A stretch of DNA of 64,000 nucleotides from contig NZ_MTQO01000053.1 in assembly GCF_001984155.1 (NCBI RefSeq), positions 496,001 through 560,000 on the forward strand, given 5' to 3'. Below, in pieces: positions 1-64,000 of the stretch. Every line of letters starts with the position of its first letter. Position 1 is the stretch's first letter. A program made the translations under genes and the position numbers. This DNA is from Actinosynnema sp. ALI-1.44. GTDB lineage: Bacteria; Actinomycetota; Actinomycetes; Mycobacteriales; Pseudonocardiaceae. The notes below the pieces were generated by a model, which was given only the letters and a program-made list of their open reading frames with translations, was not told the origin of the DNA and searched no databases.

Positions 1-924
1 CGCCGGTCGCATGGCCAGGATCGTGCACGCCCGCTTGGCCGCGACCATGCTCTCGTTGTAGTGGTGCACCGCCTCGGCGGCGACGCCGACCGGGATCACC
101 AGGAACGCCGACAGGCCGTAGAACGCGACCAGTTCGCCGATCGTGATCGTGCCGTCGAGCGCCAGCCGCGCACCGAGCCACAGCACCAGGATGGTCACCA
201 GACCCGGCAACAGGATCTCGATTCCCGACAACCAGGAGTCGATCCTCGCGGCGTTCACACCGGCCCTGCGCACGCGCTGGCTGGTTTCGGTGAACCGCGC
301 GGTGAACTGCTTCTCACCGCCGATGCCACGCAGGATCCGCAGGCCGGACACGATGTCCGAGGCCATCGACGTGGCCGCGCCCACCTCGTCCCGGTGCTTC
401 TCGGTCCGTTCACGCAACGGTCCGAGCAGGGGAACCAGGCCCAATGTCGCCAACGGCACGCCGACGAGGACGATGAGGCCGAGCAGCTGTGAGCTGGACA
501 GCACAGCCACAGCGGCGATGACGAACGAGACGAGGCCACCGGTCAGCCGTCCGATGACCTCCAGCGCGCCACCGATGCTGTAGATGTCCGACGACCCGAT
601 CGCGACGATCTCACCGGTCTTGATCTTCGACGGCAACGCCGCCCCGACACGGGTGGCGTGCTGCATGACGGCTCTCTGCATCAGCGCGGCACCGTTGAGC
701 CACGCCTTGTCGCCCGCGCGCGTCAGCATCAACGTGCTGAAGGCGGACAGTGCACCGAGTGCGAGCAGCACACCTGCCCACATGAGCAGGGCGCCGGTGT
801 CCCGAGGGGCGATGCCCTCGTCGATCGCCGCACCGATGACCAATGGGGTCAGCGTCAGCGGCCCCATCCACAACATGCCGAATACCATCGACGCGAGCAG
901 CGCACGCGGCGACGAGCGGATCAC
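1..924 (-). CDS. ABC transporter transmembrane/ATP-binding protein, partial
   Basis: This is the N-terminal membrane domain of an ABC exporter half-transporter; the gene runs off the left edge, so the nucleotide-binding domain is not in view. Reading the minus strand from about 924 gives several hydrophobic helices and the stretch SDIVSGLRILRGIGGE, which resembles the coupling region of type-1 exporter (ABC_membrane) domains. Transported substrate cannot be deduced. The start is uncertain. The reading frame is open back to a TGA at about 973, but the only usual start codons seen are GTG at 924 and ATG at 888, and neither has a clear ribosome binding site. The divergent neighbour is purC. Confidence 0.8.
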   Translation of the reverse strand, partial: MIRSSPRALLASMVFGMLWMGPLTLTPLVIGAAIDEGIAPRDTGALLMWAGVLLALGALSAFSTLMLTRAGDKAWLNGAALMQRAVMQHATRVGAALPSKIKTGEIVAIGSSDIYSIGGALEVIGRLTGGLVSFVIAAVAVLSSSQLLGLIVLVGVPLATLGLVPLLGPLRERTEKHRDEVGAATSMASDIVSGLRILRGIGGEKQFTARFTETSQRVRRAGVNAARIDSWLSGIEILLPGLVTILVLWLGARLALDGTITIGELVAFYGLSAFLVIPVGVAAEAVHHYNESMVAAKRACTILAMRPA

Positions 925-1024
925 CCACCACAGGAACCGCAGCGGGGACCGCGAATCTGGGGTGAGTCAATAGTTGTGCATGTCGCGCAAGCTACCGGGG
1001 CACGTGTGACCACCGCTACGCAAT

Positions 1025-1030
1025 TATGCT
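1025..1030 (+). promoter_or_regulatory. Candidate -10 element (TATGCT) of purC
   Basis: TATGCT ends six bases before the purC GTG and there is no Shine-Dalgarno sequence between them. This spacing would place the transcript start at or next to the start codon, giving a leaderless mRNA. No convincing -35 hexamer is visible. The assignment is an inference from spacing and sequence. Confidence 0.45.
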
Positions 1031-1036
1031 CTTGCT

Positions 1037-1912
1037 GTGCCTTCGCTGACTGAGTATCCGCAGGTAGCCGCCGGGAAGATTCGCGAGCTGTACGCGGTGG
1101 ACGACGATCACCTGCTGCTGGTCGCCTCGGACAAGATCTCGGCGTACGACTACGTGCTGCCGACGACGATCCCGGACAAGGGCCGGGTGCTCACCGCGAT
1201 GAGCGTGTTCTGGTTCGGCCTGCTCGACGGCCCGAACCACCTCGTGGCGTGGGACGACCCGCGGATCCCCGAGGAGGTGCGCGGCCGTGCGCTGCTCGTG
1301 CGCCGGTTGACGATGCAGCCGGTCGAGTGCGTCGCCCGCGGCTACCTGACCGGGTCCGGCCTGGTCGACTACCGCAAGACCGGTGGGGTCTGCGGCGTCG
1401 CGCTGCCGCCTGGCCTGGTGGAGGCCTCCCAGCTGCCGGAGCCGATCTTCACGCCCACGACCAAGGCCGAGGTCGGCCAGCACGACGAGGCGATCGACTT
1501 CGACGCGGTCCGCGCCGCCGTCGGCGACGAACTCGCCGTGCGGCTGCGCGACACCACGCTGGCCACGTACGCGCAGGCGGCGGAGCACGCGCTGAGCCGG
1601 GGCATGATCCTCGCGGACACCAAGTTCGAGTTCGGCATCGACGAATCGGGCGAGCTGGTGCTCGGCGACGAGGTGCTGACGCCGGATTCGTCCCGGTTCT
1701 GGGCGGTCGACGGCTATGAACCGGGTAAGGTGCAACCCGCGTTCGACAAGCAGATCGTGCGCGACTGGCTCACCTCGCCCGCGTCCGGCTGGGACCGTGC
1801 GTCCGGTGACCTGCCGCCCGAGCTGCCCGCGGCGGTCGTCGAGGCGACGAGGTCCCGGTACGTCGAGGCGTACGAGCGGGTCTCCGGTAAGTCCTTTGCG
1901 GACTGGATCTGA
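1037..1912 (+). CDS. purC: Phosphoribosylaminoimidazole-succinocarboxamide synthase
   Basis: SAICAR synthetase joins aspartate to CAIR using ATP in de novo purine synthesis, in the cytosol. The 291-residue product has the N-terminal AAGKIRELY nucleotide-binding strand (11-19), [13 protein letters not shown] (96-108) and [10 protein letters not shown] (191-200), all hallmarks of PurC, and its length fits the family. Translation starts at GTG 1037. There is no Shine-Dalgarno sequence, but a TATGCT hexamer lies six bases upstream, suggesting leaderless initiation. It stands apart from purSQL and purF/purM in this window but belongs to the same pathway. Confidence 0.96.
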
Positions 1913-1935
1913 TCACTCCTTCGTGATTTCACGAC

Positions 1936-1977
1936 AATGGCGTCGGTTCGTTACCCGCACGACAAGCCGGCGCCATT
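1936..1977. terminator. Imperfect inverted repeat after purC
   Basis: Arms 1936-1946 and 1967-1977 pair over 11 bases with one mismatch around a 20-base loop, just past the purC stop. No T-run follows, so a terminator role is only plausible. Confidence 0.3.
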
Positions 1978-1998
1978 CTCGTGGGGCGTCATGGTGAT

Positions 1999-2703
1999 GT
2001 GTCCGCACGCCTGGTGGTCTCCCTGTCCGGAATCGGGATCCGGACCCTGCACCGCTGCGCCGAACTCGCTGGAGAGCTGGACCTTCGGGGGGTCTCGCTC
2101 TCGCTGTTGTTCGCACCGCGGCTGGCAGGGGCGGGGCAGCACAAAGTGGTGGTGGACTGGGTGCGGCAGCGGCGCGTTCGGGGGGACGCGCTGCTGCTGC
2201 ACGGCTTCGACCTCACCGACGCGCCACGCAGGCGCGCCGAGTTCGGTTCGCTGCCCGCGCACGAGGCCGGTCTGCGCCTGACCGCCGCCCGTAGGCTGAT
2301 GGGCAGGCACGACCTCGAAGTCGACGCCTTCGCCCCGCCGCAGTGGGCGGTGTCGCCCGGCACGTTGACCGCGTTGCGGCGAAACGAGTTCGCCCTGTGC
2401 GCGGACGCCACGAAGATCTACGACCTGCGCACCGACGCCGTCCACAAGGGACGAGTGCACGGCCTGGCCGCGAACGAGCGCGTGGAGACGTGGTCCTGCT
2501 TCGCGTTGGTGCTCAGCGTCGCGCGGGCGGCCCGGCGCGGCGGTCTGGTCCGGCTGTCGGTCGACGCGGCCGACCTGGCCAAACCGGGGCCACGGCGGGC
2601 GATTCTCGACGCGATCGACATCGCCACCCACCACGGCGCCGAGTCGTCGACGTATCAGACGGCTGTCGTCTCCCCGGGGGTGAGCACGCGGACCTCGGTC
2701 TGA
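1999..2703 (+). CDS. DUF2334 domain protein (polysaccharide-deacetylase-like)
   Basis: The product of about 234 residues starts with a short beta-strand (LVVSLSGIG) and contains LLLHGFDLTD and the stretch around FAPPQW. These are typical of DUF2334 proteins, which have a divergent NodB/polysaccharide-deacetylase fold. The substrate is unknown. I prefer GTG 1999, which begins directly at the conserved domain; GTG 1981 is an in-frame alternative. The last 49 bases overlap the end of the convergent metallo-beta-lactamase-fold gene, so the C-terminal residues are shared antisense. Confidence 0.75.
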   Translation: MSARLVVSLSGIGIRTLHRCAELAGELDLRGVSLSLLFAPRLAGAGQHKVVVDWVRQRRVRGDALLLHGFDLTDAPRRRAEFGSLPAHEAGLRLTAARRLMGRHDLEVDAFAPPQWAVSPGTLTALRRNEFALCADATKIYDLRTDAVHKGRVHGLAANERVETWSCFALVLSVARAARRGGLVRLSVDAADLAKPGPRRAILDAIDIATHHGAESSTYQTAVVSPGVSTRTSV

Positions 2704-3290
2704 CTGGGGCCGAGTTCGGCGAACCTGCCGTAGTACATCTGCGGCACGCTGACCACGGCCTCGTGGATCGGGATGGCCACGCGTGCCTTCATGATCCGCA
2801 GGAAGTCGACTGCCTCGGACAGCTTCTGCCACGGCGCCGCGGTCGGCATGGCGAGCACGTCGACGGCCTGGTCGGGGCGGTGGAACGAGTCGCCGGGGTG
2901 GTAGAAGGCGCCGTCGTCGAGCACGTAGCCGACGTTCGGCGGCACCGGGACCTCGGGGTGGATGATCGCGTGGTTGCCACCGACCGCGTTCACCTGGGTG
3001 CGGCCGATCTGGAAGCGCTCACCGGGTTTCACGGTCCGCGCGGCCAGACCGACGTCGACGACGTCCCGCGCCGACGCCGGGTCCACGATCAGCTGCGCCT
3101 TCGGGTTGGCCTTCATCAGCTCGACCAAGCGCGGCACGTCGAGGTGGTCGGGGTGCTGGTGGGTGATCAGGACCGCGTCGAGGTGCCGGACTTCCTCGAA
3201 GCCCTTCGAGAAGGTGCCGGGGTCGAACAGCAGTCGTTCCGAGCCGCTCTCGGCCAGCACACACGAGTGTCCGAAATGGACGAATTGCAT
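2655..3290 (-). CDS. MBL-fold metallo-hydrolase
   Basis: This 211-residue protein has the metallo-beta-lactamase superfamily metal-binding motif HQHPDH (44-49), a later HPGDSFH segment carrying the bridging aspartate, and a C-terminal IPIHEA histidine. Such small single-domain members (UlaG-like) are usually hydrolases or phosphodiesterases. The substrate cannot be read from sequence. The ATG at 3290 directly opens the first beta-strand. It converges on the DUF2334 gene with a 49-base overlap. Confidence 0.88.
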   Translation of the reverse strand: MQFVHFGHSCVLAESGSERLLFDPGTFSKGFEEVRHLDAVLITHQHPDHLDVPRLVELMKANPKAQLIVDPASARDVVDVGLAARTVKPGERFQIGRTQVNAVGGNHAIIHPEVPVPPNVGYVLDDGAFYHPGDSFHRPDQAVDVLAMPTAAPWQKLSEAVDFLRIMKARVAIPIHEAVVSVPQMYYGRFAELGPSQTEVRVLTPGETTAV

Positions 3291-3447
3291 CCGCGTTCCT
3301 CTCAGCTCGAACTCGACACAAGTTCATCCCCCCGTGCACTGCGGTTGTAGTCGACACTACGCCCGGCGCGTTCGCCGTGGTCACTGGCCGTCGCCAAGGA
3401 GGCTACCGTCGAGTAACCTCGGCGGTAGCCAACCAGGAGGCGCCCTC

Positions 3448-4935
3448 ATGACCACCGTCGAGCACAAAGTCGAGACGTTCGACTCGTTGAACCCGGCCAC
3501 CGACGAGATCGTCGGGACGTACCCCGTGCACACGGCGCAGGACGTGGCCGACGCCGTTGCCAGGGCGCGCAACGCGTCCGCGTGGTGGCAGTCCCTCGGG
3601 TTCGCCGGTCGCACGGAACGCCTGCAGCGCTGGAAGGGCACCATGACCCGGCGCGCGCCCCAGTTGGCCGAGGTGGTCCACCAGGAGACCGGAAAGCCGC
3701 ACGCGGACGCGATGCTCGAGATCATCCTGGCCATCGACCACACCGCGTGGGTCGCGAAGAACGCACGCAAGGTACTCGGCCCCAAGCGCCGCTCCTCCGG
3801 GTTGCTGATGGCCAACCAGGCCGCGACGGTGGAGTACCAGCCGCTGGGCGTGGTCGGCGTGATCGGCCCGTGGAACTACCCGGTCTTCACGCCGATGGGC
3901 TCGATCGTCTACGCGCTGGCGGCGGGCAACGCGGTCGTCTTCAAGCCGAGCGAGTACACCCCCGGCGTGGGCAAGTGGCTGGTGGACAGCTTCGCCGAGG
4001 CGGTGCCGGAGCACCCGGTGTTCCAGCTGATCACGGGCTTCGGCGCGACCGGTGCGGCGCTGTGCCGGTCGGGCGTCGACAAGGTGGCCTTCACCGGCTC
4101 GGCGGCAACGGGCCGCAAGATCATGGCGGCCTGCGCGGAAAACCTGACCCCGGTGCTGATCGAAGCGGGCGGCAAGGACGCGCTGCTGGTGGACGAGGAC
4201 GCGGACGTCGAGGCGGCGGCGGACGCGGCGGTCTGGGGCGGCATGTCGAACGCGGGCCAGACCTGCGTGGGCGTCGAGCGCGTCTACGTGCACGAGAAGG
4301 TCTACGACGCCTTCGTGGCCGCGACAGTCGCGAAAGCCAAGGGCGTGCGCGCGGGCGGTGACGCCGACGCCCAGATCGGCCCGATCACGATGCCCGCCCA
4401 ACTCGACATCATCCGCAAGCACATCTCGGACGCGATCGCCCGAGGCGGAAAAGCCCTCGTCGGCGGGGTCGACGCGGTCGGCGACCGCTTCGTGCAGCCG
4501 ACGGTCCTGGTGGACGTCCCCGAGGACTCGGTGGCAGTGCGCGAGGAGACCTTCGGCCCGACACTGACCATCGCGAAGGTGAAGGACATGGAGGAGGCGG
4601 TGGCGAAGGCCAACGACTCCCGCTACGGCCTCGGCGCGACCGTGTTCGCCAAGCGCCGCGGCATGGAACTGGCCCGCCGCCTGCGCTCGGGCATGACCGC
4701 GGTGAACTCGGTGATCAGCTTCGCGGGCATCCCCTCCCTGCCGTTCGGCGGGGTGGGCGACTCGGGCTTCGGCCGGATCCACGGAGAGGACGGCCTGAAG
4801 GAGTTCACCCGCGCCAAGGCGATCGCCCGCCAACGCTTCCGCGCCCCGATCACCTTGACAACCTTCACCCGCACGGAGAAAACCGACGCGACCGTCGCGA
4901 AGCTCATCACGCTCCTGCACGGCAAACGCAAGTAG
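3448..4935 (+). CDS. NAD(P)-dependent aldehyde dehydrogenase
   Basis: This 495-residue aldehyde dehydrogenase oxidises an aldehyde to its acid with NAD(P). It contains PWNYP (141-145), the cofactor loop FTGSAATG (215-222), general base Glu239 in LIEAGGK and nucleophile Cys273 in GQTCVG. The C-terminal EFTRAKAIARQRF stretch is like succinate-semialdehyde or broad aliphatic/aromatic ALDHs; the precise substrate is open. The frame stays open far upstream, but ATG 3448 preceded by AGGAGG (3435-3440) is the clear start. A long palindrome follows the stop. Confidence 0.92.
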   Translation: MTTVEHKVETFDSLNPATDEIVGTYPVHTAQDVADAVARARNASAWWQSLGFAGRTERLQRWKGTMTRRAPQLAEVVHQETGKPHADAMLEIILAIDHTAWVAKNARKVLGPKRRSSGLLMANQAATVEYQPLGVVGVIGPWNYPVFTPMGSIVYALAAGNAVVFKPSEYTPGVGKWLVDSFAEAVPEHPVFQLITGFGATGAALCRSGVDKVAFTGSAATGRKIMAACAENLTPVLIEAGGKDALLVDEDADVEAAADAAVWGGMSNAGQTCVGVERVYVHEKVYDAFVAATVAKAKGVRAGGDADAQIGPITMPAQLDIIRKHISDAIARGGKALVGGVDAVGDRFVQPTVLVDVPEDSVAVREETFGPTLTIAKVKDMEEAVAKANDSRYGLGATVFAKRRGMELARRLRSGMTAVNSVISFAGIPSLPFGGVGDSGFGRIHGEDGLKEFTRAKAIARQRFRAPITLTTFTRTEKTDATVAKLITLLHGKRK

Positions 4936-4940
4936 CAACC

Positions 4941-4987
4941 CTCGTGAGTGTTTTGGCCGGTCAGAACCCGGCCAAAACACTCACGAG
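4941..4987. repeat. Long perfect palindrome between convergent genes (copy 1)
   Basis: The arm CTCGTGAGTGTTTTGGCCGG (4941-4960) is perfectly complementary to 4968-4987 around a 7-base loop. It fills the gap between the convergent aldehyde dehydrogenase and purL genes. The same arm recurs at 49461-49506. No T-run follows the stem on either strand, so it is not a textbook intrinsic terminator, although a bidirectional termination or RNA-end role is likely. Confidence 0.85.
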
Positions 4988-4992
4988 GTCTT

Positions 4993-7278
4993 TCAGTGGA
5001 ACAGGGCGGGCAGGGTGCCCTGCCAGGCGTTGGCCAGTTCTTCCAGTGCGAAGGTGGCGACGTCCTGGATCTCCAGTGCCTTCGACTCCGGGTCCACCAC
5101 GCCGAGCTTGCGCCACGGCATCGAGCGGGCCGTGAGCATGTCGGTGAACCGCAGCTCCTCCGTGCGCGGCACCGCGACGATCACACGACCGGTCGACTCG
5201 GAGAACAGCTGCACGAACGGGTCCTGCTCGCTGTCGAGGAAGATCCGCGCCCCGGTCTGGCCGATCAGGCACGCCTCCACGATCGCCTGCGCCAGACCGC
5301 CTTCGGCCAGGTCGTGGGCCGCGGAGACCATGCCGTCGCGGGAGCCCGCGCGCAGGATCTCCGCGAGGAGCATCTCGTGCGCCAGGTCCACCTTGGGCGG
5401 CAGGCCGCTCAGCGACCCGTGCACGACGTGCGCCCATTCCGAGCCGCCGAACTCGTCGGACGTCGTTCCCAGCAGCAGCAACGTCTCGCCTGCTTCGGCG
5501 CCGATGCCCGTCGGGATGCGCCTGCGCACGTCGTCGATCACGCCGAGCACGCCGACCACCGGGGTCGGCAGGATCGCCGTCGAGCCGGTCTGGTTGTAGA
5601 AGCTGACGTTTCCGCCGGTCACCGGGATGCCCAGCTCGACGCAGCCGTCCGCGAGGCCGCGTACCGCCTGCTCGAACTGCCACATCACACCGGGGTCCTC
5701 CGGCGAGCCGAAGTTGAGACAGTTGGTCACGGCCACCGGGGTCGCGCCGCTCACGGCGACGTTCCGGTACGCCTCGGCCAGCGCGAGCTGAGCCCCGGTG
5801 TACGGGTCGAGCTTGCAGTAGCGGCCGTTGCAGTCGACGGAGAGCGCGACGCCACGGCCGCTTTCCTCGTCGATCCGGATCATGCCCGAGTCCGACGGCT
5901 GCGACAGCACGGTGCCGCCGCGCACGTACCGGTCGTACTGGTCGGTCACCCAGCCGCGGGACGACAGGTTGTGCGACCCGGCCATCCGCAGCACCAGATC
6001 ACGCAGGTCCGAAGTGGACGGGCGGGGCAGCTCGATCGGCTGCTGCAACGAGTCCTGCTCGGCCGGGCGCGCCACGGGGCGGTTGTACACCGGGCCCTCG
6101 TGTGCCACCGTGCGCGGCGGGACGTCCACCACGACCTCGTCGTGCCACGTGATCACGAGACGACCGGTCTCGGTCACCTCGCCGATCTCGGTCGCGGTCA
6201 CGTCCCACTTCGCGCACACCCGCATGAAGGCGTCCACATCGGACGGTTTGACGACCGCGCACATCCGCTCCTGCGATTCGCTCGACAGGATCTCGGCCGG
6301 GGTCATCCCTTTGGCGCGCAACGGAACCCTGTCCAGGTTCACGTGCATACCGCCGTCGCCGGCGCTGGCCAGCTCGGACGTCGCGCACGAGAGCCCGGCG
6401 CCGCCGAGGTCCTGGATGCCGACCACGATGCCCTCGCGGAACAGCTCGAGGCAGCACTCGATCAGCACCTTCTCCATGAACGGGTCGCCGACCTGCACCG
6501 ACGGCAGCTTCTTGCGCCCCGCCGTGGTCTCGTCGCCGGAGAACGTGTCGGACGCGAGCACCGACACGCCGCCGATGCCGTCGAGCCCGGTCCGCGCCCC
6601 GAACAGGATGATCTTGTTGCCGGTCCCGGACGCGTGCGCCAGGTGCAGGTCCTCGACCCGCATCGCACCCACGCACAACGCGTTGACCAGGGGGTTGCCC
6701 AGGTAGGTCGAGTCGAAGACGACCTCGCCGCCGATGTTGGGCAGGCCGAGGCAGTTGCCGTAGCCGCCGACACCGGCCACCACGCCCGGCAGCACCCGGC
6801 GGGTGTCCGGGGCGTCGGCCGGGCCGAACCGCAGCGAGTCCATCACGGCCAGCGGCCGCGCGCCCATCGCCATGATGTCGCGCACGATCCCGCCGACCCC
6901 GGTCGCGGCGCCCTGGTAAGGCTCCACGTAGGACGGGTGGTTGTGGCTCTCGACCTTGAAGGTGACGGCCCAGCCGTCGCCGATGTCGACCACACCGGCG
7001 TTCTCGCCGATGCCCGCGAGCATCTTCGAGCGCATCTGCTCGGTGGTGGTCTTGCCGAAGTACGACAGGTGCACCTTGGACGACTTGTAGGAGCAGTGCT
7101 CGCTCCACATCACCGAGTACATCGCGAGCTCGGCGTCGGTGGGCCTGCGGCCGAGGATCTCCCTGATCCGCTGGTACTCGTCGTCCTTCAGGCCCAGTTC
7201 GCGGTACGGCTGGGCGGTCTCCGGAGTGGCTTCCGCGTGCTTGACAGTGTCCGTGTTGTCTGCCTTGTTGGCTGTCAT
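4993..7278 (-). CDS. purL: Phosphoribosylformylglycinamidine synthase subunit PurL
   Basis: PurL is the ATP-dependent synthase subunit of FGAM synthetase, which works with PurQ and PurS in purine synthesis. At 761 residues it is the small, PurQ/PurS-dependent type. Motifs include [13 protein letters not shown] near the N-terminus, VESHNHPS (ATP/metal site) and DLGGAGLSC. The frame is open further upstream, but ATG 7278 overlaps the purQ stop by four bases (ATGA), indicating translational coupling in a purS-purQ-purL operon. Confidence 0.97.
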
Positions 7279-7952
7279 GCCTTCACCAGTGCGTCGATGG
7301 CGGAAAAGAACATTCCCAGCCCGTCGTCCGACGGTCCGGTCAGCGCGTCGATGGCGTGCTCGGGGTGCGGCATCAGGCCGACCACCCGGCCACGCGCGTC
7401 GGTGATCCCGGCGATGTCGTTGAGCGACCCGTTCGGGTTGCCGCCGACGTACCGGAACACCACGCGACCCTCGCCCTCCAGCTCGGCCAGGGTGTCGCGC
7501 TCGGCGACGTAACCGCCCTCCCCGGACTTCAGCGGGACCAGGATCTCCGCGCCCTTGTCGTACCGGGTGCTCCAGGCGGTCGAGGTGTTCTCCACCTTCA
7601 GCCACTGGTCACGGCAGACGAAGTGCAGTTCGTGGTTGCGCACCAGCGCGCCCGGCAGCAGCCCGGCCTCGCACAGGATCTGGAAACCGTTGCAGATCCC
7701 CAGGATCGGCATGCCCTTCGCGGCGGCCTCGATCACCGGGCCCATCACCGGGGCGAACCGGGCGATCGCGCCGCAGCGCAGGTAGTCGCCGTAGGAGAAG
7801 CCGCCGGGCACGATCACCGCGTCGACACCACGCAGGTCGGCGTCGGCGTGCCAGAGCGGCACGGCCTCGGCGCCCGCGTACTTCGCGGCTCGGGCGGCGT
7901 CCTGGTCGTCGAGCGTTCCAGGGAAGGTGATGACACCGATCTTCGCTGTCAT
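7275..7952 (-). CDS. purQ: Phosphoribosylformylglycinamidine synthase subunit PurQ
   Basis: PurQ is the class I glutamine amidotransferase subunit that supplies ammonia to PurL. The 225-residue protein shows the nucleophile elbow GICNGF with Cys87, preceded by [12 protein letters not shown], and the C-terminal catalytic His-Glu in MPHPEHA. The start ATG 7952 overlaps the purS stop by four bases; a longer open frame upstream runs through purS and is not real. Confidence 0.97.
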
Positions 7953-8188
7953 GCGTCGAGCCTCCGGACGGTGAAGTCCTCGATCACGGTGTTGGCGAGC
8001 AGATCGGCGGCGATCTTGGTGAGCGTCTCGTCGTCGACCGAGTCGTCCACCTCCAGCTCGAAGCGCTTGCCTTGGCGAACCTCGGTCACACCCTGGAAAC
8101 CGAGACGGGGCAGTGCTTTGGCCACCGCCTGTCCCTGTGGGTCGAGAATCTCCGGCTTGGGCATTACGTCGACGACGACACGGGCCAC
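7949..8188 (-). CDS. purS: Phosphoribosylformylglycinamidine synthase subunit PurS
   Basis: PurS is the small bridging subunit that assembles PurL and PurQ into the FGAM synthetase complex. The 79-residue product has the typical [14 protein letters not shown] opening and a C-terminal NTVIEDF segment. It starts at GTG 8188 with GGGAG about nine bases upstream. It is the first gene of the purSQL operon; the 131 bases between it and the divergent epimerase gene should carry its promoter. Confidence 0.95.
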
Positions 8189-8319
8189 GGTCGTTTGCTC
8201 CCATTGTCAAGAACATCACAGCGGGTCACGATGGACGGGGGAAGCCTACCTGACCTGGGAGTTTCGCTCTGCGCGAGCAGGCTGGCGGAGCGGGCGGGGT
8301 GACGGCGAGTATCGATGAC

Positions 8320-9285
8320 ATGCGACTTCTCGTTCTGGGTGGGACGGCTTTCCTCGGCCGCGCGATCGCCGCGGCGGCTGTCAGGCGCGGGCACGACGTG
8401 ACCTGCGCGGCAAGGGGGAGCTCGGGTGACGCACCCGCCCCGTTGATCAAGCTCGACCGGGACGATCCGGACGGCCTGGCCCCGCTGCGCGGCGAGCGGT
8501 TCGACGCCGTGGTGGACGTGGCGAAAATCTCCTATCCGCACGTCCGCAGGGCCGTCGACGAGATCGAGGCGGGCCACTGGACGTTCGTCTCCTCGATCAG
8601 CGCGTACGAGCAGTTCCGCACCGGCGGGGTCGACGACCCGGTCTTCGACCCGGTGTACGAACAGGGCACGGCGCAGACCATGGACAGCTACGGCGCCATC
8701 AAGGTGGCCAGCGAGAACGCGGTCCGGGACGTCTACGGGGAGAACGCGTTCATCGTCCGCGCGGGCCTGATCACCGGACGTGGTGACGTCAGCGACCGCT
8801 TCGGCTACTGGCCCGCCCGGCTGTCCGGCGACGGCCAGGCCGTCGTACCGGACGCGCCGGACCAGGCCACGCACCACGTGGACGTCGAGGACCTGGCGGC
8901 CTGGGTCGTCGGCGGCGCCGAGCGCCGTGTCGGCGGCACGTTCAACGCCAGCGGCCTGCCGGTCCCGCTCGGTGAACTGCTCGCCAGGATCAAGGCGGCC
9001 GTCGGCGGGGACGCCGAGATCGTGCCGGTCGGCGAGCAGCAGCTCATCGACCTGGAGGTCGGCTGGTGGTCCGGGCCCCGGTCGCTGCCGCTGTGGATCC
9101 CGAACGGTCACATCATCGGCGCGAACTGGGACGTGCGGCCCGCGATCGACGCCGGGCTGAAGTTCCGTTCGGTCGAGGAGGCCGCGTTGAGCGCGCTGGA
9201 GCACGAGCGTGAGCTGGGGCTGGCACGCCCGCGCAAGGCGGGGCTCACCCGTGGGGAGGAAGCTCACATTCTCGGTGCGGTCTGA
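8320..9285 (+). CDS. NAD-dependent epimerase/dehydratase family protein
   Basis: This 321-residue extended short-chain dehydrogenase begins with the Rossmann loop GGTAFLG and has a YGAIKVASE segment containing the YxxxK catalytic pair. Members include sugar-nucleotide epimerases and reductases; the substrate is unknown. ATG 8320 sits right at the first beta-strand. GTG 8299 is in frame but adds a non-conserved tail. GAGTAT seven bases before the ATG could be a leaderless -10. Divergent from purS. Confidence 0.87.
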   Translation: MRLLVLGGTAFLGRAIAAAAVRRGHDVTCAARGSSGDAPAPLIKLDRDDPDGLAPLRGERFDAVVDVAKISYPHVRRAVDEIEAGHWTFVSSISAYEQFRTGGVDDPVFDPVYEQGTAQTMDSYGAIKVASENAVRDVYGENAFIVRAGLITGRGDVSDRFGYWPARLSGDGQAVVPDAPDQATHHVDVEDLAAWVVGGAERRVGGTFNASGLPVPLGELLARIKAAVGGDAEIVPVGEQQLIDLEVGWWSGPRSLPLWIPNGHIIGANWDVRPAIDAGLKFRSVEEAALSALEHERELGLARPRKAGLTRGEEAHILGAV

Positions 9286-9302
9286 ATGGCAGTATCTGGT
9301 GA

Positions 9303-10868
9303 ATGCGCGAGACTTTCGACTACATCGTGGTAGGCGCCGGTAGCGCGGGTTGTGTGCTGGCCAATCGGCTGACCGAGGATCCCGGTGTCCGGGTGTTGCT
9401 GCTGGAGGCAGGCGGCGAGGACACCGCGGACGAGATCCGCATCCCCGCTGCGTTCGCCAATCTGTTCAAGACCAAGTGGGACTGGAACTACGAGACGGTC
9501 GAACAGAAGTACATGGGCGACCGCACGTCGTACTGGCCGCGGATGAAAGCACTCGGCGGCTGCTCGTCGATGAACGCGATGATCTACATCCGCGGCAACC
9601 GCGCCGACTACGACGCCTGGCGTGACGAGCACGGCGCGACCGGCTGGGGCTGGGACGACGTGTTGCCGTACTTCGTCCGCGCGGAACACAACACGCGCCT
9701 CGGTGGGCCGCTGCACGGCGGCGACGGCCCGTTGTTCGTCGAAGATCGCCGCTACACGCACGAACTGTCCAGCGCATGGGTCCAGGCCGCGGTCGCCTGG
9801 GGCATGAAACCGACGGACGACTTCAACGGCGCCGACCAGGAAGGCGCGGGGCAATACCAGGTGACGTGCCACAACGGCCGCCGCTGGTCGACAGCGGACG
9901 CGTACCTGCGGCCGATCCTGGACAGGCCGAACCTGACCGTGCGCACGAACGCGCAGGCCACCAAGGTCGTGCTGGAGTCGACCAGGGCCGTTGGTGTCGA
10001 GTACGTGCACAAAGGCGCGGTCAAGACAACCTACGTCGACCGTGAGGTCGTGTTGTCCGGCGGCGCGATCAACTCGCCGCAGCTGTTGATGCTGTCCGGC
10101 ATCGGACCGGCGGAACACCTGCGGGAGGTGGGAATCGACGTCGTCGTCGGCATCGACCAGGTCGGCGAGAACCTGCACGACCACCCGGCGGCCGCGATCA
10201 TCTACAGCACCCGCGAGACGACCGACCTGATCGACTACGTCACCCCGGGCCGCCTGGTGCAGTGGCAGCTGGCCGGCCGCGGCCCGCTGGCGTCGAACAT
10301 CGGCGAGGCAGGCGGTTTCATCCCGACCAGCGACGACCTGCCCGCACCGGACATGCAGTTCATCGTCGCGCCGACCTTCTTCTACGACAACGGGATGCAC
10401 GAGCCGCCCGGCCGCGGCTTCACCGCCGCCGCGGTGCACGTCGCGCCCAAGAGCCGGGGCAGACTGCGGCTGCGGTCAGGCAATCCCCTATGGCGCCCGG
10501 AGATCGACCCGGCGTACTACACCGACCCGTCGGACATGGCGGTGATGATCGCCGGAATCCGGATGCAGCAGGAGATCTGCGAGCGGCCGGCGATCGCGCG
10601 GTACCTCGGTGCGCCGTACAAACCGGAGTCGCTGGAGTTGACCGACGCCGAACTGGCCGACCACGTCCGGGACGTGACCCAGACCCTCTACCACCCGGTC
10701 GGCACGTGTTCGATCGGCACGGTCGTCGACCCGACGCTGAAGGTCAACGGTGTCGAAGGACTGCGCGTCGCGGACGCGTCGGTGATGCCGATGGTGCCGC
10801 GCGGCAACACCAACGCCCCGTCGATCATGGTCGGCGAGAAAGCCGCGGACCTCCTGAAAGGCTCGTGA
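9303..10868 (+). CDS. GMC family oxidoreductase (choline-dehydrogenase-like)
   Basis: This FAD-dependent alcohol oxidase/dehydrogenase has 521 residues. It contains the FAD dinucleotide motif GAGSAG (11-16), the GMC signature around [16 protein letters not shown], a second signature near [17 protein letters not shown], and a C-terminal active-site pair, probably His464 (YHPVGTC) and Asn504 (GNTNAP). The family oxidises primary alcohols such as choline; no betaine-pathway neighbours are present, so the substrate stays open. ATG 9303 lacks a Shine-Dalgarno sequence, and CAGTAT ends seven bases upstream (leaderless candidate). Confidence 0.92.
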
Positions 10869-10874
10869 GTGTTT
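10862..10874. repeat. Half-copy of the convergent-end palindrome arm
   Basis: CTCGTGAGTGTTT matches the first 13 bases of the arm at 4941-4960 and lies across the ends of the convergent GMC oxidoreductase and pentapeptide-type genes. The complementary arm is missing. It could be a decayed copy or chance; its placement at a convergent junction is what makes it notable. Confidence 0.4.
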
Positions 10875-12048
10875 ACGTGCGGATCAGGCCCGTTCCGTCG
10901 TCCTGGTGGTCGACGATCCAGCCTTCGGGCAGGTCGTTCTTCATCTCCAGCGACACGGTCATGCCGTAGGTCTCGGCGGACGACGCGACCGCCGACGACA
11001 TGTCGATCCCGCCGCGGAACGTGCTGTGGTTGAGGTCGATCGGCTGCGCGAACTTGCTGCCCCGCAACACGACCTTGCCGTCGAACGTCGCCTGCGCCAG
11101 CTTGGTGACACCGTCGAACTTGGACTGCTTGAGGTCGACGAGCTGGTCGGCCTCGAAGTTGGCGAACCAGGCGCGCTTGTGGAACGTGGTGCCGGGCGCG
11201 ATGAACTTGCCCCAGCTGTGCGCCGCGGTGAACCACGCGTCGCCGAAAATCTCCATGTTGCCGAATGCGTTGGCCTCATACAGGTTCACCGACCGCGCGG
11301 TGAGCTGGCCGACCACGCGCTCGGAGATGTCGAAGTACTCCAGCGTGGCGCCGGTCAGGTCGAGGTCGTACGTCGGTGCCCGGCCGTCGCCGCTTTCCGG
11401 CAGCAGTTCGCCGATCAGCCGCTGCGCGGTCAGCCTGACCTGGCGCTCGCGGTCGGCGTCCACCGACTCCTCCACGGCCTCGTCCGCGCCGCGCAGCCGG
11501 GCGTAGTGCGCGTGGTCGAACGGCCTGCGCAGATATGCGCACAGCACGTCGAGCACGGTTTGCGTGTACTCCGAGCGGCTACGGGCGAGCCCGGCGAGTG
11601 CGTGCATCGCGCCTACCCTGACCTGGTCGGCCTCGTCGCCGAGCAGTTCGATCGACCTCGCGAAGCGCTCGTCGGTGGATCGCTCGCGGTCGTGCTGCAT
11701 CCGCTGGGTTTCCATCTGCTGACGGGCCTGCTCCAGGGTGTGCCGCTGGTCCTCGAGGTCGTGCCTGCGGCGTTCGATGTCCTGGCGGTCCTCGTCGATC
11801 CTGCGGCGCTGGTCGCTGAGCCACAGCGCGTACAGCGCCACGACGGCGGCGGCCGCGAGACCGCCCGTCCGGAAGGCCTCGCTGAGCGTCGACCCGCCGT
11901 CGAGCAGGATCCACCCCGAGACGGTCGCCGCCAGGCCGACAGCTCCGGTGACAGTGGCGACGAGTGCGCGTGCCTGCTGGGCGAACACCACCCCGCTGCC
12001 GATCAGGAGCAACAAGCCGACGATGAGCAAGGCCAGATGCATCCGCAC
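10873..12048 (-). CDS. Membrane-anchored pentapeptide-repeat-like protein
   Basis: The product has about 391 residues in three parts. Two N-terminal membrane helices (about 4-25 and 30-50, with a further hydrophobic stretch near 62-76) are followed by a charged coiled-coil-like segment rich in Arg, Gln and Glu (about 80-125). A C-terminal half follows with repeated A(D/N)LxxAxF-like steps (for example TGATLEYFD, AQATFDGKV, KFAQPIDL), as in pentapeptide-repeat beta-helices. Function is unknown; relatives are actinobacterial membrane proteins. GTG 12048 and ATG 12042 are both possible starts. It converges with the GMC oxidoreductase gene. Confidence 0.8.
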   Translation of the reverse strand: MRMHLALLIVGLLLLIGSGVVFAQQARALVATVTGAVGLAATVSGWILLDGGSTLSEAFRTGGLAAAAVVALYALWLSDQRRRIDEDRQDIERRRHDLEDQRHTLEQARQQMETQRMQHDRERSTDERFARSIELLGDEADQVRVGAMHALAGLARSRSEYTQTVLDVLCAYLRRPFDHAHYARLRGADEAVEESVDADRERQVRLTAQRLIGELLPESGDGRAPTYDLDLTGATLEYFDISERVVGQLTARSVNLYEANAFGNMEIFGDAWFTAAHSWGKFIAPGTTFHKRAWFANFEADQLVDLKQSKFDGVTKLAQATFDGKVVLRGSKFAQPIDLNHSTFRGGIDMSSAVASSAETYGMTVSLEMKNDLPEGWIVDHQDDGTGLIRT

Positions 12049-12057
12049 ATTTTGGAG

Positions 12058-12088
12058 GCATCCGGCCCTGGCCGGTAGGGCCGGATGC
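12058..12088. terminator. Perfect 12-bp hairpin after the aldo/keto reductase
   Basis: GCATCCGGCCCT (12058-12069) pairs perfectly with 12077-12088 around a 7-base loop, immediately downstream of the minus-strand aldo/keto reductase stop and before the start of the pentapeptide-type gene. It probably ends the reductase transcript; no long T-run follows. Confidence 0.6.
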
Positions 12089-12097
12089 AGCAGTTGC

Positions 12098-12958
12098 TCA
12101 GGACTTGTCCAACTGCGCGAGTTCGCCTTCCGTCAGCGCGAGGTCGACGGCCGCGGCCGAGTCCTGGATGCTGGCTGGCCGCGACGAGCCGGGGATCGGG
12201 ATCACGTGCGGTGACTTGGCGAGCATCCACGCCAGGCAGACGCGCTGCGGGCTGACCCCGTGCGCCGCGCCGACCTCGGCGAACTTGGCGAACCGCGATC
12301 CGAGCTCACCGGCTTTGCTGATGCCGCCGAGCGGACTCCACGGCAGGAACGCGATGCCCATCTCGTGGCACAGCTCCAGCTCCGGCTCGCTCGACCGGAA
12401 CGACGGCGAGAACTGGTTCTGCACCGCGACGAGCCTGCCGCCGAGGATCTCGTTGGCCTGCTTGATCTCCGCCGGGTTGAAGTTCGAGATGCCGGCGTAC
12501 TGGATCTTGCCTTCGTCCAGCAGGTCGCGCAGCGCGCCGCACGACTCGGCGATCGGCACAGCCGGGTCCGGACGGTGGAACTGGTACAGCCCGATCGTCT
12601 CGACGCCGAGGCGCTTCAGCGACGCCTCGCAGGCCTGCTTGATGTACTCGGCCGAGCCGTTGAGCGCCCATCCGCCGCCGGGGGTGCGGGTGTGCCCGCC
12701 CTTGGTGGCGATCAGCACGTTGGACGTGTCACCGCCGTACGAGGCGACGGCGTTGGCGATCAGCGTCTCGTTGTGCCCGAAATCGCTGTCGTCGAGGCTG
12801 TACGCGTCGGCCGTGTCGATGAAGGTGATGCCCGCGTCCAGCGCCGCGTGGATCGTGGCCGTCGCCTGCTGCTCGTCCGGTTTGCCCTCGATCGACAGCG
12901 GCATGCCGCCCATGCCGATCGCGCTGACCTGCGTGTCGCCGATACGACGGGTCCGCAT
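12098..12958 (-). CDS. Aldo/keto reductase
   Basis: This 286-residue NADPH-dependent carbonyl reductase has a TIM barrel. It shows the catalytic elements FIDTADAYS (Asp, Tyr), KGGH (Lys region) and YQFHRPD (His), and a C-terminal cofactor site near IPIPGSSRPAS. Physiological substrate is unknown. ATG 12958 has GGAGA seven bases upstream, so the longer upstream open frame is not used. A hairpin follows the gene. Confidence 0.92.
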   Translation of the reverse strand: MRTRRIGDTQVSAIGMGGMPLSIEGKPDEQQATATIHAALDAGITFIDTADAYSLDDSDFGHNETLIANAVASYGGDTSNVLIATKGGHTRTPGGGWALNGSAEYIKQACEASLKRLGVETIGLYQFHRPDPAVPIAESCGALRDLLDEGKIQYAGISNFNPAEIKQANEILGGRLVAVQNQFSPSFRSSEPELELCHEMGIAFLPWSPLGGISKAGELGSRFAKFAEVGAAHGVSPQRVCLAWMLAKSPHVIPIPGSSRPASIQDSAAAVDLALTEGELAQLDKS

Positions 12959-13103
12959 GGAAGTTCTCTCCTTCTGCCGTTCGCTGCGTGCGCTTCCAGC
13001 CTGCGCCCGCTGTGTCGATCTGGCCAACCGGACTGCGCGCCACTGTGCGAACTGGGCAGAGGATTGTTTGTGGGTTTCCAACAAGGTGGCCGAAATGGCC
13101 AGC

Positions 13104-13141
13104 GCCGCGGCGACCGTGCTGCTCGACGCGGTCGCCGCGGC
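13104..13141. terminator. Perfect 13-bp GC-rich hairpin after the lysozyme gene
   Basis: Arms 13104-13116 (GCCGCGGCGACCG) and 13129-13141 pair perfectly around a 12-base loop, 15 bases past the stop of the minus-strand lysozyme gene. The placement suggests a transcription end. The surrounding 12959-13156 holds no other supportable feature. Confidence 0.5.
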
Positions 13142-13156
13142 CACGGGTGGTCGTGG

Positions 13157-13993
13157 TCAGCCGTTCGCCAGTGCCTGCAGGCGGTCGTAGGCGCCGTTGA
13201 ACTGGTTCTGGTCGATCGGGCTCGACGAGTACTGCCAGATCGTGTAGAAGCCCCACGCGTAAGGCAAAGTGCCGACGGATGAGGCGTACCTGGCCACCCA
13301 CAAGGGGCTCGTCGACGAGAAGTCGCCACTGACGCACTGCGACCACCAGCTGGTGCTCGTGTAGATCACCGGCCAGCGGCTCGTGCGGGCGTGGTACCGG
13401 TCGCTGAAGGACTTGATCCAGCCGGTCATGGCCGACTTGGACAGTCCGTAACAGGTCGCGCCGTTGGGGTTGTACTCCATGTCCAGCGCGCCGGGCAGCG
13501 TCTTGCCGTCACGCGACCAGCCGCCACCGTTGTTGACGAAGTAGTCCGCCTGCGCCGCACCGCTCGACGTGGCCGGCTGGGCGAAGTGGTACGAACCGCG
13601 GATCATGCCGACGTTGTAGGAACCGTTGTACTGCTGGGCGAAGTACGGGTTTCGGTACCCGGTTCCCTCGGTGGCCTTGACGTAGGCGAACCGCTTGCCC
13701 TGACCCCACCAGTACGCCCAGTCCACATTGCCCTGCCAGCCGCTGACGTCGATGCCGTAGACGACGGCTTGCACGCCGACGTCCCGCGGCACCAGCACCA
13801 TCTGCTGGTTGCCCTCGTGCTTGGCGATCTGGGAGCCCATCGGGTGGTCGTTCTCGGCGACGTACCGATCGATCTGATCAACTGCCGGCTCCGGCTGGGC
13901 GCTGGCAGGTAACGCGCCGAACAGGAGAACGGAGGCGGACACCACTGCGGTCAGCATGCGGCGGCGGCCCCTTGGGATTGCAGGGATCTTCAT
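13157..13993 (-). CDS. Secreted GH25 lysozyme (muramidase)
   Basis: This glycoside hydrolase family 25 enzyme cleaves the N-acetylmuramyl linkage of peptidoglycan outside the cell. The 278-residue precursor has a twin-arginine-like basic start (RGRRR) and signal sequence ending near ASA (residue 32). The GH25 barrel begins at IDVSGWQG (Asp82) and continues through VKATEGTGYRNPYF to the catalytic LDMEY with Asp171 and Glu173. It ends with the usual WQYSSS segment. ATG 13993 is preceded by AAAGGGCA. A hairpin lies just after the stop. Confidence 0.93.
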   Translation of the reverse strand: MKIPAIPRGRRRMLTAVVSASVLLFGALPASAQPEPAVDQIDRYVAENDHPMGSQIAKHEGNQQMVLVPRDVGVQAVVYGIDVSGWQGNVDWAYWWGQGKRFAYVKATEGTGYRNPYFAQQYNGSYNVGMIRGSYHFAQPATSSGAAQADYFVNNGGGWSRDGKTLPGALDMEYNPNGATCYGLSKSAMTGWIKSFSDRYHARTSRWPVIYTSTSWWSQCVSGDFSSTSPLWVARYASSVGTLPYAWGFYTIWQYSSSPIDQNQFNGAYDRLQALANG

Positions 13994-14118
13994 GGGGATG
14001 CCCTTTCCTTGCCCTCGCTGGACGGCTTACTGAAAGTAGCCGCCTGAGTCAGGATTGTGAGCCCATAACTACCCATTTGTCACGCTTTGGTGTGAAAGAA
14101 TCACTAGGGTTAACCAAC

Positions 14119-14124
14119 TTGACA
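14119..14124 (+). promoter_or_regulatory. Possible -35 element (TTGACA) upstream of the GGDEF-EAL gene
   Basis: A consensus TTGACA lies about 95 bases before the GTG start. No strong -10 is found at 16-18 bases, so this is tentative. The 225-base intergenic region 13994-14218 should also hold the divergent lysozyme promoter. Confidence 0.25.
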
Positions 14125-14218
14125 GTTGCGGGGCTGAGTACGTTGCTGTTCAAAGCCGGTAAGGTTTGCCTCGGCCGGCCAGTTGGATCGATCGTGCGAG
14201 TGCCGAAGGGTGTGGACG

Positions 14219-16366
14219 GTGGAAAGCCCGAGCTGGCCCGCGGCCGAGGGGGCGGGCGGGTGTGAGAGGTTCGCCAGGCGCTGGGCTGCGGCCGTCCGGA
14301 ACACCAGTTATGTCGCGCTGGAGACTGAGGAGATCGTCGAGCGGCTGACCGAGTTCGGCAAGGTTCTCGTCGACGCGGCGAACGCGGACGTCTACCCGCA
14401 CCAGACCGTCGAGTGGATCGGGATCGAGCTCGTCCGCATGCGGTTCTCGGAAACGGAATCCCTCGCCTCGTCCATCCGGGTGATCGGCGACGGCCTGCTC
14501 GCGCTGTCCGACTCGTCCGAACGGGCGATGAAGCGGCTGCCGCACATTCTCGCTTCGCTCGTGACTGGGTTCAACGAGGCGATCAGCGAACGAAACCTGG
14601 AAGATCAACAGCCCGAATCGGTGCGCGCGGCGGTGATGGACGCACGCCGCGGTGCACACGCGGCGTTGCGGGCGAGCGAGGCCCGGTTCCAGGCGGTCTT
14701 CCACGAAGCGGCCGTCGGCATCGGCATCTGCGACATGCGCGGCAACATGATCGACGCGAACCGGGCGCTGTCCGATCTGCTCGGAATGCCGCTGTCCGAA
14801 CTGCGCACGATGAACATCGAGGAGTTCTTCGAGAAGGACATGCCCGCCAAGCTGCGCGAGGAGTACGACGAAGCGCTGGCGGGCCTGCGGGACAACTACC
14901 AGGTGGAGCGGCGGTTCCGGCGCCGCGACGGCGTGACGCTCCGGACGAACCTGAAGGTGTCGGTCGTCCGCGACGAATCGGGCCGCCCGCAGTACCTGGT
15001 CGGGATGATCGAGGACATCACCGAGCGGCACACCCTGCAGCGCAGGCTGCGTCACGAGGCCACGCACGACCCGCTGACCGGCCTGCCGAACCGCGCGTTG
15101 TTCCAGGAGCGGCTGAACGAGGTCTTCGCCACCGGCGGGCAGACCAGGGTGGGCCTCTGCTACCTGGACGTCGACGGGTTCAAGGTGATCAACGACAGCC
15201 TCGGCCACGACGTGGGCGACCAGTTGCTCGTCGCGGTCGGCGCCCGCCTCGGTGTGCTGGTGGACGGTCCGGACCGGATGGTCGCGCGGATGGGCGGCGA
15301 CGAGTTCGTGGTGCTGGTCCAGGACTGCGAGTCCATGAAGGACCTGACGGTCCTGGCGGAGAAGATCCTGTCGGCACTGCGCGAGCCGGTGCGCATCGGC
15401 GGCCACGACCTGACGGTGTCCGCGAGCATCGGGATCGTCGAACGCCCCTGCGAGGGCACGACACCGGCGGACACCATGCGAGACGCGGACGTGACGCTCT
15501 ACTGGGCCAAATCGGACGGGAAAGACCAGTACGCCTGCTTCGACCCGGAACGCAACGCGCACGAGGTGGCCCGCTTTACCCTGTCGGCGCGGATGCCCGC
15601 GGCACTGGAACGCGAAGAGTTCTACGTGCACTACCAGCCGATCGTCCGCCTGCCGGACGGCGAGCTGCACGGCGTGGAGGCCCTGGTCCGCTGGCGGCAC
15701 CCGGAATTCGGCGCGCTGGGTCCGGACCGCTTCATCGGACTGGCCGAGGAGACCGGACTGATCGTCCCGCTGGGACGCTGGGTGCTGAGGACAGCCTGCG
15801 TGCAGGCGAAGCAGTGGTGGGACAGGTTCGGCGACAACGCGCCGTACGTGAGCGTGAACCTGGCGGTTCGTCAGTGCCGCGATCCCGGCCTGGTCGACGA
15901 CATCCGCAAGATCCTCGCGGAAACCGGCCTACCGGCCCACCGCGTGCAGCTGGAGCTGACCGAGAGCGCCATCATGGGCGCGACCGGCGAACCGCTGGAA
16001 ATGCTCCGCACCCTGGTGGACCTGGGTCTGACGATAGCGATCGACGACTTCGGCACGGGCTACTCGAACCTGGCGTACCTGCGCGTCCTGCCGGTCAGGA
16101 CGCTGAAGATCGCGGGCTCCTTCCTCGAAGGCCTCCGCGACCCGGGCAACGCGAGCCTGGTGGACACCCAGATCGTCCGAACCCTGGTCTCACTGGCCCA
16201 CCTGCTGGGCCTGACGGTGACAGCGGAAGGCGTCGAGACGACCGAGCAGGCGGATCGACTGCGCAGAATCGGCGCGGACTGCGCCCAGGGCTGGCTCTAC
16301 GCGAAGTCGGGCCCACCGGAGGACATCGAGAAGTGGCTCACGGCGGCGACCGCGGGCCAGCGCTGA
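14219..16366 (+). CDS. PAS-GGDEF-EAL cyclic di-GMP turnover protein
   Basis: This 715-residue cytoplasmic protein would make and/or break c-di-GMP. Its parts are an N-terminal helical region, a PAS domain (about 154-270), a GGDEF domain with intact GGDEF (359-363) and an EAL domain (about 455-710). The EAL domain keeps VEALVRW, VNLA, LELTES, DDFGTGYS, AEGVE and AQG, but the usual KID is KIA here. No RxxD inhibitory site precedes GGDEF. It has the same domain order as Streptomyces RmdA-type proteins. GTG 14219 has GAAGGG upstream; TTG 14183 is an alternative start. The same window encodes an RsiG-like c-di-GMP effector. Confidence 0.93.
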   Translation: MESPSWPAAEGAGGCERFARRWAAAVRNTSYVALETEEIVERLTEFGKVLVDAANADVYPHQTVEWIGIELVRMRFSETESLASSIRVIGDGLLALSDSSERAMKRLPHILASLVTGFNEAISERNLEDQQPESVRAAVMDARRGAHAALRASEARFQAVFHEAAVGIGICDMRGNMIDANRALSDLLGMPLSELRTMNIEEFFEKDMPAKLREEYDEALAGLRDNYQVERRFRRRDGVTLRTNLKVSVVRDESGRPQYLVGMIEDITERHTLQRRLRHEATHDPLTGLPNRALFQERLNEVFATGGQTRVGLCYLDVDGFKVINDSLGHDVGDQLLVAVGARLGVLVDGPDRMVARMGGDEFVVLVQDCESMKDLTVLAEKILSALREPVRIGGHDLTVSASIGIVERPCEGTTPADTMRDADVTLYWAKSDGKDQYACFDPERNAHEVARFTLSARMPAALEREEFYVHYQPIVRLPDGELHGVEALVRWRHPEFGALGPDRFIGLAEETGLIVPLGRWVLRTACVQAKQWWDRFGDNAPYVSVNLAVRQCRDPGLVDDIRKILAETGLPAHRVQLELTESAIMGATGEPLEMLRTLVDLGLTIAIDDFGTGYSNLAYLRVLPVRTLKIAGSFLEGLRDPGNASLVDTQIVRTLVSLAHLLGLTVTAEGVETTEQADRLRRIGADCAQGWLYAKSGPPEDIEKWLTAATAGQR

Positions 16367-17065
16367 TCAGGCTGGTACCCGGGCGGCGAGCAACTCGGCA
16401 GGCACGATCGCGCTGAGCGGTCCGACCGGGTTGACCAGCAGCGGGAAGCCGTTCAACAACGGCGCCAGATCCCGTCCGGTGATCACGCGCCACCCTGGCC
16501 ACGCGGCGGGTACGTGCTCGGAAGCGGTGCACACGGGCACGAACACGCGGCCATCCGAATCCGGGAAGCCGATCACGTCCCGGTCCTCCGACGACGCCGC
16601 GTACAGCAGCAACGAGGCGTCCAGCAGCAGTGCGGGCAGTGTGGCCGCCTCCTGGTGCCCTGTGTTGATCAGCTGCAGCACCTCGTCGACGGTGCTTGGC
16701 GGCGTGGGCATGCGCAGGGCCTGGGGGGATGGCCGGTAGCGGTCGTTCGGGTGGAAGTTGTCCTCTATCTCGCCGCTGGCGTCGACCGGGTATGCGCCGA
16801 CCACGCCCCATGGCGGGACGTCGGCTTCGGATTCGAACAGCGGATCGATCACGTACAGCCATGTGTTCGGGTTACTCTTCGCGCTCGCCCGCATCTCAGG
16901 CGTGATGTCCGGCGGCATTCGGCGATCGTAGGTCCAGTTCCGGCCACGGAGCGGAGTGGGGTTCGGTACGGTGCTCGTGGCGTCACGGAGTGCCTCGCTG
17001 TGCGTCACGAACCCGTTGCGCAAAAAGTTGTGAGGTTGGGGGAACCACTCCCAGACCGCATACAT
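16367..17065 (-). CDS. Type VII secretion-associated SseB-like protein
   Basis: This protein of about 232 residues carries a conserved block with NTWLYVIDP, PPWGVVGAYPVD and later GWRVITGRDL and LVNPVGP. This pattern is seen in actinobacterial proteins with an SseB-type domain found next to type VII secretion genes. It has no signal peptide. Function is unknown; the context suggests an accessory role for the PE/PPE-like pair transcribed divergently from the adjacent 48-base gap. ATG 17065 is preferred; GTG 17089 is also in frame. It meets the GGDEF-EAL gene end to end. Confidence 0.7.
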   Translation of the reverse strand: MYAVWEWFPQPHNFLRNGFVTHSEALRDATSTVPNPTPLRGRNWTYDRRMPPDITPEMRASAKSNPNTWLYVIDPLFESEADVPPWGVVGAYPVDASGEIEDNFHPNDRYRPSPQALRMPTPPSTVDEVLQLINTGHQEAATLPALLLDASLLLYAASSEDRDVIGFPDSDGRVFVPVCTASEHVPAAWPGWRVITGRDLAPLLNGFPLLVNPVGPLSAIVPAELLAARVPA

Positions 17066-17113
17066 CAGAGCTACAGTCGTCGCAAACACACAGGCAGATC
17101 AGGGAGACGCGCC

Positions 17114-17500
17114 GTGTTGATAGCTGATGGTGGGGGGTCGTCGGCACCGAACCCCATGGGATCGGGATCGTCGCACACAGTGAAGATCAACCCGCCCGCG
17201 ATTCCGGGTGCCCGTGACGCGTTCCACGAGGCCGCGCAGAAGATCGACGAGCTGGTCAGCGTGCTCAAGGGCATGAAGACACCCGCATGGGCGCAGGACC
17301 CGGTCAGCAAGACGACCGCGGTCCGGTTCGACGCGGGCACCGGCGACACCGGCCGGATCGCCGCCATCCAGGCGCTGACCAAGTACGGCCAGGAGCTGCG
17401 CAACTCCGGTGACGCGTTGAACGAGGCCTACGAGCGCTATGTGCGTGTCGAGGGCACCAACACCGACCGGTGGCGTGGCAAGGGCCCGCAGGACGACTGA
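17114..17500 (+). CDS. PE-like small protein of a type VII secretion cassette
   Basis: This 128-residue protein has a Gly/Ser-rich N-terminus followed by two predicted helices (about 30-55 and 75-108). It carries a YVRVE sequence (YxxxE) near the end of the second helix, matching the general YxxxD/E export signal of type VII substrates. It sits directly before a PPE-like gene, as PE genes do, so a PE-PPE heterodimer is inferred. GTG 17114 has AGGGAGA upstream. The longer upstream frame is antisense to the SseB-like gene and is rejected. Confidence 0.72.
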   Translation: MLIADGGGSSAPNPMGSGSSHTVKINPPAIPGARDAFHEAAQKIDELVSVLKGMKTPAWAQDPVSKTTAVRFDAGTGDTGRIAAIQALTKYGQELRNSGDALNEAYERYVRVEGTNTDRWRGKGPQDD

Positions 17501-17516
17501 GGGGGTTGGGCAAACG

Positions 17517-18809
17517 ATGAACAGCGACATCAGGTGGATGGGCCTCGACCACAAGGCCATCTTCGAGATGATCAACGCGGGGCCTGGCCCGAACGCGTCC
17601 GACGCACCTGCCGACTTCTGGGGAACCCTGTCGGCCGGTCTGAACGACATCAGCTCCACCCTGCACAAGAAGCTCGGCGACCTGAACGTCCACTGGGAGG
17701 GTGTGTCCGCCGAGCAGGCGCTCGCGGGCATGAACCCGCTCAAGGACTGGGCGGCGAAGGCCGAGAACGGCTCGACCGTGATGAAGACGTCCTTCGAGAT
17801 GCAGGGCAACTACGTCGGTGACGCCCGCAACGAGGTGCCGCCGCCCAAGAAGGTGACCACGCCCGAGCCGTCCGGCTGGCAGATGGTGGGCGCGGGAGCG
17901 GCCGCGTTGCTCGGCAACGGTGGCCCGGCCGCCGCTGTCGCGGCGCAGGCGGCCGACCACGAGGCGCAGGAGCGCGCGTCGGACGAGGCCGCCCGCAAGG
18001 CCGTCCAGGCGATGCAGAAGTACGAGAAGAGCAGCGACTGGAACGCCGACACGCTCGGCCGCTTCGAGGACCCGCCGAAGCTCGTCGTCGACACCCCGCC
18101 GCCCGCCCCCGGTCTGCACGGCGGTTCGGTCGAGAGCAGCGGCATGCACGGCAGCACCGGTGTGCACCACAACCAGCAGACGCAGACCAGTTCCGTGCAC
18201 CACTCGCCGATCGGCGGGCAGCACGCGCAGCAGCCGAACGTCACGCCGGGCCAGCAGGTGCCGCACCACAACAGCAACTTCGCGCCGAACCAGTTCACCT
18301 CGCAGCAGGGCTACACGTCGCCGCAGAACCACCCGGGCCTGCAGCCGACGCCGCCCAAGCCGCCGATCCAGCCGCCGAACAACGCCCAGCAGTGGGGCGG
18401 CGGCCAGTTCGTGCCCGGCACCGGCCCGTTCGGTGGCGGCCATGGCCCGAACTCGGGTGGCCGTCCCGGCATCCCCGGCGGTGGCTCCGGCGGCCGCGGT
18501 GGTCTCGGGCCGAACGCCGGTTTCGGGCAGAACTCGTCGATGATGGACGAGGCGCGGCAGGGTCGTCCCGGCGCGGGCACCAACCCGATGGCGCAGGAAG
18601 GCGCGCCCCGCACCGGTCCTCCCGGCAGCAACACGGGCGCGGGTGGCCGTGGTGGCCAGAGCGGGATGGCGCCCGGCGGCCGTCGGGCGGAGGACGAAGA
18701 GGAAAACGAGCACGAGGCGCCGGACTACCTGTTGGAGACCGATGACATCTGGGGCGACGAACGCACTGTCGCACCCTCGGTGATCGGCGAGAAGCCCGAG
18801 CAGCAGTGA
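17517..18809 (+). CDS. PPE-like protein with long disordered tail
   Basis: The 430-residue product begins with a helical PPE/WXG-type region (about 1-110) carrying WEG (WxG) after LNVH. It continues into an Ala-rich helical stretch and then a roughly 200-residue linker rich in Pro, Gln, His, Asn and Gly. It ends in an acidic tail (EDEEENEHEAPDYLLETDD). This architecture is common in Pseudonocardiales type VII substrates. It starts at ATG 17517, 16 bases after the PE-like gene, and overlaps the EspG gene by four bases, so the three genes form one unit. Confidence 0.78.
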   Translation: MNSDIRWMGLDHKAIFEMINAGPGPNASDAPADFWGTLSAGLNDISSTLHKKLGDLNVHWEGVSAEQALAGMNPLKDWAAKAENGSTVMKTSFEMQGNYVGDARNEVPPPKKVTTPEPSGWQMVGAGAAALLGNGGPAAAVAAQAADHEAQERASDEAARKAVQAMQKYEKSSDWNADTLGRFEDPPKLVVDTPPPAPGLHGGSVESSGMHGSTGVHHNQQTQTSSVHHSPIGGQHAQQPNVTPGQQVPHHNSNFAPNQFTSQQGYTSPQNHPGLQPTPPKPPIQPPNNAQQWGGGQFVPGTGPFGGGHGPNSGGRPGIPGGGSGGRGGLGPNAGFGQNSSMMDEARQGRPGAGTNPMAQEGAPRTGPPGSNTGAGGRGGQSGMAPGGRRAEDEEENEHEAPDYLLETDDIWGDERTVAPSVIGEKPEQQ

Positions 18810-19615
18810 TCGATCTGGGCGCACCCGTGCAACCAAGGCCGATCACGATCTCGGCTCTCGAATTCGACGTCCTGTGGGAGCACTTCGGCTACGAGGACAT
18901 GCCCCTCGTGGTCAAAGTGCCCTCGCCGGGCGCGACGTGGACCGAACGCAAGCAGTTGGTCGACCAGGCGTGGAACGGGCTGGAGCAGCGCGGTCTCGGC
19001 CGCGCGGTCGACCTGAACCCGGGCCTTGAGCGTGCTCTCGGCATCCTGTCCCGGCCCGACCGCGAGGTCGACGGCCGGACGTGGCTGGGCCGCAGTGTCC
19101 GTTTCCTCGCCGCGGCGCGTGAGGAGGAAGCGGTCCTCACGATCCAGGCGGACGACTTCCTGACGTTCCACAGCGTGCCCGCGCAGTCGCTGGCCAGCGT
19201 GGCGACCGGCGTGCTGGCCCCCGTGCCCGCGGGGCCGGGCCAGTCGGTGAACATCAGGGCGGACGACTTCGAAACGGCGGCGAACGGCGCTGGCGGCACG
19301 CAGAAGGGCTTCGAACAGGCCCTGCGCAACCGCGGGATCCGTGAGGACGACGTCCAGACGCTGGTCACGATGATCAAGGACGTGGTGGCGACGGGGAACT
19401 TCGGTGCCGCGGCCCGCGACAAGTGGGGCAAGAGGCACCGCGCGGAGCGCGTGGTGGCCTTCTTCGACACCGAGGACGGCCGCTACCTCCAGGTCCGCAA
19501 GCCATCGGGCGACGGCAGCGCGTGGACGACGATCTCCCCGGCCGACACCCGCCGCCTGACCCACCAGGTCGAGCAGCTGCTCGGTGAGATCGTCCGCGAA
19601 GCTGAGAGCAGGTAG
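18806..19615 (+). CDS. EspG-family ESX secretion chaperone
   Basis: EspG proteins bind PE-PPE dimers in the cytosol and deliver them to the ESX secretion machine. The 269-residue product begins ITISALEFDVLWEHFG and contains AAREEEAVLTIQ and a C-terminal VVAFFDTEDGRYL-type strand, as in actinobacterial EspG-like proteins. GTG 18806 overlaps the PPE-like stop by four bases. No EccB/C/D/E or mycosin genes are near, so the cassette must use a secretion apparatus encoded elsewhere. Confidence 0.8.
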   Translation: MIDLGAPVQPRPITISALEFDVLWEHFGYEDMPLVVKVPSPGATWTERKQLVDQAWNGLEQRGLGRAVDLNPGLERALGILSRPDREVDGRTWLGRSVRFLAAAREEEAVLTIQADDFLTFHSVPAQSLASVATGVLAPVPAGPGQSVNIRADDFETAANGAGGTQKGFEQALRNRGIREDDVQTLVTMIKDVVATGNFGAAARDKWGKRHRAERVVAFFDTEDGRYLQVRKPSGDGSAWTTISPADTRRLTHQVEQLLGEIVREAESR

Positions 19616-20004
19616 TGCCCCGCAAACCCGTCGACCCGCACGAGCTCCGCTCCGCTGTGGCTGCGGTGATGCCATGGCTCACCGACCAGACAGACGAGAA
19701 ACCCGCACGGCCGATCCTCGCGTCGGCCGTGCGGGCCAGTCTGCGCACGCTCGAGCAGATCGCCCCGGGGCACACCGTGGAGGTCCGCGTCCCGCCCTTC
19801 GCGGCCGTCCAGTGCATCCCCGGCCCCCGGCACACCCGCGGCACCCCGCCGAACGTGATCGAAACCGACCCGCGCACCTGGCTGGAACTGGCGACCGGCC
19901 TGCTGACGTGGACCGACGGCGTCGAGTCGGCCAGGGTCTCCGCGTCCGGCACACGAGCGGATCTCAGCGGACTGCTGCCGATCGTGCGGAACGTGGGCCA
20001 GTAG
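19615..20004 (+). CDS. Sterol carrier protein-like (SCP-3 type) protein
   Basis: This small 129-residue protein matches the bacterial sterol-carrier-like family often found just upstream of purF in Actinobacteria. Recognisable parts are an N-terminal helix, VEVRVPPFAAVQC, the NVIETDPRTWLELATG core and a C-terminal GLLPIV. Lipid binding is assumed from the fold and not shown. GTG 19615 overlaps the last base of the EspG stop, so it is likely co-transcribed with the ESX cassette. Confidence 0.78.
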   Translation: MPRKPVDPHELRSAVAAVMPWLTDQTDEKPARPILASAVRASLRTLEQIAPGHTVEVRVPPFAAVQCIPGPRHTRGTPPNVIETDPRTWLELATGLLTWTDGVESARVSASGTRADLSGLLPIVRNVGQ

Positions 20005-20080
20005 GCCGGTAGGGCGGAAACGGGATCTCGAAAGTGGGGCGCACCACAGCCGGATGGTCCGAACGGGTGGTGGCGCCATC

Positions 20081-20086
20081 TACACT
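20081..20086 (+). promoter_or_regulatory. Candidate -10 element (TACACT) of purF
   Basis: TACACT lies 38 bases before the purF GTG in the 120-base gap after the SCP-like gene, and AGGGAG follows as ribosome binding site. The -35 is weak. I see no purine riboswitch or PurR-type palindrome here. Confidence 0.35.
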
Positions 20087-20124
20087 GGAGGTCAGCCTGC
20101 ATTCGTCCCCAGGGAGCGCTTCGC

Positions 20125-21660
20125 GTGGTCACCGACCAGTCGGACCAGTCAGCCCCGCACGCCGGCACCGTCGACGAGGAACCTCGCGAGGAATGCGGCG
20201 TCTTCGGAGTCTGGGCCCCCGGTGAGGAAGTCGCCAAACTCACCTACTACGGGCTGTACGCGCTGCAGCACCGCGGTCAGGAAGCGGCCGGCATCTCCGT
20301 CGCCGACGGCCAGCAAGTCGTCGTGTTCAAGGATCTCGGCCTGGTCAGCCAGGTGTTCGACGAGCAGATCCTGCACTCGCTCAGGGGCCACGTGGCCGTC
20401 GGCCACTGCCGGTACTCCACGACCGGGTCGAGCACGTGGGAGAACGCCCAGCCGACGTTCCGCACCACGGCCAGCGGCAAGAGCCTCTCGCTCGGCCACA
20501 ACGGCAACCTGGTGAACACCGCCGAGCTGCTGGAGCGCTCCGAGCGCGCGGGCATCACCACCAAGAACGGTGCCACCACCGACTCCGACCTGGTCTGTGG
20601 CCTGCTGGCCGCGTACGCCGCGGGCGACGTCAGCATCGAGCAGGCCGCGATGGAGCTGCTGCCCACGTTGCGGGGCGCGTTCTGCCTGGTCTTCTCCGAC
20701 GAGTCCACGCTGTACGCGGCGCGCGACCCGCACGGCGTGCATCCGCTTGTCCTCGGCCGCCTCGAGCGTGGCTGGGTCGTCGCGAGCGAGACGGCTGCGT
20801 TGGACATCTGTGGCGCTTCGTTCGTGCGTGAGGTCGAGCCCGGTGAGCTCCTGGCGATCGACGAGAACGGCCTGAGGTCGTCCCGGTTCGCCGTGCCGGA
20901 GCCCAAGGGCTGCGTGTTCGAGTACGTCTACCTGGCCAGGCCGGACACCACCATCTCCGGTCGCAGCGTGCACGCCACCCGCGTGGAGATCGGCCGCAGG
21001 CTGGCCACCGAGCACCCGGCCGAAGCCGACCTGGTGATCCCCGTGCCGGAGTCGGGCACGCCCGCCGCGGTCGGGTACGCGCAGGCGTCCGGCATCCCGT
21101 ACGGCATGGGCCTGGTCAAGAACGCCTACGTCGGCCGGACGTTCATCCAGCCGTCGCAGACCATCCGGCAGCTGGGCATCCGGCTCAAGCTCAACCCGTT
21201 GCGCGACGTCATCCGCGGCAAGCGGCTCGTCGTGGTGGACGACTCGATCGTGCGCGGCAACACGCAGCGCGCGCTGGTGCGGATGCTGCGTGAGGCCGGG
21301 GCGCTGGAGGTGCACGTCCGGATCGCGTCGCCGCCGGTGAAGTGGCCGTGCTTCTACGGCATCGACTTCGCCTCACGGGCCGAGCTGATCGCCAACGGCC
21401 TCGACTTCGACGGCGTCCGCCGCTCGATCGGCGCGGACTCGCTCGGCTACATCTCGCTGGAGAGCATGGTCGCCGCGACCGAGCAGCCGCGCAGCCGGCT
21501 GTGCGCGGCGTGCTTCGACGGCCACTACCCGATCGAACTGCCCGGGTCGGCGTTGATCGGCAAACACCTGCTGGAGAGCGTGGAGAAAGGTGTCGCCGGG
21601 GCGGCGACCCCTGTTCTGGTCAACGGGTACGGTGCCGAGGACGCCTTGCAGCGTCCCTGA
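20125..21660 (+). CDS. purF: Amidophosphoribosyltransferase
   Basis: PurF catalyses the first committed step of purine synthesis, PRPP plus glutamine to phosphoribosylamine. The 511-residue precursor has a 23-residue leader before the N-terminal-nucleophile Cys24 (EECGVFGV). That leader is presumably removed, as in Bacillus-type enzymes. The PRPP loop is VVVDDSIVRGNT, and CAAC near the C-terminus fits the iron-sulfur ligands of this type. GTG 20125 has AGGGAG nine bases upstream. purM follows after 36 bases. Confidence 0.97.
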   Translation: MVTDQSDQSAPHAGTVDEEPREECGVFGVWAPGEEVAKLTYYGLYALQHRGQEAAGISVADGQQVVVFKDLGLVSQVFDEQILHSLRGHVAVGHCRYSTTGSSTWENAQPTFRTTASGKSLSLGHNGNLVNTAELLERSERAGITTKNGATTDSDLVCGLLAAYAAGDVSIEQAAMELLPTLRGAFCLVFSDESTLYAARDPHGVHPLVLGRLERGWVVASETAALDICGASFVREVEPGELLAIDENGLRSSRFAVPEPKGCVFEYVYLARPDTTISGRSVHATRVEIGRRLATEHPAEADLVIPVPESGTPAAVGYAQASGIPYGMGLVKNAYVGRTFIQPSQTIRQLGIRLKLNPLRDVIRGKRLVVVDDSIVRGNTQRALVRMLREAGALEVHVRIASPPVKWPCFYGIDFASRAELIANGLDFDGVRRSIGADSLGYISLESMVAATEQPRSRLCAACFDGHYPIELPGSALIGKHLLESVEKGVAGAATPVLVNGYGAEDALQRP

Positions 21661-21696
21661 GTTGCCGTGACCACATGACAAGAGGATGACCGCTCG

Positions 21697-22746
21697 GTGA
21701 TGACACAGCATGACGCTGGCTCGACCAAGACCGCGGCGGAGCACATCCAGAAGCTCAAGCCGTGGGCGGAGAAGGCGTCCCGGTCGGAGGTGCTGTCCGT
21801 AGTCGGCGGGTTCGCCGGGCTGTTCAAGCTCAAGCTGGACCGCTGGCGTGAGCCGGTGCTGGCGTCGGCGACCGAGGGTGTCGGTACGAAGATCGCTGTG
21901 GCGCAGGCGATGGACCTGCACGACACGATCGGCATGGACCTCGTCGCGATGGTGGTCGACGACCTGGTGGTGTGCGGCGCGGAGCCGCTGTTCCTGGAGA
22001 ACTACATCGCCACGGGCAAGATCAACCCGGACCGGATCGCGGCGCTGGTCAAGGGGATCTCGGACGGCTGCGTCAAGGCGGGCTGCGCGCTGCTCGGCGG
22101 GGAGACCGCGGAACGGCCGGGCCTGATGCCGGAGGAGGACTACGACATCTCCGCGACCGGCGTCGGCGTGGTCGAAGCGGACAACATCCTCGGCGCGGAA
22201 CGGGTCCGGCCAGGAGACGTGGTGATCGGCCTCGCCTCGTCCGGCCTGCACTCCAACGGTTACTCGTTGGCCCGCAAGGTGTTGCTGGAGATAGCCAGGA
22301 TGCCGCTGGAAGGCCACGTCGAGGAGTTCGGCCGCACCCTGGGCGAGGAACTGCTCGAGCCGACCAGGATCTACGCCAGGGACTGCCTCGCCCTCGCGGC
22401 GGAGACCGACGTCCGGACATTCGCGCACATCACGGGCGGCGGCCTGGTGGCCAACCTGGCCCGCGTGATCCCCCAGGGCCTGACCGCCGTGCTCGACCGA
22501 GGCGCGTGGACGCCCGCACCGGTGTTCGGCCTCATCGGCCGCCGAGGCCGGGTCGAACGCGACGAACTCGAGCGCACGTTCAACATGGGCATCGGCATGG
22601 TCGCGGTGCTCAGCCCGGACGACATCGACCGCGCACTGGCGATCCTGACCGCCCGGCACATGCCCGCGTGGGTGATCGGCGAGGTAGAAGTGGCCGACCC
22701 GGACAGCCCGCTGGCGATCCTGCGCGGCGACCACCCGAGGTTCTAA
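21697..22746 (+). CDS. purM: Phosphoribosylformylglycinamidine cyclo-ligase
   Basis: AIR synthetase cyclises FGAM to AIR with ATP. The 349-residue product shows the ATP-binding ATEGVGTK motif, DLVVCGAEPL, GGETAE and the HITGGGL segment, as expected for PurM. GTG 21697 and ATG 21700 are adjacent starts; GAGGA lies upstream. It follows purF closely and is likely co-transcribed. Confidence 0.97.
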   Translation: MMTQHDAGSTKTAAEHIQKLKPWAEKASRSEVLSVVGGFAGLFKLKLDRWREPVLASATEGVGTKIAVAQAMDLHDTIGMDLVAMVVDDLVVCGAEPLFLENYIATGKINPDRIAALVKGISDGCVKAGCALLGGETAERPGLMPEEDYDISATGVGVVEADNILGAERVRPGDVVIGLASSGLHSNGYSLARKVLLEIARMPLEGHVEEFGRTLGEELLEPTRIYARDCLALAAETDVRTFAHITGGGLVANLARVIPQGLTAVLDRGAWTPAPVFGLIGRRGRVERDELERTFNMGIGMVAVLSPDDIDRALAILTARHMPAWVIGEVEVADPDSPLAILRGDHPRF

Positions 22747-22786
22747 AGCATTCGCATCGAGGGCCCTGGCGCGTCACACTGGGGAC

Positions 22787-23215
22787 ATGGCTGAGAACTT
22801 GTTCGTGACGGGTGCGCTGGTGATTCCAGCGGCCGAGTTGCGGATGCGCTTCTCTCGGTCGTCCGGGCCAGGTGGGCAAGGGGTGAACACCACGGACAGC
22901 CGAGTGGAGCTGTCGTTCGACGTGGCGACCTCACCGTCCATTCCGGACACACTGCGACCCCGCATGCTCGAACGCCTCGACCGGCGGCTCGTGAACGGAG
23001 TGGTGACGGTCGCGGCGAGTGAGTTCCGTGCCCAACTGGCCAACCGCCAGGCAGCACGCGACCGCCTCGCAGCCCTGCTGCGCAGCGCGGCACAGGCACC
23101 GCCGCCCCAACGCCGCCCGGTCAAGCCGACTCGGGCGATGAAGGAGCGGCGGCTGGCCAGCAAGCGCCACCGCAGTGCGAAGAAGCAGTCGCGTCGCGCG
23201 ACGTTCAGCGACTGA
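22787..23215 (+). CDS. arfB: Alternative ribosome-rescue hydrolase (ArfB-like)
   Basis: This 142-residue protein has the class I release-factor catalytic motif GGQ (29-31, in SSGPGGQGVNTTDSRVEL) without a codon-recognition domain. It carries a strongly basic C-terminal tail (RRLASKRHRSAKKQSRR) like the tail that ArfB/YaeJ puts into the empty mRNA channel. It would free stalled ribosomes by hydrolysing peptidyl-tRNA. ATG 22787 has CACACT six bases upstream and could be leaderless. It converges on the response-regulator gene. Confidence 0.9.
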   Translation: MAENLFVTGALVIPAAELRMRFSRSSGPGGQGVNTTDSRVELSFDVATSPSIPDTLRPRMLERLDRRLVNGVVTVAASEFRAQLANRQAARDRLAALLRSAAQAPPPQRRPVKPTRAMKERRLASKRHRSAKKQSRRATFSD

Positions 23216-23237
23216 CAGCGGCCTCGCCTGGCCGGAT

Positions 23238-23903
23238 TCAGATCCAGCGGTAGCGGCGTTCGGGCCGTCCGGTTCCGCCGTAGCGCAACGTCACGTCGGC
23301 CTTGCCGGATTCGGTGAAGTGTTCGAGGTAGCGGCGCGCCGACACCCGGGACAACTCCGTCAGCTGGGCGCATTCCGACGCGGACAGGCCCTGCGGGTGT
23401 TGCCGCAGCACACGGGAGACCAGCTCGGCGGTCTGGTCGGTGAGGCCTTTCGGCAGGGTGGACGCGCCACGCGGCCGTGCGCCGAACACCTGGTCCACGT
23501 CGGCCTGACCGGCCACCGCGAGCCGGTCGAGCCGCTCGTGCAGGGTGGCGAAGTGCCGCAGTTGGTCGAACAGCGCCGAGTAGGAGAACGGTTTGATCAG
23601 GTAGTGCAGGACGCCGCCGCGCATCGCCCGCCGCACTGTGTCCACGTCGTTGGCCGCGCTGATCACGATGACGTCCGTGTCACCCTGGCTGGACCGGAGT
23701 TCCTGCAGCACCGTGAGTCCGTCCATGTCGGGCAGGTAGATGTCCAGCAGGACGAGGTCCGGGCGCAGGTCCCGGGCCGCGTGCAGCGCGTCCGCGCCGG
23801 TGTGCGCGACGCCGACCACTTCGAAGCCGGGCGTGCGCGTGACGTATCCACTGTGGACCTTGGCGACCATGAAGTCGTCGTCGACGACGAGGACTCTGAT
23901 CAT
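23238..23903 (-). CDS. CitB/DcuR-type response regulator
   Basis: This 221-residue regulator has an N-terminal receiver (phosphorylatable Asp54 in VLLDIYLPD, LIKPF Lys switch) and a C-terminal helix-turn-helix region (about 150-215, SASECAQLTELSRVSARRYL) as in CitB/DpiA/DcuR regulators of carboxylate use. ATG 23903 overlaps the kinase stop by four bases. It is expected to control the divergent tctCBA genes. Confidence 0.9.
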   Translation of the reverse strand: MIRVLVVDDDFMVAKVHSGYVTRTPGFEVVGVAHTGADALHAARDLRPDLVLLDIYLPDMDGLTVLQELRSSQGDTDVIVISAANDVDTVRRAMRGGVLHYLIKPFSYSALFDQLRHFATLHERLDRLAVAGQADVDQVFGARPRGASTLPKGLTDQTAELVSRVLRQHPQGLSASECAQLTELSRVSARRYLEHFTESGKADVTLRYGGTGRPERRYRWI

Positions 23904-25510
23904 CGCGGCACCATCGCGGTGAACACGGCGCCCCCTTCGTTGTGCACGTCGATCCAGCCCTGCCTGCGGATGCACGTCTGACGCGCCAGCGCCAGCCCGA
24001 GACCGCGCTTGCCGCCTTCTTCCGCCGCTTTCGTGGTGAACCCGTTGCGGAACACCTCACGCGCGATCTCCGGCGCCACACCCGGCCCGGAATCCCGCAC
24101 CACGACGCGGATCGCGTCGTCGAGTTCGTTGATGTCCACCTCGATCCACCCGTCCCGCGCGCCACCCGAAGCAGTCAAACCCAGCGCGTCGACCGCGTTG
24201 TCGACCAGGTTTCCCAGCACCGTGACCAGGTCCGCGGACAGTGCCGAATCTACTTCGGACAACCGGCTGCCCGCCGACAACCGCAGGCCGACGCCGTGCT
24301 CGGCGGCCACGCTCGCCTTGGCGATCAGCAGCGCGGCCACCGCCGAGTCCTCGATCCGGGCGCTCACCTCCGCGTGCCACTGCTGCTGGGTGTTGGACAC
24401 CGTGGTGATGAACTGGCGGACCTCGTCGTACTCGCCGAGTTCGATCAGGCCGGAGATGGTGTGCAGGCGGTTGGAGAACTCGTGTGCCTGTGCGCGCAGC
24501 GTGTCCGTGGTGTTCTGGGTCGCGGCGAGTTCGTTCTGCAACGCGACCATCTCGGTGCGGTCGCGCATGGTCACGACCGAGCCGATCGTCTTGTCGTGCA
24601 GCGAGATCGGCATCCGGTTCATCGTCAGCACGCGGCCGCGGCGCAACACGATCTGGTCGGCGCCTTCCGCGCGGCCGGTCAGCACGTCCGTCATCCGTTC
24701 GTTGAAGTCCAAATCGGACACGGAGCTGCCGACGCTGTCCGCCGGGATCGACAGCAGGGTCTTCGCGTGGTCGTTGACCAGCACGATCCGGTTGGCGCCG
24801 TCGAGGCCGACCACACCTTCCCTGATCCCGTGCAGCATGGCCTCGCGCTGTTCGACGAGCGAGGTGATCTCGGCAGGCTCCAGCCCGAGCGTCTGCTTCT
24901 TCACGCGCTGGGCCAGCAGGAGCGAGCCGAACACACCGAGCACAGTGGCCAGTCCGAGCGCGACGAGCGCGTCGGTCGGCGACTCGATGATCCCGGCGAA
25001 GAACCCCGGTGTCTCCACGCTGACCGCGGCGATGCCGATCACGTGGCTCCCGTTGTCCATCACGGGCACGTGCGCGACGAGCGAGTCGCCGACGACACCG
25101 ACCCACGAGCGCCCGGTGGCGATGGTGCTCGACCCGACGGCCAGCTCCGACCCGGTCAGCCCCGGAGTTGTCGCGCTCACCACGGTCAGGTCGGGACGGG
25201 CCAGCACGACCAGGTCAGCGCCGGAAAATCCGCGTGCGGTCTCCGTGAACGACGGCAGCTGCTGGTAACGCAGCGGGTCGGTCAAGGCACCGGGGATGTC
25301 GTCCTTGGTGCCGGGCCCGGTGTCCGAGCCGCGGATCGTGGGGATGGCGGCCAGGTTCTCGGCGGCCAGCAGCATCCGGCGGCCCTCGACGTCCATGAAG
25401 TTCTCGTTCGACTGGATCGCCGAGAACACCGCGACCGCGGTGAGCAGGGCGACCACGATCACGACCTGCCACGCCAGCAGCTGGCGGGCCAGCGAGCCCT
25501 TGACGCCCAT
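23900..25510 (-). CDS. CitA/DcuS-type sensor histidine kinase
   Basis: This 536-residue membrane kinase has a first helix (about 12-32), an extracytoplasmic PASc-type sensor region (about 33-170), a second helix (about 176-196) and a cytoplasmic PAS domain (about 215-310). A short H-box with HEFSNRLH follows, then a GHKL ATPase with N box (LVDNAVDA) and G boxes (DSGPG, KRGLGLALA). The family senses citrate, fumarate or related carboxylates. ATG 25510 has GAGGAGG five bases upstream. It is coupled to the response regulator and divergent from tctCBA. Confidence 0.92.
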   Translation of the reverse strand: MGVKGSLARQLLAWQVVIVVALLTAVAVFSAIQSNENFMDVEGRRMLLAAENLAAIPTIRGSDTGPGTKDDIPGALTDPLRYQQLPSFTETARGFSGADLVVLARPDLTVVSATTPGLTGSELAVGSSTIATGRSWVGVVGDSLVAHVPVMDNGSHVIGIAAVSVETPGFFAGIIESPTDALVALGLATVLGVFGSLLLAQRVKKQTLGLEPAEITSLVEQREAMLHGIREGVVGLDGANRIVLVNDHAKTLLSIPADSVGSSVSDLDFNERMTDVLTGRAEGADQIVLRRGRVLTMNRMPISLHDKTIGSVVTMRDRTEMVALQNELAATQNTTDTLRAQAHEFSNRLHTISGLIELGEYDEVRQFITTVSNTQQQWHAEVSARIEDSAVAALLIAKASVAAEHGVGLRLSAGSRLSEVDSALSADLVTVLGNLVDNAVDALGLTASGGARDGWIEVDINELDDAIRVVVRDSGPGVAPEIAREVFRNGFTTKAAEEGGKRGLGLALARQTCIRRQGWIDVHNEGGAVFTAMVPR

Positions 25511-25621
25511 GCACACCTCCTCGTGAACACAAGGACCGAAACCTTCGATACGCGCCTAAGCGCGACATCACGGTAAACCGCGTGCAACATAAGTCAACGC
25601 TGTCGTCCAGGTCACAGAGAG

Positions 25622-26608
25622 GTGATGATGAAGACGCTGCTGGCCGTGCTCGGTGCGCTCGCCGCCGTGCTGCTGATTCCGCCGCTGCTGAGCTCCGGCA
25701 GCGACGACGACGTGGGTGACCAGGTCCGCGGGCTGCGGGTGCTGGTCCCGAACGCGCCCGGCGGTGGTTACGACATCACGGCGCGCAACGCCGCCAAGGC
25801 GATCGAGGAAGCCGACCTGGCCAGCCGGATCGAGGTGTTCAACCTGCCCGGTGCGGGCGGCACGGTCGGCCTTGGCCGGATCGTGAACGAGCGAGGCAAC
25901 GGCAAGCTCGTGATGTCCATGGGCCTCGGTGTGGTCGGCGCGGTGTACACGAACAAGTCGCCGTCGTCCCTTGCGGACACCACGCCGATCGCCAAGCTGA
26001 TCGAGGAACCCGACATCGTCGTGGTCAGCAAGGATTCGCCCTACAAGGACATCGGCCAGCTGCTGGCGGCGTGGAAGGCCAACCCCGGCCAGATCCCGGT
26101 CGGCGGCGGGTCCCGCGCGGGCGGTCCCGACCACCTCGCGCCGATGCTGATGGCCAAGGCCGCGGGGATGGACCCGAGGCAGGTCAACTACGTGCCGTTC
26201 GACGGCGGCGGTGAGCTGCTGGCGTCGGTGCTCGGCGGCAAGATCGCCTTCGGCGTGTCCGGTATCGGCGAGTACCGCGACCAGATCCAGTCCGGCGACC
26301 TGCGGGTCCTCGCCGTGACGAGCAAGGACCGGCTGGCCGGGGTCACCGCGCCGACGCTGAAGGAGTCGGGTGTGGACGTCGAGTTCACCAACTGGCGCGG
26401 CATCGTCGCGCCGCCCGGGATCAGCACGAACGAGCGCGGCAGGCTGGTCAACCTGTTCACCAGGCTGGCCGGGTCCCCGCAGTGGCGGGAAGTGCTCAAG
26501 CGCAACGGCTGGACCTCGGCGTTCCAGCCCGGTGACGAGTTCGGCAAGTTCCTCGCGGCCGAGAACGACCGGGTCGCGACGACGCTGAAGGAGCTGGGGC
26601 TGGTATGA
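25622..26608 (+). CDS. tctC: Tripartite tricarboxylate transporter substrate-binding protein
   Basis: TctC captures a carboxylate outside the membrane and hands it to TctAB. The product of about 328 residues has an N-terminal hydrophobic segment (about 4-22) that could be a signal anchor. The BUG-family domain follows: VPNAPGGGYD, NLPGAGGTVGLGRI, GGGSRAGGPDH and VPFDGGGE. No lipobox cysteine is seen. GTG 25622 and ATGs at 25625 and 25628 are clustered after GAGAGG. tctB overlaps by four bases. Regulation by the divergent two-component system is likely. Confidence 0.92.
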   Translation: MMMKTLLAVLGALAAVLLIPPLLSSGSDDDVGDQVRGLRVLVPNAPGGGYDITARNAAKAIEEADLASRIEVFNLPGAGGTVGLGRIVNERGNGKLVMSMGLGVVGAVYTNKSPSSLADTTPIAKLIEEPDIVVVSKDSPYKDIGQLLAAWKANPGQIPVGGGSRAGGPDHLAPMLMAKAAGMDPRQVNYVPFDGGGELLASVLGGKIAFGVSGIGEYRDQIQSGDLRVLAVTSKDRLAGVTAPTLKESGVDVEFTNWRGIVAPPGISTNERGRLVNLFTRLAGSPQWREVLKRNGWTSAFQPGDEFGKFLAAENDRVATTLKELGLV

Positions 26609-27123
26609 GCGGGCAAGGGTCCACAGTAGAAAGGCAGCCCTGGTACAAGGAGTACTCGGAGCTGGGGGTCAGCGTGGTGCTGGCCGCGCTGGGTGTGCTC
26701 GTGCTCGTCGACGCGATCAGCATGCCCGCGATCCCGGCGCAGCGCGGCATCGGACCGGACGTGGTGCCGATCGTGGTCGGCGGCGCGCTGATCCTGGTGG
26801 CCGCGTTGCTGGCCAGGGACGTGTTGAGGGGTGGCAAGGGGGAAGCCGAAGGCGGCGAGGACATCGATCTGAGCGCCCCCGGCGACTGGCGGACAGTGTT
26901 GTTGCTGGCCGCGGCTTTCCTGGCGAACGTGGTGCTGATCGGGCCGCTCGGGTTCCCGATCTCCGGCGCGGTGCTGTTCTGGGGGGCGGCGTACGCCTTG
27001 GGGAGCCGTGACTTCGTGCGTGACCCGCTCGTCGCGGCCGGGCTCTCGCTCGTCACCTACTTTGTGTTCAACGACCTGCTCGGGGTGTCGCTGCCGGGCG
27101 GGCCGCTGATGGGAGTGCTGTGA
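26605..27123 (+). CDS. tctB: Tripartite tricarboxylate transporter small membrane subunit
   Basis: This 172-residue protein has about four hydrophobic helices and an acidic cytoplasmic loop (EAEGGEDID), as in TctB. It is the small membrane subunit paired with TctA. Sequence conservation is low in this family; position between tctC and tctA with 4-base overlaps on both sides supports the call. Confidence 0.88.
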   Translation: MSGQGSTVERQPWYKEYSELGVSVVLAALGVLVLVDAISMPAIPAQRGIGPDVVPIVVGGALILVAALLARDVLRGGKGEAEGGEDIDLSAPGDWRTVLLLAAAFLANVVLIGPLGFPISGAVLFWGAAYALGSRDFVRDPLVAAGLSLVTYFVFNDLLGVSLPGGPLMGVL

Positions 27124-28622
27124 TGGGTTCCTTCACCTCTCTGATCGACGGTTTCGGTACCGCGTTGACCCCGGTCAACCTGATGTACGCGGTGATCGGT
27201 GTGCTGCTCGGCACGACGATCGGTGTGCTGCCGGGTATCGGCGCGGCGATGGCCGTCGCGTTGTTGCTGCCGATCACGTACGGGCTCGACCCGACGGGCG
27301 CCTTCATCATGTTCGCCGGTATCTACTACGGCAGCATGTTCGGCGGCTCGACCACGTCGATCCTGTTGAACACGCCAGGTGAGACCTCGTCGGTGGTCAC
27401 GGCCATGGAGGGCAATCCGATGGCCAAACGCGGCCGGGGCTCGCAGGCCCTCGCCGCGGCGGCGATCGGGCACTTCGTCGGCGGCATGATCGGCACACTG
27501 CTGCTGGTGCTGCTCGCACCCGTGGTCGCCAAGTTGGCGGTCGGCATCGGCGCGCCGGACTTCTTCGCGATCATGCTGCTGGCGTTCATCTCGGTGACGT
27601 CGGTGCTCGGCAAGTCCCGCGTCCGCGGGTTCGCCTCGCTGCTGATCGGCCTGGCGATCGGGCTGATCGGGCTGGACGAGATGACCGGTCAGCAGCGGCT
27701 GACGTTCGGTTCGCTGCACCTGTCCGACGGCATCGACGTCGTGGTCGTCGCGGTCGCGCTGTTCGCGGTCGGCGAGTCCCTGTGGGTGGCCGCGCACCTG
27801 CGGCGCATCCAGGCGGAGCCGATCCCGGTCGGCCGCCCGTGGCTGGGCCGGGGTGACGTCAGGCGTTCGTGGCGGCCGTGGCTGCGCGGGCCGTTCATCG
27901 GGTTCCCGTTCGGCGCGATCCCGGCCGGTGGCGCGGAGATCCCGACCTTCCTGTCCTATGTGACCGAACGCAGGCTGTCGAAGAACAAGGACGAGTGGGG
28001 CAAGGGCGCGATCGAGGGTGTGGCCGGACCCGAGGCGACGGCGTCCGCGTCGGCGTCGGGGACGCTGACCTCGATGCTGACGCTGGGCCTGCCGACCACG
28101 GCGACCGCCGCGGTGATGCTGGCGGCGTTCCAGCAGTACGGCATCCAGCCGGGCCCGTTGTTGTTCGAGCGTGAGTCCGGCCTGGTGTGGGCCCTGATCG
28201 CCAGCCTGTTCATCGCGTTGGTGTTGCTGCTGGTGCTGAACCTGCCGCTGGCGCCGGTGTGGGCGAAGCTGCTGCGCATCCCGAGGCCGTACCTGTACGC
28301 GGGCATCCTGTTCTTCGCCAGCGTGGGCGCCTATGCGGTCAGCGGTGACGTGGTGGATCTGGTGGTCCTGTTCGTCATCGGCCTGATCGGCCTGGCGATG
28401 CGCCGCTACGGTCTACCCGTGCTGCCCGCGGTGATCGGTGTGATCCTCGGTCCGGCGGCGGAACAGCAGTTGCGACGGGCGCTGCAGATCAGCGACGGCA
28501 GCGTCAGCGGTCTGGTGAACTCGCCGATGTCGGTGACCGTCTACGTGCTGATCCTGGCGATCCTCGCCTGGCCGCTGGTGCGCAGGCGTGCCCGCGACCA
28601 GGCAAGTATGGTCGGGCCATGA
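27120..28622 (+). CDS. tctA: Tripartite tricarboxylate transporter large membrane subunit
   Basis: TctA is the large permease subunit that drives carboxylate uptake with an ion gradient. The protein of about 500 residues has around ten to twelve membrane helices and the conserved stretches GVLPGIGAAMAVALLLP, YYGSMFGGSTTSILLNTPGE and the internal-repeat counterpart FPFGAIPAGGAEIPTF. GTG 27120 and ATG 27123 are alternative starts. The next gene begins inside its last four bases. Confidence 0.95.
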   Translation: MMGSFTSLIDGFGTALTPVNLMYAVIGVLLGTTIGVLPGIGAAMAVALLLPITYGLDPTGAFIMFAGIYYGSMFGGSTTSILLNTPGETSSVVTAMEGNPMAKRGRGSQALAAAAIGHFVGGMIGTLLLVLLAPVVAKLAVGIGAPDFFAIMLLAFISVTSVLGKSRVRGFASLLIGLAIGLIGLDEMTGQQRLTFGSLHLSDGIDVVVVAVALFAVGESLWVAAHLRRIQAEPIPVGRPWLGRGDVRRSWRPWLRGPFIGFPFGAIPAGGAEIPTFLSYVTERRLSKNKDEWGKGAIEGVAGPEATASASASGTLTSMLTLGLPTTATAAVMLAAFQQYGIQPGPLLFERESGLVWALIASLFIALVLLLVLNLPLAPVWAKLLRIPRPYLYAGILFFASVGAYAVSGDVVDLVVLFVIGLIGLAMRRYGLPVLPAVIGVILGPAAEQQLRRALQISDGSVSGLVNSPMSVTVYVLILAILAWPLVRRRARDQASMVGP

Positions 28623-29491
28623 TCGAGGAGTTCGACGTCACGGGGCCGGACTCGGGCCCGTACGGGATCACGGCAGGTCCTGACGGCGCGATGTGGTTCA
28701 CCTGCGTGAAGGCGGCGAAGATCGCCCGTTTCCACGCGGGTGAGACCCGCGTGTTCGACGTCGCGGCCGGCAGCGGGCCGACCGTGATTGTGCAGGGCCC
28801 GGATGGCGCGCTGTGGTTCACCGAGTACCAGGGCCACAGGATCGGTCGGATCACGGTCGAAGGTGACCTGACCGAGTTCGAGTTGCCGACACCGGAAGCG
28901 GAGCCGTACGGGTTGACGGCGGGGCCCGACGGTGCGCTGTGGTTCACGGAGATCAACCTCGACCGGATCGGCCGGATAACCCCGGACGGCGCGATCACGG
29001 AGTACCCGCTGCCGGTGGCGGGCGCGTTCCCCGGCCACATCACGGCGGGCCCGGACAACGGCCTGTGGTTCTCGCTCAACCAGGCCAACGCGATCGGCCG
29101 GATCGACGTCGGCGGAGACGTGACGATCCACCCGCTGCCGACGGAGAACGCGGCCCCGGTCGGCATCACGGACGGCGGCGACGGCGGCCTCTGGTTCGTG
29201 GAGATAGGCGCGGGCCAGGTCGGCCGGATCGCGGTCGACGGCCACGTGGACGAATTCCCGTTGCCGAACCGGGAAAGCCGCCCGCACGCGATCGTGGCGG
29301 CGGATGACGGAACCCTGTGGTTCACCGAGTGGGGCGCCAACAAGATCGGCTGCATAACCCTGGCAGGCAAGATAGCCGAGTACGACCTGCCCACACCGAA
29401 CTCGGAGCCCCACGGGATAGCGGTGGCCCAGGACGGTGCGGTGTGGGCGGCACTGGAGAACGGGAAGATAGCGAAGATCACCGCGAGGTAG
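28619..29491 (+). CDS. vgb: Virginiamycin B lyase-like beta-propeller (Vgb family)
   Basis: This 290-residue protein is made of repeated blades, each with a GPDGA(M/L)WFTE-type core and IGRI turn, as in the streptogramin lyase Vgb fold (SMP/Vgb beta-propeller). The last blades contain RPHAI, FTEWGANKIG and EPHGI, positions where Vgb enzymes hold active-site histidine and glutamate. Real lyase activity on streptogramin B cannot be claimed, since many actinomycete relatives have unknown substrates. ATG 28619 overlaps the tctA stop by four bases, so it is transcribed with the transporter. Confidence 0.82.
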   Translation: MIEEFDVTGPDSGPYGITAGPDGAMWFTCVKAAKIARFHAGETRVFDVAAGSGPTVIVQGPDGALWFTEYQGHRIGRITVEGDLTEFELPTPEAEPYGLTAGPDGALWFTEINLDRIGRITPDGAITEYPLPVAGAFPGHITAGPDNGLWFSLNQANAIGRIDVGGDVTIHPLPTENAAPVGITDGGDGGLWFVEIGAGQVGRIAVDGHVDEFPLPNRESRPHAIVAADDGTLWFTEWGANKIGCITLAGKIAEYDLPTPNSEPHGIAVAQDGAVWAALENGKIAKITAR

Positions 29492-29586
29492 TGCCAGCCC
29501 CACCAAAGATGCGGTCACAGGGGTGACTGCGTTCGAGGTAAGGAGTCGGCAGGGTTGGCGGTGTCGATCCTGCCGAGGAGGAAAAG

Positions 29587-30717
29587 ATGAAGTACAGCCT
29601 GCTGACCGCCGTCGTAGCGGCGGCGCTGGCAGCCGGAGCGGTCACAGCGTCGGCACAACCAGAGGCCACAGGGACCCGCCCGGAACTCGACAACCTGGTG
29701 CAGCGAGAGGGATACCCGGCGGCGCTGCTCACCGTGGACAAGAGCGGAAGGCCCGTGACCTACACAGCGGGCGTGTCCCAGGTCGGCAGGCCGCTCCCGC
29801 CGCCGAGGAACGGTCGAGTGCGCGCGGGCAGCAACACCAAGGCGTTCGTGGCGGTAGTGGTGATGCAGCTGGTGGCGGAAGGAAAGGTGGAGCTGGACGC
29901 GCCGATCGAGCGCTACCTGCCGGGAATGGTGCGCGGCGAGGGCATAGACGGCAACGCGATCACGATCCGCCAACTGCTGCAACACACGTCAGGCGTGCCG
30001 AACTACACGAAGTACCTGGGCCTGGACGACATCGAGAAGGTCAGGGACACCTACTTCGACCCCCGGCGCCTGGTGGACGCGGCGCTGGCGAACCCGGCGA
30101 GCTTCAAACCGGGAACAGACTGGGAGTACAGCAACACCGGATACGCACTGCTGGGTCTGACGGTCGAACGCGTGACAGGACGTCCCATCGCCGAGCAGGT
30201 GGCCACCCGCGTGATCGACCGAATCGGCCTGCGTGACACCTACTGGCCGAACGTCGGGGAACGAACGATCCGCGGCTCGCACCCGCACGGCTACGCCCGA
30301 GCGAAAGACGGCCGGATCATCGACATCACGAACATGGACCCGTCATGGGGCTGGGCGGCAGGGCAACTGGTGACGACACCGGCGGACCTCAACAGCTTCT
30401 ACGGAGCCCTGGTCGGCGGGAAACTGGTTCCGGCGAAGGAACTGGCCGAGATGAAGAAGACAGTCCCGGCGAAGCTCTGGCCAGGAGCCCAGTACGGCCT
30501 GGGCATCATGAGCACGCCGTTGACGTGCGGCGGTGTGTACTGGGGCCACGGCGGTGACATCCACGGTTACGAAACCCGAGGCGGCGCAACGGAAGACGGC
30601 CGCCAGGCATCGATCGGGGTGACGGCGATGTCAGGGCTGAAGAACCCCGCGGACAGCGAGCGCAATAACGCGGCAGTACTGTCCGTAGTGGACAAGGCGC
30701 TTTGTGAGCGCCGTTGA
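29587..30717 (+). CDS. Secreted serine hydrolase (class C beta-lactamase/DD-peptidase family)
   Basis: The 376-residue precursor has an N-terminal signal peptide ending near ASA (23). It carries the serine-hydrolase catalytic set: Ser82-x-x-Lys85 (SNTK), Tyr181-Ser-Asn (YSN) and HGGD in place of the KTG box. Family members are D-alanyl-D-alanine carboxypeptidases, esterases or beta-lactamases; which one is not clear. ATG 29587 has AGGAGG upstream. The last 151 bases overlap the antisense end of the HNH gene. Confidence 0.9.
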   Translation: MKYSLLTAVVAAALAAGAVTASAQPEATGTRPELDNLVQREGYPAALLTVDKSGRPVTYTAGVSQVGRPLPPPRNGRVRAGSNTKAFVAVVVMQLVAEGKVELDAPIERYLPGMVRGEGIDGNAITIRQLLQHTSGVPNYTKYLGLDDIEKVRDTYFDPRRLVDAALANPASFKPGTDWEYSNTGYALLGLTVERVTGRPIAEQVATRVIDRIGLRDTYWPNVGERTIRGSHPHGYARAKDGRIIDITNMDPSWGWAAGQLVTTPADLNSFYGALVGGKLVPAKELAEMKKTVPAKLWPGAQYGLGIMSTPLTCGGVYWGHGGDIHGYETRGGATEDGRQASIGVTAMSGLKNPADSERNNAAVLSVVDKALCERR

Positions 30718-31925
30718 TGCTGATGGTTGCGGCGGGGCGTACGCGCGGGATCGACATAGTCGGGCGGAGTGAACCACGCGACCCCGTCGTCGAGCCGCAC
30801 CTCCCACTCACTCCGGTGCACCAACCGATGATGAGTTCCGCACAGTAGAACGAGATTCCCCAGAGCGGTCGGCCCGCCCTTGAGCCACGAGCGCACATGA
30901 TGGCTGTGGCAAACACTCGCGGGCCGATCGCAGGCGGGGAAGGCACACCCGCGATCCCGCAACACCAGCCCTCGCCGAATGTGCGCGGGAACGACATAAG
31001 CGGGAACGGCGACATCCAAAGGCTTCGACTCCCCACCCATGACAGCGGGAAGGACATGCGCGTCACAGGCAATCCGCCGCGCCTCACCGGCAGTCAACCG
31101 AGTCCCGGGTAGAACCCGGCCATCGACTGACCGGGTCAATTCATCCATGGAGATGGTGAAGGCGACCTCGGTCTTGTACCCGTTGTGAGTCGACGAGTCA
31201 GGACAGTTGGCCGCCTGCTGGAGCACATCGGCGAAGGCATCCCCACCCCGCTCGGAGAACCCCCGAGCATCACCGGACTCCATCTTCTCGAACGGGGCCA
31301 GCAGAGCCTCGAAGAGAGCAGCGGTCTCGGCATCCAACCGACCCTTGAACTCCATCCGCCCATCACGGAAAACATGCCGCCGCAACTCACGCTCCGGCCG
31401 TTGAGGCTCTTCATCGCGGGGCGGAGTCCCATCAGGGTCGACAACATCCCGTACCCACCGCTCGCCGTACCGCGCCAACGCGTTTGGATCATCCTCAGCC
31501 GCGCGCTCGACCATGATGTCCTCAGCCAGCGCGACCTTTTCCGGCGCGAGGTGACTGAGGCTGCCGACAAACCTCCGAATGACCTCCACCTGCCCAACGC
31601 CGATCTCACCGGAGGCAAGCTTCGCAGCGGTCAACGGAAGCGAAGCGTCAACCACAGCGCCAGCCGGAGTCCTCGTCTCATGAAGGGCGACGGCATGAGC
31701 AAGGCGTTGGTTGGCCTCGCTACGAGTGATGTTCTGCGTGTGCACCAGAAGCGCGGCGCTGTTGCTGTACCCCAACTCGTAGGCGGCACCACGGGAATCC
31801 AGCTCCGCCAACAGCTCCAGGTGCTCGGCGTAGGCGCGACGCAACCGTTCCTCAGACGCGGTGAGGCGGGCGACCAGCTCTCGATTGCTGGCCTGCCAAA
31901 GGGAAGAACCCCCGATCTGCGTCAT
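30567..31925 (-). CDS. DUF222-HNH endonuclease family protein
   Basis: This 452-residue protein has an N-terminal helical DUF222 (13E12-type) region (about 10-290) and a C-terminal HNH motif. Zinc-type cysteines C327, C332 and C362 surround CHSHHVRSW (339-347) and CGTHHRLVH (362-370). Such proteins are abundant in Actinobacteria, often as multi-copy families. The biological role is unknown. ATG 31925 has GGAGG just upstream. The last 50 codons, beyond the usual PRRNH end of the family, lie antisense within the serine hydrolase gene. Confidence 0.87.
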   Translation of the reverse strand: MTQIGGSSLWQASNRELVARLTASEERLRRAYAEHLELLAELDSRGAAYELGYSNSAALLVHTQNITRSEANQRLAHAVALHETRTPAGAVVDASLPLTAAKLASGEIGVGQVEVIRRFVGSLSHLAPEKVALAEDIMVERAAEDDPNALARYGERWVRDVVDPDGTPPRDEEPQRPERELRRHVFRDGRMEFKGRLDAETAALFEALLAPFEKMESGDARGFSERGGDAFADVLQQAANCPDSSTHNGYKTEVAFTISMDELTRSVDGRVLPGTRLTAGEARRIACDAHVLPAVMGGESKPLDVAVPAYVVPAHIRRGLVLRDRGCAFPACDRPASVCHSHHVRSWLKGGPTALGNLVLLCGTHHRLVHRSEWEVRLDDGVAWFTPPDYVDPARTPRRNHQHQRRSQSALSTTDSTAALLRSLSAGFFSPDIAVTPIDAWRPSSVAPPRVS

Positions 31926-32199
31926 GCCTCCACCGTACCGACAGAAAACATGAAAATCCCTAAACAAAACCGCATTCACTCGATAGGGCGGCATGGTCAT
32001 CAACGAAAACCTCTGGCGCCCAACAAAACCAGCAAGCCAACCCCACTGAAATTGGTTCCGCCCATCGAAGCAGTGGTGCCACCGGCAAATCCAGTAGTCC
32101 ACAACTCGCCAGTAACCCTTTGACCGGCCCCAATTGCCGATAGACTGGAGCAGGGACGCCCCCCGGGTTGGGTGGGGGCTTGTCCATCTTCTTCTTGTG
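31926..32199. other. Intergenic region, less GC-rich than its surroundings
   Basis: This 274-base gap between the HNH and mmsA genes (both minus strand) reads visibly richer in A and T than the flanking genes. I see no convincing gene, only short shadow frames. It should contain the HNH promoter. A short GC stem near 32158-32179 may end mmsA transcription. Confidence 0.5.
32158..32179. terminator. Weak GC stem downstream of mmsA
   Basis: GCCCCC (32158-32163) can pair with GGGGGC (32174-32179) around a 10-base loop, 21 bases after the mmsA stop. The stem is short and there is no clear T-run. Confidence 0.25.
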
Positions 32200-33690
32200 T
32201 CACCCGTGGGTGGGGAAGCCGAGGTCGATGCCTGACTGGCGCGGCCACCGCGACGTCACGGCCTTGGCGCGCGTGTAGAACTTCACGCCTTCCGCGCCGT
32301 GCACGTGGGTGTCGCCGAACAGCGAGTCCTTCCACCCGCCGAACGAGTAGTACGCCATCGGCACCGGAATCGGCACGTTGATCCCGATCATCCCCACATG
32401 CACGCGCCTTTGGTATTCACGCGCCGCCAGGCCGTCGCCCGTGTAGATCGCCGTCCCGTTGCCGTAGGGGTTGGCGTTGACCAACTCCACGGCGGCGTCG
32501 AACGTCGGCACGCGCACCACGCACAGCACCGGGCCGAAGATCTCGTCTCGGTAGATCGACATTTCCGGGGTCACGTCGTCGAACAGCGTCGGCGCCAGCC
32601 AGAAGCCGCCCTCATGCCCAGCCGGAACGAACCCGCGCCCGTCCACGACCAACGCAGCACCCGAAGCGATCCCGGCGTCCACGTATGAGGTCACGCGGTC
32701 GCGGTGCACACCCGTGACCAGCGGCCCCATTTGGGATGCCGGGTCTGTGCCGGGGCCTGTCACCAGGGAACCGGTTCGGGAAGCGATCGCGGCGACCAGC
32801 GGGTCCGCGACATCTCCAACCGCCACAACCACCGAGATCGCCATACAACGCTCACCCGCGCTGCCGTAGCCAGCGGACACGGCCGCGTCGGCCGCGACCT
32901 CGACATCGGCGTCCGGCAACACGACCATGTGGTTCTTCGCCCCGCCTAACGCCTGCACCCGCTTGCCGTTCGCCGTCCCGCGCGCGTACACGTGCTTGGC
33001 GATCGGCGTTGAGCCGACAAACGACACGCCTGCCACGTCTGGGTGGTCCAGGAGTGCGTTCACTGCGGTCGCGTCACCTTGCAGGACATTCAGTACACCT
33101 GCGGGCAGTCCGGCTTCGCTGAACAGCTCCGCCAGCCGGACCGCCGTCGACGGGTCGCGCTCGGAAGGCTTCAGCACGAAGGCGTTCCCGGCCGCGATGG
33201 CCAGCGGGAACATCCACATCGGGACCATCGCGGGGAAGTTGAACGGCGTGATCCCCCCGACCACACCCAGCGGCTCCCGTACCGAATACGCGTCCACACC
33301 ACGAGACACCTGCTCGGAGTGCTCGCCCTTCAACAGGTGCGGGATGCCGCAGGCGAACTCCACGACTTCCAGCCCGCGCTGCACTTCACCCGCCGCGTCC
33401 GACAGCACCTTGCCGTGTTCCGCCGTGATCAGCGCCGCCAGTTCGTCCCTGTGCTGGTGCACGAGCTCGCGGAAGGCGAACATGATCCGGCTGCGCGTCG
33501 ACAGCGACGACTCGGCCCACTCCCGCGCAGCCTTCACCGCCGACGCCACCGCGAGATCCACGTCGGACTGTGCGGCCAGCACGACCTTGCGGGCGACCGC
33601 TCCGGAGGACGGCTCGAACACGTCGCCGGTCTCCACCGAGGCTCCTGTTGCCCGTGCGCCGTCGATGTAGTGCGGGACAAGCTCTGACAT
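32200..33690 (-). CDS. mmsA: CoA-acylating methylmalonate-semialdehyde dehydrogenase (MmsA/IolA)
   Basis: MmsA/IolA converts malonate or methylmalonate semialdehyde to acetyl- or propionyl-CoA, the final step of myo-inositol breakdown and part of valine catabolism. The 496-residue protein has the nucleophile Cys282 in GERCMA. It lacks the general-base Glu of ordinary ALDHs, showing ALGGAKNH instead, which marks the CoA-acylating subgroup. A GITPFNFPAMVPMWM stretch is also typical. It starts at ATG 33690, just after the LacI-type regulator gene on the same strand, which ties it to the iol operon opposite. Confidence 0.93.
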   Translation of the reverse strand: MSELVPHYIDGARATGASVETGDVFEPSSGAVARKVVLAAQSDVDLAVASAVKAAREWAESSLSTRSRIMFAFRELVHQHRDELAALITAEHGKVLSDAAGEVQRGLEVVEFACGIPHLLKGEHSEQVSRGVDAYSVREPLGVVGGITPFNFPAMVPMWMFPLAIAAGNAFVLKPSERDPSTAVRLAELFSEAGLPAGVLNVLQGDATAVNALLDHPDVAGVSFVGSTPIAKHVYARGTANGKRVQALGGAKNHMVVLPDADVEVAADAAVSAGYGSAGERCMAISVVVAVGDVADPLVAAIASRTGSLVTGPGTDPASQMGPLVTGVHRDRVTSYVDAGIASGAALVVDGRGFVPAGHEGGFWLAPTLFDDVTPEMSIYRDEIFGPVLCVVRVPTFDAAVELVNANPYGNGTAIYTGDGLAAREYQRRVHVGMIGINVPIPVPMAYYSFGGWKDSLFGDTHVHGAEGVKFYTRAKAVTSRWPRQSGIDLGFPTHG

Positions 33691-33691
33691 T

Positions 33692-34684
33692 TCAGCTCCT
33701 GGCTTGGGTGGTCGAGCGGACTACGAGAGAGGGGTGCAGCAGCTTCTTCACCGGCTCGGTGCGTTCGCCGCGGACCCGTTGCACCAGCGCCTCGCCCGCG
33801 AGCCTGCCGATCTCGTGGCGCGGCTGGTCGATTGTCGTCAGTGAGACGTGCCTGAGGCCCGCCAGCGACGTGTTGTCGTACCCGACGACCGACATGTCCT
33901 GGGGGACGCGCAGTCCGGCCTCTTCCAGTGCGGAGATCGCGCCGACCGCGTTGAAGTCGTTGGCCGCCACCAACGCCGTCGGCAGTGCTCCTTGTTCGAG
34001 CAGTTGGCGTACGGCCTTCGCCCCGGCCAAGTCCGTGTACTCGCTGGGGATCACGCGCGGTGCCAGGCCATGGCGCTGCATCGCCGCGATGTAGCCGCGC
34101 CTGCGCTGCGGTGCCTGCGAGCCGACGCCGCCGTCCAGGTGGGCGATCTCGTCGTGGCCCAACGACACCAGGTGGTCGACGGCCAGGGCTGAGCCCGCTT
34201 CGCCGTCGTCGTTCACAGTGTCCAAAGTCGACAGACGGGACGACCTGGCCACCAGGACCGTCGGCGCCTGCTCGGCGGCCTCGGCCAGCGTGTTCGGTGG
34301 CACGACCGGGCCGAGCAGCGCCAACCCGGCCGGGCGGAAGGCCAGCAGGCCGTTGACCGCCCTGCGTTCGCGGGCGGGACTGCGGCCGCCGGTGTTGATG
34401 ATGAGCTCGAAGCCCTCCGCCTGCGCCACTTCGTCGATCCCGTCGACGACCTCGGCGAAGAAGGCGTTGTGCAGGTCCGACACCATCACGCCGAGCACTG
34501 TCGACGTCCGGCTGGCCAACGACCGCGCCATCGCGTGCGGCGAGTAGCCGAGCTGTTCGGCGGCGTCGAGCACGGCCTTGCGGCGCTGCTCGCTCACCTT
34601 GGGCGAGTCGTTCATGACCAGGGAGACCAGCGCGCGTGACACACCGGCCAGCCGGGCCACGTCTTCCATGGTCGGGCGAGTCAA
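33692..34684 (-). CDS. LacI-family regulator of the inositol genes
   Basis: This 330-residue repressor has an N-terminal LacI helix-turn-helix (MEDVARLAGVSRALVSLVMN) followed by a periplasmic-binding-protein-type effector domain (VLGVMVSDLHNAFFAEV onward). TTG 34684 has GGAGG close upstream and gives five residues before the HTH, so it is preferred to ATG 34669. It is divergent from the iol operon and upstream of mmsA. Two LacI-type palindromes lie between, so autoregulation and control of both sides are expected. An inositol-derived ligand is inferred. Confidence 0.9.
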   Translation of the reverse strand: MTRPTMEDVARLAGVSRALVSLVMNDSPKVSEQRRKAVLDAAEQLGYSPHAMARSLASRTSTVLGVMVSDLHNAFFAEVVDGIDEVAQAEGFELIINTGGRSPARERRAVNGLLAFRPAGLALLGPVVPPNTLAEAAEQAPTVLVARSSRLSTLDTVNDDGEAGSALAVDHLVSLGHDEIAHLDGGVGSQAPQRRRGYIAAMQRHGLAPRVIPSEYTDLAGAKAVRQLLEQGALPTALVAANDFNAVGAISALEEAGLRVPQDMSVVGYDNTSLAGLRHVSLTTIDQPRHEIGRLAGEALVQRVRGERTEPVKKLLHPSLVVRSTTQARS

Positions 34685-34721
34685 GAGGTCCTCCGGGTTG
34701 TAACAAGCGGGCGACGCGCCC

Positions 34722-34727
34722 TTGACA
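34722..34727 (+). promoter_or_regulatory. Possible -35 element (TTGACA) of the iol operon
   Basis: Consensus TTGACA is followed by GATACAGCAT at 34741-34750, which could supply a poor -10, and then directly by the two operator palindromes. Repressor binding there would cover the transcript start. The -10 assignment is uncertain. Confidence 0.35.
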
Positions 34728-34749
34728 CGACTTGGCACACGATACAGCA

Positions 34750-34779
34750 TTGGAGCGCTCCAACAAGTAGAGCGCTCTA
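34750..34779. promoter_or_regulatory. Two tandem LacI-type operators
   Basis: TTGGAGCGCTCCAA (34750-34763) and TAGAGCGCTCTA (34768-34779) are perfect palindromes sharing the core GAGCGCTC with the central CG step typical of LacI-family operators. Their centres are 17 bp apart. They sit in the divergent gap between the LacI-type gene and iolG. Confidence 0.8.
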
Positions 34780-34818
34780 ACAAAGACTGGCTTTGACCTG
34801 CGGATCCATTGGAGAAGA

Positions 34819-35820
34819 ATGCGTATCGGAGTAGCCGGAGTCGGCCGGATCGGCACGATGCACGCGCGCAACCTCGCCTCACTCGACGCGGTGGACGAGG
34901 TCGTCCTGTTCGACCCGGTCCCCGGCCGCGCCGCCGAAGTGGCGGGGAGCATCGGCGCGCAGGCGGTCGACGACCTGGACGCGTTGCTCAGCGCCAGCGA
35001 CGGCGTGCTGATCGCGACTCCGACCACGTCCCACCCCGAGACCATCCGCCGTGCCCTCGCCGCACGGACGCCCGCATTGTGCGAGAAGCCGATCGCGAGC
35101 GACTACGCCGAGATGAGCGCGCTGGTCGACGACATCGAGGCCGCCGGTGTCGATGTGCTCGTCGGGTTCCAGCGCCGGTTCGACCCGGCGGTCTCCGAGC
35201 TGCACCGGCGGATCCGCGCCGGTGAGGTGGGCAAGCTGTACCTGGTCCGGTCGACCGGCAACGACGCCGAACCGCCGGACTTCTCCTACCTGCCCGCGTC
35301 CGGCGGGATCTTCCGCGACCTGCTGATCCACGACCTCGACGCGGTCCCGTGGCTGGTCGGCGAACCGGTGGTGGAGGTGTACTCGTCCGGGTCCGTCCTG
35401 GTGGACCAGGCCTTCGCGGACGCCGACGACGTGGACAACGCCGTCGTCATGCTCAAGTTCGCCGGTGGTGCGCACGCCGTGCTCGTCGGCGGCCGGCACG
35501 ACCCGCTCGGCTACGACCACCGCATCGAAGTACTGGGCAGCAAGGATTCCCTCGCTGTCGGCGTGGACTCGCGCACGCCGTTGACGTCGCTCGAACCGGA
35601 CGGCCCGAAGGTCGCCGTGAACGCTTATCCCGGCTTCCCGGAACGGTTCCACCGCGCGTATCTCAACGAGATGGCCGTGTTCGTGGACGTTGTCGCTGGT
35701 CGCGTGCCGAACCCGTCTCCCGCGCGGGACAGCCTGACCAGCTTGCGCCTGGCGTTGGCGTGTGACGAGTCGCGCCGGACCGGCGTGCCCGTGAAGATCG
35801 AGCAGGAGGTGGTCGCGTGA
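34819..35820 (+). CDS. iolG: Inositol 2-dehydrogenase
   Basis: IolG oxidises myo-inositol to 2-keto-myo-inositol with NAD. The 333-residue Gfo/Idh/MocA protein has the Rossmann loop GVGRIG (7-12), the catalytic EKP (89-91) and the GGIFRDLLIHDLD segment carrying active-site Asp and His. ATG 34819 has GGAGAA upstream. It is the first gene of a long operon, directly downstream of twin operators, and overlaps iolE by four bases. A scyllo-inositol preference is possible. Confidence 0.9.
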   Translation: MRIGVAGVGRIGTMHARNLASLDAVDEVVLFDPVPGRAAEVAGSIGAQAVDDLDALLSASDGVLIATPTTSHPETIRRALAARTPALCEKPIASDYAEMSALVDDIEAAGVDVLVGFQRRFDPAVSELHRRIRAGEVGKLYLVRSTGNDAEPPDFSYLPASGGIFRDLLIHDLDAVPWLVGEPVVEVYSSGSVLVDQAFADADDVDNAVVMLKFAGGAHAVLVGGRHDPLGYDHRIEVLGSKDSLAVGVDSRTPLTSLEPDGPKVAVNAYPGFPERFHRAYLNEMAVFVDVVAGRVPNPSPARDSLTSLRLALACDESRRTGVPVKIEQEVVA

Positions 35821-36677
35821 AGCTCGCTGGAGCGCCGATCTCGTGGGGCGTCTGCGAAGTCCCTGGCTGGGGCGTGGTGCTCGACCGGGACACGGTGCTG
35901 AGCGAGATGGCCGAGCTCGGCCTGACCGCGACCGAACTCGGCCCGCCCGAGTACCTGCCGACCGACCCGGCCGAGCTGCGTGCCCTGCTGACCACGTACA
36001 ACCTGACACTGGTCGGGGGATTTCTCGCGGTTCCGTTGCACGATTCGTCCAGCGTCACCGAAGCCGAACAGACGGCGAAACTTCTAGCCACATGCGGCGG
36101 CGAAGTGCTCGTGCTCGCGGCCGCTACCGGTCTCGCCGGATACGACGACCGTCCCGCGCTCACCGACACGGAATGGTCCACGCTGATCACCACAGCGGCG
36201 GACATCCGTGACATCGCCGAGTCGCATGGCCTGCGGACTGTGCTGCACCCGCACGTGGGCACGCACGTGGAGACCGAGGCCGAGGTGGAGCGGTTCGTGC
36301 GCGACTCGGACTTGCCGCTGTGCCTGGACACCGGGCACCTGATGATCGGCGGCACCGACCCGGTCGCGCTCGCCGAGCGGTACCCGGAGCGGATCGGGCA
36401 CCTGCACCTGAAAGACGTCCGAGCCGACCTCGCGGACAAGGTCCGCGCGGGCGAACTCGGCTACACCGAAGCGGTCGGGCAAGGCATGTACGTGCCGCTC
36501 GGTCAGGGGGACGTGGACATCGAGGCGGTCGTCCGCTTCGTCCACCAAGCGGGCTACGACGGGTGGTACGTCCTCGAACAGGACACCGCACTGAGCGACC
36601 GGAGTCCGGTCGATACGCCGAAACAGGACACTGCGAGCAGCCTGCGCCACCTCAACCAGATAATCGGCGGTCTGTGA
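35817..36677 (+). CDS. iolE: Inosose dehydratase-like TIM-barrel protein
   Basis: IolE dehydrates 2-keto-myo-inositol to the trihydroxycyclohexanedione. The 286-residue sugar-isomerase-type barrel opens with AGAPISWGVCEVPGWG, a signature of IolE proteins. It keeps metal-site residues in VLHPHVGTHVET, CLDTGHLM and HLHLKDV. GTG 35817 overlaps the iolG stop by four bases. A substrate-binding protein gene of an ABC importer follows. Confidence 0.88.
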   Translation: MKLAGAPISWGVCEVPGWGVVLDRDTVLSEMAELGLTATELGPPEYLPTDPAELRALLTTYNLTLVGGFLAVPLHDSSSVTEAEQTAKLLATCGGEVLVLAAATGLAGYDDRPALTDTEWSTLITTAADIRDIAESHGLRTVLHPHVGTHVETEAEVERFVRDSDLPLCLDTGHLMIGGTDPVALAERYPERIGHLHLKDVRADLADKVRAGELGYTEAVGQGMYVPLGQGDVDIEAVVRFVHQAGYDGWYVLEQDTALSDRSPVDTPKQDTASSLRHLNQIIGGL

Positions 36678-36700
36678 AAGCCGCTCAGCGAGGAGAGACG

Positions 36701-37696
36701 ATGACGTCCGATCGCTTCGTGAAGTTCAAGTTCGCGGCAGCTGTGGCCGCCGGAGCGTTGGTACTGGCCGCGTGCAGCGGCCCGCAAGGTGACAAGCCCG
36801 CCGCAGGTGGTGGCGCCGCCCCAACCCCCAACAGCGGCGGAAGCCTGCGCGTCGCAGTCGTCACACACGGCACCTCGGGCGACGCCTTCTGGAACGTGGT
36901 GAAGAACGGCGCCGAAGCCGCGGGCAAGCAACTCGGCGCACAGGTCGACTACAAAGCCGACGGCGACCCGGGTGCCCAGGCCAAGCTGGTCGACAACGCC
37001 ATCGCCCAGAAGGTCGACGGCCTCGTGGTGTCGATGGCGAACCCGGACGCGCTGAAGACCTCGATCCAGAACGCGGTCAAAGCGGGGATCCCGGTGATCA
37101 CGATCAACTCGGGCGAGGCCAAGAGCGCGGAGTTCGGCGCGCTGACCCACGTCGGCCAGAGCGAGACCATCGCCGGTGAGGGCGCGGGCAAACGCCTCAA
37201 GGACGCGGGCAAGACCAAGCTGCTCTGCGTGATCCACGAAGCCGGGAACATCGGCCAGAACCAGCGCTGCGACGGCGCGAAGAGCGCCTTCGGCAACGTG
37301 ACCACACTGCAGGTCGACATCAACAACCCGACCGACGCCCAGTCCCGCATCAAGGGCGCCGTCCAGGCCGACCCGTCCGTCGACGCGGTGCTGGCGCTGA
37401 ACTCGCAGGTCGCGGCCGGTGCGGTGACGGCGATCAAGGGCGCGGGCGCCAAGGCGCAGGTGGCCACGTTCGACCTGAACACCGACGTCGTGACCGCGAT
37501 CAAGGCCGGTGACGTCCTGTTCGCGGTGGACCAGCAGCAGTACGAGCAGGGCTACCTGCCGATCGTGTTCCTGAAGCTCTACAAGGAGAACGCCAACACA
37601 GTCGGCGGCGGCCGACCGGTGCTGACCGGCCCCGGTTTCGTCGACAAGTCCAACGTGGACACGGTCGCCCCCTTCGCCGAAAAGGGCACGCGGTGA
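36701..37696 (+). CDS. Sugar/inositol ABC transporter substrate-binding lipoprotein
   Basis: This 331-residue lipoprotein has a lipobox (LAAC, Cys25), a Gly/Pro linker and a periplasmic-binding-protein type 1 domain ([45 protein letters not shown]). It would bind a sugar or cyclitol outside the membrane. Its place inside the iol operon suggests myo-inositol. ATG 36701 has AGGAGAGA upstream; a longer open frame upstream is antisense/shadow coding. Confidence 0.9.
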
Positions 37697-38732
37697 GCGT
37701 CGCTGTGCGGAGCCAGTCCGACGAGCGGCTGGCCAAACCCGGTCTGTGGGATCGGCTCGTCGTCCGCCCCGAGATCGGCGCCTTACTCGGTGCCCTGGCC
37801 GTCTTCGTCTTCTTCTCGGTCGTCGCCGGGCAGTTCCTCAGCCCGCTCGGCGTCGCCAACTGGCTGGACGACGCCTCGACGCTGGGCATCATGGCGGTCG
37901 CCGTCGCCATGCTGATGATCGGCGGCGAGTTCGACCTGTCCGCCGGTGTGATGACCGCGTCGACCGCGCTGGTCACCGCGATCTTCGCGACGCAGGTCGG
38001 GCTCAACGTCTGGTTCTCGCTGCTGCTTTCGCTGGTCTTCGCCCTCGGGGTCGGAGCGATCAACGGCTGGCTCGTCATGCGAACCGGGTTGCCGAGCTTC
38101 ATCGTCACCCTGGGCACGTTCCTGGCGTTGCAGGGGTTGAACCTCGGTGTCACGCGGCTGATCACCGGCACCGTCCAGGTTTCCGGGATGCGCTCGGCCG
38201 ACGGCTACGAAAGCGCCGGGATGCTGTTCGCTTCCACCGTCGACATCGGTGGCACGGACTTCCAGGTTTCCATCGTGTGGTGGGTGCTGTTCGCCGCTGT
38301 CGCCGCGTGGGTCCTTGTTCGCACGAGGTTCGGCAACTGGACGTTCGCGGTCGGTGGCTCGGCGCTCAGTTCACGGGCCGTCGGTGTTCCCGTCGTGCGG
38401 ACGAAGATCACGCTGTTCATGACGACCGCGTTCGCCGCGTGGATCGTCGGGTCGATCAACATCCTGCGCAACGCCAGCGTCCAGGCCAACCAGGGCATCG
38501 GCCTGGAGTTCCAGTACATCATCGCCGCCGTCATCGGTGGCTGCCTGCTCACGGGCGGGTTCGGGTCCGCGGTCGGCGCGGCGATCGGTGCGCTGATCTT
38601 CGGCATGGCACGGCAGGGAATCGTGTACGCCCAGTGGAACAGCGACTGGTTCATGCTGTTCCTCGGCGTCATGCTGCTGGCCGCCGTCCTGGTGAACAAC
38701 ACGTTCCGCCGCCGGGCAGAGAGGGTGCGTCG

Positions 38733-38736
<4 letters not shown>
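37693..38736 (+). CDS. Sugar/inositol ABC transporter permease
   Basis: This 347-residue RbsC-type permease has about nine to ten membrane helices. It contains [11 protein letters not shown] (the conserved loop of ribose-type permeases), [19 protein letters not shown] and a C-terminal [19 protein letters not shown] 37693 overlaps the stop of the binding-protein gene. It forms the membrane channel of the uptake system in the iol operon. Confidence 0.93.
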
Positions 38737-39499
<763 letters not shown>

Positions 39500-39503
<4 letters not shown>

Positions 39504-40441
39504 CGTTGCAGGCGCTGACGATCGGCCGCGTCGGGGTGGACCTCTACCCCGAGCAGAGCGGGGTTCCGCTGGCCGGGGTGCGGACCTTCGCCAAGTCGCT
39601 CGGCGGCACCGCGACCAACGTCGCGGTCGCCGCCGCGCGGCTCGGCCGTGAAACCGCTGTGCTGACGAAGGTCGGGCCGGACGGGTTCGGCGACTACGTC
39701 CGGGAAGCGTTGGCGGGGTTCGGGGTATCGCCGTCGTACGTGGGTACGTCGCCGGACCTGTTGACCCCGGTGGTGTTCTGCGCGCTGGATCCGCCGGAGG
39801 ACCCGCCGCTGCTGTTCTACCGGCTGCCCACCGCGCCCGACCTCACTCTCACGCCCGAGGACGTGCCGTGGGACGTCGTGGCGGAAGTCCCCGTGTTGTG
39901 GGTGACCGGGACGGGCGTGAGCACCGAACCGGCTCGTGGCACGCAACGCGAGATCCTCCAGACGAGGGGCCGCCGGGATCACACCGTGCTGGACATGGAC
40001 TACCGGCCGATGTTCTGGGCCGACGTCGACAAAGCCCGTGAGCAGATCTCGTGGATGCTCGACCACGTCACGGTCGCTGTGGGCAACCGGACCGAGGCCG
40101 AGGTGGCCGTCGGCACCGCGGACCCGGACGAGGCCGCGCGCCGGATCCTGGACCGCGGCGTCTCGCTCGTGATGATCAAGAAGGGCGCGGACGGCGTGCT
40201 GGTGGCGACCAGGGACGGGTCGTGGACCGTGCCGCCGCACCCGATCGACGTGGTCTGCGGGCTCGGCGCCGGTGACGCGTTCGGCGGCGCGCTGGTCCAC
40301 GGCCTGCTGGCGGGCTGGGAGCCGGTCCGCATCGCCGAGTACGCCAACGTCGCCGGTGCCGTTGTCGCTGGTCGGCTGGCCTGCGCCGACGCCATGCCGG
40401 TCCCAGCCGAGATCGAGGAGCGTCTCCAAGGTGATCAGTGA
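39500..40441 (+). CDS. iolC: 5-dehydro-2-deoxygluconokinase
   Basis: IolC phosphorylates 5-dehydro-2-deoxygluconate (DKG). The 313-residue PfkB-family kinase has an N-terminal [20 protein letters not shown] segment and the C-terminal [11 protein letters not shown] motif with the catalytic base Asp. GTG 39500 overlaps the ATPase stop by four bases. The stop overlaps the next gene by 11 bases. Confidence 0.92.
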
Positions 40442-41345
40442 CGCCCAGTGGGCCGAGCTGTTGCACACCCGTGCGAACAATCCACAGGCTGTGCATAAGC
40501 TGTATACAACTCGCGCGCGTCGTGCGTCCTTGCTGACAGACGACGGCACGATGTTCCTCGTCGCGGCGGACCACACCGCCCGGGGCGCGATGGGTGTCCC
40601 CGGCGACCCGAACGCCATGGTCAACCGCCGTACGCTGCTGGAACGCCTGCTCATCGCGCTGGCGAACCCCGCTGTGGACGGCGTGCTCGGCACCCCGGAC
40701 ATCATCGAGGAGCTGCTGCTGCTCGGTGCTATCAAGAACAACGGGGCGCTCCAGGACAAGATCGTGATCGGGTCGATGAACCGGGGCGGCCTGGCCGGTG
40801 CCGAGTGGGAGATCGACGACCGGTTCACCGCGTACAGCGCCGCAGCCGTCGCCGACCTGGGCCTGGACGGCGGCAAGATGCTGTTGAGGCTCGTCGACAA
40901 CGACGCGGGCACCGTCCCGACTCTCCAGGCCTGCGCCGACGCGGTCACCGAACTGGCCGCGCGGGGCGTGATGGCGATGGTCGAGCCGCTGCCGTACCGC
41001 CGGGTCGAGGGCGAACTCCAGTTGCTCAAGGACGGTCCGTCGCTGGCTCGTGCGGCGACCGTGGCGTCGTCGCTGGGTGAGACGTCCGCGTACACGTGGT
41101 TGAAACTGCCCGCGCCGGACGACCCTGACTTCGTGCTGGGCGCCACGACCTTGCCGACTGTCGTGTTGGGCGGGGTGCCCGGCCCCAAAGTGGAGGACGA
41201 CATCGCGTCGTGGGGCCGTTCGCTCAGACACCCCGTCGTGCGCGGCCTGGTGGTGGGTCGCGCGTTGCTCTACCCGCCGGACGGCGATGTCGCCGCCGCC
41301 GTCGAAGCCGCCGCCAACGTCCTGCGTGAAGGAGTGAAGGCATGA
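40431..41345 (+). CDS. Cgl0159-type (beta/alpha)8 aldolase-like protein of the iol cluster
   Basis: This 304-residue TIM-barrel protein is related to the Cgl0159 family found in corynebacterial inositol clusters and resembles class I aldolases (DhnA/LacD type). It has FLVAADHTARGAMG near the N-terminus and MAMVEPLPYRR and WLKLPAPDD later. A lysine in WLKLP is a candidate Schiff base. It probably replaces IolJ, cleaving DKG-phosphate into dihydroxyacetone phosphate and malonate semialdehyde. GTG 40431 overlaps iolC by 11 bases. Confidence 0.82.
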   Translation: MISDAQWAELLHTRANNPQAVHKLYTTRARRASLLTDDGTMFLVAADHTARGAMGVPGDPNAMVNRRTLLERLLIALANPAVDGVLGTPDIIEELLLLGAIKNNGALQDKIVIGSMNRGGLAGAEWEIDDRFTAYSAAAVADLGLDGGKMLLRLVDNDAGTVPTLQACADAVTELAARGVMAMVEPLPYRRVEGELQLLKDGPSLARAATVASSLGETSAYTWLKLPAPDDPDFVLGATTLPTVVLGGVPGPKVEDDIASWGRSLRHPVVRGLVVGRALLYPPDGDVAAAVEAAANVLREGVKA

Positions 41346-42232
41346 CCCTGCACCGTCCACATGGAACTCTGGCGGACGGGACGGACCCCATCCGGCTCGG
41401 CCCGGCGGACGCGGGCTGGACGTACACCGGCCTGCGGGTGCTCGCTCTTGCCCCCGGTGCGACCAGGGCCGTGTCGACCGGCGAGTTCGAGGCGTTCGTG
41501 CTGCCGCTGGCAGGCAGCCTGGCGGTTTCCGTCGACGGCGAGGTGTTCGAGCTGACCGGCCGTGACTCGGTCTTCACCAGGGTCACCGACTTCGCCTACG
41601 TGCCGCGCGACGCCGAAGTCACCTTGTCGACAAAGGACGGTGCCGAGGTCGCGCTGCCGATGGCGCGCTGCACTCGGCGACTGGCGCCGAAGTACGGTCC
41701 GGCGCCGGAGATCCCCGTCGAAGTGCGCGGCTCGGGCAACGCGACAAGGCAGGTCACGAACTTCGGCGTGCCGGGAGTCTGGGACCACGCCGACAAGCTC
41801 AGCGCGTGCGAGCTGATCACCCCGGACGGCAACTGGTCCTCCTATCCGCCGCACAAGCACGACGAGGCAAGCGACTGCGAGGTGGTCAACGAGGAGATCT
41901 ACTACTTCCGGATCGCCGGGCAGGACGGGATCACACCGTCGCGGGACGGTTTCGGCTTCCACAAGACCTACACCGCCGACGGCACGATCGACGAGGACGT
42001 GACCGTCCGCGACGGCGACGTCTTCCTGATCCCACGCGGCTACCACGGTCCGTGCGTGGCCGCGCCGGGCTACCCGATGTACTACCTCAACGTCCTCGCC
42101 GGGCCCGCCGACGACCGGTCGATGGCCTTCTGCGACGACCCGGCCCACACGTGGGTGCGGCAGTCGTGGGAGAAGCAGACCGACGACCCGCGCTGCCCGG
42201 TGACCTCGGCCGAAGGGAGGGTCAACCCATGA
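41342..42232 (+). CDS. iolB: 5-deoxy-glucuronate isomerase
   Basis: IolB isomerises 5-deoxy-glucuronate to DKG. The 296-residue bicupin has the metal-site motif PHKHD with downstream EEIYYFRI, and the RGYHGPCVAAPGYPMYYLNVLAG segment typical of IolB. ATG 41342 overlaps the preceding stop by four bases, and iolD starts inside its last codons. Confidence 0.95.
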   Translation: MTLHRPHGTLADGTDPIRLGPADAGWTYTGLRVLALAPGATRAVSTGEFEAFVLPLAGSLAVSVDGEVFELTGRDSVFTRVTDFAYVPRDAEVTLSTKDGAEVALPMARCTRRLAPKYGPAPEIPVEVRGSGNATRQVTNFGVPGVWDHADKLSACELITPDGNWSSYPPHKHDEASDCEVVNEEIYYFRIAGQDGITPSRDGFGFHKTYTADGTIDEDVTVRDGDVFLIPRGYHGPCVAAPGYPMYYLNVLAGPADDRSMAFCDDPAHTWVRQSWEKQTDDPRCPVTSAEGRVNP

Positions 42233-44076
42233 AGCTGACCACCGCGCAGGCCCTGGTCCGTTGGCTTGTGGCACAACGGACCGAGTTGCTCGACGGCACC
42301 GAAGCCCCGCTGTTCCCCGCGGTCTACGCCATCTTCGGGCACGGCAACGTGCTGAGCCTCGGCGCCGCGCTCGAGGAGTACCGCGCACAGATCCCGGTGT
42401 GGCGCGGCCACACCGAGCAGGGCATGGCGCTCGCGGCCGTCGGCTACGCCAAAGCCACCCACCGCCGCCAGGTCGGCGTCGCCACCTCGTCGATCGGTCC
42501 CGGTGCGCTGAACATGATCACCGCGGCCGGAGTCGCCAACGCCAACCGCCTGCCGTTGCTCCTGCTGCCCGGGGACACGTTCGTCAACCGCGCGCCGGAC
42601 CCCGTGCTGCAGCAGATCGAGCCGTTCGGCGACGCGACGGTCAGCGTGAACGACGCCTTCCGCCCGGTCAGCCGCTACTTCGACCGGATCACCCGGCCGG
42701 AACAGCTGATCGCCACGCTGCCGCAGGTCGCGCGCGTGCTGACCGACCCGGGTGACTGCGGGCCGGTGACGCTGGCGCTGCCGCAGGACGTCCAGGCCGA
42801 GGTGTTCGACTTCCCGGAGTCGCTGTTCGAACCGGTCGTGCACCACGTGCTGCGGCCACGGCCCGACCGGCGTTCGCTCGGTCGCGCCGCCGAGGTGATC
42901 CGTGCCTCACAGCGGCCGTTGCTCGTGCTGGGCGGTGGCGTGCGGTACTCCGGCGCGGCGCAGACCGCGATCGAATTCGCCGAACGCCACAACGTGCCCG
43001 TGGTGGAGACCACAGCCGGACGCACGCTCGTACCGCACAGCCACCCGCTGCACGCCGGTCCGCTGGGCATCACCGGCTCGGCGTCGGCCAACGCGCTGGC
43101 CGCCGAAGCCGATGTCGTGATCGCCGTGGGCACGCGTCTGCAGGACTTCACGACCGCGTCCTGGTCGGTGTTCTCGCCGGACGTCAAGCTGGTGACGGTC
43201 AACGCGGCCAGGTTCGACGCCGTGAAGCACGGCGCGGTCGCTGTCGTCGCGGACGCGCGTGAGGGCCTCGAAGAGTTGCCGCTCACCGACTGGAACGCGC
43301 CGGAGAACTGGTCGTCGCGGGCCCCCGCCGAACTGGCCGAGTGGGACGCGCACATCTCGGGACTGCGGTCGGCCGGTGGTTCGTTGCCGACCTACGCCGA
43401 GGTCGTCGGGGTGGTCAACGACGTCTCCGGGCCGGAGGACTACGTGATGACCGCGTCCGGCGGCCTGCCCGGTGAGCTGATCGGCGGCTGGCGGGCCCTC
43501 GGCGAGTCGACAATGGACGTTGAATACGGCTTCTCGTGCATGGGTTACGAGATCGCGGGCGCCTGGGGCGCGGCGATGGCCCGGCAGACGGGGATCGTGA
43601 CCACCCTGCTCGGCGACGGCTCGTACCTGATGCTCAACTCGGAACTGTTCTCGGCCGCATTCGCCGGGCACGGTTTCGTCGCGGTCGTGTGCGACAACGA
43701 CGGATATGCCGTCATTGACCGTCTACAACGCGGGCAGGGCGGCGCCGGATTCAACAACATGTATTCCGATGCCCGCAGTCTCCTGTCCGAACCGCCACGC
43801 GTGGATTTCGCGACACACGCGGCCGGACTCGGTTGTGCCGTGCTTGTCGCGAACACCGTCGAGGACCTGCGCGCCGCTTATTCGAAAGCGCGTGAACACG
43901 CCACGACAGGTGTTCCCGCTGTGGTCGTGATCAGGACCCATCCGAGTTCGTGGACCGAAGCCGGAGCGTGGTGGGAAGTGGGTGTGCCCCAGGTTTCACA
44001 CCGCTCGGAAATCGCCACGGCACGCGAAGAACTCGATGCGGCCAAAGCGAACCAGGTGCGCTACCTGGCCCCTTGA
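42229..44076 (+). CDS. iolD: 3D-(3,5/4)-trihydroxycyclohexane-1,2-dione hydrolase
   Basis: IolD opens the cyclohexanedione ring to 5-deoxy-glucuronate. The 615-residue thiamine-diphosphate enzyme shows the N-terminal FGHGNVLSLG and GHTEQGMALAAVGYAKA with the activating Glu. The C-terminal ThDP motif runs GDGS...NDGYAV, and DNDGYAVIDRLQ is characteristic of IolD. ATG 42229 has GGGAGG upstream. It is the last gene of the operon; a strong hairpin lies 28 bases after the stop. Confidence 0.95.
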   Translation: MKLTTAQALVRWLVAQRTELLDGTEAPLFPAVYAIFGHGNVLSLGAALEEYRAQIPVWRGHTEQGMALAAVGYAKATHRRQVGVATSSIGPGALNMITAAGVANANRLPLLLLPGDTFVNRAPDPVLQQIEPFGDATVSVNDAFRPVSRYFDRITRPEQLIATLPQVARVLTDPGDCGPVTLALPQDVQAEVFDFPESLFEPVVHHVLRPRPDRRSLGRAAEVIRASQRPLLVLGGGVRYSGAAQTAIEFAERHNVPVVETTAGRTLVPHSHPLHAGPLGITGSASANALAAEADVVIAVGTRLQDFTTASWSVFSPDVKLVTVNAARFDAVKHGAVAVVADAREGLEELPLTDWNAPENWSSRAPAELAEWDAHISGLRSAGGSLPTYAEVVGVVNDVSGPEDYVMTASGGLPGELIGGWRALGESTMDVEYGFSCMGYEIAGAWGAAMARQTGIVTTLLGDGSYLMLNSELFSAAFAGHGFVAVVCDNDGYAVIDRLQRGQGGAGFNNMYSDARSLLSEPPRVDFATHAAGLGCAVLVANTVEDLRAAYSKAREHATTGVPAVVVIRTHPSSWTEAGAWWEVGVPQVSHRSEIATAREELDAAKANQVRYLAP

Positions 44077-44103
44077 ACCGCCGGGTGCCGTGAGTGAGAG
44101 GAC

Positions 44104-44159
44104 CGGCATACAGACACCAGGGCAGGCAACTACCAGCTTGCCCTGGTGTCTGTATGCCG
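44104..44159. terminator. Perfect 21-bp hairpin between iolD and the DUF3073 gene
   Basis: Arm 44104-44124 (begins CGGCATACAGACACC) pairs perfectly with 44139-44159 around a 14-base loop, between the convergent iolD and DUF3073 genes. It likely ends both transcripts. Its sequence differs from the repeated palindrome at 4941 and 49461. Confidence 0.7.
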
Positions 44160-44163
44160 AGAT

Positions 44164-44346
44164 TCAGCGACGGTAGTCGTCGTAGCCGTCGTCGTAGTCG
44201 TCGCTACGGTCCTCTTCTTGGTGATCACTGGACTCGTTCGAGCCCGACAGCTCTCGCTGCAGAGCATCGAAGTCCGTGTTCCGAGTGCTGTACTTGAGCT
44301 CTCGGGCCACCTTCGTCTGCTTGGCCTTCGCCCGGCCGCGCCCCAT
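44164..44346 (-). CDS. DUF3073 small protein
   Basis: This 60-residue protein begins MGRGRAKAKQTKVARELKY, the conserved start of DUF3073, and ends in an acidic Asp/Tyr-rich tail (DDYDDGYDDY). Function is unknown; it is widespread in Actinobacteria and in mycobacteria lies downstream of purM. ATG 44346 has GAGGGGG upstream; the longer open frame is not supported. Confidence 0.88.
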   Translation of the reverse strand: MGRGRAKAKQTKVARELKYSTRNTDFDALQRELSGSNESSDHQEEDRSDDYDDGYDDYRR

Positions 44347-44540
44347 GGCTCGACCCCCTCGCACAGGGATGGGGCGGCCGGGGGAAACGGCGGCCCCACT
44401 CGTCTCGACAACTGATTCCTGACAACTACCGTACCGTGCCGATGGGGTCCGACGCGACGCGGCACCATGTGCCGGTGATGACAGATCAGCCTCGATCGGC
44501 CGATCGACCCGTCCCGGGTCGGCCATGACAGCATGAAGTA

Positions 44541-45425
44541 GTGCCTCGTCCGTTCGTCGCCTACCTTCGGGTGTACGAACCGTTGTCGGCTTTTGACACT
44601 GAGTTGTCAAATCGGCTACGGAACGTAGTAGAGACCGGTCCCCTTGTGCGTTCGGCTGTGGGCGAACGTGAACGGGAAATGTGGTTCAGGTCACAACTTT
44701 CCGTGCCGCCCAGATTGCTCCCGGGCGAGTCGGCCGACGGCAGCGCCTCACCGCGCACCGTCAAGGACGTCCTCGTCCTGGACCCGCAGGAGGTGCCGGG
44801 CGCCGACGCCAAGATCGGTCCGCTCGTCTGCCCGCTCGACGTGATGCCCCGCTCGGCGGCGGCTCTCGTCGGGTTCCTGGCCACTGCCCACCCCGCCCTG
44901 CGGGACGCGGCGATAGCCGTCTCGGTGGACGCCGTACGGGCGCGGGCGGCCTCGGTGCTGTCCGAGCAGCCCTCCGGCGCCGTGCACGCCGTGTCGACGA
45001 CGTGGACCGTCCCGCTGCCCTGGTTCGTGATGTTCGACTACACGCGCCGCAGGGTGAACCTCGCGCCGGTCGCGTCACCCGACCGGGAAAGCTCGTGGCG
45101 CGCGACGATGGCCGACGCCAAGGCCAGGGTCACCCGCGCCTTTGAGCTCGCGTCGAGCACCTTCGGTGAGCGCGGCCCGGCCAAGGTCCTTGAGGACACC
45201 GCGGGGTGGCTCGAGCATTTCGACGGTAATTCTGCCGTCGAGCTCGACTACGGCGGTCTCGTACAGTTGATGGGCGACGAGGAGCTGGCGGGCGACTCGA
45301 CGTGCGAGGACGTCAACGCGATCGTGGACGCGCTCGAATCCGGCGACGCCGAAACCGTCGCCGAGCGGTTCGAACTGCTCCGCGAGTTCTGGGGCGAACT
45401 GGCCATCAGGGAGCGGTACAACTAG
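44541..45425 (+). CDS. Conserved hypothetical protein, convergent with rsiG
   Basis: The 294-residue product has no recognised domain. It opens RPFVAYLRVYEPLSAF, contains LVCPLDVMPRSAAALVGFLATAHP, and VPLPWFVMFD, and ends in an acidic helical region. No signal peptide or membrane helix is evident. It overlaps the end of the rsiG-like gene by four bases on the opposite strand. GTG 44541 lacks a clear ribosome binding site, and CAGCAT ends six bases upstream. Confidence 0.75.
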   Translation: MPRPFVAYLRVYEPLSAFDTELSNRLRNVVETGPLVRSAVGEREREMWFRSQLSVPPRLLPGESADGSASPRTVKDVLVLDPQEVPGADAKIGPLVCPLDVMPRSAAALVGFLATAHPALRDAAIAVSVDAVRARAASVLSEQPSGAVHAVSTTWTVPLPWFVMFDYTRRRVNLAPVASPDRESSWRATMADAKARVTRAFELASSTFGERGPAKVLEDTAGWLEHFDGNSAVELDYGGLVQLMGDEELAGDSTCEDVNAIVDALESGDAETVAERFELLREFWGELAIRERYN

Positions 45426-45991
45426 AGGTCTTCGTCGCGCTCCCGCTCGGCGGCGAGCAGCTCGTCGACCGACGCCTTGCCCTCCCGGTACCGCTTGGCG
45501 ATCTCGGCGTTGAGCAGGTCCATCACCACCTGGACCTGGCGGCGCCGCTGGGAGACCGACGCCTCTTCCTGGGCGTACGTCTGCAGCGCCAGCTCCAGCC
45601 GCTCGTCGGGCAGCGAGGACACGTCCGTCAGGTCCGCGTCGGACACCAGCGCCTCGACGTGCCTGCGGTGCGCCTCGGCTCGTGAGGGCTCCAGGGTCTG
45701 GTAGCGGCCCATGCCCATCGCCGGGCCGACCGCGTTGTCCGCGAGGATCGTGGCCAGCTGTTCGACCACCGAGGCCGAACCGCCTTCGGTGCGCCGCTTC
45801 TGTTCGGCCCGCACGATGTCGATCCGCCCGTGCAACAGCCTGCGCAGGTAGGACAGGTCCGTCTCTTCCTGCGCGGCGTCGTCGCGCCGTGCCCGCACCT
45901 CGGCCAAGCCGAGCCGGTCAAGGCCCTCGATGTAGTCCGGGTCGAGCACGCGGTCGATACGTCGGCGCCCACCAGGTCGGACTTCGATCAC
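45422..45991 (-). CDS. rsiG: RsiG-like c-di-GMP-binding anti-sigma factor
   Basis: In Streptomyces, RsiG binds c-di-GMP and then sequesters the sporulation sigma factor WhiG. The 189-residue coiled-coil protein has the family motif E(X)3S(X)2R(X)3Q(X)3D in its second helix (Glu143, Ser147, Arg150, Gln154, Asp158). A near-complete copy in the first helix (Glu43, Ser47, Arg50, His54, Asp58) has His replacing Gln. GTG 45991 with GGAGG upstream is preferred; TTG 46009 is an alternative. Function is inferred from the motif. Confidence 0.85.
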   Translation of the reverse strand: MIEVRPGGRRRIDRVLDPDYIEGLDRLGLAEVRARRDDAAQEETDLSYLRRLLHGRIDIVRAEQKRRTEGGSASVVEQLATILADNAVGPAMGMGRYQTLEPSRAEAHRRHVEALVSDADLTDVSSLPDERLELALQTYAQEEASVSQRRRQVQVVMDLLNAEIAKRYREGKASVDELLAAERERDEDL

Positions 45992-46015
45992 GGGATCATC
46001 CTCCGGCAACAGCGC

Positions 46016-46873
46016 CTAGACCGCCACATCGGCCAGCCCCTTTTCACCCTTGACCCCCAGCAGTTCACGGACGTGAGCGACCGCCAGCGGCGGACGCTGC
46101 GCGATTCGGGCCAGCCCGGCCGCCCTCGCCACCAGTTGCGCGTTGTCCTTGACCCGCTCACCACGTGCGTACGAGATGGTGTCCTCCATCCCCACTCGCA
46201 AATGGCCACCCGCGGACAACGAGGCGAGCATCACCGGCAGGGTGCTCCGGCCGATGCCCGTTGCCGAAAACGTCGCGCCATCCGGAATGAGCCGCAACGC
46301 CGACACGAGGGTCTCCGCGTCACCCGGCATTCCGCCTGGCACTCCCATCACCAGATCCACGTGCACGTGGCCACCGGCCGGCGGCCCGTACTCGTCGAGC
46401 AATCTGTGCAATGAGGCGAGCTGACCGAGGTCGAAGATCTCGTACTCGGGGACGATCCCGCGTTCCTGCATTCCCTTGTGCAGTTCGACGACGAAATCCC
46501 ACCGATTGAGGAATACGTCGTCGCCGAAGTTGACCGTGCCCATGGTGCACGACGCCGAATCGGGCATGGCGTCGAGAACCGCGAGCCGGTCGGCCTCGGG
46601 ATCCGTCACCGCGCCGCCGGTGGACAACTGGACGATCAGGTTCGTCTGTTCCCGCAACGCGGCCACGGTGTCCTTGAGACGACCGAGGTCGAGCGTGGGT
46701 TTGGCGTCCGTGCCCCGGATGTGCACGTGGATCATGGCCGCGCCGACCCGTTCGCAGTCCTGCGCCGTGCTCACCAGTTCCGCCAGCGTCACCGGGAGGT
46801 TCGGCACGTCCGACTTGGCGTGCTCGGCCCCGGTCGGCGCCACCGTGATGATCGTGCCTGTCGACTGGGACAT
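46016..46873 (-). CDS. BKACE family beta-keto acid cleavage enzyme (DUF849)
   Basis: This 285-residue TIM-barrel protein resembles 3-keto-5-aminohexanoate cleavage enzymes, which transfer acetyl-CoA onto beta-keto acids. It shows the N-terminal ITVAPTGAE, the metal-site MIHVHIRG and C-terminal VRVGMEDTISYARG segments. Its exact beta-keto acid is unknown. ATG 46873 has no Shine-Dalgarno, and CACTAT ends six bases upstream (leaderless candidate). The rsiG gene follows 25 bases downstream on the same strand. Confidence 0.88.
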   Translation of the reverse strand: MSQSTGTIITVAPTGAEHAKSDVPNLPVTLAELVSTAQDCERVGAAMIHVHIRGTDAKPTLDLGRLKDTVAALREQTNLIVQLSTGGAVTDPEADRLAVLDAMPDSASCTMGTVNFGDDVFLNRWDFVVELHKGMQERGIVPEYEIFDLGQLASLHRLLDEYGPPAGGHVHVDLVMGVPGGMPGDAETLVSALRLIPDGATFSATGIGRSTLPVMLASLSAGGHLRVGMEDTISYARGERVKDNAQLVARAAGLARIAQRPPLAVAHVRELLGVKGEKGLADVAV

Positions 46874-47072
46874 GGCGTGATAGTGACACAGCGCCGGGCC
46901 GTGTGTCGTCGCGGACCGGTCCCAGAACCCGATTGTTGCAATCGTTCGCCAGCCGCCGACCCACCCGGCTGTGGCCGAAAGCACACGCTGCTGCGGTTGC
47001 CGGAAATTCCCCGGACGAATGGCGGACCCGTCGGGTCCCATCGTCCTACCGAAGGGATGGGCTGTTCGCGCG

Positions 47073-48140
47073 CTAGCCGCGCAGGCGTTTCATGGCCTCA
47101 CGGCCCAAGCCTGGCGTGTCCGGCGGGAGCGAGTCCGGATCGATCGACGCGGCCACCCCACCGGCCGTCAGCTCGGTCTCCGGGCCGATCGACCGCTTGA
47201 TCAGGGCCAACGCGATCGGACCCAGCTCATGGTGCTGCGCCACCGTGCCAACCCGGCCAACGGCGCGCTCGCCCGCGTTCACCGGGTCACCCGTCGACGG
47301 CAGGGCATCCGCTGAGCCGTCCAGGTGCAGCAGCAGCATCTGCCTTGGGGGACGGCCGATGTTGTGCACCTTCGACACCGTTTCCTGGCCTCGGTAGCAG
47401 CCCTTCGCCACGTGTGCTGCCGACGGGACCCAGTTCACCTCGTGCGGGATCGTCTTCTCGTCGGTGTCCACGCCCACCCTCGGCCGCAGCGCCTCCACCC
47501 GGAGCGCCTCGTATCCCCAACTGCCCATCGGGCGGGCGCCCGCCTCCGTCAGTCTCGTCCACCAGGTTGTCAGGTCCGGGCGTGGGACGAGCAGGTCGAA
47601 CGCGTTGCCTGGCATCCGGCGCACCGGGCCCTCGACACCGTACGTGTCCGTTGGCGCCTTCAAGCCGACCGCTTCGAGGGTCTGTGCCGCGTCCGGGCCG
47701 ATCAGGGACACCAGCGCGATCTCCGCCGTCGCGTCCCTCGGCTCCACCTTCGACCAGAACTTCATCGACTCCAGGTAGTCCAGCAGCGTCTGCTGGTCGC
47801 CGCGAGCCCCCGTCGCGTGGGCGCCGGGCTCGGTGTCCATCCAGACCGTGCCGTCGCGGTGGGCCAGGACCATGTGGGCGTCCACGCGTCCCTGGCTGTC
47901 CAGCACCAGCGCCTCTGTCCCGGTGTTCTCCGGGAGGTCGCTCACGTGCTGCGAGATCATCAGGTGCAGCCAGCTCAGGCGATCTTCTCCCGGGACCGCG
48001 ATGACCTCGCGGTTCGACCTGTCCACGACCGCCACCGTGCGTGCAGCCGCCCGTTGCTCACCGAACGGGTCGCCGTAGTGCCAGGCCACCGCCTGGTCCG
48101 GGTTGTCCTCCTGTGGTGGCACAGCTCCCGGCAGCGTCAC
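47073..48140 (-). CDS. Folate-binding YgfZ/GcvT-like protein
   Basis: YgfZ-type proteins bind folate and help build or repair certain iron-sulfur enzymes. The product of about 355 residues has the GcvT-like fold with the signature KGCYRGQE and the preceding IPHEVNW. GTG 48140 overlaps the Fur stop by four bases and has GGGAGAG upstream; GTG 48170 is an alternative. It corresponds in position to the mycobacterial gene before pabC. The 199 bases upstream of the BKACE gene up to this stop contain nothing else I can support. Confidence 0.9.
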   Translation of the reverse strand: MTLPGAVPPQEDNPDQAVAWHYGDPFGEQRAAARTVAVVDRSNREVIAVPGEDRLSWLHLMISQHVSDLPENTGTEALVLDSQGRVDAHMVLAHRDGTVWMDTEPGAHATGARGDQQTLLDYLESMKFWSKVEPRDATAEIALVSLIGPDAAQTLEAVGLKAPTDTYGVEGPVRRMPGNAFDLLVPRPDLTTWWTRLTEAGARPMGSWGYEALRVEALRPRVGVDTDEKTIPHEVNWVPSAAHVAKGCYRGQETVSKVHNIGRPPRQMLLLHLDGSADALPSTGDPVNAGERAVGRVGTVAQHHELGPIALALIKRSIGPETELTAGGVAASIDPDSLPPDTPGLGREAMKRLRG

Positions 48141-48577
48141 TTGCTCTCCCCGTTTATGCAGTTCCGGCACGTTCCCGACAGCGCTACATGGCTTGCGTCA
48201 AGTTTGAACCCGTACCCGTCGCGCAGTGTTCCCGCGAGGCCGTCGAGCAGCTCGCACGGCACCTCCTGCACGTCGCTGCACTGGTGGCACACGAGGTGTA
48301 CGTGCTCGTGGTCGTGCGCCGAGTACGTCGGCGCGCCGTGGCCGATGTGCGCGTGCCGCACCAAGCCGAGCTGCTCCAACAGGTCAAGGGTGCGGTAGAT
48401 CGTCGTGATGTTCACCGTCGGTGTGGTCCGCTGGACGTGCTTGCACACCTGTTCCGGCGTGGAGTGTTCCAACGCCACCACCGCGTCCAGCACGAGTTGC
48501 CGCTGCGGCGTCATCCGCATGCCGCGTTCATGCAGCGTGGACTTGAGCGCCGCCCGTTCACTACGAGTCGTCTCCAC
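48137..48577 (-). CDS. Fur-family metalloregulator
   Basis: This 146-residue regulator has an N-terminal winged helix (RMTPQRQLVLDAV, TTPTVNITTIYRTLDLLEQLGLV) and a metal-binding C-terminal half with HDHEHVHLVCHQC and a second CxxC (CRNC). Whether it responds to iron, zinc or peroxide is not clear. GTG 48577 lies 6 bases after TATATT, so it looks leaderless. It is coupled to the YgfZ-type gene downstream and divergent from pabC across 33 bases. Confidence 0.9.
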   Translation of the reverse strand: METTRSERAALKSTLHERGMRMTPQRQLVLDAVVALEHSTPEQVCKHVQRTTPTVNITTIYRTLDLLEQLGLVRHAHIGHGAPTYSAHDHEHVHLVCHQCSDVQEVPCELLDGLAGTLRDGYGFKLDASHVALSGTCRNCINGESK

Positions 48578-48583
48578 AAGCCC

Positions 48584-48603
48584 AATATATGCGGGAGTAG
48601 GTT
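48584..48603. promoter_or_regulatory. Back-to-back leaderless promoters of fur and pabC
   Basis: In the 33-base divergent gap, TATATT on the minus strand (48584-48589) ends six bases before the Fur GTG. TAGGTT on the plus strand (48598-48603) ends seven bases before the pabC ATG. Both genes lack Shine-Dalgarno sequences, so both transcripts probably begin at the start codon. Confidence 0.5.
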
Positions 48604-48610
48604 CACCCCC

Positions 48611-49453
48611 ATGCCAGTACTCGCGCTCCTCGACGGAACCATCGCCGATCCGACCCACCCCCTCATCCGCGTAGACGACCTCGGCCTCATGCGCGGCGAC
48701 GGGATCTTCGAGACAGTGCTGGTGGTGGACGGAAAACCCCGTGAGCTGGAGCCGCACTTCGACCGGCTGGTCCGGTCCGCGGCCATGCTCGACATGCCCG
48801 CGCCGTCCCGCGCCGACTTCGACCGGGCGACACGCGCTGTGCTCGACAACTGGTCCGGCGGATCCGAGATGGCACTCAAATGGGTGTACACGCGCGGTGT
48901 CGAAGGCGGCGACGGGACGCCGACCGGCTTCGCGCTCGGCCTCGAGATCGCCGAGAAGGTCAAGCGGCAGCGCGCCGACGGGATCGCCGCGGTGACCCTC
49001 GACCGCGGGTTCGACGCGGACGCCGCCGCCCGCGCGCCGTGGCTGCTGCTGGGTGCGAAGACCCTGTCCTACGCGGTGAACATGGCCGCGTTGCGGGAGG
49101 CCGACCGCCGTGGCGCCGAGGAGGTCATCTTCACGACGTCGGACGGCGCCGTGCTCGAAGGCCCGACGTCGACCCTGATCGCCGTGTCCGGCAGGACCCT
49201 GCGGACGCCACCGGCGACCATCGGCATCCTGCCGGGCACGACGCAGGCCGCCCTCTTCCGTGCCGCCGAACGGGAGGGGTGGTCGGTGAAGGTCGAGCCG
49301 ATCCGGGTGCCGGAACTGACCGAGGCCGACGGTGTCTTCCTGGTCTCCAGCGTCCGCAAGGTCACCCGGGTGCACACGATCGACGGAACCGAGCTCACCG
49401 ACAGCACAGCGCTGCACAGCGAGATGGTCCGCCTCTACGACTCCGAGTACTGA
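48611..49453 (+). CDS. pabC: Aminodeoxychorismate lyase (class IV aminotransferase)
   Basis: PabC splits aminodeoxychorismate to p-aminobenzoate and pyruvate for folate synthesis, using PLP. The 280-residue fold-type IV enzyme has GLMRGDGIFETVLV, the PLP lysine probably in LLGAKTLSY, and the conserved EVIFTTSDGAVLEGPTSTL (Glu, phosphate-binding turn). Branched-chain or D-amino-acid aminotransferase relatives cannot be fully excluded. Its neighbour is a folate-binding YgfZ-type gene, which supports the folate role. The long palindrome (copy 2) follows the stop. Confidence 0.85.
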   Translation: MPVLALLDGTIADPTHPLIRVDDLGLMRGDGIFETVLVVDGKPRELEPHFDRLVRSAAMLDMPAPSRADFDRATRAVLDNWSGGSEMALKWVYTRGVEGGDGTPTGFALGLEIAEKVKRQRADGIAAVTLDRGFDADAAARAPWLLLGAKTLSYAVNMAALREADRRGAEEVIFTTSDGAVLEGPTSTLIAVSGRTLRTPPATIGILPGTTQAALFRAAEREGWSVKVEPIRVPELTEADGVFLVSSVRKVTRVHTIDGTELTDSTALHSEMVRLYDSEY

Positions 49454-49460
49454 AAACCTG

Positions 49461-49506
49461 TCGTGAGTGTTTTGGCCGGGGTGCCAACCGGCCAAAACAC
49501 TCACGA
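49461..49506. repeat. Long perfect palindrome between convergent genes (copy 2)
   Basis: Arm 49461-49479 (TCGTGAGTGTTTTGGCCGG) pairs perfectly with 49488-49506 around an 8-base loop. The arm is identical to 19 of 20 bases of copy 1 at 4941; the loops differ. It fills the gap between the convergent pabC and chitinase genes. Confidence 0.85.
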
Positions 49507-49517
49507 GCGGTGCTGGG

Positions 49518-51779
49518 CTACTTCAGGCCCGCGTCGACCGCGTTGGTCAACAGGCCAGGGTCACCGGACATCTCCCACGCCATGGCGCCGAGCAGTCCGC
49601 GTTGTTTGATCCACGCTGTCTTCTTCTGGATCGCCCAGACGTCGTCGAACGTCCACCACTGGTTGCCGGTGTAGCAGGACGTCGCCACCGCCGGTTCGTC
49701 GTGGTAGACCGTGCAGTTGGGCACGCTGGCCATCAGGTTGCCGTAGCCCCTTGTGCCCGCTTCCTCGGCGAACTGGCCTGGCGCGGCACCGTTGGCGGCC
49801 TGCCATTCGCCCTTCTTCCCGCCGTCGGTCACGCCTTGCCAGCCGCGGCCGTAGTACGCGAGGCCCAGTGTCAGCTTGCGTGGGTTCACGCCCTTGTCCG
49901 TGTAGGCGTTGATCGCGGCTTCGGCGCTGAACTTGAACGGGTACGGGTCGTCCGCGTCGGCGTACAGGTTGCCCTGGTGACCGGTGCGGTTGGGCTCCCA
50001 CGAGTTGTCGCTGCCGGATCCGTGGAAGTCGTAACCCTGCACGTTGGCCACGTCCAGGTAGTTGAAGATCTTGCTGACGTCCCAGCCGTCGCTGACCTTC
50101 TTCGGGTCGGCCGGGGTGAAGGCCTGCAACTCGTAGCGCTTGCCGGTGGTGGCGCCGTACGCGTCCATCTGCGTGCGGAACTCGGCCAGCAGTGCCGTCA
50201 GGTTGTCCTTGTCGTTGGGGCTCCAGTGGTTGCCCGGGTGACCGTCGGGGTTGCCCGGCCATTCCCAGTCGATGTCGATGCCGTCGAAGACACCGGCTGC
50301 CGTGCCGGGACCGCCCGCGCCGCCGTAGGGCTTGATGTTGCCCTTCAGCCAAGTGTCCACACAGGACGACACGAACTTCTTGCGGGACGCGTCGGTGGCC
50401 GCCGCGTCCGAGAAGTACTTGGAATACGTCCAGCCGCCGAGCGAGACGAGGACCTTCAGGTTCGGGTACAGCTTCTTGAGCTTCTTGATCTGGTTGAAGT
50501 TGCCGCGCAATGTCTCCCAGCCGGTGTCACCGACGCCGTCGACCGACTGACCGGCCTGGAACGGCCGTGAGTAGTCCGCCTCGGCGTCACCCGCGCCGTC
50601 ACCCTGGTTGGGGTCCTGCGGGTTGGACGACGTGCCCTTGGTGACACCGGACATGCACGTGTGGCTGACCGGGTCGATGTTCTGGAACGCGTACAGCAGG
50701 TGCGTCAGCTTGCCCGCCGCACCGGACGTGTGCAGGTTGCGGATGAAGTACTGCCTGCCGTAGATGCCCCACTGCACGAAGTACGCGACCTTGGCGTAAC
50801 CCGAAACGATGTCCGAAGTGGTCACGGACACGGCAGCGCTCGCGGCTGAAGTGTTGTCGTATCCGTCGCGTGCCCGCACGCTGAACGAGTACTTCGTGGA
50901 CGGTGCGAGCCCGATGACCTTGGCCGAGGTCGTGGTCACGGTCATCGCCAGGGTGGAGCCGTTGTACACGTCGTACGCCACGACGCCCGTGTTGTCGGTC
51001 GACGCGCTCCACGACAACGAGGCGCTGCCGGCGTCGGTCCCGGTCGCGCGCAGGTTGCCGGGCACGGTCGGCGCCTGCGTGTCGTCACTCGGGTTGTTGG
51101 TGCGCACGGCCAACGCCGTGCTGGCTGGCGACTTGGTTCCCTTGCGGTCCACCGCGACGACGGTGTACGAGTACTCGGTGTTCGGCGTGAGCCCGCTGAT
51201 CGACGCGACGGTGGTTCCCGTCGTCGCGGCCAGTGTGGTCCCTTGGTAGACCTCGTAGCTGGTGACGGGGAGCGATCCGCCGGGGGAAGCGTTCCATTCC
51301 AGCGTGATCGTCTTCGTCGTCTTCACGGTCGCGCGCACGTTCGTCGGTGCGCCTGGTGGCGTGTCGGCCGAGCCGTCGCAGTTCCCGTCGTCGACTCGAC
51401 ACTTCGTCGGCGTTGTCGCCGTGCTGAACCGGACGCTCGGGTTGTACGGGTTGGTCGAGCGGCCCGCGCCGAGCGAATTGATGTAGTACGCCGGGGTGAC
51501 GGTCACCGACGTGCCGCTTTGCGACACCGTCGCGTGCTCACCGGTGCTCACGGTGACACCGGAGGGCACTTCGAAACTGATCGCCCATCCGCTCACGGTC
51601 GCTGTGCCCGCGTTGGTCACGGTGTAGGTACCGACGTTGCCGGACAGGGCGAACGCCGCTCTCAGGCTGCCCGCCGCGTGCGCGGGCGCGCTCAGTGACA
51701 CGGCGCCCGCGACGGCCAGGAGGGCCGCGGCCAGCGCCGTGATGAGGCGGGTTCTGGTGGAGCGAGGTTTGTGAGACAT
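49518..51779 (-). CDS. Secreted GH18 chitinase with carbohydrate-binding and FnIII domains
   Basis: The 753-residue precursor has a signal peptide (cleaved near AHA, 35) and a CBM2-like beta-sandwich (about 37-120). Two fibronectin type III domains follow (about 143-226 and 236-320), then a GH18 barrel (about 326-753). The barrel has SLGGW (446-450) and the catalytic DGIDIDWE with Glu506. It degrades chitin outside the cell. ATG 51779 has GAGGAA upstream. A perfect DasR-type operator lies 22 bases before the start, linking it to N-acetylglucosamine control. Confidence 0.95.
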   Translation of the reverse strand: MSHKPRSTRTRLITALAAALLAVAGAVSLSAPAHAAGSLRAAFALSGNVGTYTVTNAGTATVSGWAISFEVPSGVTVSTGEHATVSQSGTSVTVTPAYYINSLGAGRSTNPYNPSVRFSTATTPTKCRVDDGNCDGSADTPPGAPTNVRATVKTTKTITLEWNASPGGSLPVTSYEVYQGTTLAATTGTTVASISGLTPNTEYSYTVVAVDRKGTKSPASTALAVRTNNPSDDTQAPTVPGNLRATGTDAGSASLSWSASTDNTGVVAYDVYNGSTLAMTVTTTSAKVIGLAPSTKYSFSVRARDGYDNTSAASAAVSVTTSDIVSGYAKVAYFVQWGIYGRQYFIRNLHTSGAAGKLTHLLYAFQNIDPVSHTCMSGVTKGTSSNPQDPNQGDGAGDAEADYSRPFQAGQSVDGVGDTGWETLRGNFNQIKKLKKLYPNLKVLVSLGGWTYSKYFSDAAATDASRKKFVSSCVDTWLKGNIKPYGGAGGPGTAAGVFDGIDIDWEWPGNPDGHPGNHWSPNDKDNLTALLAEFRTQMDAYGATTGKRYELQAFTPADPKKVSDGWDVSKIFNYLDVANVQGYDFHGSGSDNSWEPNRTGHQGNLYADADDPYPFKFSAEAAINAYTDKGVNPRKLTLGLAYYGRGWQGVTDGGKKGEWQAANGAAPGQFAEEAGTRGYGNLMASVPNCTVYHDEPAVATSCYTGNQWWTFDDVWAIQKKTAWIKQRGLLGAMAWEMSGDPGLLTNAVDAGLK

Positions 51780-51801
51780 GGCAGGGTTCCTCACGCCGTA
51801 G

Positions 51802-51813
51802 TGGTCTAGACCA
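51802..51813. promoter_or_regulatory. DasR-type operator (dre) upstream of the chitinase
   Basis: TGGTCTAGACCA is a perfect 12-bp palindrome identical to the core of the DasR-responsive element of Streptomyces. It lies 22 bases upstream of the chitinase ATG. DasR is the GntR-family regulator of chitin and GlcNAc genes. Confidence 0.85.
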
Positions 51814-51878
51814 GGTTGCGGCGATGTGAACTCGCGCACAACGGACCGACTCAGTTGTTCTGCATGCTGAAACGGTCG

Positions 51879-52739
51879 CTAGCCCATTGGGCGGAAGCGG
51901 ATGCGGACACCCGGCCGAGCCTGCGCCAGCCACGGCAAGCTGTCCGCGGCGACCACACCGATCACCGGGTAGCCGCCGGTGGTCGGGTGGTCGGCGAGGA
52001 ACACGACGGGCAACCCGTTGGGCCGCACCTGGATCGCGCCCGTCACCAGGCCCTCGCTGGCCAGTTCGACGTCCTGGAACGCGGCCTGCCTGCGCAACGC
52101 CGTGCCGACCAGGCGCGACCCGACCCGGTTGCTCTCCGGCGAGACCTTCCACCGCCCCTCGGCGAGCTGACGCCCCGGCTCGGCGAACCAGTCGTCGCGC
52201 GGCCCGAGCACGACCGGGATCACCAGGTCGTTCCCGGCACGCACCGGAGTGACCTCGTCGGCGCCGACCGGCAGACCGGGCGTGCCCAGCAGCAGCACGT
52301 CCCACCGCTGCAGGGCGTCCGGGCCGAGCCCCGACAACACGTCGGTCGACCGCGAGCCGAGTTCGAGCGGTCCGTCGACACCGCCGGAAATGCCGATGTA
52401 GCACCGCAAACCCGTCTCCGGCGTGCCGACCGTGACCTCGTCGCCCGCCGCCAGGTGCACCGGCGCGTGCGATCCGACGACCCGCCCGCACACCGTGACG
52501 TCGACCTGCGGACCCGTCACCGCGACCGTGCAGGAGGTCTCGGCCCGCAGCGACACGCCACCCAGCAGCGCCTCGATGCCCGCCGCTGATTCCGGGTTGC
52601 CGACGAGCCGGTTGGCCAGCCGCAACGACGGCTGGTCCAACGCGCCGGACGGCGGCACTCCCAGATGCGCGTGGCCGGGCCTGCCCAAGTCCTGGATCAA
52701 CGCCAGCGGGCCGGTACCCAGTACCGTGACGGCCCGCAT
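51879..52739 (-). CDS. pxpC: 5-oxoprolinase subunit C (biotin-dependent carboxyltransferase-like)
   Basis: PxpC works with PxpB and PxpA to convert 5-oxoproline (pyroglutamate) to glutamate. The 286-residue protein shows the family opening VLGTGPLALIQDLGRPGHAHLGVPPSGALD, in two pieces around the PGHAHLG turn, and ends with GVVAADSLPWLAQARPG. It starts at ATG 52739, sharing one base with the pxpB stop. No pxpA gene is in view. Confidence 0.9.
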   Translation of the reverse strand: MRAVTVLGTGPLALIQDLGRPGHAHLGVPPSGALDQPSLRLANRLVGNPESAAGIEALLGGVSLRAETSCTVAVTGPQVDVTVCGRVVGSHAPVHLAAGDEVTVGTPETGLRCYIGISGGVDGPLELGSRSTDVLSGLGPDALQRWDVLLLGTPGLPVGADEVTPVRAGNDLVIPVVLGPRDDWFAEPGRQLAEGRWKVSPESNRVGSRLVGTALRRQAAFQDVELASEGLVTGAIQVRPNGLPVVFLADHPTTGGYPVIGVVAADSLPWLAQARPGVRIRFRPMG

Positions 52740-53347
52740 CAGACGGCCTCGAACCGCACGGAATCACCTGGTGAGAGCAAAGCCGCGGGTTCACGATCCG
52801 GATCGAACAGCGTCGCGTCGGTACGGCCGAGCAGCCGCCAGCCACCCGGCGACGCCGTCGGATACGCGCCGGTGAACTCACCGGCGATTGCGACCGAACC
52901 GCGCGGCACGCGCTTGCGCGGGTTGTCCAGCCGAGGTTGGACAAGCGCTTCAGGCAGGCCCGTCAGGTACCCGAACCCGGGTGCGAACCCGCAGAACGCC
53001 ACTCTGTACTCGGCGCTTGTGTGCGCCTCGATCACCCCGTCGACGTCCATACCCGCGGTCTGCGCGACCAGGTCCAGGTCAGGACCGTCGTAGTGCACGG
53101 GCAGCACGACCTCACGCGGCTGGGACACCGCACGCACAGCCAGGTCGACCGTGTCGAGCAGCGGCTGCAGGCGCGCCAAGCCGCCTGAACCCGGTTGGAA
53201 GGACGCCAGGACCGTCCGGGCCGCGGGGACCAGGTCGAGCAGGCCGGGCAGGTCCGCGTCGGCGAGCGCGGCCCGGACGGCGTCGACCTCGTCCAGCGAA
53301 TCCACTTCGACGAGCACCGCATTCGCACCGCATCGCCGTAAGCGCAT
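52739..53347 (-). CDS. pxpB: 5-oxoprolinase subunit B (allophanate hydrolase subunit 1-like)
   Basis: This 202-residue KipI/PxpB-type protein has VVLPVHYDGPDLDLVA, the CGFAPGFGYLTGLP motif and RVPRGSVAIAGEFTGAYP, all conserved in subunit B. It pairs with PxpC directly downstream. ATG 53347 is the domain start; the longer upstream frame overlaps nitrobindin coding and is rejected. Confidence 0.9.
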   Translation of the reverse strand: MRLRRCGANAVLVEVDSLDEVDAVRAALADADLPGLLDLVPAARTVLASFQPGSGGLARLQPLLDTVDLAVRAVSQPREVVLPVHYDGPDLDLVAQTAGMDVDGVIEAHTSAEYRVAFCGFAPGFGYLTGLPEALVQPRLDNPRKRVPRGSVAIAGEFTGAYPTASPGGWRLLGRTDATLFDPDREPAALLSPGDSVRFEAV

Positions 53348-53355
53348 AGGAGTGG

Positions 53356-53997
53356 TCAGCCGACGACGCGTGTCAGGTAGGCCGAGGTGTGCGGCTGGAG
53401 TTCCTGACCGACCATCGCGCGCTCCTCGACGTACGCCAAGTCGCCGTTGTTGACCAGGCCGTACAACCGCTTGGCGCCGTTGACCTCCTTGGCCGAGGAC
53501 GTCCGCACGACCGCGTCCGTGGTCAGCTCCCACGAGGTCTGGGTGCGCGGCGTGCCGTAGAAGATCTCCACGATCCCGGTCGCGTGCGCCAGCACCAGTT
53601 CGATCGTGTCGTCCGGCTGTGGCCGCCACCAGCCGACCTCACGGGCCGCCGGGCGGATCACGTTGCCGTCGTCGTCCAGCAGCCAGGCGCGGGACTCGTA
53701 GGACAGGAACGGCCTGCCGTCGTGCGCGAAGGTGATCTGCTGGCCGAACTTGTGAGTTTTGTCCAATGTGGGATAGACGACCTCACCCTCGCCACGCCAC
53801 ACCCCCACCAGCGGCAGCAACGCCAGCAGCGCGTCGTTGAGGTTGGGGCCCTCCCGCAGGTTCGCCGTGTCCGCCGGGATCGGCAGGTCGTCGAACTGGG
53901 GCAGGTTGCGGTGCCGGGTCAGCTTGGCCCGCTCGGCAGCCGCCTGTACGGCCGCGTCGCCACTGCCCGGCACGGCCTCGCTGTCCTCCGTGCTCAT
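53356..53997 (-). CDS. Nitrobindin-like FABP-family heme protein
   Basis: This 213-residue beta-barrel protein has the nitrobindin signature G-x-W-x-G-x-G ([12 protein letters not shown], about 65-76), then [12 protein letters not shown] and [11 protein letters not shown]. Family members hold heme and act on NO or peroxynitrite. The mycobacterial counterpart (Rv0813c) also neighbours DUF1416 and sulfurtransferase genes. ATG 53997 overlaps the stop of a tiny upstream membrane gene by one base. Confidence 0.88.
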
Positions 53998-54095
53998 CAG
54001 CGCTGGTCGCTGTACAGCCGGTACACGACGTAGGCCGAGAACCAGAGAACCGCGATGGCCACGATGACCAGCAAGGAAGTGAAAATCAGGTGCAC
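53997..54095 (-). CDS. Small single-helix membrane protein (32 residues)
   Basis: A GTG-started frame encodes 32 residues: a hydrophobic helix of about 20 residues ([17 protein letters not shown]) followed by [13 protein letters not shown]. The stop shares one base with the nitrobindin start (TGATG), which suggests translational coupling. I recall similar tiny proteins beside nitrobindin genes in related actinomycetes, but have not checked. Function is unknown. Confidence 0.65.
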
Positions 54096-54107
54096 GCACT
54101 GAGGATA

Positions 54108-54142
54108 ACCGGGCTGGGACACCGCCGGTGTCCCAGCCCGGT
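54108..54142. terminator. Perfect 16-bp hairpin after the sulfur operon
   Basis: Arm 54108-54123 (ACCGGGCTGGGACACC) pairs perfectly with 54127-54142 around a 3-base loop, just past the DUF1416 stop on the minus strand. It probably ends the sulfurtransferase operon and separates it from the small membrane protein and nitrobindin genes. Confidence 0.75.
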
Positions 54143-54149
54143 CAACAGG

Positions 54150-54449
54150 TCAGGCGACGGCTACGGCCACCTCGTGCACGCCGGGCCCGTCGGCCTGGAT
54201 CGACGCCTCACCGTTGCCCGTGCGGTGCAGCGCGCGCACCGTCCACGAGCCGGGCGCGGCGTAGAACCGGAACTCGCCGTTCGGCGAGGACACGACCTCA
54301 CCGGTGAAGTCCCCGTTGCCGTCGAGCAGGCGCACGAACGCGCCGCCGACCGGGGCCTCGCCGGACACGACCCGTCCGGACAGGACAGTCTGACCCTCCG
54401 CGCCCGTGATCGGCGCGGCCTGGTCGGGTGCTCCGCAGCTGCTGCTCAC
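54150..54449 (-). CDS. DUF1416 protein (SseC-like)
   Basis: This protein of about 99 residues matches DUF1416, known in mycobacteria as SseC, always beside a CysA-type sulfurtransferase. It shows an N-terminal SSSCGAPDQ with one Cys and a beta-sandwich core VLSGRVVSGEAPVGGAFVRLLD and APGSWTVRAL. Function is unknown. GTG 54449 has AAGGAG five bases upstream and is preferred; GTG 54455 would overlap the preceding stop by four bases. Confidence 0.88.
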   Translation of the reverse strand: MSSSCGAPDQAAPITGAEGQTVLSGRVVSGEAPVGGAFVRLLDGNGDFTGEVVSSPNGEFRFYAAPGSWTVRALHRTGNGEASIQADGPGVHEVAVAVA

Positions 54450-54451
54450 AT

Positions 54452-55294
54452 TCACTCCTTGCCAGTGCCGGTCTCGACCGGGACGCCGACCAGCGACCCG
54501 TACTCGGTCCACGAACCGTCGTAGTTCTTGACGTCCTCGTAGCCCAGCAGCTCGTGCAGGGCGAACCAGGTGTGCGAGGAACGCTCACCGATGCGGCAGT
54601 ACGCGATGGTCGCCTTGGACTCGTCGATCCCGGCTTCCTTGTAGATCTCGCGCAGCTCGTCGTCGGACTTGAAGGTGCCGTCCTCGTTCGCGGCCTTGGC
54701 CCACGGCACGTTGATCGCGCTCGGCACGTGGCCGGGGCGCTGCGCGGACTCCTGCGGCAGGTGTGCCGGGGCCAGCAGCTTGCCGCTGAACTCGTCCGGC
54801 GACCGCACGTCGACCAGGTTCTTGGTGTTGATCGCGTCGACGACCTCGTCGCGGAACGCCCGCAGCTTGAGGTTCTGCTCCTGCGCGGAGAAGTTCGTCT
54901 CGTCGCGCTTGACCACGTCCTGCGACAGCGGGCGGCCGTCGAGCTCCCACTTCTTGCGGCCACCGTCGAGCAGCTTCACCGAGTCGTGGCCGTACAGCTT
55001 GAAGTACCAGTACGCGTACGCGGCGAACCAGTTGTTGTTGCCGCCGTAGAGGATCACCAGGTCGTCGTTGGCGACACCCTTGGCGGACAACAGCTTCTCG
55101 AAGCCGGCGCGGTCGACGAAGTCGCGGCGGACCGGGTCCTGCAGCTCGTTCTTCCAGTCGATCTTGACAGCACCCGGGATGTGCCCGGTCTCGTATGCGC
55201 TGGTGTCCTCGTCGACCTCGACGAACACCACCCCCGGCGCGTCGAGGTTGTCCTCTGCCCACTGGGCCGACACCAGCACGTTTTCGCGGCTCAT
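54452..55294 (-). CDS. Thiosulfate sulfurtransferase (double rhodanese, CysA/SseA-like)
   Basis: This 280-residue enzyme with two rhodanese domains would move sulfane sulfur from thiosulfate to a thiophilic acceptor. The C-terminal domain holds the active loop CRIGERSS with Cys233. The N-terminal domain is the inactive copy with YGGNNNWFAAY. ATG 55294 is the conserved start; the frame is open upstream through DUF4395 but that is a shadow. It is the middle gene of the operon that begins with a cysteine-containing leader peptide. Confidence 0.93.
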   Translation of the reverse strand: MSRENVLVSAQWAEDNLDAPGVVFVEVDEDTSAYETGHIPGAVKIDWKNELQDPVRRDFVDRAGFEKLLSAKGVANDDLVILYGGNNNWFAAYAYWYFKLYGHDSVKLLDGGRKKWELDGRPLSQDVVKRDETNFSAQEQNLKLRAFRDEVVDAINTKNLVDVRSPDEFSGKLLAPAHLPQESAQRPGHVPSAINVPWAKAANEDGTFKSDDELREIYKEAGIDESKATIAYCRIGERSSHTWFALHELLGYEDVKNYDGSWTEYGSLVGVPVETGTGKE

Positions 55295-55335
55295 CGAGCG
55301 CCTCTCACTTTCTGTATCAGGGGGTTGGTGATCAC

Positions 55336-55779
55336 TCAGGCCGGTTTCTGCCGGCCGCCGGACGGGGTGAGCCTGCGCAGCAGCAGGTAGGTCTCGCAGC
55401 CGAGGCAGAACGCGAAGGCCGCGTTGAGGAACGCGGCGGCCAGCGCGAACGCGGTGGCGATCAGACCGACCGTGCTGCCGCCGAGAGCGAACGCGATCGC
55501 ACCGACAGCGGCGAACGCGAAACCGACACCCTGCGCGAACCGCAGCGGCGCGGCGTCTTCCCGCTCGTCGGTCGGCTGCAGGCGCGGCGCGACGAGGTAC
55601 TTGTAGACAAGTGAATAAGGTGCGTACTTCAACCCGGCGAACGCGCCGACGGCGAAGACGACAGCCTGTGCGGCCAGCAGCGGCCACCACTGGGTGGCGA
55701 GCACGACGGCAAGGACGACGGTCGTGATCCAGGCGGAGAGCCTGGGACCGCGGGGATCGACGGGTGGGCCTGCGGACAT
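55336..55779 (-). CDS. DUF4395 membrane protein
   Basis: This 147-residue protein has about four hydrophobic helices and the DUF4395 pattern (DPRGPRLSA start, AFAGLKYAPYSLVYKYLVAPRL, FCLGCETYLLLRR end). It is a conserved neighbour of sulfurtransferase genes in Actinobacteria. Function is unknown; the CLGC pair might handle sulfur or redox chemistry. ATG 55779 has AGGAGG upstream. Confidence 0.88.
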   Translation of the reverse strand: MSAGPPVDPRGPRLSAWITTVVLAVVLATQWWPLLAAQAVVFAVGAFAGLKYAPYSLVYKYLVAPRLQPTDEREDAAPLRFAQGVGFAFAAVGAIAFALGGSTVGLIATAFALAAAFLNAAFAFCLGCETYLLLRRLTPSGGRQKPA

Positions 55780-55845
55780 GTGTCCTCCTGACCTGCGGGC
55801 AAGCGTGGGAGTGCGCCGCGTGCGATGGCGCGCGAAATCGCCTGG

Positions 55846-55923
55846 TCAGAGGGTCGCTTGACAGAGACTGGAGTCCACGCGGCAGTAGTCGACCGCGCGG
55901 CGCCTCGTCAGCAACGTATACAC
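55846..55923 (-). CDS. Ms5788A-family leader peptide (25 residues)
   Basis: A GTG-started frame encodes a 25-residue peptide with LLTRRRAVDYCRV and a second Cys in SSLCQ, fitting the LLTKRRAVDLCRV pattern of Ms5788A-type leader peptides. In mycobacteria such peptides precede the same sulfur genes and attenuate them according to cysteine supply. TACTCT (55931-55936) ends seven bases before the GTG, so the transcript should start at the first codon. The stop lies 66 bases before the DUF4395 start. Confidence 0.8.
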   Translation of the reverse strand: MYTLLTRRRAVDYCRVDSSLCQATL

Positions 55924-55930
55924 GGCGGCG

Positions 55931-55936
55931 AGAGTA
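55931..55936 (-). promoter_or_regulatory. -10 element (TACTCT) of the sulfur operon
   Basis: TACTCT on the minus strand is seven bases upstream of the leader-peptide GTG, the expected distance from a -10 hexamer to the transcription start. The -35 is not clear. Confidence 0.55.
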
Positions 55937-56057
55937 CCTCGATCTCACATTGCAGAGCACCACCGTCCATCCACTGGGACACACGATCGAGCGAGGGTCC
56001 CCGGACGCGGGTCAGAGCGTGATCACCCTCGCCCGCCGCGCAACGCTGATCGGGGTG

Positions 56058-56873
56058 CTACCTGTTCGAGGACGTGACGAGCGCGTCGAACTCGCGGTCC
56101 GGCAGTGACCTGTTGAGCTCCAGGAGCTTGTCGGCGAGCCAGCCGACCGCGTAGCGGGTCTCCGGGTGGTCGGACTCGGCGGCCTGCCGGATGACCTCAG
56201 CGACCACGCCGGGATCGGAGCCCTCGCTCAGGCCCGTCTCGCTGCGCTTGGCCATGGCCTCGGCCATGTCCCGGTACGGGCCGTTGCCGGACATCTCGCG
56301 CAGTTGCGCGGCCGTCTGGTCCTCGAACTCGGTCCTGATGATCCCCGGCTGGATGATCACGACGTCGATGCCGAACGGCCGGACCTCCATCCGGAGCGTG
56401 TCGGAGAAGGCCTCGAGCGCGTGCTTGGCGGCGTAGTACCAGGAACCGAGCGGCAACGCGATCTCGCCGCCGATCGACGAGACGTTGACGATCGTGCCGG
56501 AGCGCTGTGCGCGCATGGCGGGCAGGACGAGCTGGACCAGCCTGGCCGGTGCGATGAGGTTGACCTCGAGCTGGTCGCGCGCCAGGTCCAGCGGCACGTC
56601 CTCGACAGCGCCGTGCATGACGGTGCCTGCGTTGTTGACGAGGACGTCGATCCGTTGTTGTTCGTCGAGAACGATGGCGACTACCCGGTCGAGGTCCTCC
56701 GGGTTGCGTGCGTCCATCGCCAGCACGTGGCCACCCGCGGCGCGGATGTCGTCCATCTTGTGCACGCGCCGCGCGGCGCCGTACACCGTGTGGCCTGCGC
56801 GCAGGAGTTCCAACGCGGTGGCGCGGCCGATGCCCGACGACGCCCCAGTGACCAGGCACACCTTGGCTGCCAT
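56058..56873 (-). CDS. Short-chain dehydrogenase/reductase
   Basis: This 271-residue classical SDR has the cofactor loop GASSGIG (10-16), NNAG, catalytic Ser in NVSSIGG and YYAAK (YxxxK). It reduces or oxidises a carbonyl/alcohol with NAD(P); the substrate is unknown. ATG 56873 has AAAGGGGAT upstream. A MarR-type gene is divergent, separated by 148 bases, and may regulate it. Confidence 0.92.
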   Translation of the reverse strand: MAAKVCLVTGASSGIGRATALELLRAGHTVYGAARRVHKMDDIRAAGGHVLAMDARNPEDLDRVVAIVLDEQQRIDVLVNNAGTVMHGAVEDVPLDLARDQLEVNLIAPARLVQLVLPAMRAQRSGTIVNVSSIGGEIALPLGSWYYAAKHALEAFSDTLRMEVRPFGIDVVIIQPGIIRTEFEDQTAAQLREMSGNGPYRDMAEAMAKRSETGLSEGSDPGVVAEVIRQAAESDHPETRYAVGWLADKLLELNRSLPDREFDALVTSSNR

Positions 56874-56929
56874 GGTGATCCCCTTTCGTTGCGGTACACC
56901 GAACGCTAGGACTGATTTTCGCGTTGCTG

Positions 56930-56970
56930 CAACTTGGCGATGCGGTTTCCGCAGGTGAAACGGATATCAT
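56930..56970. promoter_or_regulatory. Possible MarR-type operator region
   Basis: GTTTC and GAAAC form a short inverted repeat with a 7-base spacer near 56945-56961 in the divergent gap between the SDR and the MarR-fusion gene. Arms are only five bases, so this is a weak candidate. Confidence 0.25.
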
Positions 56971-57021
56971 CGATGCAATGACATTGCGGCTGAATGCACG
57001 GACGGTGACGGGAGAACGGGG

Positions 57022-57705
57022 ATGCCAGGCGGTCGACTGACCATCGAGGAACGCCAACGCGTCGCGTCCGGGTTGGCGGCGGGGCACAGCTGCGCCGAGA
57101 TCGCCCGTCGGCTGCGACGGCCGGGCTCGACCATCAGCCGTGAGGTCGCGCGCAACGGCGGGCCCCGCGGTTACCGGGCCAACCAGGCGCAGCAGGCCAC
57201 CAAGTGGCGGGCACGCCGCCGAAAGCCCCATCCGGCCATGCCGCCTGCCGCGGGCACCGACCCGCTCGCGCAACGAGGCTTCGAGGACCGGTTCGCCGAG
57301 ATGATGACCAGGACCGGGATGCCCGCGATGACGGCCAAGGTCCTGGTCTACCTGTTCACCACCGACACCGGCAGCGCCACCACCGCCGAACTCGTCGCCC
57401 GGCTGCGGGTCAGCCCGGCGTCCATCTCCAAGGCCATCGGCTGGCTGGAGCAGCGCGGCCTGGTCCGGCGGGAACGCGACGGCAGGCGCCAGCGCTACCT
57501 GATCAACGACGACGCCTGGTACCAGGCGTGGCAGGCCAGCGTCCAGTCGATGGCCATGTGGGCGGACCTGACGCGGCAGGGCGCCGACCTGTTCGGCCAC
57601 ACCAGCCCGGCCGGTGCCCGGCTGAGTGCCACCAGCCGGTTCTTCCGCCACCTGGGCCACGACATGACCCAGGCGGCCGAACACTGGCGGCAGACCCTGC
57701 CGTGA
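57022..57705 (+). CDS. IS30-type HTH fused to a MarR-like regulator
   Basis: The 227-residue protein has an N-terminal helix-turn-helix like that of IS30-family transposases (LTIEERQRVASGLAAGHSC, AEIARRLRRPGSTISREVARN; about 5-55). A basic linker follows, then a MarR/GbsR-like winged helix (about 85-165, AELVARLRVSPASISKAIGWLEQRGLV). No transposase catalytic domain follows, so this appears to be a regulator with two DNA-binding modules. ATG 57022 has GGGAGA upstream. It likely controls the divergent SDR gene. Confidence 0.85.
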   Translation: MPGGRLTIEERQRVASGLAAGHSCAEIARRLRRPGSTISREVARNGGPRGYRANQAQQATKWRARRRKPHPAMPPAAGTDPLAQRGFEDRFAEMMTRTGMPAMTAKVLVYLFTTDTGSATTAELVARLRVSPASISKAIGWLEQRGLVRRERDGRRQRYLINDDAWYQAWQASVQSMAMWADLTRQGADLFGHTSPAGARLSATSRFFRHLGHDMTQAAEHWRQTLP

Positions 57706-57713
57706 TCACGCAG

Positions 57714-58124
57714 TCAGCCCAGGTGCGGTCGCAGTGCGTCGAGCAGCGCGTCCCGCTTGGGCACCCCGCCGACGCGCAACAGCTCCACCCCGTTCGAGTC
57801 CACCGCGAGCGTGGTCGGCGTGGACAGCACACCGAGCGACGAAGCCACCGCGGGGTGATCGGTCACGTCGAAGTCGACGTGCCGCAGGCCGTCCACCTTC
57901 TCGGCCAGGTCGGCCAGCAGGATCCGGGTGTGCCTGCACGGCGCGCAGAACGTCGTCGAGATCTGCAGCAGCGTCACCCGGCTACCCGGATCCACCAGTT
58001 CACGCAGCTCAGCGGGCAGTGCGGAGACCTTGGCGGCCCGTACGCGGCCCTGGGAACGGCGCCAGGCGAGACCGAACACGCTCACCACCGCGAGCGTGCC
58101 GATCAGCACCCAGACACCGGTCAT
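57714..58124 (-). CDS. Membrane-anchored thioredoxin-like protein
   Basis: The 136-residue protein has one N-terminal membrane helix (about 4-21) and a thioredoxin fold with active-site Cys60-Ala-Pro-Cys63 and the cis-proline segment STPTTL. It is probably a thiol oxidoreductase facing outward. ATG 58124 overlaps the stop of the lmeA-like gene by four bases. The same pair occurs in mycobacteria (ThiX beside LmeA). Confidence 0.88.
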   Translation of the reverse strand: MTGVWVLIGTLAVVSVFGLAWRRSQGRVRAAKVSALPAELRELVDPGSRVTLLQISTTFCAPCRHTRILLADLAEKVDGLRHVDFDVTDHPAVASSLGVLSTPTTLAVDSNGVELLRVGGVPKRDALLDALRPHLG

Positions 58125-59035
58125 CCAGCCAGGCCCCGCAGTTTCACGTTCTCCGCCTTGCCCTTCAGGGACAGCGAGCCGGGATCGACCTGCACGGCCG
58201 TCGGCGTGATCGCCACCGGCAGCGTGCCCGGGTCGAGGTCGACCGCGAAGCGGGGCAGCAGCTGCTGCTGGATGGCCTGGCCGAGCAGGTTGTTGCCGAT
58301 CGAGTTGGCCAGCGAGATCCGCTTCGGGGCGACCTGGATCTTCTGGTTGACCAGGCTGACGATGGCGTACACCGCGATGTCGGTCGACTGGCCCGCGATG
58401 TCGAGCTTCGCGCCGATCCGCACACCGGCCGTGGTGTCCTCGGTCTCCTGCTTCAAGGCCTCCTGGTCGGCCTTCTCGTCGAGCTCGTCCTCGGCGTCGC
58501 CGGTCGCCAGCACCCGCTTCTCGCTGACCGGCGAGATCGTCACGTTGGTGATGTCGGTGGTCCGCACCGGCAGCTTCTTGGACTGCAGCGCCCGGTTGAA
58601 GTCGGCCTCCTTGACCCGCAGCTGGCCCTCGATCTCCTTGACCGAGATCGACTCGGTCCGGCCTGCCAGCAGGTCCGACAGCGGGGCCTGCACACCGCGC
58701 AGGTCCGCGTGCACCTCGACGTCCTTGAGGATGTCCTTGATCGGCACACCCTTGGCGTCGACCGTGATGTGGTCGTACTCACCACCGATGGCCTGCGTCA
58801 GGAACGGGAAGCCACGCACGGTCACGGCCGGGTCGTCGGCGAGGTTGAACGCCTCCTTCGCCCGCTTGGAGACCTGGTACTCGGCCACCGCCGCGGCGCC
58901 GAAATCCACGCCGACCAGCAGGGCGGCCAGAATCACGAGGGTGATGACCAGCGGCCGCGTCTTCGACCGCTTCGGCTTCCCCGGCCGCTGCCGGCTCGCC
59001 GAGGCGTTGTGCGCTGCGTTCGGCGCTGTCGTCAT
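58121..59035 (-). CDS. lmeA: LmeA-like phospholipid-binding protein (DUF2993)
   Basis: This 304-residue envelope protein has a basic cytoplasmic N-terminus, one membrane helix (about 28-50) and a DUF2993 domain. The domain starts near VTVRGFPFLTQAIGGEYDHI and ends with VQVDPGSLSLKGKAENV. In mycobacteria LmeA supports lipomannan elongation. ATG 59035 has AGGTGG upstream. Confidence 0.85.
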   Translation of the reverse strand: MTTAPNAAHNASASRQRPGKPKRSKTRPLVITLVILAALLVGVDFGAAAVAEYQVSKRAKEAFNLADDPAVTVRGFPFLTQAIGGEYDHITVDAKGVPIKDILKDVEVHADLRGVQAPLSDLLAGRTESISVKEIEGQLRVKEADFNRALQSKKLPVRTTDITNVTISPVSEKRVLATGDAEDELDEKADQEALKQETEDTTAGVRIGAKLDIAGQSTDIAVYAIVSLVNQKIQVAPKRISLANSIGNNLLGQAIQQQLLPRFAVDLDPGTLPVAITPTAVQVDPGSLSLKGKAENVKLRGLAG

Positions 59036-59324
59036 GCCACCACCTGTGTCGATGTCTCTTATGTTGGACGCGTCAGCACACGTCTGGTTGGAGCGAAGGT
59101 CGCGATCCGGTGTACCAGACGAGCGGCCCGCTCGTCCCCGGCATGCCCAGGATAGGCGCCCCTTCCGCGCGGCTGGTGCCGCCTCACACCGGCGCTGATC
59201 GGCACCTGGTCCAAGCGGTGACCTGCCCCACGTGTGTGAACCGCGTGTTACGAACAGGCGATTTCCCGGCCACGCTCGTTATTCTCCTGGATAACCGCGT
59301 GAACCTCCCGAGAGGCGGTAGGCC

Positions 59325-60050
59325 ATGAGCCTCGACCTGCTCCTGCTGACCGCGGACCCGGAGCCGGGTTCGGTGCTCCCTTCCCTGATGCTGCTCCCGC
59401 ATGCCGTGCGCACGCAGCAGCCGGAGGTGACCGCACTGCTCGAGGCGGGGTCCCGTGACGCGGTGCTCGTCGACGCCAGGACGGACCTCGCCGGTGCCAA
59501 GAGCCTGTGCCGCCTGCTGACCAGCGGCGGCGACGCGGGCCCGGTGATCGCGATCGTCGGTGAAGGCGGCCTGGTGGCCGTGACCTCGGACTGGCGGGTC
59601 GACGAGATCCTGCTGCCGACCGCGGGCCCGGCCGAGGTGGACGCCAGGCTGCGGCTGCTGACCTCCCGCGGCCCGGCGGGTCCCGGCAACGGCGACGGCG
59701 CGATCCGGCTCGGCGAGCTGGTGATCGACGAGGCCACGTACATGGCCAGGCTGCGCGGCCGTCCGCTCGACCTGACGTACAAGGAGTTCGAGCTGCTGAA
59801 GTACCTCGCCCAGCACGCTGGCCGGGTGTTCACCCGCGCCCAGCTGCTGCAGGAGGTGTGGGGCTACGATTTCTTCGGCGGCACCAGGACCGTGGACGTG
59901 CACGTCCGGCGGCTGCGCGCGAAGCTCGGCATCGAGCACGAGCAGATGATCGGCACCGTGCGCAACGTCGGCTACAAGTTCGTCCAGCCTCCGAAGAAGG
60001 CCGGCGCCGCGCCCGCGGCGGAATCAATCAGCTTCGACGTGGTTCAGTAA
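59325..60050 (+). CDS. glnR: Global nitrogen regulator GlnR (OmpR-type)
   Basis: GlnR controls ammonium assimilation genes in actinomycetes. The 241-residue protein has a degenerate receiver that keeps Asp50 (AVLVDARTD) and a C-terminal winged helix ([22 protein letters not shown] in two parts, [22 protein letters not shown]). It lacks a partner kinase. It lies directly before mshD, as Rv0818 does in Mycobacterium tuberculosis. ATG 59325 has GAGAGG upstream. I found no certain GlnR box in the 289-base divergent gap (59036-59324). Confidence 0.88.
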
Positions 60051-60054
60051 AGGT

Positions 60055-60894
60055 GTGACCGAACTCGTCTGGCGCCCGACCCTGTCCGAGCTGGAGACAG
60101 CGCAAGTCCGCGAGCTGCTGGCGTCCGACGAGGCCGGTGTCGACCTGCCGTCCGGCGGTGAGCACCTCCTGGCCGTCCGGGACGGCGTGGTGGGCTACGC
60201 GCACATCGACCCGACCGGTGACCAGCTGGGCAACCAGGTCGCCGAGCTGGTCGTGCACCCCGGTCACCGCAGGCAGGGCATCGGCGGGCAGATGCTGACC
60301 GCTGTCACTGAGCACGCGCGGCCGCTGCGGATCTGGTCGCACCGCGACCACCCCGGTGCCGCCCGGCTGGCCGAGAAGCTCGGTCTCCAGCGGGTCCGTG
60401 AGCTGTACCGGATGGGCATGGACTTCGGCGCCGAAGAGTTCGCCGAGCCCACGCTGCCCGACGGCGTCCGGTTGCGCGCGTTCGTTCCTGGGCAGGACGA
60501 GGAAGCTGTGGTCGCGGTGAACGCGCGGGCCTTCTCGTGGCATCCCGAGCAGGGCGGCCTGACCGTCGACGACGTGCGCGAGACCGAGCGTGAAGGCTGG
60601 TTCGACCCGGCCGGGTTCTTCCTCGCGGTGGACGCACAGGACAAGGTCGTCGGCTTCCACTGGACCAAGGTGCACCCCGACTCGACCGGTGAGGTCTACG
60701 TCGTCGGCGTGGATCCGGCCGCCCAGGGCGGCGGTCTCGGCAAGGCGCTGACCCTCGCCGGACTGCGTCACCTGCGCGGACTCGGGTTGCCCCGGGTGAT
60801 CCTCTACGTCGAGGGCGACAACACCGTGGCGATCGCCGTTTACCGCAAGTTGGGTTTCGAGTTGCTTGACGCGGGCGTGCAGTACGCACGGTAG
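60055..60894 (+). CDS. mshD: Mycothiol synthase
   Basis: MshD acetylates Cys-GlcN-Ins with acetyl-CoA, the last step of mycothiol synthesis. The 279-residue protein is two GNAT domains in tandem: one with VVHPGHRRQGIGGQML (acetyl-CoA loop) and one with VGVDPAAQGGGLGKALTL. GTG 60055 comes four bases after the glnR stop with AAAGG upstream, so the two are co-transcribed. Its presence fixes the organism as an actinobacterium that uses mycothiol. Confidence 0.94.
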   Translation: MTELVWRPTLSELETAQVRELLASDEAGVDLPSGGEHLLAVRDGVVGYAHIDPTGDQLGNQVAELVVHPGHRRQGIGGQMLTAVTEHARPLRIWSHRDHPGAARLAEKLGLQRVRELYRMGMDFGAEEFAEPTLPDGVRLRAFVPGQDEEAVVAVNARAFSWHPEQGGLTVDDVRETEREGWFDPAGFFLAVDAQDKVVGFHWTKVHPDSTGEVYVVGVDPAAQGGGLGKALTLAGLRHLRGLGLPRVILYVEGDNTVAIAVYRKLGFELLDAGVQYAR

Positions 60895-60986
60895 TCACAC
60901 GTTCAATCACCGTGTGCGAACCCCCAGGTCGCGGCGAGATAACGGCGCCGTTCCAAAGGGGTCGCACTGCTCACAATGGGTGCCTT

Positions 60987-61008
60987 GTTCACCTGTCGTT
61001 CACCTCTA
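60987..61008 (+). promoter_or_regulatory. PHO-box-like direct repeats upstream of pstS
   Basis: GTTCACC occurs at 60987-60993 and 60998-61004, an exact 11-bp period, as in PhoP boxes of Streptomyces. A related GTTCAATCACC lies at 60901-60911. The site is about 100 bases before the pstS start. Confidence 0.7.
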
Positions 61009-61065
61009 CAGGGCCGTCCGTTCGGTCTGGCTCCTTAGCGTCCGGGATCGAGCGGCGGGCTCGTC

Positions 61066-61093
61066 GCCAAACGGCTCAAGCCAAACGGCTCAA
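61066..61093 (+). repeat. Tandem 14-bp duplication before the pstS ribosome binding site
   Basis: GCCAAACGGCTCAA is repeated exactly head to tail (61066-61079 and 61080-61093), ending right before the GGAGG that serves pstS. It lies within the presumed leader RNA. Its meaning is unknown. Confidence 0.75.
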
Positions 61094-61106
61094 GTGGAGG
61101 ATTCAG

Positions 61107-62231
61107 GTGAAGATCAAGCGGCACGGTGCCGTGATCAGCCTCATCGCCGCCGGCGCGCTCGCGCTCACGGCGTGCGGATCGGACCAGAACACCCCGGCAG
61201 CGGGTGGTGGCTCCGGTGCCGCCGCGCCGACCGGCAGCGCTCAGGTGGACTGCGGTGGCAAGAAGAACCTTGTCGCTGAGGGTTCCAGCGCCCAGAAGGG
61301 CGCCATGGACGTGTTCGCCCAGCAGTACGGTCAGAAGTGCGCGGGCCAGCAGATCGCCTACACGCCGTCCGGCTCCGGCAACGGCATCAAGCAGTTCAAC
61401 GGTGGCGTCGCCGACATCGGCGGCTCGGACTCGCCGCTGAAGGAAGGCGCCGAGACCGACGCGGCCAAGACCCGCTGCAAGGGCGACCCGGCGTGGAACC
61501 TGCCGCTGGTGTTCGGCCCTGTCGCCGTGCCGTTCAAGCTCGAGGGCACGACCGACCTCACGCTGACCCCGGACGTGATCGCCAAGATCTTCACCGGCAC
61601 CGTCAAGACGTGGGACGACGCCGAGATCACCAAGGCCAACGGTGGCAAGGCGCTGCCCGCCAAGCCGATCAAGGTCATCTTCCGGGATGGTGACTCGGGC
61701 ACCACCGACAACTTCCAGCAGTACCTCGCCGCCGCCGCGCCGTCGTCGTGGACCAAGGGCGCGGGCAAGAAGTTCGTCGGCGGGACCGGCCAGAGCGCGC
61801 AGGGCTCGGCGGGTGTGGCCGAGACCGTCGCCGCCGCCGACGGCACCATCGGCTTCGTCGAGTGGTCCTTCGCGCAGGACAAGAAGCTGAGCGTGGCCAA
61901 GATCGACAGCGGTGCGGGCGCCGTCACGCTGTCCGGTGAGACCGCGGGCAACGCGATCAAGGCCGCCAAGATCAAGGGCACCGGCAACGACCTCGTGCTC
62001 GACCTGAAGGCCCTCTACGCCAGCAAGGCCGCGAACTCGTACCCGCTCGTGCTCGCCACGTACGAGATCGTGTGCTCCAAGGGCTACGACGCCGACACCG
62101 CCAAGGCTGTGAAGGCGTTCCTGACCGTCGCCGCGACGACTGCCCAGTCCGGACTGGCCGACGCGGGCTACGTGCCGCTTCCCCAGGAGTTCCAGGACAA
62201 GCTGCTGACCGCGGTCAAGGCTATCGCCTGA
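61107..62231 (+). CDS. pstS: Phosphate ABC transporter substrate-binding lipoprotein
   Basis: PstS binds phosphate outside the membrane for the Pst importer. The 374-residue lipoprotein has the lipobox LTAC (Cys23) and the phosphate-site segments [33 protein letters not shown] and [14 protein letters not shown] 61107 has TGGAGG upstream; the longer open frame is not used. PHO-box-like repeats lie upstream. It heads the pstS-pstC-pstA operon. Confidence 0.96.
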
Positions 62232-62256
62232 CGAGACCGAGGCTGGCACACTCGCC

Positions 62257-63348
62257 ATGAGTGAGATCCGTAACAGGTCTCCGCGCCCCGTCGCCACCGG
62301 CACCGCCGGTGAGCGGCGGGGCGGTTCGGCGACCGAGACATCAGCGGAGGCACCGATTTCGGTGGAATCCCGACCCAGTGACCCTCGGCCGCCGTCGGCG
62401 GATCAGCCGGCCAAGGTCATCGTGCGCCCCGGCGACCGGATCTTCTCCGGCTTCGCCAAGGGATCCGGCATCCTGATCGTCGTCATCATCGCGGCGATCG
62501 GAGCCTTCCTGCTGGCACAGGCGATTCCGTCGCTTGTGGCCAACAAGGCGAACTTCCTGTTCAGTCGCCAGTTCACCGCGGGCGACCCGGACAACCTCTC
62601 GTTCGGTGTCCTCGACCTGCTGCTGGTCACCGTCTACAGCTCGATCGTCGCGCTGATCATCGCGATGCCGATCGCGTTGGGCATCGCGCTGTTCCTGACC
62701 CAGTACGCGCCGCGCAGGCTCGCCCGGCCGTTCGCGTACGTCATCGACCTGCTCGCGGCCGTGCCGTCGATCATCTACGGCCTGTGGGGCGCGGCCGTGC
62801 TCGCGCCCGCGCTCGATCCGATCACCGAGTGGCTCAACTCGGCACTCGGCTGGTTCTTCCCGTTCTCGACGGGCAACGTGGACCGCAGCATCGGTCAGAC
62901 GATCTTCACCGCGAGCATCGTGCTCGCCGTGATGGTGCTGCCGATCATCACCGCGATCTCGCGCGAGGTGTTCGACCGGACGCCGCCCATGCAGATCGAG
63001 GGGGCGCTCGCTCTCGGCGCGACGCGCTGGGAAGTGGTCCGCACGACCGTGCTGCCGTTCGGCAAGGCCGGTTACATCAGCGCGTCGATGCTCGGCCTCG
63101 GCCGCGCGCTCGGGGAGACCATCGCCGTGATGATCATCCTGGCCCAGGCCGCGGGCAAGAACTTCGGCTGGAGCCTGTTCGACGGCGGCGACACGATCGC
63201 GTCGATGATCGCCCGTGCGGCGGCGGAGTTCAACGACCCGCGCAGCGCGGGCGCGTACATCGCGGCCGGCCTCGTGCTGTTCCTGTTGACGTTCATCGTC
63301 AACGCGATCGCGCGGTCGTTCATCGTCGGGAAGAAGGAGTACGAGTGA
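62257..63348 (+). CDS. pstC: Phosphate ABC transporter permease PstC
   Basis: This 363-residue inner-membrane permease has a 60-residue basic/polar N-terminal extension and six membrane helices (first about 72-92). The EAA-type coupling loop is [20 protein letters not shown], and [15 protein letters not shown] is a PstC hallmark. ATG 62257 lies 25 bases after pstS. The stop overlaps pstA by four bases. Confidence 0.95.
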
Positions 63349-64000
63349 CGACCACCGATCTCCAGCGCCCGGCGACAGCGCCCGCGTTCCAGCAGATCTC
63401 CTCGGCTCGCAAGGCGAAGAACACCACGGCGACCATCCTGGTCGGCGCCGCGTTCGTGATCGCCGTCGCGCCGCTGATCTGGCTGCTGTGGACAGTCATC
63501 GAAAAGGGCTTCAGCCACATCCTCAGCTCGGACTGGTGGCAGAAGTCGATGTCCGGCCTGACCGGGCGGCAGGCGGGTGGTGGTGCGTACCACGCCATCT
63601 ACGGAACGCTGATCCAGGGCTTGGTCTGCGCGCTGATCGCCGTGCCGATCGCCATCATGGTGGCGATCTTCCTGGTCGAGTACGGGCGCAACTCGAAGCT
63701 CGCCAAGTGGATCACGTTCACGGTGGACATCCTGTCCGGTGTGCCGTCGATCGTGGCCGCGCTGTTCATCTACGCGATGTGGGTGACCACCTTCGGCCTG
63801 CCGCGCAGCGCGTTCGCGGTGTCGCTGGCGTTGGTGCTGCTGATGATCCCCGTCGTCGTGCGGACGACGGAGGAACTGCTCAAGATCGTCCCGGACGAAC
63901 TGCGGGAAGCGTCCTACGCGCTGGGTATCCCGAAGTGGAAGACGATCGTGAAGATCGTCGTGCCGACGGCGCTGTCCGGCATCATCACCGGCATCATGCT
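63345..64000 (+). CDS. pstA: Phosphate ABC transporter permease PstA, partial
   Basis: The gene is cut by the right window edge after about 218 residues. It shows helices at about 28-52, 85-112, 126-145 and 155-175, the [14 protein letters not shown] segment and the coupling loop [20 protein letters not shown] typical of PstA. GTG 63345 overlaps the pstC stop by four bases. pstB should follow outside the window. Confidence 0.93.

Follow-up and report, generated by a model that had tools for sequence, protein, structure and literature searches.

Does a reading frame of 25 codons ahead of a sulfurtransferase operon in Actinosynnema sp. ALI-1.44 encode a cysteine-sensing leader peptide of the kind named Ms5788A in Mycobacterium smegmatis, and how would a frame with two Cys codons and no poly-Cys run sense cysteine? 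These questions were addressed in a window of 64,000 nucleotides (the whole stretch of DNA that was analysed) from a host genome of 11.7 Mb in 54 contigs. The reading that we consider probable from the sequence comparisons described below is that the frame is a leaderless upstream ORF (uORF) that attenuates translation of the DUF4395-sulfurtransferase-DUF1416 operon in response to cysteine, with a UGU codon as its sensor. Coordinates are collected in Table 1.

Table 1. Features of the leader and its operon (positions in the window)
Feature	Position	Strand	Basis
Leader ORF, 25 codons from GTG plus TGA stop, MYTLLTRRRAVDYCRVDSSLCQATL	55846..55923	-	ORF reading, profile search, relatives
TACTCT, -10 element of putative leaderless promoter	55931..55936	-	Sequence; TAnnnT spacing in relatives
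Cys14 codon TGC, first Cys	55882..55884	-	Cys in 50/55 leaders, TGC in 50/50
Cys21 codon TGT, proposed sensor	55861..55863	-	Cys in 55/55 leaders, TGT in 54
CCTCTGACC, proposed anti-Shine-Dalgarno arm over leader stop	55844..55852	-	Folds, duplex energy, permutation
GGTCAGGAGG, Shine-Dalgarno region of DUF4395 gene, pairs with arm	55784..55793	-	Folds, duplex energy
DUF4395 gene, first after leader, gap 66 nt	55336..55779	-	PF14340, E 9.7e-46
Rhodanese-type sulfurtransferase gene	54452..55294	-	PF00581, E 2.4e-35
DUF1416 gene, start GTG 54449 by eye	54150..54449	-	PF07210, E 1.3e-37 on frame 54153-54452

The leader frame and its surroundings

According to the ORF list, the frame runs on the minus strand from a GTG start at 55921-55923 to a TGA stop at 55846-55848, and it carries the second Cys codon that the original prediction had reported. 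The range first assigned to it (55846 to 55936) takes in this ORF, but a reading begun at the first base of that range falls in a different frame. The hexamer TACTCT was found where it had been placed, seven nucleotides (CGCCGCC) ahead of the GTG, and the downstream genes that had been named, for DUF4395, a sulfurtransferase and DUF1416, were identified by their Pfam matches (Table 1). A gene for a THAP4-like heme-binding protein lies farther downstream, past DUF1416. A scan with the sigma-70 consensus returned no full promoter and no good -35 element in 55600-56100, and no Rfam match up to E 1 was obtained in 55500-56100. No intrinsic terminator was found between the leader and DUF4395 in 55600-56100, so that the locus does not fit a classical transcription attenuator with an intrinsic terminator.

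The spacing of the -10 hexamer is shared with relatives of the leader, being 7 nt before the start in 45 of the 54 tabulated leaders, 6 nt in five, 8 nt in two and 10 nt in two. Among the matches listed in a class-wide set, TAnnnT lies 6-8 nt before an in-frame start in 119/119 stretches. It was found 5-9 nt before the start in 164/171 A-type frames vs 15/50 unique H-type leaders (those among L210-L299), and since so few of the latter have the element, many H-type leaders may not be leaderless. In a survey of Streptomyces lividans leaderless genes, part of the text (PMC8079986) gives TAnnnT for 93.4% and spacers of 5-7 nt for 88.7%, values against which the spacing of the present leader is typical; the leader table in that part lists no cysteine leader.

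Family membership, relatives and synteny

Profile searches were performed with two NCBIfam models. MYTLLTRRRAVDYCRVDSSLCQATL scored 33.7 bits (E 2.1e-8) against NF042933 (leader_Ms5788A), under the curated cut-off of 45 bits, and 22.1 bits (E 8.3e-5) against NF042934 (cis_reg_atten), under the cut-off of 27 bits. The leader lies directly upstream of the DUF4395/sulfurtransferase/DUF1416 operon, the position that NF042933 describes, and its two Cys are non-adjacent, where that family has a poly-Cys C-terminus. Because the score is under the cut-off and the poly-Cys run is absent, the peptide is not a formal member of the Ms5788A family. Judged by homology and synteny it is the Ms5788A counterpart, so that the pattern originally recognized holds as homology. 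Like Ms5788A, it is a short ORF of a kind described as leaderless, with the core LTxRRAVDLCRV and the same sulfurtransferase operon. It differs in NF042933 score and in having two Cys in place of the poly-Cys run; its proposed anti-Shine-Dalgarno over the stop and its single invariant UGU may be further differences. Passages of Shell et al. 2015 (PMC4633059) place a leaderless uORF ahead of cysA2/Msmeg_5788 and report that this M. smegmatis locus is occupied by ribosomes, and contiguous Cys codons in the M. smegmatis leader are mentioned in part of PMC9031893.

With NF042933, a match at E<=1 was obtained in 59 genomes of a set of 60 that contained the own genome, 6 of them over the cut-off; matches under the cut-off also occurred in 6/14 unrelated control genomes. 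The best match per genome was kept for the own genome and 54 others, the five genomes where the match was weak or absent being left out, and a readable leader is present in each of these 55 loci (54 tabulated plus L022). Because the loci were picked as best leader matches, the presence of a leader is by construction; synteny is the independent evidence, and in 55/55 loci the gene directly after the leader is a DUF4395 or sulfurtransferase homolog. The stop codon is TGA in 51/54 tabulated leaders. From the core onward, two Cys occur in 34/55 leaders and three in 16/55. The absence of a poly-Cys run was correctly observed at the outset, and the suggestion that the mechanism may differ for that reason is refined by these counts, two to three Cys being the usual form.

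Short ORFs are common in GC-rich DNA, and 113 of at least 20 aa overlap 10 kb here, which is what would favor an ORF arisen by chance, or else a leaderless uORF acting constitutively and merely delivering ribosomes downstream. Against this stand the identical position before the same operon in 55/55 loci, the conserved -10 spacing and the TGT codon signal described below, and we regard such an origin as highly improbable.

A sulfurtransferase search of the five remaining genomes gave one close homolog (70%, locus L350), two distant ones (31-33%) and, in two genomes, none at E<=1e-20, so that a leader is present in 55/56 genomes where such an operon was seen. In L350 (genome G040) no leader was found upstream of DUF4395 despite the close sulfurtransferase; there, the GTG at which DUF4395 apparently starts has TACGAT 7 nt ahead of it, which would fit a DUF4395 gene that has become leaderless in its own right.

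Two wider sets were compiled. A class-wide set was obtained with a DNA pattern for the core, neutral as to TGT or TGC, and comprises at least 119 stretches of genome records, one of which (L145) is unreadable, the stretch end cutting the leader, leaving 118 readable loci. Among the matches listed, every title (80 titles) names Actinomycetes, and a sulfurtransferase or DUF4395 gene lies downstream in 112/119 stretches. The NF042934 model matched at E<=0.05 in 70 of 79 genomes of the class, over the cut-off in 56, with 0/14 controls matching, and 90 loci, part of the matches listed, were used (79 pattern-parsed and 11 read separately). The present peptide shares with these 'putative leader peptides' a core with RR, VD, R and C. 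The model differs in spanning leaders of various operons: its loci include leaders with RRAVD before the same operon as here and leaders with RRHVD/RLHVD before other genes, many of these leaders having one Cys, and by eye from translations some of the genes downstream of the RRHVD/RLHVD leaders are NirA-like or CysK-like. The sets overlap in part, L009 and L128, L014 and L092, and L006 and L212 each appearing to be the same place.

The own genome gave 17 other NF042934 matches (E<=10), none over the cut-off, of which three were examined. L074 (contig C47, leader at locus 1483-1566), MSAVVPVLLVARRHVDFLRVNSDLCRR, is likely a second leader of the superfamily: it lies 113 nt before a NirA/sulfite-reductase-like gene and matches NF042936 (leader_Ms4527A) with E 1.8e-5, under the cut-off. 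A leader of nirA/Msmeg_4527 is described in part of PMC4633059, and the position of L074 is alike; unlike the present leader, L074 has the H-type core RRHVD, TGC as its sensor Cys codon and no TAnnnT 5-9 nt before the start. L075 (C41:337358), MSAGVALVRRLHVDLAKQASSL*, shows the superfamily core, lacks Cys and is followed by a gene for a putative secreted protein. L081, situated within a long frame, was rejected as a leader.

A further conserved, partly palindromic motif, TYCYA-N4-7-TGRAC, was noted upstream of the leader (55965-55979, minus strand). It occurs in 24/55 leaders (200 shuffles: mean 0.05, maximum 1/55), in relatives at approximately -56 to -42 from the start of the leader and often followed by CTCCC...GGGA, and looks like a putative operator for a regulator.

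The UGU codon

The last Cys has a fixed place in the core RRxVDxxRVxSxxC and is encoded by TGT in 54/55 relatives and by TGC in one. Among the matches listed, the core Cys is TGT in 118/118 readable class-wide loci and in 90/90 NF042934 loci, the latter including paralogous leaders of other operons. Over the three partly overlapping sets this amounts to 262/263 leader loci, with L074 counted apart; counted as unique leaders, TGT is found in 169/170 A-type and 49/50 H-type. The exceptions are L044, which has extra Cys codons beside the sensor, and L074 of the own genome. L006 and L210 are poly-Cys leaders whose six-codon runs contain four and five TGT codons, respectively. The first Cys, by comparison, is present in 50/55 relatives, as TGC in all 50, and is TGC in 114 of 118 class-wide loci among the matches listed. 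All other Cys codons of the same leaders are TGC in 242/264 cases and TGT in 22/264 (identical leader DNA removed; one codon derives from the chance frame L191, and the eleven separately read NF042934 loci are excluded). In the downstream genes of 160 loci, TGC accounts for 435/469 Cys codons and TGT for 34/469. Identical leader DNA was counted once in the 264-Cys and 171-frame counts, though not in the set-wise TGT counts. A chance match, L163 (frame RRRLD...), was excluded from the 171-frame analysis onward, and L191 (WRAVDPARQ...), a chance frame among the 171 'A-type', is still contained in the inputs for duplex energy and downstream codons.

Elsewhere in the core, synonymous sites vary, with four Val codons, five Arg codons including AGG, and Ser as both AGC and TCN; there was therefore ample time for change, and what is conserved in most of the core is the amino acid. 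Since the second Cys is invariant (55/55) and the first is not (50/55), the poly-Cys run looks like a special case, with one UGU as the conserved sensor. UGU is read by tRNA-Cys with anticodon GCA through G-U wobble. The own genome gave 63 tRNA matches, all in ARAGORN-scanned loci, with tRNA-Cys at two places, both with the anticodon GCA, so the UGU of the leader would be read by wobble. If UGU is decoded more slowly or weakly, the ribosome would pass the upstream UGC and wait at UGU when Cys-tRNA is short. No title or abstract in the literature found reports the invariance of UGU, the full text of Canestrari et al. 2020 lying outside that search, and the invariance may be unreported.

The same conservation can be read as nascent-peptide arrest, in which RRxVDxxRVxS in the exit tunnel would stall the ribosome on cysteine or another sulfur metabolite and UGU would only set the site. 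Conservation at the amino-acid level (Arg as CGN and AGG, Ser as AGC and TCN, four Val codons) is consistent with this, as are the end of conservation at the sensor codon, with both ends of the peptide variable, and the core common to leaders of unrelated operons. The invariance of the codon itself, however, indicates decoding. Moreover, because peptide models or a pattern derived from the peptide were used to collect the loci, conserved peptides are favored; the gene-based search covered the five remaining genomes, one of which has the operon with no leader. Arrest by the peptide may contribute, and we consider it possible although rather doubtful.

TGT might also be kept for RNA pairing of its third base or for binding of a factor. 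A base-level constraint would explain the near-perfect invariance, and U3 is often predicted to be paired (mean 0.76), but it has no consistent partner, the best position averaging 0.18 (171 frames), and the same codon is found in A-type and H-type leaders despite their different flanks and operons. This explanation seems unlikely.

Shine-Dalgarno pairing and the proposed mechanism

Pairing between the end of the leader and the Shine-Dalgarno region of the first gene was examined using folds, duplex energies and permutation of loci. In the present locus, CCUCUGACC pairs with GGUCAGGAGG in both the MFE and the centroid structure, and the whole fold is not more stable than shuffled sequences (z -0.38). 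When 22-nt segments of the leader were paired with the Shine-Dalgarno region in 84 DUF4395-first loci where the sensor is followed by at most five codons, the duplex energy peaked at the stop, -16.1 vs -10.7 to -13.0 kcal/mol elsewhere; ten DUF4395-first leaders with longer tails gave no clear peak. The distance from sensor to stop is 3-4 codons in 144/171 frames of a Streptomyces-rich set and in 37/55 relatives, where it was counted from the last Cys. Cognate pairs were compared with permuted pairs, a control that keeps the relatedness among loci. In 43 relatives the cognate mean was -17.2 vs -15.6, a difference reached in 7/20000 permutations (24/20000 with one per own genus), and in 81 dereplicated DUF4395-first loci it was -15.4 vs -13.9 (0/20000). 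A perfect helix of at least 6 pairs is present in 29/81 loci vs a permuted mean of 19.2, with 33/20000 permutations reaching 29. There are 20 distinct helices, including GGCTCCTGAAC/GTTCAGGAGCC in L253 and CTGACAG/CTGTCAG in L033, and in L036 the stop is shifted and TCTGACC retained.

Among 46 dereplicated sulfurtransferase-first operons, many of them from Streptomyces, cognate pairing was no better than permuted (5214/20000), and helices numbered 11 vs 7.4 permuted (1166/20000). Shine-Dalgarno sequestration is thus unsupported there as a family-wide trait, and the proposed anti-Shine-Dalgarno arm is supported in DUF4395-first operons only. A second duplex peak was seen in the sulfurtransferase-first operons, for segments that cover the Leu-Thr codons CTGAC and begin 36-52 nt ahead of UGU, and it may reflect relatedness in this Streptomyces-rich set.

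The failure of the pairing test in sulfurtransferase-first operons bears on a different outcome, transcription attenuation or Rho-dependent control, in which a stalled or moving ribosome on the leader would decide whether RNA polymerase ends before DUF4395 and not the access to the Shine-Dalgarno. Part of Seliverstov et al. 2005 (PMC1262725) predicts Cys leaders in Mycobacterium with no terminators and suggests Rho for them because the terminator hairpin is absent, as it likewise is at the present locus. The pairing signal in DUF4395-first operons argues against such control, which we judge improbable for the leader studied here.

From the ORF, its conservation, synteny, -10 spacing, codon bias, complementarity, the cognate preference in DUF4395-first operons and the tRNA-Cys with GCA only, all seen directly, we infer a course of translation attenuation in which start of transcription, translation, stalling, regulation by cysteine and wobble would each play a part. 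Briefly, transcription would start at the GTG, and the leader would be translated by ribosomes that load directly onto the exposed 5' end. With ample Cys-tRNA, the ribosome would reach the stop and leave, CCUCUGACC would pair with the DUF4395 Shine-Dalgarno GGUCAGGAGG, and translation would be low. With Cys-tRNA scarce, the ribosome would pause once the UGU of the second Cys had entered the A site; its front would then lie approximately at the start of the anti-Shine-Dalgarno arm (11-14 nt downstream), and the Shine-Dalgarno would be opened. The anti-Shine-Dalgarno of the window lies 14 nt, and that of 29 DUF4395-first loci 6-22 nt, past the first base of UGU. Masking by a ribosome at UGU raised the mean Shine-Dalgarno accessibility from 0.25 to 0.29 (79 loci) and that of the window from 0.22 to 0.26, and masks at other positions did likewise. 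This weak masking effect counts against the attenuator, as do the TGC at the sensor place of L074, the NCBIfam scores under the cut-offs and the want of a good -35.

Several known systems are comparable. In part of PMC13236596, a uORF region is described as pairing with and hiding the Shine-Dalgarno and a stalled uORF ribosome as opening the site, and the occlusion proposed for the present leader is in this respect like that attributed to Ms5788A in the portions of the literature consulted. Six cysteine-rich regulatory sORFs are predicted for M. tuberculosis in a section of PMC9094748. The uORFC-8-2 candidate, a cysS attenuator of Rhodobacterales, is alike in that its uORF Cys codons are proposed to sense Cys-tRNA, and unlike in its tandem Cys, mostly UGC, its U run like an intrinsic terminator and its different bacteria, as far as the relevant passages of PMC8632094 describe it. 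The LEU element before leuA in Actinobacteria differs in its leucine codons and pseudoknot, according to part of PMC1262725.

We tentatively extend this to a class-wide actinobacterial superfamily, a generalization that is plausible though less secure than the reading of the single locus. In such a superfamily, cysteine would be sensed by one wobble-read UGU, with the ribosome primed by the 13-residue RRxVDxxRVxSxx ending there and UGC not working in its place; the mycobacterial poly-Cys run would have evolved from this sensor at a later stage, and the stop in DUF4395-first operons would form part of the anti-Shine-Dalgarno. What would be added here to the known leader is a sensor consisting of a single UGU, together with an anti-Shine-Dalgarno to which the stop codon of the leader belongs. 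A mycobacterial control element would be extended across the class Actinomycetes, with a sharp, testable synonymous-codon feature. Should UGU prove indispensable and UGC fail to replace it, the attenuator would owe its sensitivity to codon-anticodon wobble and possibly also to the nascent peptide.
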